Shown: positions 1 through 34,601 of the stretch, one piece after another
Layout: each line of letters begins with the position of its first letter
Position numbering within the stretch: position 1 is the first letter of the stretch
NCBI GenBank assembly: GCA_947567695.1
Contig: CANONT010000018.1
Span: 1 to 34,601, forward strand
Origin: an uncultured Clostridium sp.
Lineage (GTDB): Bacteria > Bacillota > Clostridia > TANB77 > CAG-508
DNA: 34,601 nucleotides
Reading direction: 5' to 3'
Notes under the pieces: generated by a model
Told to the model about the DNA's origin: nothing
The model's input: only the letters and a program-made list of their open reading frames with translations
Databases searched by the model: none
Program-made: the position numbers and the translations under genes

Positions 1-27
1 GCCCTTCCTTAAACACTCCTCAGCACT

Positions 28-60
28 TGTCCCCATTTTATCTCGGAACCAGTGGGGACA
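28..60. repeat. Short palindrome with GTCCCC/GGGGAC arms
   Basis: The arms TGTCCCCA (28-35) and TGGGGACA (53-60) are perfect inverted repeats around a 17-nt spacer containing GGAACC. It ends just before the rsmB ribosome binding site. The GTCCCC core also occurs in the 31-bp palindromes after cdsA and purA, so it may be a diverged relative, but the similarity is short. It could also be the terminator hairpin of a gene left of the window, although no T-tract follows. Confidence 0.4.
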
Positions 61-77
61 GAGAAAGGAAAAATGAG

Positions 78-1424
78 ATGGATAAAGTGAGGGAATTAGC
101 ATTAAAAGTGCTTTATGATATTGATAAAAAGGGAGCTTATTCTAATATTGCTTTAGATGAAGCATTGCAGGAAGCAAGAAAGAATTCTATCAAGTTGGAT
201 CCAAGAGATGTTGCTTTTGTTTCTGAAATTGTTTATGGTACGATTTCTTGGCGTTTGACAATTGATGAGGTGATTAAAAAGTATTCTCATATAAGATTAA
301 GAAAAATATCACCTTGGATTTTGAATGTTTTAAGGATGAGTATTTATCAGATTTTATTTTTGGACAAGGTTCCAAAGTCAGCTGCTGTGAATGAAGGCGT
401 GAATTTGGCAAAACGATATGGTCATAAGGCGAGTCGTAATTTTGTTAATGCGATTCTTAGAAAGGTGGAAAAGAAGGATTATGAAGCATTTTTTGCGATT
501 AAAGATGAGGTAGAGAGGATTTCTAAGACCACTTCTATGCCAGTGTGGCTAATAGAAGAGTTGCTAAAACAAAATAATGAGCAAGTAGTAGAACAGATTT
601 GTCAAGCTTCTAATTTAAGACCAAATTTACATGTTAGGGTGAATACTCTAAAAACGGAAGAGGAATCGTTGCTGCATGAATTAGAAAAGGAAGGAATAAG
701 AACAGAAAAGGCAGAGATAGCAAGTTTTATACAATTAAAAGGTATGAAAAATGTAGAGAAAATAAAAGCTTTTCAGGAAGGGAAGTTTACGATTCAAGAT
801 GAAATGGCAGGATTTATTCCAAAGTTTTTGAATCCACAATGTGATGAAAAAGTGTTAGATGCGTGTAGCAGTCCAGGGGGAAAGACTACTTATATGGCAG
901 AGTTGATGAAAAATCAAGGAGAAATTATAGCATGGGATTTACATGAACATAGAATTAAATTAGTGGATAGGGTTTCACAAAGATTGGAAATTGATATAAT
1001 ACATACAGAAGTCAAAGATGCAACTGTTTATGATGAAAGGTATGATTGTTATTTCGACAAAATTTTACTAGATGTTCCATGCTTAGGGATTGGCGTATTA
1101 AAAAGAAAACCAGATATTAAATGGAGAAGAAAAAAGGAAGATATAGAAGAAATAACAAAAATACAAGAAGAAATATTACAAAATTGTTCCAAATATTTAA
1201 AATCAGGTGGGGAACTGGTTTATTCAACTTGTAGCCTATTGAAGGAAGAAAATGAAGAGAGAATGGATAAATTTATAAGAAAAAATCCAAATTTTGAAAT
1301 AGAAAAAATTGATAATTTGCAAGATAAATTTGTTGAAAAATTTATAAAGGAAGAAAGCTTCATACAAGTTCTTCCAAACGAGAAAACGGATGGATTTTTT
1401 ATCTGTAAAATGAGAAAAAAGTAA
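78..1424 (+). CDS. rsmB: 16S rRNA (cytosine(967)-C5)-methyltransferase RsmB
   Basis: Methylates C967 of 16S rRNA using S-adenosylmethionine, in the cytoplasm. The 448-residue product has an N-terminal NusB-like RNA-binding region (about 1-130) and a C-terminal Rossmann methyltransferase. Visible motifs are the SAM loop DACSSPGGKTT near residue 261, DVPCLGIG with a cysteine at 335, and YSTCS with a cysteine at 385. The two cysteines are those used by RNA m5C methyltransferases as nucleophile and release residue. The frame is open back to position 27, but I place the start at ATG 78: an AAAGGA ribosome site (64-69) lies 8 nt upstream and the protein then begins MDKVRELALKVLYDI, typical of the family. 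Family assignment is firm; site specificity follows from full-length similarity to RsmB. Confidence 0.93.
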   Translation: MDKVRELALKVLYDIDKKGAYSNIALDEALQEARKNSIKLDPRDVAFVSEIVYGTISWRLTIDEVIKKYSHIRLRKISPWILNVLRMSIYQILFLDKVPKSAAVNEGVNLAKRYGHKASRNFVNAILRKVEKKDYEAFFAIKDEVERISKTTSMPVWLIEELLKQNNEQVVEQICQASNLRPNLHVRVNTLKTEEESLLHELEKEGIRTEKAEIASFIQLKGMKNVEKIKAFQEGKFTIQDEMAGFIPKFLNPQCDEKVLDACSSPGGKTTYMAELMKNQGEIIAWDLHEHRIKLVDRVSQRLEIDIIHTEVKDATVYDERYDCYFDKILLDVPCLGIGVLKRKPDIKWRRKKEDIEEITKIQEEILQNCSKYLKSGGELVYSTCSLLKEENEERMDKFIRKNPNFEIEKIDNLQDKFVEKFIKEESFIQVLPNEKTDGFFICKMRKK

Positions 1425-1462
1425 TATTTTAGAGAGTATTACAGAAATATTACGTTTTCTTT
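1421..1462 (+). terminator. Possible weak terminator after rsmB
   Basis: GTAATATT (1421-1428, overlapping the rsmB stop) pairs with AATATTAC (1446-1453), followed by GTTTTCTTT. The stem is all A/T except one G-C pair and the loop is long, so this is a weak call. Confidence 0.35.
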
Positions 1463-1480
1463 ACAAGTATGTTAAATATA

Positions 1481-1508
1481 TTGACTTTTTGGCAGATAAA
1501 GATAAAAT
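1481..1508 (+). promoter_or_regulatory. Candidate sigma-A promoter of the pilus operon
   Basis: TTGACT (1481-1486), a 16-nt spacer, then TAAAAT (1503-1508), about 95 nt upstream of the pilM-pilN start in an otherwise featureless AT-rich gap. The match to TTGACA/TATAAT is good, but the background is very AT-rich. Confidence 0.5.
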
Positions 1509-1604
1509 ATAAATATATTTGAAGAAATGTGTAAAATATTCAAGTATTAATTTTGAAAATTTGTAAAAAATAAAAATATATATTAATTAAAAAAGGAGAA
1601 AATG

Positions 1605-3218
1605 ATGGCGAATGCGAGTTGCCTAGGGCTATACATTGAGGAACACTTAATTAAATATGCAAAAGTTTCAAAAGAACGTAACACGATCCGAGTAGAAGCA
1701 TTTGGAATCAAATTTTATGATAAAATTGGACCAGCTATTGAACAAGTAGTTCAAGAAACTTATAGTCAAAAGACACCAATAAGTATTAACTTGTCAGATG
1801 AAATGTATAACTACTTTAATATGTTCGCACTTTTGACTAAAAACGACCTACAAAAAGCGGTTCAAACTGAGTTTGAATCTTATTGTGCGGAAATGGGATA
1901 TAATGCTAATGTGTTTGAAAGTAGATATGCAGTAGCTGGAACACAGGATGATAAAATTAGAGTGATCCATATCGCTGAAAATAAAATGGAATTAAACAAA
2001 AGAATACAACAGGTAGAAGGCTATAAAGTATCTAATGTTTCTCCAATCTCTATGGCTATTCCTAATTTAATTGATATAGACAAAAATGAAAATGCTATTG
2101 TTGTTAATATAGAAGATAACACAATTGTAACTACCATATTAGATAACACAATTCATAGCGTAGACAAAATACAATTAGGAAGTAAGGATTTCTTGTCTAA
2201 AATAAACTTAAAGGAGAATTCTTATTTAAATTCTTACGAAATTTGTAAAAATACAACCATTTACACATCAGAAGGAAGAGAACTACAAGAACAACAATCT
2301 AATTATTTAGAAGATATTATGCCAACACTTTATGCCATTGTTGGCAAAATCAGAAATATTGTAGATAGCTATGGAAGCAACATCCAAAAAGTTTATATTA
2401 CAGGTACAGCAGCATTAATTAACAATATTGATTTATATTTTCAAGAATATTTAGAAAATGTACAATGTGAATTATTAAGACCATATTTTATCGGACTTAC
2501 CAGTGACATTAGTATCAAAGATTATATGGAAGTAAATTCTGCTATTGCTTTGGGAATGATGGGAATAGGAGAAGGAATCACTGGTTTGAATTTTAGAAAC
2601 CAAAGCTTTGGTGAAAAATTTCCTGATTTATTAAAATTAGATGTAGATCTAGGTTCCATAGGAAGCGGAATAAGTAGAGGAAACCTTAATTGGGATTTAG
2701 GACAACCGTTAGATAAAGTAGAAACAGTTTTCTTACGAATTGCTATGGCACTTTTACTATTAGTTGTTATCTATACTGGATTTTCAGGGGTGTTAGCCAA
2801 TCAAATAAATAGTAAAGGGAAAGAAGCAGATGAATATATTACATCTACTAGAGAACAGATTGCACTTGCCAATAGTGATAATGAAAAAATGAATAGTAAA
2901 ATTAATGAATATACTAGCATGTTAAGAAGTTTAGAAGATGCCAACAATAAAATTACAGATCAAAATAAAACGAGAAATGCCATACCTAATTTATTAAATC
3001 AAATCATGTCAATTGTACCAGAAAATGTTCAATTAACATCGATTGAAAATCCATCTGATACCCATATTGTGATTAATGCAAGATCCAACAAATATGAGCA
3101 ACTAGGCTATTTAAAAGCAAAAATAAAAACAGATGTAATTTTAACCAATGTAATTTCAACAGCTGGACAAAAGGATAACAGTGCAGTTACTGTTAAAATA
3201 GAAGGAGATTTGCCATGA
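1605..3218 (+). CDS. pilM: Fused PilM-PilN type IV pilus assembly protein
   Basis: Inner-membrane platform protein of the type IV pilus. Residues about 1-345 look like PilM, the actin-fold cytoplasmic protein: LGLYIEEHLIKYAKV at the start and KVYITGTAALINNI late in the domain. A membrane helix follows at about 375-396 (FLRIAMALLLLVVIYTGF). Next come a coiled-coil stretch (about 400-450) and a small C-terminal alpha/beta domain ending in VKIEGDLP, the layout of PilN. PilM and PilN are separate genes in most systems, with PilM binding the short cytoplasmic tail of PilN; here they are one 537-residue chain. The stop overlaps the PilO start by 4 nt. Two ATGs occur in tandem (1602 and 1605); the second sits 6 nt from AAAAGGAG and is preferred. 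The domain assignment is by pattern, without a profile search. Confidence 0.8.
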   Translation: MANASCLGLYIEEHLIKYAKVSKERNTIRVEAFGIKFYDKIGPAIEQVVQETYSQKTPISINLSDEMYNYFNMFALLTKNDLQKAVQTEFESYCAEMGYNANVFESRYAVAGTQDDKIRVIHIAENKMELNKRIQQVEGYKVSNVSPISMAIPNLIDIDKNENAIVVNIEDNTIVTTILDNTIHSVDKIQLGSKDFLSKINLKENSYLNSYEICKNTTIYTSEGRELQEQQSNYLEDIMPTLYAIVGKIRNIVDSYGSNIQKVYITGTAALINNIDLYFQEYLENVQCELLRPYFIGLTSDISIKDYMEVNSAIALGMMGIGEGITGLNFRNQSFGEKFPDLLKLDVDLGSIGSGISRGNLNWDLGQPLDKVETVFLRIAMALLLLVVIYTGFSGVLANQINSKGKEADEYITSTREQIALANSDNEKMNSKINEYTSMLRSLEDANNKITDQNKTRNAIPNLLNQIMSIVPENVQLTSIENPSDTHIVINARSNKYEQLGYLKAKIKTDVILTNVISTAGQKDNSAVTVKIEGDLP

Positions 3219-3961
3219 AAAAACTATTAATGTTAATTCTAATTGGATTATTATTAGCACTTGCTATCTATATTGGCTTGAATGGATTTGAAGTAGGTGG
3301 AATAGAAGTACTTAGCTATCATGGAATGCAAACAAAAAATAATCAATTAGACACCAAGATACAAGAGGCTAGTAAATTAGCAGAAAAAGATTATAGGCAA
3401 GCATTGGTTACTGTACAAGAAAGTAGCAAAAGATTGAAAGAAGCCAAAGAAGATTATGAAGAAATGACAACCATAAGCTCAGAAGAAGACATACAAGTGG
3501 CTGGTCAAATTGAAAGATATGAAATTGAAGCTTTATGGGTCAAATTAGGGAATTATGCAACTAGTGAAGGGGCAGTTATCAAAATGGACATTGTACAAGG
3601 TAATACAGCAGATAGTTACGATTTGAAATTTACGGTTAATGGAAGTTATATTTCTATTACAGATTTTATTTCAGATATTGAAAATGATAGTACATTAGGA
3701 TTTAGAATTGAGGAATTTAAGTTGATACCAACTAATGCAGGTGATTCTTTGCAAGCGACATTTGTATGTAGGGGAATTGCTATTAAAGAAATATCTGAAA
3801 CAAGTCAAACAGAAGAAACAGAAGAAGAAAATAATAATACAACCAATAGTACAAACAATACAACAAATACAAATCGTACCAATTCTACCAATAAGAGCAA
3901 TGCAATAAAAAATGAGGTAAATGTCACAGGTAATTTATTAAATGATGTGACCATTCATTAA
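3215..3961 (+). CDS. pilO: PilO-like type IV pilus assembly protein
   Basis: Bitopic inner-membrane protein that would pair with the PilN part of the upstream fusion. One N-terminal membrane helix (about 4-25) is followed by a coiled coil (about 45-90, rich in K/E/Q), then an alpha/beta domain (about 95-195) with ISITDFISDIEND, typical of PilO. The last 50 residues are an acidic then Asn/Thr/Ser-rich tail (EETEEENNNTTNSTNNTTN), which canonical PilO lacks. Translational coupling to pilM-N is suggested by the ATGA overlap. The order M-N-O supports the assignment more than the weak sequence conservation does. Confidence 0.75.
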   Translation: MKKLLMLILIGLLLALAIYIGLNGFEVGGIEVLSYHGMQTKNNQLDTKIQEASKLAEKDYRQALVTVQESSKRLKEAKEDYEEMTTISSEEDIQVAGQIERYEIEALWVKLGNYATSEGAVIKMDIVQGNTADSYDLKFTVNGSYISITDFISDIENDSTLGFRIEEFKLIPTNAGDSLQATFVCRGIAIKEISETSQTEETEEENNNTTNSTNNTTNTNRTNSTNKSNAIKNEVNVTGNLLNDVTIH

Positions 3962-3980
3962 ATTAATAAAGGAGACAGAT

Positions 3981-4526
3981 ATGGCTAAAACAATTATAAA
4001 AGAAATAATTATTATGTTGTTATTATGTTTGGCAATTATTTTATCATTAGGAATTTTATTATATGAATATGTTCCTATGACAAAAACAATACCAAATCCA
4101 GTGTCTTATTCTACACCCAATGAGGTGAAGAAAGAGTTAGCAGATAGTTCGGATATTGATGAAAGTCAAATCATCATGACATATGAAGTAGATGCTAATG
4201 ATTTGAATAATTATACAAGTATACAAGATTACAAACCAGGAAAAGCCAATCCATTTTCTTCTTATGAAACAACAACCACAGGAACAACAACGAATGGAAC
4301 AGGTACTACAACAGCTAATTCTTCTACATCAAATGGGCAAACAGGGGATAATCAAATACAGTCAAACAACACAACTACAAATAATGTGGATTCTAATTCG
4401 GGAACTTCAAGTACACCAAGCTCAAATTCACAACCAACGACAGAAAGTCCACAATCTACTACGACACAACAACCTAATACAACATCAGAGGGAGGACATT
4501 TCTTCCAAGATAAAGGAACGAAATAA
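3981..4526 (+). CDS. Membrane-anchored Ser/Thr-rich protein, possible PilP analogue
   Basis: Follows pilO by 19 nt with AAAGGAG (3968-3974) ahead of its ATG. The 181-residue product has one N-terminal membrane helix (about 8-28), an extracytoplasmic stretch (30-95) and a low-complexity tail rich in Thr, Ser, Asn and Gln (about 96-170). The only recognisable landmark is GKANPFS near residue 88, which recalls the NPF/DPF motif of PilP and GspC linker proteins. Position after M-N-O is also where pilP sits. The assignment is an inference, because no folded PilP domain is evident. Reading frame +1 of the tail is also open (4264-4701), but that is an artefact of its repetitive composition. Confidence 0.6.
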   Translation: MAKTIIKEIIIMLLLCLAIILSLGILLYEYVPMTKTIPNPVSYSTPNEVKKELADSSDIDESQIIMTYEVDANDLNNYTSIQDYKPGKANPFSSYETTTTGTTTNGTGTTTANSSTSNGQTGDNQIQSNNTTTNNVDSNSGTSSTPSSNSQPTTESPQSTTTQQPNTTSEGGHFFQDKGTK

Positions 4527-4600
4527 TTTGTTATTAAGGTTATATGGATTATATTCATATAGTCAAAAAGATATATTTTATAATAAAAAGGAGGAAAAAC

Positions 4601-5179
4601 ATGATGAAAAATCAAAAAGGTATTACTTTAATTGCTTTAGTAATCACAATCATTGTATTATTAATTTTAGCAGGAATAGCAATCGCTATGCTAACAGGTG
4701 ATAATGGTATTATTACCAATGCACAAAAAGCTAGATCTAATACTGCTTATCGTGAAGCAGATGAACAAATGAGACTTGCTTATATGGCTGTAAGAACTGA
4801 AATTGCTGCTCATCTTGCTAATGACACATCTTACAATGCAACTTCAACTACTAATTCTGAAGCTCTTAGAACATTAGTTGAAAGAGATTTAAAAGGTTTT
4901 GCTGGTAATGGTTCTGAATGGACAGTTACATTAGAAACAGACACAGCTACTGGTAAAGCTACAGGAATTTTTATGAAGTGTAAATCAGCAGCTATCTTGG
5001 TAGGAACTGAATCAGAGACACCAGCAGCACCATCAACGGATGGACAAGTTTGTGGTATCATTGATATTGCAAGCTCAGGCCGTACAGCAGCTTATCGTTT
5101 TGATGTAGATGAAACTTCACATGCCTTAACAACAACACCAGATTCAGGAACAAATCCTGATGTAACACCTGAATCTTAG
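4601..5179 (+). CDS. Major type IV prepilin
   Basis: Pilus subunit of 192 residues. The short basic leader MMKNQKG is followed by the N-terminal helix ITLIALVITIIVLLILAGIA, the classic type III signal with cleavage after Gly. The residue at mature position 5 is Ala instead of the usual Glu. The globular part carries DNGIITNAQKARSNTAYREA, common in clostridial pilins, and two cysteines (FMKCKSA and GQVCGII) that could form a disulfide. The frame is open from 4544, but a strong AAGGAGG (4588-4594) places the start at ATG 4601 (or 4604). A stable hairpin right after the stop fits a highly expressed, separately stabilised message. Confidence 0.9.
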   Translation: MMKNQKGITLIALVITIIVLLILAGIAIAMLTGDNGIITNAQKARSNTAYREADEQMRLAYMAVRTEIAAHLANDTSYNATSTTNSEALRTLVERDLKGFAGNGSEWTVTLETDTATGKATGIFMKCKSAAILVGTESETPAAPSTDGQVCGIIDIASSGRTAAYRFDVDETSHALTTTPDSGTNPDVTPES

Positions 5180-5206
5180 TTCAAATTTTTAAATAATAAC
5201 AAAATG

Positions 5207-5233
5207 GCCTTACGCACACTATGTGTGTAAGGC
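5207..5233 (+). terminator. Strong hairpin after the major pilin
   Basis: GCCTTACGCACA (5207-5218) pairs with TGTGTGTAAGGC (5222-5233): 12 pairs including one G-T, with a 3-nt loop. Only a poor T-tract follows (TAGATTTAAAAT), so it may be a partial terminator or a 3'-end stabiliser that lets pilin outnumber the downstream assembly proteins. Confidence 0.65.
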
Positions 5234-5265
5234 TAGATTTAAAATAAGACGGAAAAGGAAAAAAC

Positions 5266-6079
5266 ATGAATTTATTTTTTTACTTATTACTATTTATGAT
5301 AGGAACACTGTTTGGAAGTTTTTATACATTAGCGGTATATCGCATTCCAAAGAGGCAAGATATTATACATACCCATTCATATTGTCCTAATTGTAACCAC
5401 AAATTGGGTTTTTTGGATTTAATTCCTATACTGAGTTATTTATTTTTGAAAGGAAAATGCAGATATTGCAAGCAAAAAATAAGACCAAGGTATCTTATAC
5501 TTGAAATACTTTCAGGAATATTATTTGTATGGATTGGTTTATTAACAGAGTTTAACCTAGAAAATTTAAATCCTACCATGATAGCACAGTATTGTTTCTT
5601 GATTTTGTATGTTACTTTTATTATTCTAATTTGTCGGAATTGATAGGGAAAATCGAAAAATCGATAAATTAGTATCTATTTATGGGATTGTAATATCTAT
5701 TATGTATATGGTATATCTATACATAGTAGGACAAACTAATATATATAGATATGGTATATATTTGTTTTTGTACATAATTATTTTAGTATTAGACACAATT
5801 ACTTTAAAAAAATATGCTAAAAATAGTTATGTTACAGGAATATTATTAATGATTGTTACGATGATAATATTTACAGGCGAGTATATTACGCAAAAAGGAA
5901 TTATATTTACATTATTAGCTATTTTCTTTTATTTCGTGTTTTATCAAATAAAAGAAAAAAGAAGTCATAAGAAATTAGAAAAACAAATAGCAAATCAATT
6001 AAGTATTGGATTCTTTTTGGGAATATTTAATATGATGATGTTAATGTTAGTGTTATTCTTTAATAATAGAGGCATTTAA
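5266..6079 (+). pseudogene. pilD: Prepilin peptidase (A24-like), frameshifted
   Basis: Membrane aspartic peptidase that would cut the Gly|hydrophobic bond of the prepilins. The first frame (5266-5643) encodes the N-terminal domain: GTLFGSFYTLAVYRIPKR and the zinc-binding pairs CPNC and CRYC. It stops at 5641. The next frame (+1) is open from 5630 to 6079 and continues in register as VGIDRENRKI, where the Asp is the expected first catalytic aspartate, followed by about five membrane helices. Skipping one T in the TTT at 5630-5632 restores a single chain of about 270 residues. The second part has no good ribosome site before its ATG at 5702, so it is not an independent gene. The usual second-site GxGD motif is also absent; the nearest match is FTGEY. 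A sequencing or assembly error, a true mutation or a programmed shift all remain possible. Confidence 0.75.
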
Positions 6080-6502
6080 ATGATTGCGAAAGGAATGGAA
6101 GTAAAAATGAAAAGTGAAAAAGGGTATACTGGTGTCGATATTGCCATATCAGTTATTGTATTATTTATCTTTACATCGTTTATTGCTACTTTGTCTTATC
6201 GTGTTAATAGTTCTTCTAAAGAGATAGAATTAAAGTCAAAAGCAACTGAAATTGCAGTAGCTGAAATAGAAATGATTAAAAATAAGACATGGAATGACAT
6301 AACAACCGAAGATCCATCTGAACGAGAAAGCACAGAGATTCAAGAAGGATATTACCGAACGATTCGAGTGGAAGATTATCATGATATCGATTCCTCAAAA
6401 AGATCAGATATCGTAAAGAAAATTACTGTACAAATTCAGTATATGTTTAAAGGAAAACAACATGCAGTAGAACTTTCTACTATAATAGCAAAGGAGATTT
6501 AG
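6080..6502 (+). CDS. Minor prepilin with Asp at mature position 5
   Basis: Pilin-like protein of 140 residues with leader ending KSEKG and mature N-terminus YTGVDIAISVIVLFIFTSFI. Mature residue 5 is Asp, an acidic residue where most pilins have Glu. The globular part is small and charged, with no cysteines. ATG 6080 directly follows the preceding stop and has GAGG (6069-6072) 7 nt upstream; an alternative start is ATG 6107, giving a shorter leader MKSEKG. It probably forms part of the pilus tip or priming complex with the next gene. Confidence 0.75.
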   Translation: MIAKGMEVKMKSEKGYTGVDIAISVIVLFIFTSFIATLSYRVNSSSKEIELKSKATEIAVAEIEMIKNKTWNDITTEDPSERESTEIQEGYYRTIRVEDYHDIDSSKRSDIVKKITVQIQYMFKGKQHAVELSTIIAKEI

Positions 6503-6503
6503 A

Positions 6504-6926
6504 ATGAACTCAGAAAAAGGTATCACCCTAATTTCATTGACTGTCTATATTATTGTTACTATAATTGTAGTGGCAATTGTAGCAGTTGTTAGTACGTATT
6601 TTTATCGTAATACCAAGACACTCTCAAATACGATTAATCCCCTCACAGAATATACCAGATTTAATAGTTTTTTTTCTAAAGAAGTCAATCATTCTAATTT
6701 GAAAGTACAAGAATGGGGAGAAAATTATTTGGTATTTGATAATGGCGTACAATACACTTATATAGCAGAGAACAAAGGTATTTATAGAGACTATGTGAAA
6801 ATATGTAAAGATGTACAAAAATGTATTTTTGAATCTAAAATAAAAAATGGAAAAAATGTAATTGCTGTTGCGATGAAAATTGGGACAGCAGAAGAGAGAA
6901 ATGCAGAGTATACATTAAAAGATTAG
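6504..6926 (+). CDS. Minor prepilin
   Basis: Product of 140 residues with leader MNSEKG and mature N-terminus ITLISLTVYIIVTIIVVAIV, a type III signal followed by a membrane helix. Mature residue 5 is Ser, so the acidic residue is missing. The globular region has two cysteines (VKICKDVQKCIF). It starts 1 nt after the previous stop with AAGGAG (6491-6496) at good spacing, so the two minor pilins are probably made together. The assignment as a pseudopilin or minor pilin is secure from the signal and context; its exact role is not. Confidence 0.75.
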   Translation: MNSEKGITLISLTVYIIVTIIVVAIVAVVSTYFYRNTKTLSNTINPLTEYTRFNSFFSKEVNHSNLKVQEWGENYLVFDNGVQYTYIAENKGIYRDYVKICKDVQKCIFESKIKNGKNVIAVAMKIGTAEERNAEYTLKD

Positions 6927-6951
6927 ATAATAAACACAAGGAGGTTATGTG

Positions 6952-8613
6952 ATGGAGACAAGAAGGAGACAACCTATTGGAGTGGAACTAGTAAAAAGAG
7001 GTATTGTAAAAGAAAAAGATATTGCAACTGCTTTACAATATCAAAAAGAACACCCTAATAGAAAAATAGGGGATATTTTATATCAATTGGAAGTATGCGA
7101 ACCTAGTATTTTAATAGAAGCTATCGGAGATATTTTAGGAGAAAAAGGTGTTTTATTAGTTGGTGGAAATAAGATTAAAGTCAAACTAACAGACTATTTT
7201 CCACTAGAGGTAGCAAGAAGAAATAAGGCCATTCCTTTTGAAGCATCTTTTGGAAGAGTAAAAGTTTGTTTTGCTAATACCAATAATGGTAAAAGCATGA
7301 ATGAAATTCGATTAATGCTACTAAATAAAGGATTGGTAATGGATTCTTATATTACTTTTGAAAGTGATATTGATAAAATTTTAAAATCTATGGAAGCAAT
7401 GAAAACGACGCAAAGTGAACCTGTTGCTGATTTAGAGGTTAATCCAGATAGTAACGATACAGCTGTTAATTTAGTAGATAGTATCATACGAACGGGAATT
7501 AAGAGAAGAGCTAGTGATATTCACATTGAGCCAATGAAAGATTATGTAAGAATAAGATATAGGATTGACAGTGAATTATTTATTGCTGCTAAAATTAAGA
7601 AAGAAAAGCAACAACAACTAATCGGAAGATTAAAAGCGATTTCTAATATGCATCAAGAAAAGCAAGAGGCTCAAGATGGTAGAATTTTATTGTATGAAGA
7701 TTATAACATTCGTGTATCATCTCAACCGAATTTATATGGAGAGAAGTTCGTTTTGAGATTACTAAAAAAGGAAACCAATATTAAAGATATATTTGATTTG
7801 GGATTTCCTGGTACAGAGCAACAATTAAAACAAACCATTAGTAAAAGAAATAGTATTACGATTATTGCGGGACCAACAGGAGAAGGAAAAACCACTACTT
7901 TATACAGTATTATTTCTCGTTTGGATAGCCCAGAGATAAATATAACCACAATCGAGGATCCCGTAGAAATAAGAATTCCTGGGTTAAATCAAATAGAAAT
8001 TGATGAAAATAGATCCAGTTTTTCGTCTACTCTTAGAAATGTATTAAGACAAGATCCAGATATTATTTTAGTAGGAGAGATCCGTGACAAGGAGACAGGA
8101 GAAATAGCGATTCAAGCTGGACAAACAGGTCATTATGTATTATCTACCATCCATACCATAGACAGTATCGAGGTGATTACAAGGTTAAGGAAATTAGGTC
8201 TTTCTGATTATGATATTGCTAGTACTTTGGCGACATCTATTTCACAAAGATTGGTAAGAAGAATATGTCCGCAATGTGCGATAAAAAGAGAGTTTACGAC
8301 CCAAGAAAAGAAGATTATAACAGAAGTTGGTAAAAAGTTTAATGTTACATTTGATGTAAATGGGACAACTTATGATACACCTGGTTGTAAATTCTGTAAC
8401 AATACAGGATATTATGACAGAATTGGTATATTTGAAATTCTTAATTTAACAGATGATCTAAAAGAAGCGATTATGGTAGGAAAGTCAAGTATAGAAATTA
8501 AAAGAATTGCTTTACAACAATCTTATGAACCATTAATAATAGATGGAATTAGGAAAGTGATCGATGGGTATACAACATTAGAAGAACTAAACAGAAAGTT
8601 ACTATTCTTTTAG
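6952..8613 (+). CDS. pilB: PilB-type pilus extension ATPase
   Basis: Cytoplasmic hexameric ATPase that powers pilus assembly. The 553-residue product has an N-terminal GspE/MshEN-like domain (about 1-150), the region around SDIHIEP (residue 187), Walker A GPTGEGKTTT (about 305-314), Walker B-like DPDIILVGEIRD (about 368) and a C-terminal tetracysteine zinc module (CPQC at about 438, then CKFC). The zinc module is characteristic of the PilB/GspE branch and absent from PilT. Walker A has Glu where Ser is usual. The frame begins with GTG 6949, but ATG 6952 is 7 nt from AAGGAGG (6938-6944) and is preferred. Confidence 0.93.
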   Translation: METRRRQPIGVELVKRGIVKEKDIATALQYQKEHPNRKIGDILYQLEVCEPSILIEAIGDILGEKGVLLVGGNKIKVKLTDYFPLEVARRNKAIPFEASFGRVKVCFANTNNGKSMNEIRLMLLNKGLVMDSYITFESDIDKILKSMEAMKTTQSEPVADLEVNPDSNDTAVNLVDSIIRTGIKRRASDIHIEPMKDYVRIRYRIDSELFIAAKIKKEKQQQLIGRLKAISNMHQEKQEAQDGRILLYEDYNIRVSSQPNLYGEKFVLRLLKKETNIKDIFDLGFPGTEQQLKQTISKRNSITIIAGPTGEGKTTTLYSIISRLDSPEINITTIEDPVEIRIPGLNQIEIDENRSSFSSTLRNVLRQDPDIILVGEIRDKETGEIAIQAGQTGHYVLSTIHTIDSIEVITRLRKLGLSDYDIASTLATSISQRLVRRICPQCAIKREFTTQEKKIITEVGKKFNVTFDVNGTTYDTPGCKFCNNTGYYDRIGIFEILNLTDDLKEAIMVGKSSIEIKRIALQQSYEPLIIDGIRKVIDGYTTLEELNRKLLFF

Positions 8614-8631
8614 AATAGAAAGGAGGATATT

Positions 8632-9729
8632 ATGAACCTAAATGAGATATTAGATAAAGCCATGGAGCTAGATGCTTCTGATGTACATTTTATCTGTGAT
8701 AATAAACCTATGCTTCGTATTGCCAGAGACTTAGTGCCTGTACCAGATAGTGAGATTTTAACGCCAGAGGATATGTCTGAAGTATATGATTATTTTATCA
8801 AAGGAAATGTTGGAAAAGATGCTGTTTTTAACGAAAATAGAAGATTAGATATGTCTTTTGAATATAGAGATATTCGTTTAAGAGTCAATCTTTCCTTATC
8901 AGATGATATTCCAGTTTGTACACTAAGATTGATTCGTAATCAATTGCCATCTTATGAATCATTAGGAGTACCAGATATTGTAAGAAGAATGACTTATCAA
9001 TCACAAGGATTAATTTTAGTTACGGGGAAGACAAACTCTGGTAAAACGACAACTTTAAATGCTTTGATTAATTATATTAATGAAAATCAAAATAAAAAAA
9101 TTATTACCTTAGAAAATCCAATTGAGTACAAGCATCGTTCTAAACAGTCAGTGATTGTACAAAAAGAAATTGGAAATGGAAAGGATAGTTTGACATTTAG
9201 CGAAGGTGTTCAGAATTCTTTAAGAGAAGATAGTGATATTTTAGTCATTGGCGAAATACGTGATCGTGAGACGATGGAAGCTGCTATTGAAACAGCAGAG
9301 TCTGGTCATTTAGTAATTGGAACTTTGCACACTAAATCATGTGCAGAGACGATTGACCGAATTATAAACTTTTATGAAGTAAGAGATCAGCGAATGGTTA
9401 AATATTTGTTATCTGCTTTATTAAAACTAGTTATTTCTCAGAGATTATTGCCAGGAACAGATGATAAATTGGTATTAGTGCCAGAAGTAATGGTAGTGGA
9501 TAATATCGTTTCAGGTGTTATACGTAAAGATAAATTAAGTGTATCTGAAATTGAGGATGCCATTCAAACTGGTTCTGAAAAAGGAAGTATTAGTTTGATT
9601 AATTCTTTAGCCGAGCTTTTTGTAAAGGATAAAATTACATTAGATCAAGCTAAAGCTCAAATTGAAGAAAAGAATTTAGAAAGACTAAATAGAACGATTA
9701 TGCAATTGAGAATTAGACGTGACAAATAG
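8632..9729 (+). CDS. pilT: PilT-type pilus retraction ATPase
   Basis: Cytoplasmic ATPase that disassembles the pilus, giving retraction and possibly twitching. The 365-residue product has an N-terminal PAS-like domain (ASDVHF at about 16), Walker A GKTNSGKTTT at 132-141, Walker B-like ILVIGEIRDRETM (about 205) and the His box GTLHTKSCAETIDRII. It lacks the cysteine module of PilB, and its length fits PilT. Walker A departs from the usual GPTGSGKST (Lys-Thr-Asn in place of Pro-Thr-Gly), though the P-loop Lys and Thr remain. It follows pilB by 18 nt with AAAGGAGG. Confidence 0.92.
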   Translation: MNLNEILDKAMELDASDVHFICDNKPMLRIARDLVPVPDSEILTPEDMSEVYDYFIKGNVGKDAVFNENRRLDMSFEYRDIRLRVNLSLSDDIPVCTLRLIRNQLPSYESLGVPDIVRRMTYQSQGLILVTGKTNSGKTTTLNALINYINENQNKKIITLENPIEYKHRSKQSVIVQKEIGNGKDSLTFSEGVQNSLREDSDILVIGEIRDRETMEAAIETAESGHLVIGTLHTKSCAETIDRIINFYEVRDQRMVKYLLSALLKLVISQRLLPGTDDKLVLVPEVMVVDNIVSGVIRKDKLSVSEIEDAIQTGSEKGSISLINSLAELFVKDKITLDQAKAQIEEKNLERLNRTIMQLRIRRDK

Positions 9730-9749
9730 CCAAATAGGAGGATAAAAAA

Positions 9750-11096
9750 ATGCCTATATATATGTATAAAGCTGTAACTAAGGCTGGTGTTGTGGTAAGA
9801 AATAAGGTAGAAGCTTCTAGTAAAGAGACATTAATGCAATCTATTAAAAATAATGATTTAGTACCCATATCCATCGAAAAGCTTTCTGAGCGTGTTCAAA
9901 AGTCGACTAAAAAAAGAAAAAGAAATGTTACAGATATACAAGAAATTATGAAAAATGTAAATACAACTCAGTTAGGTCATAAGGAAGAAACTTTGACGAC
10001 AAAACAAAAAATCAGTTTATATTTTGCTAAGTCTGAAAAGATAACACAAAGGGATTTAGTGGTATTTACGCAAAATTTATATCTATTGAAAAAAGCCAAC
10101 TTTAACAATGTTCATGCCTTGGACACGATTATTCAAAGTACTGAAAATTTAACGTTTAAAGGGATTTTAGAAGATATTCTTGCTGGGGTAGAAGCAGGAG
10201 AAAACATGTATACAACCATGGAATACTATTCTGATGTGTTTCCTTATATTTACATCAATATGATAAAAGTTGGAGAATTGTCAGGTTCTCTTACCAATTC
10301 CCTAGAACAAGCGGTAAGATATTTAGATGATACAGAGGCTTTAAATAAAAAATTAAAAAGTATCTTAATTCCGAATGCAATACAGTTTGTTTTGTTAGTG
10401 ATTATGTTGTTAGTAGGAACATTGTTTGCCATACCAGCTATTCAAGGCGTTTTCGAGGAATTAGGTACACAAGACACCTTACCAACTATTACATTGTGGT
10501 TTCAAGCTTTTGTGAATAAGGTGATTGAGTATTGGTATATTCCAACTAGTATTTTAGTGATAACGGTAGCTTTTCTTATTTATTATATTCGTACTCCAAA
10601 GGGAAAGTATAATTTTGACGAGTTTAAATATAAGATGCCAATTTTCGGAAATTTGATTTTTGCCATAGATTTTTCAAGATTTATTAAAGCTATGGTATTA
10701 AATATGAAAAATGGGGTTAGAATACATGATGCTATTGATGTTAGTAAAAATGTAATTAAAAATCTAGTTATGCTTTCTATTATAGAAAGGTCAATGAATA
10801 ACTTAGTGACTGGTTCTTCTTGGATTCAACCATTTGAGGAGTCAGGTTTGGCAAAGCCAATGATTACTGAAATGCTAAATATAGGTATGCAAACAGATTT
10901 AACTGAAATGATGGAAAAATTAGTGGAATATATGGAAATTGACATTGATAATATTATGGATAAGATTATGAGAACTTTACCACAAGTTGTTTATGCAATT
11001 GTTGGTGTTTTACTAATATTCTTTGTATTAGTTGTACTAGTACCATGTGTTCAAGTTTATATGGGTAACTTCTTGTTCTCAGCATATGGTGTATAG
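9750..11096 (+). CDS. pilC: PilC-type inner-membrane platform protein
   Basis: Polytopic membrane protein that couples the motors to pilin insertion. The 448-residue chain starts MPIYMYKAVTKAG, typical of the PilC/GspF family. It has two T2SSF repeats: one at about 110-230 with the LKKANFNNVHALDTI stretch and membrane helix IQFVLLVIMLLVGTLFAI, and a second at about 305-440 ending with a long helix (about 411-437). A middle helix lies near 258-277. About 50 extra basic residues (around 45-95) separate the N-terminus from the first repeat. It is preceded by TAGGAGG and closes the pilus gene run. Confidence 0.9.
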   Translation: MPIYMYKAVTKAGVVVRNKVEASSKETLMQSIKNNDLVPISIEKLSERVQKSTKKRKRNVTDIQEIMKNVNTTQLGHKEETLTTKQKISLYFAKSEKITQRDLVVFTQNLYLLKKANFNNVHALDTIIQSTENLTFKGILEDILAGVEAGENMYTTMEYYSDVFPYIYINMIKVGELSGSLTNSLEQAVRYLDDTEALNKKLKSILIPNAIQFVLLVIMLLVGTLFAIPAIQGVFEELGTQDTLPTITLWFQAFVNKVIEYWYIPTSILVITVAFLIYYIRTPKGKYNFDEFKYKMPIFGNLIFAIDFSRFIKAMVLNMKNGVRIHDAIDVSKNVIKNLVMLSIIERSMNNLVTGSSWIQPFEESGLAKPMITEMLNIGMQTDLTEMMEKLVEYMEIDIDNIMDKIMRTLPQVVYAIVGVLLIFFVLVVLVPCVQVYMGNFLFSAYGV

Positions 11097-11119
11097 TGTA
11101 ACAGAAAGTAAGAGGTAAA

Positions 11120-12025
11120 ATGAAAGTCGGAATTGATTTAGGCGGAAGCCATATAGCTATTGGTGTAGTAGATGATAATGGTAGAATCGTAGAGAAAAAT
11201 GAAAAGAGACTTACAAGTGTTGAGAAACAAGATATTAAAAAATCAATTGAACAATATATCATAGAAATGGTAACACGTTTTAGGAAAGTGTATACCATTT
11301 CTTCGATTGGAATAGGAGCTCCTGGTTGGGCAGAAAATGGTATGATTAAGAATTCTGGCAATTTGAGAATAGAAAATTATCCAATTGTAGCAAGATTACA
11401 AGAGTTGAACTTACCGATCCAGATAACAAATGATGCTAAATGTGCAGCTTTAGCGGAAAATGCTTATGGGTGTTTAAAAGGATATGATAGAAGTATTTTT
11501 TTGACACTAGGAACTGGAATTGGAGGGGCAGCTTTTTTTAATCATGAGTTGTTAAAAGCGGGAAAGAAACCTGGTTATGAATTTGGTCACATGGTGATTG
11601 AAAAGAATGGTATACCATGTCATTGCGGTAGAAATGGTTGCTTTGAGAGATATGCTTCTATGAAGGCTTTTAAGAATAAGTTGAGAGAGGTATTACATTT
11701 AGATGAGACGACTAGAGGGGAAGAATTGCTAGAAATGATTCGACAGAATAAGCCAGAAAATAAGAATTATCAAGTGATTGAAGATGTGGTAACAGAATTT
11801 ATTGAAAATTTGGGGATTGGCATACAAAATTTAATTTATATTTTTGAACCAGAAGTTGTTGGCATTGGCGGTAGTTTTGTGTACTTTGAAGATGTTTTAT
11901 TGCCAAGATTAAAGGAATATATTGCTAAAATGAATGAAAGTGATGAGGAAAGACAAGGTATTGCAATTGAAACTGCTGTTTTAGGTAATGATGCTGGCAT
12001 AATTGGTGCGGTTATTACTCATTAA
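11120..12025 (+). CDS. ROK-family sugar kinase (glucokinase-like)
   Basis: Cytoplasmic ATP-dependent sugar kinase of 301 residues. The ATP-binding start is KVGIDLGGSHIAIGVVDDNG. A second nucleotide motif is LTLGTGIGGAAFFN (about residue 133). The ROK zinc signature is EFGHMVIEKNGIPCHCGRNG, followed by CFERYAS. Kinase-type ROK proteins without an N-terminal HTH domain, like this one, are usually glucokinases, but N-acetylmannosamine or fructose kinases look similar. It begins 23 nt after pilC with AGAGG as ribosome site, so it may be read through from the pilus operon although it has no evident pilus role. No clear terminator precedes it. Confidence 0.88.
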   Translation: MKVGIDLGGSHIAIGVVDDNGRIVEKNEKRLTSVEKQDIKKSIEQYIIEMVTRFRKVYTISSIGIGAPGWAENGMIKNSGNLRIENYPIVARLQELNLPIQITNDAKCAALAENAYGCLKGYDRSIFLTLGTGIGGAAFFNHELLKAGKKPGYEFGHMVIEKNGIPCHCGRNGCFERYASMKAFKNKLREVLHLDETTRGEELLEMIRQNKPENKNYQVIEDVVTEFIENLGIGIQNLIYIFEPEVVGIGGSFVYFEDVLLPRLKEYIAKMNESDEERQGIAIETAVLGNDAGIIGAVITH

Positions 12026-12031
12026 TATTTT

Positions 12032-12312
12032 GACAATTTGATCATTGCTCTAGATGTTACCATTCATAGTTTCACGACTGAAAAAGAAAACCTTCTCATA
12101 AAAATCTTTAAATAAGCTCAGGACGAGCTAATCATCGCAGAAATTCTAAATTCATTTTTTGGCACCCTTCCATCAAAGATGAACTCTTTCCAAAAAATGA
12201 ATTAAGAATTTCTAGCTTGATTACTCTACATTCGCTTGATTTTCATATTTTTATGAGAAGGTTTTCATCTTCTAATCTTGATAGCTGTGAATGCCAATTG
12301 ATCACAAAATTT
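12032..12312. repeat. Long imperfect palindrome (foldback or MITE-like element, or structured RNA)
   Basis: Fills the gap between the ROK kinase and the rpsB promoter. The perfect 20-bp arms are 12086-12105 and 12247-12266 (GAAAACCTTCTCATAAAAAT and its complement). Inside them, 12139-12162 and 12191-12214 form another near-perfect 24-bp pair centred on AAATTC...GAATT. The sequences between the two arm pairs are also partly complementary (AAATAAGCTC against AAATCAAGCG in reverse complement). The ends carry a looser match, TTTGATCATTG near 12037 and CAATTGATCAC near 12297. No open frame is present. It could be a miniature mobile foldback element or a long transcribed hairpin; it may also end transcription of the kinase. 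Confidence 0.75.
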
Positions 12313-12322
12313 AAAAAAACAC

Positions 12323-12351
12323 TTGAATTTGTTGCAAAAACGTGATACAAT
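12323..12351 (+). promoter_or_regulatory. Promoter of rpsB-tsf
   Basis: TTGAAT (12323-12328), a 17-nt spacer, then TACAAT (12346-12351); transcription would start near 12358. This is a strong match to the housekeeping consensus, with optimal spacing and in the expected place. Confidence 0.8.
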
Positions 12352-12357
12352 AGCGAA

Positions 12358-12453
12358 CGTATTAATCACACAAAGAGAGTTTTAAGGGAAGTGTCTAGTG
12401 ATTAGATCCTAAAAAATGAAGAAACTTTGTGGAAGAAATAACAAAAAGGGAGG
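12358..12453 (+). promoter_or_regulatory. rpsB 5' leader with a 7-bp stem
   Basis: About 100 nt of untranslated leader. TAATCAC (12363-12369) pairs with GTGATTA (12398-12404), enclosing AAAGAGAGTTTTAAGGGAAG. The ribosome site GGGAGG (12448-12453) lies 8 nt before the ATG. Ribosomal protein operons are often controlled by binding of their product to the leader; that such control acts here is inference. Confidence 0.4.
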
Positions 12454-12461
12454 AATTAAAA

Positions 12462-13271
12462 ATGGCAGTAGTTGCAATGAAACAATTACTTGAAGCAGGT
12501 GTTCATTTTGGACATCAAACAAGAAGATGGGATCCTAAAATGGCTGAATATATATTCCAAGCTAGAAACGGAATCCATATCATCGATTTACAAAAGACAT
12601 CGAAAAAATTAGATGAAGCATATGGCTTTATCAAAGAACAAGCAGAGGAAGGAAAGACAATTCTATTTGTAGGAACAAAGAAACAAGCACAAGAATGTAT
12701 GAAAGAGGCTGCTTTGAAATGTGGTATGTACTATATTGATCAAAGATGGTTAGGAGGAATGTTAACTAACTTTGAGACAATTCGTACAAGAGTGCAAAGA
12801 TTAAAAGATTTAGAAACCATGCAAGAAGATGGAACATTCGATATTTTACCAAAAAAAGAAGTAATTTTATTGAAAAAAGAAATGGATAAATTGGAAAAAA
12901 ATCTTGGTGGAATTAAAGAAATGGAAAAATTACCAGGTGTGATTTTCCTAATCGACCCAAAAAAAGAGAGAATTGCTATTTTAGAAGCTAAGAAATTAGG
13001 AATTCCAGTAGTTGGATTAGTTGATACCAACTGTAATCCAGAAGAATTAGATTACCCAATACCAGGAAATGATGATGCGATTCGAGCTGTAAAATTGATT
13101 GCTGATGTTATGGCAAATGCCGTTATTGAAGGTAAACAAGGGGAAAGTTTTGAACCAGAAATGGAACAAGAACAAGTTGCTGAAACAGAAGAACCTACTA
13201 GTATAGAAGAAGTAGTCGAAGTAGCACAAGAAACAGAGACTGTAGAGGCAACAGAAGAGCAAGAGGCTTAA
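12462..13271 (+). CDS. rpsB: 30S ribosomal protein S2
   Basis: Small-subunit ribosomal protein of 269 residues. The start [20 protein letters not shown] is diagnostic, and [17 protein letters not shown] and [12 protein letters not shown] follow in the usual order. An upstream in-frame GTG at 12429 is open, but the canonical N-terminus and GGGAGG at correct spacing fix the start at ATG 12462. Residues after about 233 form an acidic, Glu/Gln/Val-rich tail of some 35 residues beyond the S2 fold, probably unstructured. It is co-transcribed with tsf. Confidence 0.97.
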
Positions 13272-13287
13272 AATAAGATAAAAAGAG

Positions 13288-13315
13288 AGTAGAGCTTTCT
13301 GCTCTACTTATTTTA
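13288..13315 (+). terminator. Hairpin between rpsB and tsf
   Basis: AGTAGAGC (13288-13295), a TTTCT loop, then GCTCTACT (13301-13308), followed by TATTTTAATAT. The stem is perfect and 8 bp long. It is probably a leaky attenuator that sets the S2 to EF-Ts ratio, since tsf has no separate promoter that I can see. Confidence 0.6.
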
Positions 13316-13336
13316 ATATATAAGGAGGAGTTATAA

Positions 13337-14215
13337 ATGGTTACAGCAAGTTTAGTAAAAGACTTGAGAGAGAAAACAGGAGCAGGAATGATGGACTGCA
13401 AAAAGGTTTTAACAGAAACAGATGGAGACATGGAAAAAGCAATTGAATTGTTACGTGAAAGAGGAATTGCAAAAGCTGCTAAAAAGTCTGGAAGAGTGGC
13501 AGCAGAAGGATTAGTAGAAGCTTATATTTCAGAAGATGGAAAGATAGGAGCTGTAGTAGAAGTTAATTCTGAAACAGATTTTGTTGGTAAAAATGAAGAA
13601 TTTAAGACATTTGTTATGAATATTGCAAAACAAATTGTAGAAAAAAATCCAGCTGATGTGGAAGCATTATTGGCACAAGAGTCAATGGAAGTAGCTGGTA
13701 AAACAGTACAAGAAGTATTAGTTGATAAAATAGCTACCATTGGTGAAAATATGAATATTAGAAGATTTGCAAGATTTGAAACAGATGGTTTGGTAGAAAA
13801 ATATATTCATGGTGATGGAAAAATTGCTGTTTTGGTTAATATGAAAAAAGGAAATAGTGATGTGGCAAAAGATATTTGTATGCAAATTGCTGCGGCAAGA
13901 CCTGAGTATGTGAAAAAAGAAGAAGTTCCAGAAGAAAGAGTTAATAAAGAAATGGAAATTTTAAAGGCACAAACTATGAATGAAGGAAAACCAGAGGCAA
14001 TTGCTGAAAAAATTGTACAAGGTAGAATTGGAAAATTCTATGAGGAAATTTGTTTGGTAGATCAAGCTTTTGTGAAAGATCCTAATAAAAAGGTAAATCA
14101 ATTGTTGAGCGAAACAGATAGCGAAGTGGTAGCGTTTGCAAGGTTTGAAAAAGGAGAAGGTATTGAGAAGAAAGAAGAGAATTTTGCAGAGGAAGTTATG
14201 AATCAATTGAAATAA
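13337..14215 (+). CDS. tsf: Elongation factor Ts
   Basis: Guanine-nucleotide exchange factor for EF-Tu, 292 residues. It opens with VTASLVKDLREKTGAGMMDC, the UBA-like domain, then has the conserved TDFVGKNEEF motif (about residue 80) in the core domain. A C-terminal part with EEICLVDQAFVKDP is also typical. TAAGGAGGAG lies just ahead of the ATG. The length is normal for Firmicutes. A strong terminator follows, closing the rpsB-tsf unit. Confidence 0.97.
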   Translation: MVTASLVKDLREKTGAGMMDCKKVLTETDGDMEKAIELLRERGIAKAAKKSGRVAAEGLVEAYISEDGKIGAVVEVNSETDFVGKNEEFKTFVMNIAKQIVEKNPADVEALLAQESMEVAGKTVQEVLVDKIATIGENMNIRRFARFETDGLVEKYIHGDGKIAVLVNMKKGNSDVAKDICMQIAAARPEYVKKEEVPEERVNKEMEILKAQTMNEGKPEAIAEKIVQGRIGKFYEEICLVDQAFVKDPNKKVNQLLSETDSEVVAFARFEKGEGIEKKEENFAEEVMNQLK

Positions 14216-14220
14216 AATGT

Positions 14221-14258
14221 AAAAAAGAGTTAAGATATATTTCTTAATTCTTTTTTTT
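14221..14258 (+). terminator. Intrinsic terminator after tsf
   Basis: AAAAAAGAGTTAAGA (14221-14235) pairs with TTCTTAATTCTTTTTT (from 14241), about 14 pairs with one G-T wobble, and the T-run continues to 14258. The A-rich left arm could also serve the opposite strand. Confidence 0.8.
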
Positions 14259-14263
14259 GATTA

Positions 14264-14292
14264 TTGCTATCTACCTAAAATTGTGATAGAAT
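14264..14292 (+). promoter_or_regulatory. Candidate promoter for the small membrane protein
   Basis: TTGCTA (14264-14269), a 17-nt spacer, then TAGAAT (14287-14292), just after the tsf terminator. Further down, TTGTAACT..GACAAT occurs twice in tandem (14322-14338 and 14338-14352), a possible operator inside the leader. Confidence 0.45.
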
Positions 14293-14378
14293 TATTATAG
14301 GAGAAAGTAGTATTATACTCCTTGTAACTGTTGACAATTGTAACTAGACAATCCAGAAATTTGGAAAGGAGTGGTAAC

Positions 14379-14789
14379 ATGATAGCGTATGTTTTATTAG
14401 GTATGGCTATTGGCATTGGAGTGATGTTAGTGGCGATTCTAATATACAAAAAGATAATTATTGGATATACGGAAGAGGCAGAGCCGATGTATGATGAAGG
14501 CTCTATACACGAAATTGAAATTATACGGGTGTATAGAGTAAAAAAAGAAACGAAAGAAAAATGGGAGTGGTATATAGTATCTAACAAATGGGTACGTTAT
14601 ACTTTGCCAAGATCAACAGAAATAATCCGTATTAAGGACAAGGAGGGAAAAATGCTTTTAAAGAGGATATTTTTAACTCCTTGTGTGATACGGAAGAGGT
14701 GGTTTCATAAAGACAAGGAAGAAAAGCTACCTATGGAGCTTCATCAATTTTTGTATGTTAGAGAGGAAGAAATTCAAGACTACCTCTAA
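14379..14789 (+). CDS. Unknown single-pass membrane protein
   Basis: I do not recognise this 136-residue protein. It starts with a membrane helix (IAYVLLGMAIGIGVMLVAIL, residues 2-21), followed by KK and a mixed-charge soluble part of about 110 residues rich in Lys, Arg, Glu and Trp (KEKWEWYIVSNKWVRYTLP). By the positive-inside rule the C-terminal part is probably cytoplasmic. ATG 14379 has AAAGGAG (14365-14371) at 7 nt; the longer open frame from a TTG at 14331 lacks a ribosome site. It stands alone between terminators, so it is probably its own transcript. Confidence 0.7.
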   Translation: MIAYVLLGMAIGIGVMLVAILIYKKIIIGYTEEAEPMYDEGSIHEIEIIRVYRVKKETKEKWEWYIVSNKWVRYTLPRSTEIIRIKDKEGKMLLKRIFLTPCVIRKRWFHKDKEEKLPMELHQFLYVREEEIQDYL

Positions 14790-14798
14790 CAGAGAAAA

Positions 14799-14826
14799 GT
14801 CAGTGGTTTATCCACTGGCTCTTTCT
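14799..14826 (+). terminator. Terminator after the small membrane protein
   Basis: GTCAGTGG (14799-14806), loop TTTAT, then CCACTGGC (14812-14819) with one G-T pair, followed by TCTTTCT. A second small hairpin, CTTTCTA (14821-14827) with TAGAAAG (14832-14838), follows directly. Confidence 0.65.
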
Positions 14827-14891
14827 AAAACTAGAAAGAGATGTTGCTTGATTGAATAAAAGCAAAAAATTAAGAAAATCTTAAAAAAATA

Positions 14892-14920
14892 CTGTATTTT
14901 TTTGTAATCTATGATAAAAT
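14892..14920 (+). promoter_or_regulatory. Candidate pyrH promoter with extended -10
   Basis: TGATAAAAT (14912-14920) is an extended -10 element (TGnTAAAAT). The -35 position (14892-14897, CTGTAT) matches poorly. It sits about 39 nt before the pyrH start. Confidence 0.45.
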
Positions 14921-14958
14921 AGCCTTGACAAAAATATAGATTAAGGAGAGTGGGAAAT

Positions 14959-15666
14959 TTGCACGATACAAAATATAAAAGAGTGCTATTAAAGCTAAGT
15001 GGAGAAGCCTTGGCAGGGACACAAAAGACAGGAGTAGATGTAGAAACCGTTGGAAGAATATGTGACAAAATAAAAGAAGTAGTAGAAATGGGAGTACAAG
15101 TTGCCATTGTAGTAGGAGGAGGAAACTTTTGGAGAGGAAGGCAAGGACATCAAATGGAAAGAACCACAGCAGACTACATGGGAATGTTAGCAACAGCCAT
15201 GAATGGGTTAGCACTGCAAGATGCCCTAGAAGCAAGAAAAATTGATTCCAGAGTTCAGACAGCAATTCAAATGAGAGAAATTGCAGAACCCTTTATCCAA
15301 AGAAAAGCAGAAAAACATTTAAATAGGGGAAGAGTTGTTATATTTGCGGGGGGTACAGGACATCCATATTTTACAACAGATACCGCTGCAGTACTGAGAG
15401 CAACTGAAATTAAAGCAGATGTTATATTGTTAGGAAAATCAATTGATGCGGTTTATTCAGCCGATCCAAAAATGGATCCAACAGCAGAAAGATACGAAGA
15501 AATTTCATATATGGAAGTATTAGAGAAAGATTTAAAAGTAATGGATTCTACTGCTACTGCTATGTGTAGAGATAATAATATGCCATTACTAGTATTTGGC
15601 ATTGCCGATCCAGAGAATATTGTGAGAGCTGTTAAGGGAGAGAGGATTGGAACAATCGTGAAATAA
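14959..15666 (+). CDS. pyrH: Uridylate kinase (UMP kinase)
   Basis: Phosphorylates UMP to UDP in pyrimidine nucleotide synthesis; a hexameric enzyme of the amino-acid kinase fold. The 235-residue product has [12 protein letters not shown] at the start, [34 protein letters not shown] and [14 protein letters not shown], all standard PyrH motifs. The start is probably TTG 14959, with AAGGAG (14943-14948) 10 nt upstream. The alternative GTG 14950 would sit directly against the ribosome site. It begins the pyrH-frr-ispA-uppS-cdsA-rseP run. Confidence 0.95.
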
Positions 15667-15686
15667 ACAATTTGTGAAAAAACAAA

Positions 15687-15711
15687 TGAGATAGATTTTT
15701 AAACTGTCTCA
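15687..15711 (+). repeat. TGAGAYAG...CTGTCTCA hairpin between pyrH and frr
   Basis: TGAGATAG (15687-15694) pairs with CTGTCTCA (15704-15711), 8 pairs with one wobble. The arms match the hairpin after the glucan phosphorylase gene (23802-23823), suggesting a dispersed repeat family. There is no T-tract, so it is unlikely to stop transcription into frr. Confidence 0.55.
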
Positions 15712-15730
15712 AAAGAAGGAGAGAGGAATT

Positions 15731-16279
15731 ATGGATTTTACAAACATAAAAGAAAAGATGGAAAAGTCAATTAGTGTTTATCAAGAAAAATTAGCAGAGA
15801 TAAGAGCAGGGCGTGCCAACCCAGCTATTTTAAATAAAATTAAAATAGATTATTATGGAACGCCAACACCAATTAATCAAGTAGGTGGAATTTCTGTACC
15901 AGAGGCAAGATTAATTGTGATTCAACCTTGGGATGTAAGTGTTTTAAAGGAAATTGAAAAAGCTATTTTAGCATCTGATATTGGGATTAACCCAAATAAC
16001 GATGGAAAAGTAATAAGACTAGCTTTCCCAGAATTAAATGAAGAGAGAAGAAAAGAAATTGTAAAAGATGTCCGCAAAATGGCAGAAGAAGCTAAAGTGG
16101 CAATTCGTTCTATAAGAAGAGAAGGAATTGATACAGCAAAGGCTTCTCAAAAAGAAGGAGAAATCACAGAGGATGAATTAAAACAAGCAGAAAATGAAAT
16201 CCAAAAAATTACAGACAAAAATATCGAAGAAATTGACAAAATATTAGAAGTAAAAGAAAAAGAAGTAATGTCAGTGTAA
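15731..16279 (+). CDS. frr: Ribosome recycling factor
   Basis: Splits post-termination ribosomes together with EF-G. The 182-residue protein is full length for the family. It shows [39 protein letters not shown], the [20 protein letters not shown] motif and a helical, Lys/Glu-rich C-terminus. The ribosome site GAAGGAGAG precedes ATG 15731. It follows pyrH in the order common across Firmicutes. Confidence 0.97.
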
Positions 16280-16281
16280 TG

Positions 16282-16311
16282 TTCCAATGCCCCACTGGTT
16301 GTGGGAAGGAA
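16282..16311. repeat. Small imperfect hairpin after frr
   Basis: CCCAC (16291-16295) and GTGGG (16301-16305) form a stem around TGGTT, extended across an internal loop by TTCC (16282-16285) and GGAA (16308-16311). The 9-mer CCCCACTGG is the complement of CCAGTGGGG at 49-57. No T-tract follows directly, although GTTTTGTTTTT lies at 16331-16341. I see no promoter here. Confidence 0.35.
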
Positions 16312-16377
16312 TGAGGACACTTCTTCACTCGTTTTGTTTTTAAGTAGGGGAGTTTGTTAAAGGGGGAAGCAGTTTCA

Positions 16378-17265
16378 ATGGATTTTAAAGAAAAATTACA
16401 ACAATATCAACAACAAATCAATCAGGAACTTGAAAAATATATAAGAAAACAAAATTGTCCAGAGCAGATCTTAAATCAGTCAATGGAATATAGTTTGATG
16501 GCTGGTGGAAAACGTTTAAGACCAATTTTAGTGTTGGCAACTTATCAACTTTTTAAAGAAGATATAGAAAAATGTATGCCATATGCAGTAGCCATTGAAA
16601 TGGTACATAATTTTTCTTTAATTCATGATGATTTACCAGGAATTGATAATGATGACTTCCGACATGGAAAACTAACCAATCATAAACAATTCAATGAAGC
16701 AACAGCTATATTAGCAGGAGATGGATTGTTAAATGATGCGTATCTCGTAATCAGTAAAGATTTAATACATAGTGGCACAGAAGAAATAGCAAAAAAAGCA
16801 AGAATACTCAACGAATTTTCAAAAGCAGTGGATCGAATGCTTGCGGGAGAATATATGGATACAGAATGGGAAGGAAAGAAGATAACGCAACAAGAACTGG
16901 AATATATCCATGAAAATAAGACAGGTGCTTTATTGAAACTCTGTGTTAGAATGGGAGCCATTTTAGCAGATTGTACAGAGATAGAATTGGAAGGATTATC
17001 TAATTATGCTGACAAAATAGGTCTAGCTTTTCAAATCAAAGATGATATCTTATCAGAAGAAGGAGACGAAAAGACTTTAGGAAAGCCAGTAGGAAATGAT
17101 AGAGAATTAGGAAAATGTACCTATGTTTCTCAATATGGTTTACAAGGGGCAAAAGATATTTTAGATCAGATAACAAAAGAAGCAATAGAAGAATTGAAAA
17201 AATATGGGGATAAGGCAGAATTCTTAAAAGAATTGGCTTTATACATAAAAAATAGAAATAAGTAA
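16378..17265 (+). CDS. ispA: Polyprenyl (farnesyl-type) diphosphate synthase
   Basis: Condenses isopentenyl diphosphate with allylic diphosphates to make short-chain prenyl diphosphates. The 295-residue product has both aspartate-rich motifs of trans-prenyltransferases: HDDLPGIDNDD with D84, D85 and D90, and QIKDDIL with D222-D223. GGKRLRPIL is also present. The residues just before the first motif (MVHNFSLIHDD) are the FARM-like region that limits chain length; they suggest farnesyl or geranylgeranyl products, but I cannot fix the length. ATG 16378 follows AAAGGGGG; the longer frame from TTG 16354 overlaps that ribosome site. The product would feed uppS next door. Confidence 0.88.
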   Translation: MDFKEKLQQYQQQINQELEKYIRKQNCPEQILNQSMEYSLMAGGKRLRPILVLATYQLFKEDIEKCMPYAVAIEMVHNFSLIHDDLPGIDNDDFRHGKLTNHKQFNEATAILAGDGLLNDAYLVISKDLIHSGTEEIAKKARILNEFSKAVDRMLAGEYMDTEWEGKKITQQELEYIHENKTGALLKLCVRMGAILADCTEIELEGLSNYADKIGLAFQIKDDILSEEGDEKTLGKPVGNDRELGKCTYVSQYGLQGAKDILDQITKEAIEELKKYGDKAEFLKELALYIKNRNK

Positions 17266-17291
17266 TACCTTTAGGTACGGGGGAAAAAATT

Positions 17292-18005
17292 ATGGAATTC
17301 AAGAAAGAAGATATGCCTAGACATATTGCTATCATTATGGATGGTAATAGAAGATGGGCAAAAGCAAAAGGAAAGCCAGTTAGTTATGGGCATAAAGAAG
17401 GTGCTAAGACATTAGAAAAAATTGTACGATATGCCAATCAAATTGGATTAGAATATATTACTGTTTATGCTTTTTCAACAGAGAACTGGAAAAGAGCAGA
17501 AGATGAAGTGAAGGCATTAATGATGTTACTTCAGAATTATTTAGATGACTATGCCAAAAGAGCAGATACAGAAAATATTAGAGTGAAAATTTTAGGAGAC
17601 ATTTCAGCTTTGTCTAATGGAATGCAGAAAAGTATTCAAAATTGTATGGAAAGAACCAAAGATAATACAGGAGTTACTTTCAATATTGCTTTGAATTATG
17701 GAGGAAGAAATGAATTAATTAGGGCAATTAGACAAATAGCAAATGAAGTCAAAAATAATGAAATACAAATAGAAGATATTACAGAGAAATTAGTATCAGA
17801 ACATTTATATACAAAAGGTGAGCCAGAACCAGATTTATTGATAAGAACGAGTGGAGAACAAAGATTAAGTAATTTTTTACCATGGCAATTGGTTTATACA
17901 GAATTCTTATTTGTTGACAAAAACTGGCCAGAGTTTGAAGAAAAGGATTTAGATAATGCTATTATAGAATATCAAAAAAGAACAAGAAAATTTGGAGCAA
18001 GCTAA
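17292..18005 (+). CDS. uppS: Undecaprenyl diphosphate synthase (cis-prenyltransferase)
   Basis: Makes the C55 lipid carrier for cell-wall synthesis from farnesyl diphosphate. The 237-residue chain has PRHIAIIMDGNRRWAKAKG with the catalytic Asp at residue 17, YAFSTENWKR, NIALNYGGRNEL and LIRTSGEQRLSNFLPWQLVY. All are hallmark motifs of the UppS family. It follows the prenyl synthase by 26 nt with a GGGGG ribosome site, which makes substrate supply by the neighbour plausible. Confidence 0.96.
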   Translation: MEFKKEDMPRHIAIIMDGNRRWAKAKGKPVSYGHKEGAKTLEKIVRYANQIGLEYITVYAFSTENWKRAEDEVKALMMLLQNYLDDYAKRADTENIRVKILGDISALSNGMQKSIQNCMERTKDNTGVTFNIALNYGGRNELIRAIRQIANEVKNNEIQIEDITEKLVSEHLYTKGEPEPDLLIRTSGEQRLSNFLPWQLVYTEFLFVDKNWPEFEEKDLDNAIIEYQKRTRKFGAS

Positions 18006-18030
18006 TGAATTTTGTTAGGAAGGGAAAAAT

Positions 18031-18834
18031 ATGGATATAAAAAGAATTACATCAGGTTTATTAGGATTTCCACTAGTATTAATCATTCTTTTACTAGGGA
18101 ATAAAATAGTAGTAGATATTGCATTAGCAGTTATAGCAATTCTTAGTATGAGTGAATATTTTAATGCCATTAAAAAGGTAGCTAATCCAGTAAAATGGAT
18201 TGGGTATGCAAGTTGTTTTAGTATAGCATTGATTCATGTCATACCAGGAGAATATTTGAATATGGTAGTAACACTTTCTGTACCAAGCATTCTAATAATT
18301 CTATTTTCACAAGTAATTGTAACTGACATGAAAACAAATTTTAAAGACATTGCCTATACTTTTATTGGAATTTTCTATGTTGTATTTTTTATTATGTTTG
18401 TGGCATTCATTAATGGTATGCCAAATGGAAATATTTTAATATGGTATGCTATATTTGCTGCATGGGGTACTGACATTTCAGCTTATGTGGTAGGAAAATA
18501 TTTTGGAAAACATAAATTTAGTAAGGTAAGTCCTAAGAAATCAATTGAGGGATGTATAGGTGGAATAATCGGAGCCATAATACTAATGTTACCTTATACT
18601 TATTTTGCTAATACCTACTGGGGAATGAATTATTCGTATCTATTTATAGTAGTAATGGGAGTCATACTAAGTTTAGTAGGTCAAATTGGAGACTTCTCAG
18701 CTTCTAGTATAAAGAGATTTGTAGATATTAAGGATTATAGCAATTTGATACCAGGACATGGAGGAATGTTGGACCGAATTGATAGTTTAATTTTCTTATC
18801 ACCATTTGCTTATGCTTTATTTACTTTATTGTGA
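18031..18834 (+). CDS. cdsA: Phosphatidate cytidylyltransferase
   Basis: Integral membrane enzyme that makes CDP-diacylglycerol, the precursor of phospholipids. The 267-residue product has about eight membrane helices. Its C-terminal signature is SSIKRFVDIKDYSNLIPGHG followed by GMLDRID (about residues 225-250), matching the CdsA pattern. It lies 25 nt after uppS. The stop codon overlaps the first base of a 31-bp palindrome. Confidence 0.95.
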   Translation: MDIKRITSGLLGFPLVLIILLLGNKIVVDIALAVIAILSMSEYFNAIKKVANPVKWIGYASCFSIALIHVIPGEYLNMVVTLSVPSILIILFSQVIVTDMKTNFKDIAYTFIGIFYVVFFIMFVAFINGMPNGNILIWYAIFAAWGTDISAYVVGKYFGKHKFSKVSPKKSIEGCIGGIIGAIILMLPYTYFANTYWGMNYSYLFIVVMGVILSLVGQIGDFSASSIKRFVDIKDYSNLIPGHGGMLDRIDSLIFLSPFAYALFTLL

Positions 18835-18864
18835 TTGCCAAAAAGGTCCGTCCCCCATGGCAAT
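18834..18864. repeat. 31-bp palindromic repeat, copy 1
   Basis: ATTGCCA (18834-18840) and TGGCAAT (18858-18864) flank a 17-nt core, AAAAGGTCCGTCCCCCA. A copy of the same length and arms in opposite orientation follows purA (34477-34507), 27 of 31 positions identical. It lies between the cdsA stop and the rseP ribosome site and has no T-tract. Confidence 0.75.
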
Positions 18865-18875
18865 TCTAATGTGCA

Positions 18876-18892
18876 AAAGGAGGAAAAAATTG
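18876..18892 (+). promoter_or_regulatory. Ribosome site that fixes the rseP start
   Basis: AAAGGAGG (18876-18883) is followed after 6 nt by an in-frame TTG (18890). The frame is open further upstream into cdsA, but that would read through the palindromic repeat, so this site decides the start. Confidence 0.75.
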
Positions 18893-20140
18893 ATAGGTTT
18901 TATCATTTCAGCGATTAAAATTATAATATTATTAGGTGTCTTAATTACGATTCATGAATTAGGGCATTTTATTGTAGCAAAACTTTGCAAGGTGAAAGTA
19001 AATGAGTTTGCGATTGGTTTTGGACCAGCGATCTGGAAGAAACAAGGCAAAGAGACTAAGTATACATTGAGATTAATTCCTCTTGGTGGTTATAATAGTA
19101 TGGAAGGAGAAGATGAGGCTTCTGATGATGAAAGATCTTTTTCCAAAGCAAGTATTCCAAAAAGGATAGCAATTGTAGTAGCAGGGGCAACGGTTAATAT
19201 TATTTTTGCTATTATTATTTATTTTACGATAACAGCTTCTTCTGGAACTTACATTTCCAATCAAATTGATGAGATATTAGATGGCTATGTAGCCCAAACA
19301 GTAGGTTTACAAGTGGGAGATAAAATTATAGAAGGAAATGGTCAAGCGATTAAGAGTAAAAAAGATTTAAATGAAGTAGTACAAAATTCACAAGGAGAAG
19401 AGATTAAAATAAAGATTGATCGAAGTGGCGAGATTATAGAATATCATATCAAACCAAGTGAAATAAAGTCTAAAGTGACAGGAGTTTACCTAGATGAAAA
19501 ATGCAAGATTGTGGCGGTTCAAAAAGGTAGTACTTCAGAACGCCAAGGAGTACAGGCAAATGATATACTACTTAAAGTAAATGGTGTGGATTTAAAGGGA
19601 GATAGAAACACAGCATTGCAAGAGATTGGTCAAAAAGATGTGAATACCATGGTACTTGTTGTTCAAAGAGGCGAACAGGAAGTGACAATAGAGTTGACAC
19701 CAGATTATGAAACAAGTTATATTTTAGGTATTAACTTGCGACCAGCAGAAGATACTTTTATCAATCGATGTGTCAATGGTGGCATGCAAACACAGGAATT
19801 TTTAGTATCCATTGTAGATAATCTAAAACAATTATTTACAGGAAATGTAGGCGTAGATCAAATGATGGGACCAGTAGGAATTTCTGAAGTGGTGGCTAAG
19901 ACAGATGGCTTAAAAGAATTTTTTGAAATGATGGCATTGATTTCTTTATCTTTGGGAGTAACGAATTTATTGCCAATACCAGCACTAGATGGAGGAAAGA
20001 TTTTAATTTTATTAATAGAGGCGATCCGAAGAAAACCGATGAAACAAGAAACAGAAGTCAATATACAGTTGTTAGGATTTGCTATTTTAATTGCTTTATC
20101 ACTATATGTGACTTATCATGATATTTTGAGAATTTTCTAA
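18890..20140 (+). CDS. rseP: RseP/RasP-type site-2 metalloprotease
   Basis: Membrane zinc protease that cuts substrates within the membrane, such as anti-sigma factors and signal peptide remnants. With a TTG start at 18890 the product has 416 residues. The first membrane helix carries HELGH (H22, E23, H26), then a PDZ domain lies at about 160-280. The third zinc ligand is in NLLPIPALDGGKI (D367). Four membrane segments are expected. In many Firmicutes dxr lies between cdsA and rseP; it is absent here. Confidence 0.93.
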   Translation: MIGFIISAIKIIILLGVLITIHELGHFIVAKLCKVKVNEFAIGFGPAIWKKQGKETKYTLRLIPLGGYNSMEGEDEASDDERSFSKASIPKRIAIVVAGATVNIIFAIIIYFTITASSGTYISNQIDEILDGYVAQTVGLQVGDKIIEGNGQAIKSKKDLNEVVQNSQGEEIKIKIDRSGEIIEYHIKPSEIKSKVTGVYLDEKCKIVAVQKGSTSERQGVQANDILLKVNGVDLKGDRNTALQEIGQKDVNTMVLVVQRGEQEVTIELTPDYETSYILGINLRPAEDTFINRCVNGGMQTQEFLVSIVDNLKQLFTGNVGVDQMMGPVGISEVVAKTDGLKEFFEMMALISLSLGVTNLLPIPALDGGKILILLIEAIRRKPMKQETEVNIQLLGFAILIALSLYVTYHDILRIF

Positions 20141-20167
20141 AAGATACAAAAGACAAAGGAGAAATGA

Positions 20168-21094
20168 ATGGAACAAAGAACGAAAGCTATTATGAGAAAA
20201 AGAAACATGAAATTATACCCAATCTATGAGATGTTTGGGTTAGATTTCATGTTTTATTATGTCATTGAATTACTTTTTTTCATGCAAGTAAAAGGATTGG
20301 CAGCAGCAGACGTTGTATTGCTGGAATCCTTTTTTGCGGCATTTTCTATCTTTATGCAATTGATTGTTGTTACGATTCCAAATAAAATAGGAAAAAAGAA
20401 TAGTATTGTATTAGGGAATGCACTTAATTTAGTTGGAATTTTAACCATTCTGTTGGGAAATCACTTTAGCCTATTTGTGATAGCGAAGGCAATTAAAGCA
20501 ATGGGTTTTGGTTTAAAAGCAGTTAGCGAAGCTACTTTTTTAAATAGTACTCTTCCCAAAACGAAAAGGCAAGGAGAGATTTTTACTAAAATTGATGGAA
20601 AGGGATATGCTAAATATTCTTATTTTAGAGCGATTAGTACCTTAATAGCAGGCTTCTTATTTGAAGTTAATCCGTATATACCTATGTTTTTATGTGCAAT
20701 CTGTATTACATTTAGTATGATGATTAATGGATGTATTACATTAATAAATATAGATTATAGAATACAAGCTATGGTAATTACTGTTTTATGTACTATTATC
20801 TATATTTTTAAAGGAGTCTATCAAATTATCAAAAAACGATATATGGCTAATTTTATGAAGTCAGATACTTTAGTACAAATTTATTCGATTAATTCTATTG
20901 TTGATAATTTAGTGAGAATGCTGGTTTCTTATATTGCTTCTGTTACTTTGAATTTTTTAAATATTCGATATGCTATTTTGTTTATTGGCGTTGTGTTTAC
21001 TGGTGTGGTATGTTTGATTTCGCTTTATATGAAGAGTAGGGTGGGATTGAAGCCAGAAGAATATGGTGAGAAAGATGTGGAGATTGTTAAGTAA
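20168..21094 (+). CDS. MFS-like membrane transporter, apparently shortened
   Basis: Membrane protein of 308 residues. The N-terminal part resembles an MFS half: about six helices, with IPNKIGKKNSIVLGNALNLV as the A-loop between helices 2 and 3. After helix 6 (ICITFSMMINGCITLINI) the chain passes through one more helix directly to what looks like the last part of an MFS protein (YSINSIVDNLVRMLVSYIAS, then ILFIGVVFTGVVCLISLYMK). It ends SRVGLKPEEYGEKD. I count about nine helices and a length near 300 instead of the usual 400 or more. That suggests an in-frame internal deletion, so function is uncertain. It follows rseP by 27 nt with AAAGGAG (20155-20161) and is probably read with it. Confidence 0.65.
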   Translation: MEQRTKAIMRKRNMKLYPIYEMFGLDFMFYYVIELLFFMQVKGLAAADVVLLESFFAAFSIFMQLIVVTIPNKIGKKNSIVLGNALNLVGILTILLGNHFSLFVIAKAIKAMGFGLKAVSEATFLNSTLPKTKRQGEIFTKIDGKGYAKYSYFRAISTLIAGFLFEVNPYIPMFLCAICITFSMMINGCITLINIDYRIQAMVITVLCTIIYIFKGVYQIIKKRYMANFMKSDTLVQIYSINSIVDNLVRMLVSYIASVTLNFLNIRYAILFIGVVFTGVVCLISLYMKSRVGLKPEEYGEKDVEIVK

Positions 21095-21137
21095 TAATTT
21101 GTTCAACGAATATTTAATAAAAATTAATGAAAAACAT

Positions 21138-21166
21138 TTGACAAAAAGAAGTATTTAATAGATAAT
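21138..21166 (+). promoter_or_regulatory. Promoter of the glucan phosphorylase gene
   Basis: TTGACA (21138-21143), a 17-nt spacer, then GATAAT (21161-21166). The -35 is perfect and the -10 matches five of six. It lies 62 nt before the start codon. Confidence 0.75.
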
Positions 21167-21227
21167 ATAGTTATCAAGATTATACAGGAGAAAAAATAAT
21201 AAAAGATACAAAGGAGGAATCGTTTCA

Positions 21228-23795
21228 ATGTACGTATTTAACAAAATTACAGTAAATCCACAACTACCAAAAAGAATTGAAAAACTATCAGAAATTGCAA
21301 ATAACTTGTGGTGGGCATGGAACACAGAATTTTTAAGATTATTTCAAAAAATAGATAGAGATTTATGGGAACAATCTGACAAAAACCCAGTCAAATTTTT
21401 AAAACATGTATCACAAGAAAGACTAGAAAAAGTAGCCAAAGATGTAGCCTTCTTAAAGGAATATGACAAAATAGCAGAAAACTTTGAAAGTTATATGAAC
21501 AGTAAAAGTACATGGTTTTCCAACAAATATCCAGAAAACAAAAATGATTTAATTGCCTATTTTTCAGCTGAATATGGGCTAGACCAAACCATACCAATCT
21601 ACTCAGGAGGATTAGGTATTTTATCTGGTGACCATTTAAAATCAGCAAGTGATTTAGGAATTCCATTAGTAGCAGTAGGGTTGTTATATAAAAATGGCTA
21701 TTTTAATCAGAAAATAAATGGTTATGGACAACAAGAAACGGAATATCATAATATCGCCTTAGAAGATATGCCAATTCATCCAGTAAAAGATGAAAAAGGG
21801 GAAGATTTAACGATTTACGTTAAATTCCCAAAAAGAAGATTATATTTGAAAGTATGGCAAATTAATGTAGGAAGAGTCAAATTATATTTGTTAGATTCTG
21901 ACATAGAGAAAAATAATGAAGAAGATCGAGATGTAACCTTACGTTTATATGGTGGAGACCAAGAGATGAGAATTCGTCAAGAAATTGTTTTAGGTATGGC
22001 AGGAGTCAATTTATTAACCAAATATTTGCATTTAAATCCTACCGTATATCATATGAATGAAGGGCATTCAGCATTCTTAAATTTAGAGATTATTAAAAAT
22101 ATAATCAAAGAAAAACAAGTGTCTTTTGAAGTAGCCAGAGATATTGCAAGCTCTAAGACAGTATTTACAACCCATACACCTGTACCAGCTGGAAATGATA
22201 TTTTCCCATTAGCTTTAGTAGAAAAATACTTTAAAGATTTTTGGCCAAGATTAGGGCTTTCCAGAGAAGAGTTTTTGAGATTGGGAATGAAACCCGGAAT
22301 TGATTTAGAGGAAGGCTTTAACATGGGAATATTAGCCCTAAAAATTGCAGGAAAGAAAAATGGTGTTAGTAAATTACATGGAGCGGTATCGAGAGAATTA
22401 TTTGGTGAGATTTGGCCAAACATAGCAGCCAATGAATCTCCAATTGAATATGTAACGAATGGAATTCATACTTGTTCATGGTTGGCTCCAAAGATGAAAG
22501 AATTATATAATCAATACTTAATTCCATATTGGCAAGATAACATGCACCAAGATCATGTATGGGAGAAGATTAAAAATATTCCAGATGAAAAATTATGGGA
22601 AGTACATAATGAGCGAAAAGCCAAATTATTAAAATTAGTAAAAGACAGTACATCTGAAAGGTTGAGACGTTGTGGCTATGGTTATGAAGAAATTAATGAA
22701 ATTGTTTCTAAATTAAATCCAGAGGCTTTGACGATTGGATTTGCTAGAAGATTTGCTACTTATAAGAGAGCTACGTTAATTTTCAAAGATTTAGAGAGGA
22801 TTACACAAATATTAAATAATGAAAATAGACCAGTTCAAATTATATTTGCTGGAAAGGCTCACCCAGCTGATAAAGAAGGTCAAGATTTAATTAAATATAT
22901 TCACGAAATATCTATGATGCCACAATTTAAGGGGAAAATCTTTATTTTGGAAAATTATAATATTGCTATGTCAAGATATTTAATTAGTGGTGTTGATGTT
23001 TGGTTAAATAATCCAAGAAGACCAATGGAAGCATCTGGAACCAGTGGACAAAAGGCATCTGTTAATGGTGTAATCAATTTCAGTGTTTTAGATGGTTGGT
23101 GGGCAGAAGGCTATACACAAACGAATGGATGGACGATAGGAACAAATAGCGAATATGAATCTTATGAAGCACAAGATATTGCAGATAGTCAAAGTATGTA
23201 TCGTACCTTAGAGGAAAAAATTATACCAACTTATTATGAAACAGATGAGAATGGAATATCAAAGAAATGGCTAGCGTTAATGAAAAATTCTATTATTACA
23301 ACAGGAGGAAAATATAGCACAGCTAGAATGTTGGTAGATTACACGAATAATTTATATATGCCACTTTGTAACTTAACCAAAAAATATTATGCAGATATTG
23401 ATAATGTGGCAAGTTACAATTCTTGGAAAAAAGATTTATATATGAATTGGAAAGATGTTAAAATAACACAAGTAGATAATTTAGATAATATAACTATTGA
23501 TGCTGGAAATAATATCGAAGTTGCTTGTGAGGTAGAATTACCAAATATTGATATAGAAAATGTTACAGTAGAAGTATATTATGGCAAAATTTTGGATAAT
23601 GGCGTTGTCGAAAATGTTAGTATTATCCCAATGAAATTACAAGATCAAGATGAAGAAAATAGGAAATATTATTTTACAGCTAAAATTGAGTTGACAACAG
23701 GTGGAAATTATGGTTATACTTTTAGGGTTATGCCAAAACATGAAATGCTACTAGAGTCAGCTAATTTAGATTTAATCAAGTGGATTACAAAATGA
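21228..23795 (+). CDS. glgP: Alpha-glucan (glycogen/maltodextrin) phosphorylase, GT35
   Basis: Releases glucose-1-phosphate from the ends of alpha-1,4-glucans using pyridoxal phosphate. The 855-residue protein belongs to the form with a DUF3417-type N-terminus: KLSEIANNLWWAWNTEFLRL, then AYFSAEYGLDQTIPIYSGGL. HMNEGHSAF and the PLP-lysine loop EASGTSGQKASVNGVINFSV (K609), followed by LDGWWAEGY, are also present. The last 120 residues form an extra beta-rich region. It is a single-gene unit with its own promoter and a strong terminator. With the ROK kinase it points to use of stored or imported glucan, though the two genes are far apart. Confidence 0.93.
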   Translation: MYVFNKITVNPQLPKRIEKLSEIANNLWWAWNTEFLRLFQKIDRDLWEQSDKNPVKFLKHVSQERLEKVAKDVAFLKEYDKIAENFESYMNSKSTWFSNKYPENKNDLIAYFSAEYGLDQTIPIYSGGLGILSGDHLKSASDLGIPLVAVGLLYKNGYFNQKINGYGQQETEYHNIALEDMPIHPVKDEKGEDLTIYVKFPKRRLYLKVWQINVGRVKLYLLDSDIEKNNEEDRDVTLRLYGGDQEMRIRQEIVLGMAGVNLLTKYLHLNPTVYHMNEGHSAFLNLEIIKNIIKEKQVSFEVARDIASSKTVFTTHTPVPAGNDIFPLALVEKYFKDFWPRLGLSREEFLRLGMKPGIDLEEGFNMGILALKIAGKKNGVSKLHGAVSRELFGEIWPNIAANESPIEYVTNGIHTCSWLAPKMKELYNQYLIPYWQDNMHQDHVWEKIKNIPDEKLWEVHNERKAKLLKLVKDSTSERLRRCGYGYEEINEIVSKLNPEALTIGFARRFATYKRATLIFKDLERITQILNNENRPVQIIFAGKAHPADKEGQDLIKYIHEISMMPQFKGKIFILENYNIAMSRYLISGVDVWLNNPRRPMEASGTSGQKASVNGVINFSVLDGWWAEGYTQTNGWTIGTNSEYESYEAQDIADSQSMYRTLEEKIIPTYYETDENGISKKWLALMKNSIITTGGKYSTARMLVDYTNNLYMPLCNLTKKYYADIDNVASYNSWKKDLYMNWKDVKITQVDNLDNITIDAGNNIEVACEVELPNIDIENVTVEVYYGKILDNGVVENVSIIPMKLQDQDEENRKYYFTAKIELTTGGNYGYTFRVMPKHEMLLESANLDLIKWITK

Positions 23796-23884
23796 GACAA
23801 GTGAGACAGGTCAAACTGTCTCATTTTTTGTTACATTATTTCCACTAAATTTATGAGACAAATGAGACCAGTTCCACTTGTCTC
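23792..23884. repeat. Tandem pair of GAGACA palindromes
   Basis: Copy 1 (23792-23823) and copy 2 (23853-23884) both begin ATGAGACAANTGAGAC and can fold. Copy 2 pairs GAGACAAATG (23855-23864) with CACTTGTCTC (23875-23884). They are 29 nt apart and in the same orientation. The remaining stretch to 24029 is AT-rich and I see nothing in it. Confidence 0.6.
23802..23829 (+). terminator. Terminator after glgP
   Basis: TGAGACAG (23802-23809), loop GTCAAA, then CTGTCTCA (23816-23823), followed by six Ts. The 8-bp stem is perfect. The sequence belongs to the GAGACA repeat family in this window. Confidence 0.85.
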
Positions 23885-24029
23885 TTAGGGAAGTAAGGGA
23901 TAGGAAGGAAATGCAAAGAAATATTGCAAAATAATTTCAAAAAAGATAACAAATTGTAAAATTACCAATAAAACCTTAAGCAAATAAGTCATTTTAAGAA
24001 GTAAAAGAGAAAAAAAACAGTTACTATCA

Positions 24030-24058
24030 TTGAAAGAAAAATTAAAAATTGTTACAAT
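24030..24058 (+). promoter_or_regulatory. Promoter of the giant surface protein
   Basis: TTGAAA (24030-24035), a 17-nt spacer, then TACAAT (24053-24058), 35 nt before the ATG. This is a strong housekeeping-type match, and its -10 is identical to that of rpsB. AGGAGAG precedes the start codon. Confidence 0.75.
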
Positions 24059-24093
24059 AATATAAATAAATATAGACATAGGAGAGATCAAAG

Positions 24094-27000
24094 ATGAAGA
24101 AATTAATTAGCATGATTGTAACAATTATGGTGTTAGTTTTAACAAGCACAATTTCAAATGCAAGTACAAGAGTAGAGGCGAGCTTGATTAGTACGTCTCA
24201 AAAACTATATAAAGGTGATCCAGTTGTATTTACATTAAAATTAGATACTTTTCAAGAAATAAAGTATGGGATTAATGCCTATCAAGGAACTTTTGTATAT
24301 GATAAGGCTATTTTTGAAGAAGTAAAAGAATCTGATTTTAAAGTAATGAATGGCTGGGAAGGATTGCAATATAATCCGAATACCAGTGAATTTGTTTTAT
24401 ATAAAAAAGCAGGAACAACTTTGGAGGAAGATGTAGTACAAGTTTCACTTAAAGTGAAAGAAGGGGTAAAAGCTACTAAGACAGAAGTAAAGATGGAATA
24501 TATGGTAACTTCACAGGGGAAAAATGATATTTATGTGGTTAATGGAGAAAAGGCAAAATTAAATATAGATATCCTAGAAGAACAACAAAAACCAGATGAT
24601 ACACCAACAGGTAAACCAGATATTAAACCAGGTGATACACCAACAGGAAAGCCAGATGATACACCAACAAGCACACCAGACAATAAACCAAGTGATAGAC
24701 CAAATGAAAAGCCAATTGTTACACCAGAAGATAATCCATCTAATCCAAAACCAGGGGGAATATCATCTAGCAAACCAACGATAGAAAAGCCTAATAAGCC
24801 AAGTACTGAAATAAAGCTAGAAGAACAGGAGCAATTATATCAAGGTAAATTGCCAAAAACAGGTAGAAATTATACCATGCTATTTTTATTATTAATAGCA
24901 GAAACATTATTAGCAATAAGAGCTGTATATTTTGGGAAGAAATGGATCACAAGTGAAAAAACAAGAATCTCTGTTGTGGCAACACTAGCAGTGGTATTAT
25001 CCATGCAATTCATAGGGACAGTTTATGGAGCAGTTACGACTTTTGCACAAAAAGGAGAATTAAATGGGGATGGAGCTGTAAATTATGCTGATGTTAATCT
25101 GTTAGCATCTCATTTAATCCATCTAAAATCATTGGGAGAAGACAAACCAATTGAAGAAGTAAAAACTCTATTAGAAAACGCAGATATGAATAGTGATGGA
25201 AAAATTACAATAACAGATTTGAGTATTTTAATTCAAAAAATAGAAAATAAGTTAAACTATGAAGTAACGATAAGAGAGTTACTAGTTAACAATTATTATC
25301 CAACTAAAAACGAAGAAATTGTAATAAGCTTCGATGCTGATGTAAATTATGATGCAATCATTCAAGCTATTACGATAAATGGAAAAGAATATGAAATAAA
25401 AAGAAATGAAGCTAATAACAATTTATATGAAATTAAAATAAACGTAGGAAATACTAGTGGTGTAACAGAGTATAAATTAGAAAAGGCAAAATTGGATAAT
25501 GGAAAAGAAGTGAAATTAAAAGAAACTATCAAGGTAGATATTTTAAAACAACAACCAGAAATTGAAAACTGGAGAGTAGAAGAAGATATTGAAAAAACAG
25601 AATTAAATCTATCTTATGATGTGGTAGATCCAGATAAATCTTTTATAATAGGAAATTATCGAATTATAGAGAAGAAACAAGAGAATGAAAATGCTACCCA
25701 AGAAACAACAGACTATATTCAAGAGGGAGAAATTGTTTCAGGGAATAACAAAATCAATGTAAAAGTAGAAGAAGGAAAAGAATATCAAATTTTACTAAGT
25801 ATGCAATATAACTTAGATACTGATACTTTAGAAGTAGAAGGCGATAATCAAGGAAGTGTTACACATCAAGAGGATTTAAGTTTTATTGTTAATTATGATT
25901 TCAAAGTTTCAAATTTTGAAACCTATCGTTATCAAGGCGAAACAGCAGAAAAAACAGAAGAATTTAAAGTAGGAGAAGTGATCGCCTTAAAATTTAGTAG
26001 TACCAATGCTACGACTTGTATGCCAAAAGAAGCTATCATAAATGGAAAAACCTATGAACTTACCAAAGAAAATGATACTTATAAAGCATTAGTAGATGGT
26101 TTATCTAGTACAGGGAACCATATGATTAAACTAGAGAAAGTTATCTTAACCAATGGAAAAGCGTTTGAGGTTAATCGAGAAATACCAGTAAAGATTATAA
26201 AAAATGCACCAAAGGTTAGCCGATTTAGAGTGAATGAAAGTGTAGAAACAAAAGAAATTAATATGTATCTTTATTTAAAAGATACAGACAAAACAATCAC
26301 AGACTTTACCGTAAAATTGTATGATGATCAAAATAATGAAATATATATTAAAAACTTAACCGATCAATTGGTAGAAGAAAATCTAACAGACGAAGAAAGT
26401 GAAGAAGAAATTAGAAATACTTATTATATCAATAGCCAGTTAGATACGAGTAAAGCAACTATGGCAAGTAGTTACAGAATAAAAGTGTTTGCTAATTATG
26501 AGTTATTAGAAAATGATAACCAATATACTCATACGCAAGAAATGTTATTAGAAGAAAAATTAGAAGCAACACCAGTAGTTAATATTAAAAAAGTAGACGT
26601 TTCTAAAAAATATCCAGAAAAAAAGGAAAGTATAACATTAACCTATGAAATTGAGACCAACAAAGAAGATTTAAAACTTACACATATCATGGTAAATAAT
26701 CTAAAATGTATCGCAACCAAACATATTGATAATGACGAAAATGCAACTTATTCTGTTACATTAAGTGCAGGAGAAACAGCAGGAATATTGAACTTAGATA
26801 CAACTGAATTCTTTTTTGAAGGAAATGTTACAGCAAATGCAAGCAATCGTGCTCAAGTAGATGTTCTAAAAGCTAAACCAACGAGTGAAGCATTTAAGCA
26901 AGTAGATGATATTCAAAATCATAAAGTTACCCTAACTGCTAATATCGTAGACCCAGATAAAGCTTTTATAAAAGGAAAAGCAGATTTAATTAGAAACAGT

Positions 27001-30000
27001 GACAATCAAATCATGGCAACCAAAGAGTTTGATGCTGAGCATATTACATTTGCTATTGAGAATGTAGAAATAGATACAGAATATACTTTAGTTGCTAAGA
27101 TGACCTATGATAGAGATACGAATCAATTACCAGAAGAAACCAATCAAAATTATGTGGAAGACGAAGAGTTTAGAAGGAGACCAATCCAATTAATTGCAGA
27201 TTATGAACTAAAAATTAATGATATTAAAACCTATAAAGGGGAAAAACAGACGAAATACTTTGAAAGAGGAGAAGAGGTAACCATAGCTTTTGACAGTACA
27301 AACAAAACAGTCTTTTATCCTGTCCAAGCAGTTATTAATGGAAAAACTTATTCACTAGAAAAACAAGGAACAATCTATAAAACCAATGTACCAGTAGTTT
27401 CAAGCTTTGGACCAAAAACGATTACCATAGAAAAAGTAATATTAGATAATACAAAAGAAATCGAAATTACTGAAAATAATCAAACAAGAGTAGGAATTTT
27501 GAAATTAAGACCAACTATCACTGGATTTGGTTATGTAGAAGATGAAGAAAATCAAGCCATTAAAGTAAATTTTGTGGTAAATGACACAGAAGATACTATA
27601 ACAGGAGGAACCATCAAAATTACAAATGAAAATGGAGAAATTGTAAAACAAGAACCATTTAACCGCAACCTGACAGAAATTAGCTTCCCAAAAGGGGTTT
27701 GTGAAGAATATGAAATAGAAATACTAGTAGATTATGACTTAGACACCAACCAAATTACAACAGGGGATAATGAATATGTAGCACAAAAATTATTAGCAGA
27801 AAGAATTAATATAAGTGCAGAACGTCTATTTGAGGTAAAAGACATCTTAGAAATTAGTTTATACCAAGAAGGAAAAGCATCTGAAGTAACAAGTATAACA
27901 GAATCACAATTAAAAGACCATTTAGATGACTATATCGTAAAAGTAAGAACCAAAGGAATGCCAATGTTCTATACAACAATTGAAGATTATGAAATCACAG
28001 AAGAAGGAGACTTAAACTTTATCTTAGCTTATGATCATGTGATTCAATATGAAGAAGGAACGAAACAAAATAAACTAAAAGTAACATATAGTAAAATGGA
28101 AAATGGAGTGGCACATAATAAAAGTATTGAATCTCTTATTGCTGAAATAGAAAAAGACCCAGCAGGAACCTTTACTTTAACACAAAACTATGATGCTTCT
28201 TATTTGAATGTATCAAGAAATAGCATTATACCAAATACTTTTAGAGGAACCTTAAATGGAAATGGCTATAAAATTTACAATGTGAATAAACCATTATTTG
28301 AAACCTTAGAAGGAGCAACGGTTAAGAATCTAACCTTAGAAAATGTAACCTTAGTAGGTGCTAATAGTAAAGGAGCGATTTCCAATGTAGCACAAAACAC
28401 AACTATAAGCAATGTTCATATTAAGGGATTAGATATGACAACAGGTTCTAATGAATCTGGTGGTATAGTTGGAGATTTACAATCTGGTTGTACCGTAGAA
28501 CAAAGTAGTGTAACAAAACTTCATATCAAATCAAACCATATTAGAGTAGCAGCCATTGCAGGAAAATTTGATGGAAGTACAATCCGAGACTGTTATGTAG
28601 AAGGTACCATAGAAGCAATTACTTCAACTATAAATGGGGTAGGAGGAATTGCTGGAGATGGCAATGGAACAGCGGATGCTAGCATCAACAATTGTATTGC
28701 TAAAATAGAATTTGTAAACATTACAAGAGCAAGCAATAATGGTGGAATTTTAGGACTTGGTAGAAATAACAAAGTAACCTTAACCAATAATATTAGTTTA
28801 TGTACAGGAACAGGTGTAAACAGGGTATGTGGTAATGCTATGAATTCTGTTTCAACAAACAACTATGAATTAGAAGAATCTGAACTAATTTCCAATGCAT
28901 CTGGCAATAAAGTTAAGAAAATAGCAAAAGCCAATATGAACCAAGAATTTTTTGTAGAAGAAGCAAAATTTGATGAAGAGATATGGAATTGTACCGATGC
29001 TTCTTACGAGAACTTACCAGCATTGAAAAAAGACATCCATAAGGAAGATGATATTGTAGTAGAAGAACCAACAACGAATAAGTTATATATTCCAGAATAT
29101 AGCAGAATTAAAAAGATAGCAGGATTTGATACCAATAAATTAACAACTTATCATAACTTGCATAAATTAATGCCATATTATGATGCAAAATACTTAGTAA
29201 TGGATGCATCAAGCATTCCTACTAACGATGTATTAAGTACAAAAGCAATTAAGCATATTTTACCTTATGCCAATGGAAAATTGATAACTTATATTACTTC
29301 AAAAGATTATCAAAAAATCACAACGATTAAAGTAGTCTTTGAAGATAATAGCGTAAAAGAATATACTGTGAACTTTGAAAAATTCCAACAAAATATAGCA
29401 ATTTATAAAATACCAGAACTAAAATTAAATTATGCTTATGATAATTATGCGATTAAAGAAGACGGAAGCATGATAAATACCATAGAACAATACATTAAAG
29501 GTCTTGACTATACAACTGATTTAGACCCACTAACAACAGCAGGAGATAGTAGATTATACAAAGATCATTACAATCAAATTATAAAAGCCAATGCAAAACA
29601 AATTGCAATGCAATTATTACAAAATGACGAAAATAGTGTACTTACTATGGAAAACAAGGTATTAAATAGTAAAATACAACAAGATTTAATTGACAGTGGA
29701 AAACTAAAAGAAATTGTATATGGATATACCTATTATGACAGATGGTATGGATTTGAAATAAGAGGAACGAAAGTAGCAGACCTAATGCTATTTGAAGGTA
29801 AAATGTATTCTGACTCAATGACCTATTATAATGTTGTAAAAGAAACGTTTGTAGGAAATTTAGTGCCAGGCAATACAGATGCATTCTACAATACTTGTCT
29901 AAAGAAATATACAGGAAGTTCAAGTATTGGTTATTTCTTAGACTATATAATAGCTAAGATTGGTGGATACGAAAATGTAGATGATTGGTTTACAGAGTAC

Positions 30001-32886
30001 TTTGGTAGTAGAAATATACTTGCTGAAGTTGCAGTAGACGATAAACCAGAAATATTATATCGTGGATGGTATCAACTTAAGAAAAATGCAAGAATGATAC
30101 TTCCCGTTATTACACTGCCAAATGATTGTGCTTATATGATTTCTGGACCTGCTCATTTACAATTTGGACCTTCTCAGTTATATCATAAAGATGTGAATAC
30201 GGATGCTGGAAGAACAGCAGTTAGAAATACAGTTAATAGTCATGTTAGCCTTGTAAAAAGACATTTTAGTACATTAGCAGACTCATTTGATTATGGCAAA
30301 TGGAATCGATATTGTATTATGGTTTATGATTGTACAAAAATAATTACAGGTTATAAAACTAGTTACTTCCCAGGCACAAATGTTCCAATAGGAACAACAG
30401 CAGTTTATACACAAGGAAAAGTTGGGCTACAATATCCATTCTTTAAGAACTTTAGTGAAGTTTTTGGACTATGGCAACCAGCAGGTAGTTCAGCAGGTGT
30501 TGGTAATACAGCTGGATTCTTATGGTTCCAAGCAAGACCAGGACTTACTAATTTTGATACTTGGACACACGAATTTGAACACGCTTTATATGATAAAATA
30601 ATGTTATATCAACGTGGTGCTAGAGTGCAACTTGAAACACTTACAGAAGGTAATGTTCAACAATATGCTAATTGGAGTGAAAACAATCTTATTCAAGATG
30701 TTGGACCATATTACTTTAATACATCTTTCTATTTGAATAAAGAAGGTAATGCCACTCAGAATTTAACACCTGAGAGAATTAATACAAAAGAAAAATTAGA
30801 AAATTATTATAAAGGACAACAAAATGCCCTAGATTTACTAGACTATATTGAAGGAAAAGCATTTATTAAATTAACACCAGAACAACAAGCAAAAATTGCA
30901 ACAAGAATGAATATATCTGCTGGTTGGTCTTCTTGGGGAGGCATTACAGCACAACAGGCAACAGCTATGAAATTAACATCCTTAGAAGCTTTATATGATA
31001 ATAGAATTGTGCTAAGACCAAATAATGCTTGGGGAGCAAGTGTAAGAGGATTAAAGGTTATCAATGGTCTTGGAAGTAATGATTATGGATTTGAATCTGT
31101 ATGGGTAAACCGTTGGTTTATTGGACATTTAGACGGTGGTTATGCCGATGCATTCTCTACCAAACGTAATTTCTTTGAGATGCTAGGTTATGCTGGAGTA
31201 GATGGATATGTTACTTATGGTAGCAAAGCATCTGCTAATGACTTAGATGCCATTAAGAAAATTACGAAAAAGGTAACTGGTACAGAAATGGATTGGAAAC
31301 AATACAAGATGAGCAGATACGAAACAGTAGAACAAAGTATTAATAACAATAAGTACATTGATGTTCAATATATGATTGATCGATTTACCGAAGCATTAGT
31401 AAATGATGCTAACAAAGGAGATAGAAATATTTCTCAAAGAACCAATCTTAGAAAGATTTATTATCATTACTTAAAGAGTGTTACCAATGATTTTGTAGCT
31501 GACCCACTTGGAAAAAATGTTAAAATGACCTATATTAGAACAGCACAAGAATTAGTAGAAAAAATGAATCAAGAGCCTTATGGTTATTATGTATTAGCAA
31601 ATGACATTGATTTTTCAGGAATGACAACCAATGTAACACAGACATTTATGGGGAGATTAAATGGTAATGGACATAAAATAATTGGTAATAAAATACCAAT
31701 CTTTAACAAAATTAGATATGGTTATGTTGGAAACTTGAAGCTAGAAGATACGGATATTCCAAGAAATATTACAAATGCAGGAGCTTTAGCGTATAAAATA
31801 GAATCTAGTACAGCAGAGAAAATCGATGTAACAGGTCTAAAAATGTACTTTGGTAGCAAAAATGATTTAAGCTTAATTGGGGGAGCAGTTAGTAATGTAA
31901 TTACGAGAGATTGTACTGTAGATCGTTTAGTGACAAAGATTTCAAATAAAGAAGAATTTGTAGAGAAAATAAATGCAGAAACAGGTGGACTATTTGAATT
32001 AACAGGCAATATAGACTTTACAGGATATACAGGTGGAAATGCTGTTATACCAGAAACCTTTACAGGAAAAATCGATGGAAAAGGTTATACAATTTCTAAC
32101 TTGAATAATGCTAGCTTATTTGCACAATTTAATGGAACAGTTCAAAACTTAAAAATAACAAACTTTACTAATACAGCAGCAACCACAGATTTTGTAGCAG
32201 CATTTGCTGGTAAAAGCTCAGGTGCAACCTTTACTGACATAAAATTTGAAAATATTACTGTACAAGGTAAAAATAATGTTGCAGTAGTGGTAGCAGTAGA
32301 TAACGCAAATTCTACTTTTGATAAAATTAGTGTTAAAAATGCAAATGTAAGTGGAAGCGGTGTTTATATAGCTGGGCTAGTTGGTAGAAAATATGGTGGA
32401 CGTGTAAGTAATGTATATGTTGACGGAAGTATTTCCATTACAGCAGTAGCCAATGCTGGTGTAATTGGTTCAACAGAAACCAATGTTACAGTAACTAATG
32501 TCGTGTCCAAAGTAAATATGGAAAGAACAGCCGATTCTGAAAAGAAAGGTAGAAAGCAAAATGCGGAAATGGTTGGATTACCAAATAGTAATACAAGTCG
32601 TATTAGCAATTCTATTACTTTAGGTAATATGACAGGTTATACAGCAGATATGGTTCCTTATAAATTTATGTATGCAGACGAAGCTTTGATGAATCAAATG
32701 CTTACAAATTGCTACGAATTGACAGAGGCAACAGGTATTAGTGGTGTTACAGCCAATACAGCAGGACATTTACAAACCGTTGCAAAACAAAATTTGAATG
32801 CACAATTTTATAGGAATTTAGGATTTGATGAGACGATTTGGGACTTTAGCAAAATTGCAACGAAAGGATATCCTGTATTAAAATAA
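24094..32886 (+). CDS. Giant cell-surface M26-like metallopeptidase with cohesin, internal LPKTG and dockerin
   Basis: Secreted, wall- or membrane-linked protein of 2930 residues. Order: signal peptide (1-23, cut likely after SNA); cohesin-like domain (about 26-165, GINAYQGTFVYDKAIFEEV); Pro/Thr/Asp linker (165-250); LPKTG sorting motif (253-257); membrane helix (259-280), basic loop GKKW, second helix (293-314); dockerin (321-387) with calcium loops NGDGAVNYAD and NSDGKITITD. Four Ig-like two-part repeats follow (about 388-1236), then a GLUG-type beta-helix (about 1330-1600). The M26-type peptidase region (about 1640-2470) has the zinc motif HEFEH (H2159, E2160, H2163), ETLTEGN just after it, and later KRNFFEMLGYAGVDGYVTYG. 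Two further GLUG-type stretches run to the end. Streptococcal IgA1 and Zmp proteases also carry LPXTG near the N-terminus followed by two helices. The substrate is unknown. The adjoining cohesin and dockerin are, to my knowledge, not typical of that family. Confidence 0.85.
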   Translation: MKKLISMIVTIMVLVLTSTISNASTRVEASLISTSQKLYKGDPVVFTLKLDTFQEIKYGINAYQGTFVYDKAIFEEVKESDFKVMNGWEGLQYNPNTSEFVLYKKAGTTLEEDVVQVSLKVKEGVKATKTEVKMEYMVTSQGKNDIYVVNGEKAKLNIDILEEQQKPDDTPTGKPDIKPGDTPTGKPDDTPTSTPDNKPSDRPNEKPIVTPEDNPSNPKPGGISSSKPTIEKPNKPSTEIKLEEQEQLYQGKLPKTGRNYTMLFLLLIAETLLAIRAVYFGKKWITSEKTRISVVATLAVVLSMQFIGTVYGAVTTFAQKGELNGDGAVNYADVNLLASHLIHLKSLGEDKPIEEVKTLLENADMNSDGKITITDLSILIQKIENKLNYEVTIRELLVNNYYPTKNEEIVISFDADVNYDAIIQAITINGKEYEIKRNEANNNLYEIKINVGNTSGVTEYKLEKAKLDNGKEVKLKETIKVDILKQQPEIENWRVEEDIEKTELNLSYDVVDPDKSFIIGNYRIIEKKQENENATQETTDYIQEGEIVSGNNKINVKVEEGKEYQILLSMQYNLDTDTLEVEGDNQGSVTHQEDLSFIVNYDFKVSNFETYRYQGETAEKTEEFKVGEVIALKFSSTNATTCMPKEAIINGKTYELTKENDTYKALVDGLSSTGNHMIKLEKVILTNGKAFEVNREIPVKIIKNAPKVSRFRVNESVETKEINMYLYLKDTDKTITDFTVKLYDDQNNEIYIKNLTDQLVEENLTDEESEEEIRNTYYINSQLDTSKATMASSYRIKVFANYELLENDNQYTHTQEMLLEEKLEATPVVNIKKVDVSKKYPEKKESITLTYEIETNKEDLKLTHIMVNNLKCIATKHIDNDENATYSVTLSAGETAGILNLDTTEFFFEGNVTANASNRAQVDVLKAKPTSEAFKQVDDIQNHKVTLTANIVDPDKAFIKGKADLIRNSDNQIMATKEFDAEHITFAIENVEIDTEYTLVAKMTYDRDTNQLPEETNQNYVEDEEFRRRPIQLIADYELKINDIKTYKGEKQTKYFERGEEVTIAFDSTNKTVFYPVQAVINGKTYSLEKQGTIYKTNVPVVSSFGPKTITIEKVILDNTKEIEITENNQTRVGILKLRPTITGFGYVEDEENQAIKVNFVVNDTEDTITGGTIKITNENGEIVKQEPFNRNLTEISFPKGVCEEYEIEILVDYDLDTNQITTGDNEYVAQKLLAERINISAERLFEVKDILEISLYQEGKASEVTSITESQLKDHLDDYIVKVRTKGMPMFYTTIEDYEITEEGDLNFILAYDHVIQYEEGTKQNKLKVTYSKMENGVAHNKSIESLIAEIEKDPAGTFTLTQNYDASYLNVSRNSIIPNTFRGTLNGNGYKIYNVNKPLFETLEGATVKNLTLENVTLVGANSKGAISNVAQNTTISNVHIKGLDMTTGSNESGGIVGDLQSGCTVEQSSVTKLHIKSNHIRVAAIAGKFDGSTIRDCYVEGTIEAITSTINGVGGIAGDGNGTADASINNCIAKIEFVNITRASNNGGILGLGRNNKVTLTNNISLCTGTGVNRVCGNAMNSVSTNNYELEESELISNASGNKVKKIAKANMNQEFFVEEAKFDEEIWNCTDASYENLPALKKDIHKEDDIVVEEPTTNKLYIPEYSRIKKIAGFDTNKLTTYHNLHKLMPYYDAKYLVMDASSIPTNDVLSTKAIKHILPYANGKLITYITSKDYQKITTIKVVFEDNSVKEYTVNFEKFQQNIAIYKIPELKLNYAYDNYAIKEDGSMINTIEQYIKGLDYTTDLDPLTTAGDSRLYKDHYNQIIKANAKQIAMQLLQNDENSVLTMENKVLNSKIQQDLIDSGKLKEIVYGYTYYDRWYGFEIRGTKVADLMLFEGKMYSDSMTYYNVVKETFVGNLVPGNTDAFYNTCLKKYTGSSSIGYFLDYIIAKIGGYENVDDWFTEYFGSRNILAEVAVDDKPEILYRGWYQLKKNARMILPVITLPNDCAYMISGPAHLQFGPSQLYHKDVNTDAGRTAVRNTVNSHVSLVKRHFSTLADSFDYGKWNRYCIMVYDCTKIITGYKTSYFPGTNVPIGTTAVYTQGKVGLQYPFFKNFSEVFGLWQPAGSSAGVGNTAGFLWFQARPGLTNFDTWTHEFEHALYDKIMLYQRGARVQLETLTEGNVQQYANWSENNLIQDVGPYYFNTSFYLNKEGNATQNLTPERINTKEKLENYYKGQQNALDLLDYIEGKAFIKLTPEQQAKIATRMNISAGWSSWGGITAQQATAMKLTSLEALYDNRIVLRPNNAWGASVRGLKVINGLGSNDYGFESVWVNRWFIGHLDGGYADAFSTKRNFFEMLGYAGVDGYVTYGSKASANDLDAIKKITKKVTGTEMDWKQYKMSRYETVEQSINNNKYIDVQYMIDRFTEALVNDANKGDRNISQRTNLRKIYYHYLKSVTNDFVADPLGKNVKMTYIRTAQELVEKMNQEPYGYYVLANDIDFSGMTTNVTQTFMGRLNGNGHKIIGNKIPIFNKIRYGYVGNLKLEDTDIPRNITNAGALAYKIESSTAEKIDVTGLKMYFGSKNDLSLIGGAVSNVITRDCTVDRLVTKISNKEEFVEKINAETGGLFELTGNIDFTGYTGGNAVIPETFTGKIDGKGYTISNLNNASLFAQFNGTVQNLKITNFTNTAATTDFVAAFAGKSSGATFTDIKFENITVQGKNNVAVVVAVDNANSTFDKISVKNANVSGSGVYIAGLVGRKYGGRVSNVYVDGSISITAVANAGVIGSTETNVTVTNVVSKVNMERTADSEKKGRKQNAEMVGLPNSNTSRISNSITLGNMTGYTADMVPYKFMYADEALMNQMLTNCYELTEATGISGVTANTAGHLQTVAKQNLNAQFYRNLGFDETIWDFSKIATKGYPVLK

Positions 32887-32890
32887 AGGG

Positions 32891-32935
32891 GAAAACACGA
32901 TATGACGAAATGTTGTAACGTGTTTTCTTTTTTTT
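32891..32935 (+). terminator. Terminator after the giant protein gene
   Basis: GAAAACACG (32891-32899) pairs perfectly with CGTGTTTTC (32919-32927), followed by eight Ts (32928-32935). Confidence 0.85.
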
Positions 32936-32951
32936 AAAATTAAAGTAACTA

Positions 32952-33077
32952 TCCAGAGATATTAAATTATATAAAGGAATATATTAATAAGAAATTTGCA
33001 TCAATCGCTTGGGTCGTTCACTTTTCGCATAAATTTTTATTGATATATTCCTTTTATTTGAATTGCCTGACCTCTGA
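32952..33077. repeat. Imperfect inverted-repeat element upstream of purA
   Basis: The left arm (32971-32999, ATAAAGGAATATATTAATAA onward) is largely complementary to the right arm (33027-33058, ending GATATATTCCTTTTAT). The ends carry CCAGAG (32953-32958) and CCTCTG (33071-33076). The loop is TCAATCGCTTGGGTCGTTCA and flanks. There is no open frame. It is either a miniature foldback element or a structured RNA; it sits wholly upstream of the purA promoter. Confidence 0.6.
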
Positions 33078-33108
33078 ATAGAAATTAAAACTTGAAGCTT
33101 AGCAAGGA

Positions 33109-33137
33109 TTGACTTCATAAAAATGCAATGGTATAAT
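33109..33137 (+). promoter_or_regulatory. Promoter of purA
   Basis: TTGACT (33109-33114), a 17-nt spacer, then TATAAT (33132-33137), 36 nt before the ATG. This is the best -10 in the window. No purine riboswitch-like fold is evident in the short leader. Confidence 0.85.
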
Positions 33138-33173
33138 CCAATTGAAAATATAGTAAAAAAAGGAGAATAAGTT

Positions 33174-34472
33174 ATGGCAGTAAAAATGATTATTGGTCTC
33201 CAATATGGAGATGAAGGAAAAGGAAGAGCAGTTCATTATGAGGCAAAAGATGCGTCTATTGTAATTAGAGCAACAGGAGGAAGTAATGCAGGACATACCG
33301 TAGTTGCTAATGGTAAAAAATATGCGATGCATTTGTTACCATCAGCCATTATTCGACCAGAGGTTCTTTCTATCATTGGACCAGGGGTAGTAGCAGATCT
33401 TCAAATTTTAACACAAGAAATTCAACAAATGAGACAAGCAGGGGTAAAAGTAGAAAAAGATAATTTTGTAGTAAGTGAGAGAACACATATTACTTTTCCA
33501 CATCATAAACAACTAGATAGATTGTATGAGATGTTAAAAACAGAAAAGGTAGGAACCACAGGAAGAGGGGTTGGCACAACTTATGAGGAAAAAGCTAGAC
33601 GTACAAATTTAAGGATGCATGATTTATTTTTGGAAGAGGTAGAGTTGAAAGATAAGATTGCAGAAAATCTTAAAGTATATAATGTTTTAGTGGCAGAAGC
33701 CAATAAGCTAATTGAAAAGGGAGTTTATCAAGAAGAAAAATTCCCTACCATTACGGTACAAGAAGAGTACGAGTATTGTATGGAATACAAAGATACTTTA
33801 CAAGATTTTATTGTAGATATTCATCCGATTTTAGATGAATCCATTGAGAAAGATGAGTTGGTTATTATCGAAGGAGCACAATCTTTCTGGCTAGATAATG
33901 ATCATGGGGATTATCCAATGACAACTTCTTCTAATCCAAATGCAAGCGGTACAGCATCAGGTGCAGGTATAGGACCTACGTTAGTAAAGGAAGTAGTAGG
34001 GGTCATTAAAGCCTATACGTCAAGGGTTGGAAATGGTCCATTTGTGACAGAACAAGATAATGAAATTGGAGATAAGATTCGTGAGTGGGGTCATGAGTAT
34101 GGAACAACCACAGGAAGACCAAGAAGAACAGGTTGGCTTGATTTAGTTATGGTAAAACATACGAAAAATACAAGTGGATTAACTTCACTATGTGTGAATC
34201 ATTTAGATACGATTGGTAAATTAGATGAAATTAGTGTGTGTGTTGGCTATCAATATAAAGGGGAGATGATTACACATGTTCCAATCGATAAGGAAAACTG
34301 CGAACCAGTTTATCAAACATTAAAAGGTGGTTGGAATACAGAGGGAGTGACGACTTTTGAGGAACTTCCAAAAGAGGCACAAGATTATATTCGTTTTATC
34401 GAAGAATATACAGGTGTACCAGTGAAATACATTGGCGTGGGTGCTGATGAGAAGAGAACGATTATAAAATAA
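33174..34472 (+). CDS. purA: Adenylosuccinate synthetase
   Basis: Makes adenylosuccinate from IMP and aspartate with GTP, the first step from IMP to AMP. The 432-residue enzyme has GLQYGDEGKGRAVHYEAKDA at the N-terminus, GGSNAGHTVV with the catalytic His, and GTTGRGVGTTYEEKARRTNL for IMP binding. TSSNPNASG and TTTGRPRRTGWLDLV follow. Length is normal. The P-loop region is unusual: the common form is QWGDEGKGKIVD, while here it is QYGDEGKGRAVH. The catalytic Asp in GDEGKG is kept, so activity is likely. It has its own promoter and a palindromic 3' hairpin. Confidence 0.94.
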   Translation: MAVKMIIGLQYGDEGKGRAVHYEAKDASIVIRATGGSNAGHTVVANGKKYAMHLLPSAIIRPEVLSIIGPGVVADLQILTQEIQQMRQAGVKVEKDNFVVSERTHITFPHHKQLDRLYEMLKTEKVGTTGRGVGTTYEEKARRTNLRMHDLFLEEVELKDKIAENLKVYNVLVAEANKLIEKGVYQEEKFPTITVQEEYEYCMEYKDTLQDFIVDIHPILDESIEKDELVIIEGAQSFWLDNDHGDYPMTTSSNPNASGTASGAGIGPTLVKEVVGVIKAYTSRVGNGPFVTEQDNEIGDKIREWGHEYGTTTGRPRRTGWLDLVMVKHTKNTSGLTSLCVNHLDTIGKLDEISVCVGYQYKGEMITHVPIDKENCEPVYQTLKGGWNTEGVTTFEELPKEAQDYIRFIEEYTGVPVKYIGVGADEKRTIIK

Positions 34473-34476
34473 GAAA

Positions 34477-34511
34477 ATTGCCAAAGGGGACGATCCTTTT
34501 TGGCAATTTTT
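34477..34511 (+). terminator. 31-bp palindromic repeat, copy 2, doubling as purA terminator
   Basis: ATTGCCA (34477-34483) and TGGCAAT (34501-34507) flank AAGGGGACGATCCTTTT. Internal AAAGG/CCTTTT pairing lengthens the stem, and TTTTTC follows, so it can end purA transcription. It is the reverse-oriented counterpart of 18834-18864. The remaining 90 nt of the window hold only a 14-bp GC-rich palindrome (34572-34585) and no gene start that I can see. Confidence 0.7.
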
Positions 34512-34601
34512 CTAGTTCGGTTTTTATCCTATTTGAATGATAAACATTGAATCTCTGTGGGGTACATTCCCCGACGCTTGCGTCGTAACAAGCCCTGTGA
34601 T

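Follow-up and report, generated by a model that had tools for sequence, protein, structure and literature searches.

A cohesin and a dockerin-bearing M26-type protease in one precursor: a proposed two-piece wall anchor in an uncultured Clostridium sp.

How is a secreted protease held on the cell wall when its mature form has no wall-sorting motif of its own? The question is raised by a gene of an uncultured Clostridium sp. that encodes a cohesin, an internal LPXTG motif, two hydrophobic helices, a dockerin, and a large protease in one chain. The gene lies on contig C18 of a draft genome of 1.68 Mb that is 83.1% complete, and this contig of 34,601 nucleotides is the window referred to below. 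The open reading frame at 24094-32886 on the plus strand runs through 2930 codons without a stop and encodes 2930 amino acids; based on Pfam and NCBIfam matches, the whole gene is read as coding for a precursor that would yield a cohesin anchored to the wall and an M26-type protease that bears a dockerin. The order of parts had been described in an earlier note made from the DNA letters, and it is confirmed here.

All features are on the plus strand. The N-terminal signal peptide (residues 1–23, 24094-24162) is hydrophobic from residue 4 and its start is conserved in the orthologues. The cohesin (residues 24–160, 24163-24573) is followed by a P/T/D-rich linker (residues 165–252, 24586-24849) that is disordered in the structural model, features a 91-residue run poor in hydrophobic residues, and probably spans the wall. 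The sortase-type motif LPKTG (residues 253–257, 24850-24864) precedes hydrophobic helix 1 (residues 259–280, 24868-24933), a basic loop (residues 281–290, 24934-24963), and helix 2 (residues 291–312, 24964-25029). A predicted signal-peptidase site, VYG/A, ends helix 2 at residues 310–313 (25021-25032), 56 residues past LPKT. The dockerin follows (residues 321–383, 25054-25242), and the protease part features a Peptidase_M26_N region by Pfam profile match (27718-28428), a HEFEH zinc-protease motif found by motif scan (residues 2159–2163, 30568-30582) with Glu2185 as a possible third zinc ligand, and two further, weaker M26_N-like profile matches near the C-terminus (31537-31836 and 31951-32268).

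The favored explanation, which is considered probable, is that the precursor is cut twice and that its two pieces re-associate, giving the protease a non-covalent anchor made from its own gene. After export, sortase would cut LPKTG between Thr and Gly, past residue 256, and would join the upstream piece, the cohesin on its flexible linker, to peptidoglycan. Signal peptidase would cut VYG/A between residues 312 and 313, at the end of the internalized signal peptide helix 2, and free the downstream piece, which begins with the dockerin and consists in bulk of an M26-type zinc protease. The dockerin would then bind a cohesin in a presumably calcium-dependent manner, either that of its own precursor or that of a neighboring one, and the protease would be held non-covalently on the wall. 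The earlier note had proposed this mechanism, and it is partly supported by the predicted fold, the dockerin family, the order of parts, the matching domain types, and the predicted template modeling score (pTM); the two cuts and the binding are predictions.

Searches in several draws of genomes determined how widely the module occurs. A cohesin match is present in 48 of 58 genomes drawn from the window's genus. A module search of the genus gave some match at E ≤ 1e-6 in 179 of 210 genomes and a match spanning the module in one frame in at least 33 of the 210; in G168, G177, and G187 the module-spanning match lies in one frame and the dockerin is not detected by the profile. The family draw gave matches at E ≤ 1e-12 in 233 of 390 genomes, about 32 of them across one frame, of which seven belong to the window's genus and are already in the genus count. 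The class-wide draw gave 3 matches at E ≤ 1e-15 in 391 genomes, namely the window genome, a congener with the cohesin part only, and G642, a member of another family in the same order with a module match across one frame. Based on these counts, the module is common in one family and was met once outside it among the genomes drawn.

Homologues with the same order of parts, which the earlier note had suggested searching for, were found as 24 chains (class A, the window included) in 22 genomes of five genera. The conservation of this order in frame across the 24 chains rules out an assembly fusion as the origin of the chain. They were compared with 34 chains of a second class (class B) and with the chain on contig C33 of the window genome, which was set apart, giving 59 chains after a duplicate row, G398b, was removed from 60. 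Four matched chains were left out of this set (G059:C40, G167:C78, G487:C30, and G514:C52), and G002:C25 (locus L054), G049:C22 (L056), and G014:C9, which has a stop upstream, stand outside the class counts.

In class A the LPXTG motif lies ahead of helix 1 in 23 of 24 chains, the remaining chain has FPKTG, and the dockerin is kept. The end of helix 2 features a [VIT]Y[AG]x site in 23 of 24 chains, the exception being G173, and in one chain, G063b, the second helix falls below the hydropathy threshold. The predicted cut lies 56 residues past LPXT in 17 of 24 chains; the other distances are 59 (two chains), 60 (three), and 62 (one). This conservation and spacing rule out LPXTG as a chance pentapeptide. 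In the window protein LPKTG is followed by helix 1 and a basic GKKW, which is the pattern of a sortase substrate, and the protein scores 12.8 bits with the NCBIfam model for LPXTG, below the cut-off of 15.9. The motif is internal, away from the C-terminus, which is the usual place of sortase signals.

The best reading of helix 2 is an internal signal peptide, since free-standing relatives of the dockerin-protease have this site where their ordinary signal peptide ends. In other genomes the dockerin-first protein is a separate gene (21 such proteins), and all 20 of the 21 that were checked, some of them near-copies, start with a signal peptide that ends in the helix-2 motif. M26_N is present in all seven of these proteins that were scanned, and the protein of locus L118 is 77% identical to the window protein over 84 amino acids from GTVYG onward. 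A plain membrane anchor is a less likely role for helix 2 in class A, given this homology, and the alternative offered in the earlier note, that helix 2 and VYGAV (residues 310–314) form a signal-peptidase site, is the one that the sequence comparison favors.

One free-standing gene, at locus L122, may record the conversion of one form into the other. The DNA at its start codon aligns with the class A gene of L133 (80% over 65 bases, running into the first signal peptide), as does DNA further upstream (76% over 144 bases), and the alignment then jumps to the DNA coding for IGTVYG and the dockerin (77% over 100 bases). We read L122 as the probable product of an in-frame deletion that would have fused the two signal peptides and taken out everything from the cohesin to helix 1, the linker and LPXTG included. 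The L118 protein starts with the same residues as L122; the DNA comparison concerns L122 only. At L118 (1355-9283), L122 (1811-6724), and L133 (4514-11008) the dockerin-protease gene, with or without the cohesin part, follows a mutually similar gene that looks by eye like ftsL.

The two binding domains differ in how readily profiles detect them. The window cohesin scored 21.9 bits against Pfam Cohesin (PF00963) in the genome profile search, below the cut-off of 24.1, and PF00963 is absent from the hmmscan Pfam listing of the window protein at E ≤ 1. Pfam as sole proof of a cohesin therefore failed, and the fold was tested by modeling. AlphaFold2 with structure comparison predicts a cohesin fold for these residues, which are 13–17% identical to the Clostridium perfringens cohesins 2vo8, 2jh2, and 2w1n, two of which are described as parts of glycoside hydrolases; the VIA-align rows comprise the cohesin part only. 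The dockerin matches PF00404 (Dockerin type I) with 39.4 bits, over the cut-off of 22.9, and with 45.7 bits in the genome search. It features two calcium-binding-type loops, ELNGDGAVNYAD and DMNSDGKITITD, the first with Glu in its first position; calcium binding is predicted, and the domain is modeled with a pLDDT of 91–97. Of the profile checks named in the earlier note, Dockerin_1 thus exceeds its cut-off and Cohesin stays under it, and its cohesin reading is upheld by the predicted structure. The profile search found no second cohesin in the chain, so the several cohesins of a cellulosome scaffoldin are not present.

The structural model suggests that the two domains dock. The AlphaFold2 model has a pTM of 0.62. 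Under assumed errors, a pTM of about 0.37–0.47 is expected if the cohesin alone or the helices and dockerin alone are confidently placed, and 0.56–0.67 if the dockerin is placed against the cohesin. Since the value obtained exceeds that expected for domains placed apart, and falls in the range that needs the dockerin placed against the cohesin, it is indirect support for docking, suggestive rather than conclusive. An adaptor protein used as a control, whose cohesin and dockerin are of different types, gave a pTM of 0.48 with a poorly modeled dockerin, its alignment having 15 rows versus 42 for the window protein, which makes the comparison uneven. The structures used to train AlphaFold2 include many cohesin-dockerin complexes.

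The window genome contains other candidate partners. At the thresholds used, the profile search of the genome gave 9 cohesin and 8 dockerin matches. Five pairs are adjacent genes in which a dockerin protein stands beside a small cohesin protein (contigs C17, C19, C27, C47, and C50), three pairs lie in one chain or its remains (C18, C33, and C7), and the C8 cohesin is near a contig end with no adjoining dockerin. The small cohesin proteins of C8, C17, C27, and C50 have an LPXTG near the C-terminus, and a sortase gene adjoins the cohesin genes of C8, C27, and C50, the genome having nine sortase matches. In two of the five pairs (L017, 8357-15970, and L021, 3310-8176) the genes for the dockerin protein, the LPXTG cohesin, and a sortase are neighbors, as though each pair came with a dedicated sortase.

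The chain of C33 features a cohesin, an NIKTGD motif, two helices, and a dockerin, and C7 has similar parts in different frames. At C7 (L024, 5372-9560) the paralogue is split between frames across a repeat-coded NGGQ linker; phase variation and an assembly error are both possible causes. The motif N[IL][KN]TGD stands before a helix at two places of C33 (L019, 8251-9555 and 17393-17758), including a chain that ends at the contig end, and it may be a second sorting motif for another sortase specificity in the genome.

Among 20 regions fetched from the matches of the genus module search, 16 (L104-L119) feature a small adaptor gene that encodes one cohesin with one dockerin. These adaptor genes adjoin dockerin-first genes; in 15 of the 16, no other cohesin or dockerin gene lies between the dockerin-first gene and the adaptor gene upstream of it, and in L104 another cohesin gene intervenes. 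The adaptors point to a two-step assembly in which the dockerin of the protease would bind the adaptor cohesin and the adaptor dockerin would bind an anchored cohesin of the other type. In a tree of 100 cohesins (122 columns), the anchored cohesins are separated from a group (SH-aLRT 90) that unites both classes with 15 of the 17 adaptors and in which class A and adaptors interleave. In a tree of 110 dockerins (56 columns), which omits two class A dockerins of less than 45 amino acids, the split between N-terminal and C-terminal types takes two changes and is weakly supported, and 4 of the 12 C-terminal dockerins fall on the N-terminal side; many forks in both trees are open. The two adaptors outside the main adaptor group are from L070 and were omitted from the cohesin profiles described below.

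An earlier profile test had used class A orthologues and was partly circular, and it was therefore repeated without them. The new type profiles were built only from separate-gene proteins, 15 adaptor cohesins and 21 dockerin-first dockerins from other genomes. The window cohesin scored 142.5 bits with the adaptor-type profile versus 46.2 with the anchored type, and the window dockerin scored 94.6 bits with the dockerin-first type versus 27.1 with the C-terminal type. The opposite preference holds for every one of the genome's 8 remaining cohesins and 7 remaining dockerins, by small margins for the cohesins of C8 (11.0 versus 14.1 bits) and C33 (39.4 versus 45.4 bits). All 24 class A cohesins, and all 22 class A dockerins long enough to score, are of the window's type; in class B, 3 of 29 cohesins and 12 of 29 dockerins are not. 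Because the type-specific profiles match and no other copy in the genome prefers that type, the window cohesin is the likely partner of the window dockerin within the assembled genome; the trees agree with this matching, and a further partner may be missing from the assembly, since the genome is 83% complete.

These results bear on a rival explanation in which the chain is cut, but the anchored cohesin receives other dockerin proteins while the protease attaches to other cohesins, as in a cellulosome-like network. The 8 other cohesin and 7 other dockerin matches of the genome would provide such partners, and the proteases of L118 and L122 lack a cohesin of their own while their genomes have a cohesin adaptor elsewhere (L118 and L117). 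However, the two window domains match in type, nothing else in the genome is of that type, and the trees separate the types, the dockerin tree weakly. An exchange of partners is thus considered unlikely.

Class B bears on a second rival, in which the chain is left uncut. Class B features LPXTG in none of 34 chains and the helix-2 site in none of 34, which shows that a similar chain without the cutting sites is feasible. The difference in the site between the classes gives a Fisher value of 3e-15, which overstates the independent evidence because the site pattern was chosen after the sequences had been viewed and class B is a single clade in the cohesin tree. A single event in the ancestry of that clade could account for the absence of both sites. 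The median length of the linker between the cohesin and LPXTG or helix 1 is 78.5 residues in class A versus 47 in class B. Past the dockerin, no class A chain (0 of 24) and no free-standing chain (0 of 20) has a run of at least 30 residues poor in hydrophobic residues, whereas 29 of the 30 class B chains whose dockerin is detectable have one. This distribution of the post-dockerin run is the one expected if class B alone stays in the membrane, and together with the linker lengths it fits a cohesin displayed outside the wall in class A and, in class B, a cohesin and dockerin that stay at the membrane and are followed by a wall-spanning linker.

The rival explanation is that the window chain resembles class B, with both helices remaining as a membrane hairpin and the cohesin and dockerin closing as a cis clamp outside the membrane that holds or stiffens the protease. 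Class B has this build without the helix-2 site, and the matching types of the class A cohesin and dockerin would suit a clamp equally. However, class A keeps LPXTG and, in 23 of 24 chains, a signal-peptidase-like site at a mostly fixed spacing, and it is without the long post-dockerin linker of class B, which makes an uncut hairpin in class A improbable. Several relatives keep the cohesin and helices with a dockerin that is decayed or goes undetected by profile (L054, 1739-16396; L056, 2410-13878; L100; L101; L102; and L162), as if the clamp were being lost. The cohesin and helices of L054 and L056 are class-B-like; L056 has a ZmpB match of 133.7 bits, and L054 gave no Pfam match at E ≤ 0.001. 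M26_N was not found at E ≤ 0.001 in the giant class B proteins of L055 (1493-12889) and L057 (4372-18936), nor was ZmpB in L055.

Rough dN/dS values for 11 class A chains of the window's genus are lowest in the dockerin (0.09) and in the LPKTG stretch of 8 residues (0.12); the cohesin has 0.23, helix 1 has 0.25, helix 2 has 0.34, and the linker is highest at 0.42. By these values the part from cohesin to LPKTG does not look like a decaying relic. A third rival, in which signal peptidase makes the sole cut, the protease is secreted, and what lies upstream is left over from a gene fusion and anchors nothing, can point to the free-standing secreted relatives and to the one copy (L122) that apparently lost the cohesin part and kept the protease, but it is very unlikely given the apparent constraint on the cohesin and LPKTG stretch and the presence of the arrangement in five genera.

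The protease belongs with the M26-type enzymes by profile. Peptidase_M26_N scores 137.6 bits, over the cut-off of 27.7, HEFEH is a HExxH motif, and all three M26_N matches of the genome fall inside the 24094-32886 frame. The Pfam scan of the window protein lists no Peptidase_M26_C at E ≤ 1, a domain that two free-standing relatives have with 88.6 and 100.5 bits, and no G5 domain at E ≤ 1, and the best NCBIfam ZmpA-D score is 169.1 bits against a cut-off of 3000. Since it has no G5 and scores far under the ZmpA-D cut-offs, the window protein would not be filed as an IgA1 protease.

The IgA1 proteases and related Zmp enzymes are nevertheless a close comparison. The excerpts available of the published work describe Gram-positive metallo-IgA1 proteases with an N-terminal LPXTG and cleavage 56 residues beyond it (PMC9637739), an amino-terminal LPXTG in IgA1 protease and ZmpB-D (PMC7939560), a pneumococcal enzyme covalently linked to the surface by sortase A with a mature form of residues 154–1963 (PMC7695701), and an N-terminal domain of that enzyme with three membrane segments and an LPXTG anchor (PMC2225412). 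Like the window protein, these are M26-type proteases with LPXTG and hydrophobic helices near the N-terminus, and the 56-residue spacing quoted for them (PMC9637739) is that of most class A chains. The membrane segments are three in the pneumococcal enzyme and two in the window protein. The metallo-IgA1 and ZmpB-D enzymes carry G5, and these excerpts mention neither cohesin nor dockerin, whereas the window protein is without G5 and its pieces bear the two domains. With a cut 56 residues past LPXTG and a mature enzyme of residues 154–1963, the pneumococcal LPXTG would sit on the other piece.

A broader reading is put forward tentatively, with chances slightly short of even: the one-gene, two-piece anchor would be a general build, of which the streptococcal Zmp/IgA1 enzymes are a cohesin-free version with a non-covalent contact so far unrecognized, and class B an uncut membrane version with a cis clamp. 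If the two-piece anchor is true, it is a compact way of holding a secreted enzyme on the wall, and a cohesin before the cut with a dockerin after it is a ready answer to how a mature enzyme that lacks LPXTG could stay attached. The puzzle of pneumococcal attachment would also become testable, and the conserved module offers natural split, uncut, and shortened versions for comparison.

Among cohesin systems, the nearest in logic is the mucinolysome of Limousia, which according to the parts of the report available has an LPxTG-anchored cohesin, cSca5, and dockerin-bearing CAZymes and peptidases (PMC12997984). As described there, both are systems of gut bacteria in which a sortase-anchored cohesin is predicted to hold dockerin proteins, including peptidases, on the wall, and two Limousia scaffoldins whose chains combine cohesins with a dockerin are predicted to bind their own dockerins. 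However, the anchored cohesin of Limousia is, in this excerpt, one protein predicted to serve many enzymes, whereas the window has cohesin and dockerin-protease in one precursor with cutting sites between them. In Ruminococcus flavefaciens, ScaE is sortase-anchored and ScaC-type adaptors feature one cohesin and one dockerin (PMC4081043). As far as the excerpt goes, these resemble separate-gene versions of the window's parts, with an anchored cohesin and with adaptors like those beside the free-standing dockerin-M26 genes; it does not mention LPXTG and helices between cohesin and dockerin, or a fused protease, both of which the window has. In the open-licence literature, a search over partial texts found no report of a precursor in which a sortase site and an internal signal peptide separate a cohesin from a dockerin-enzyme, and no co-mention of "dockerin" with "peptidase M26", and the papers joining "dockerin" and "IgA protease" deal, in the text available, with enzyme immobilization and surface colonization. 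Each ingredient of the window protein is known from other systems, and their combination in one precursor is new as far as this search goes.
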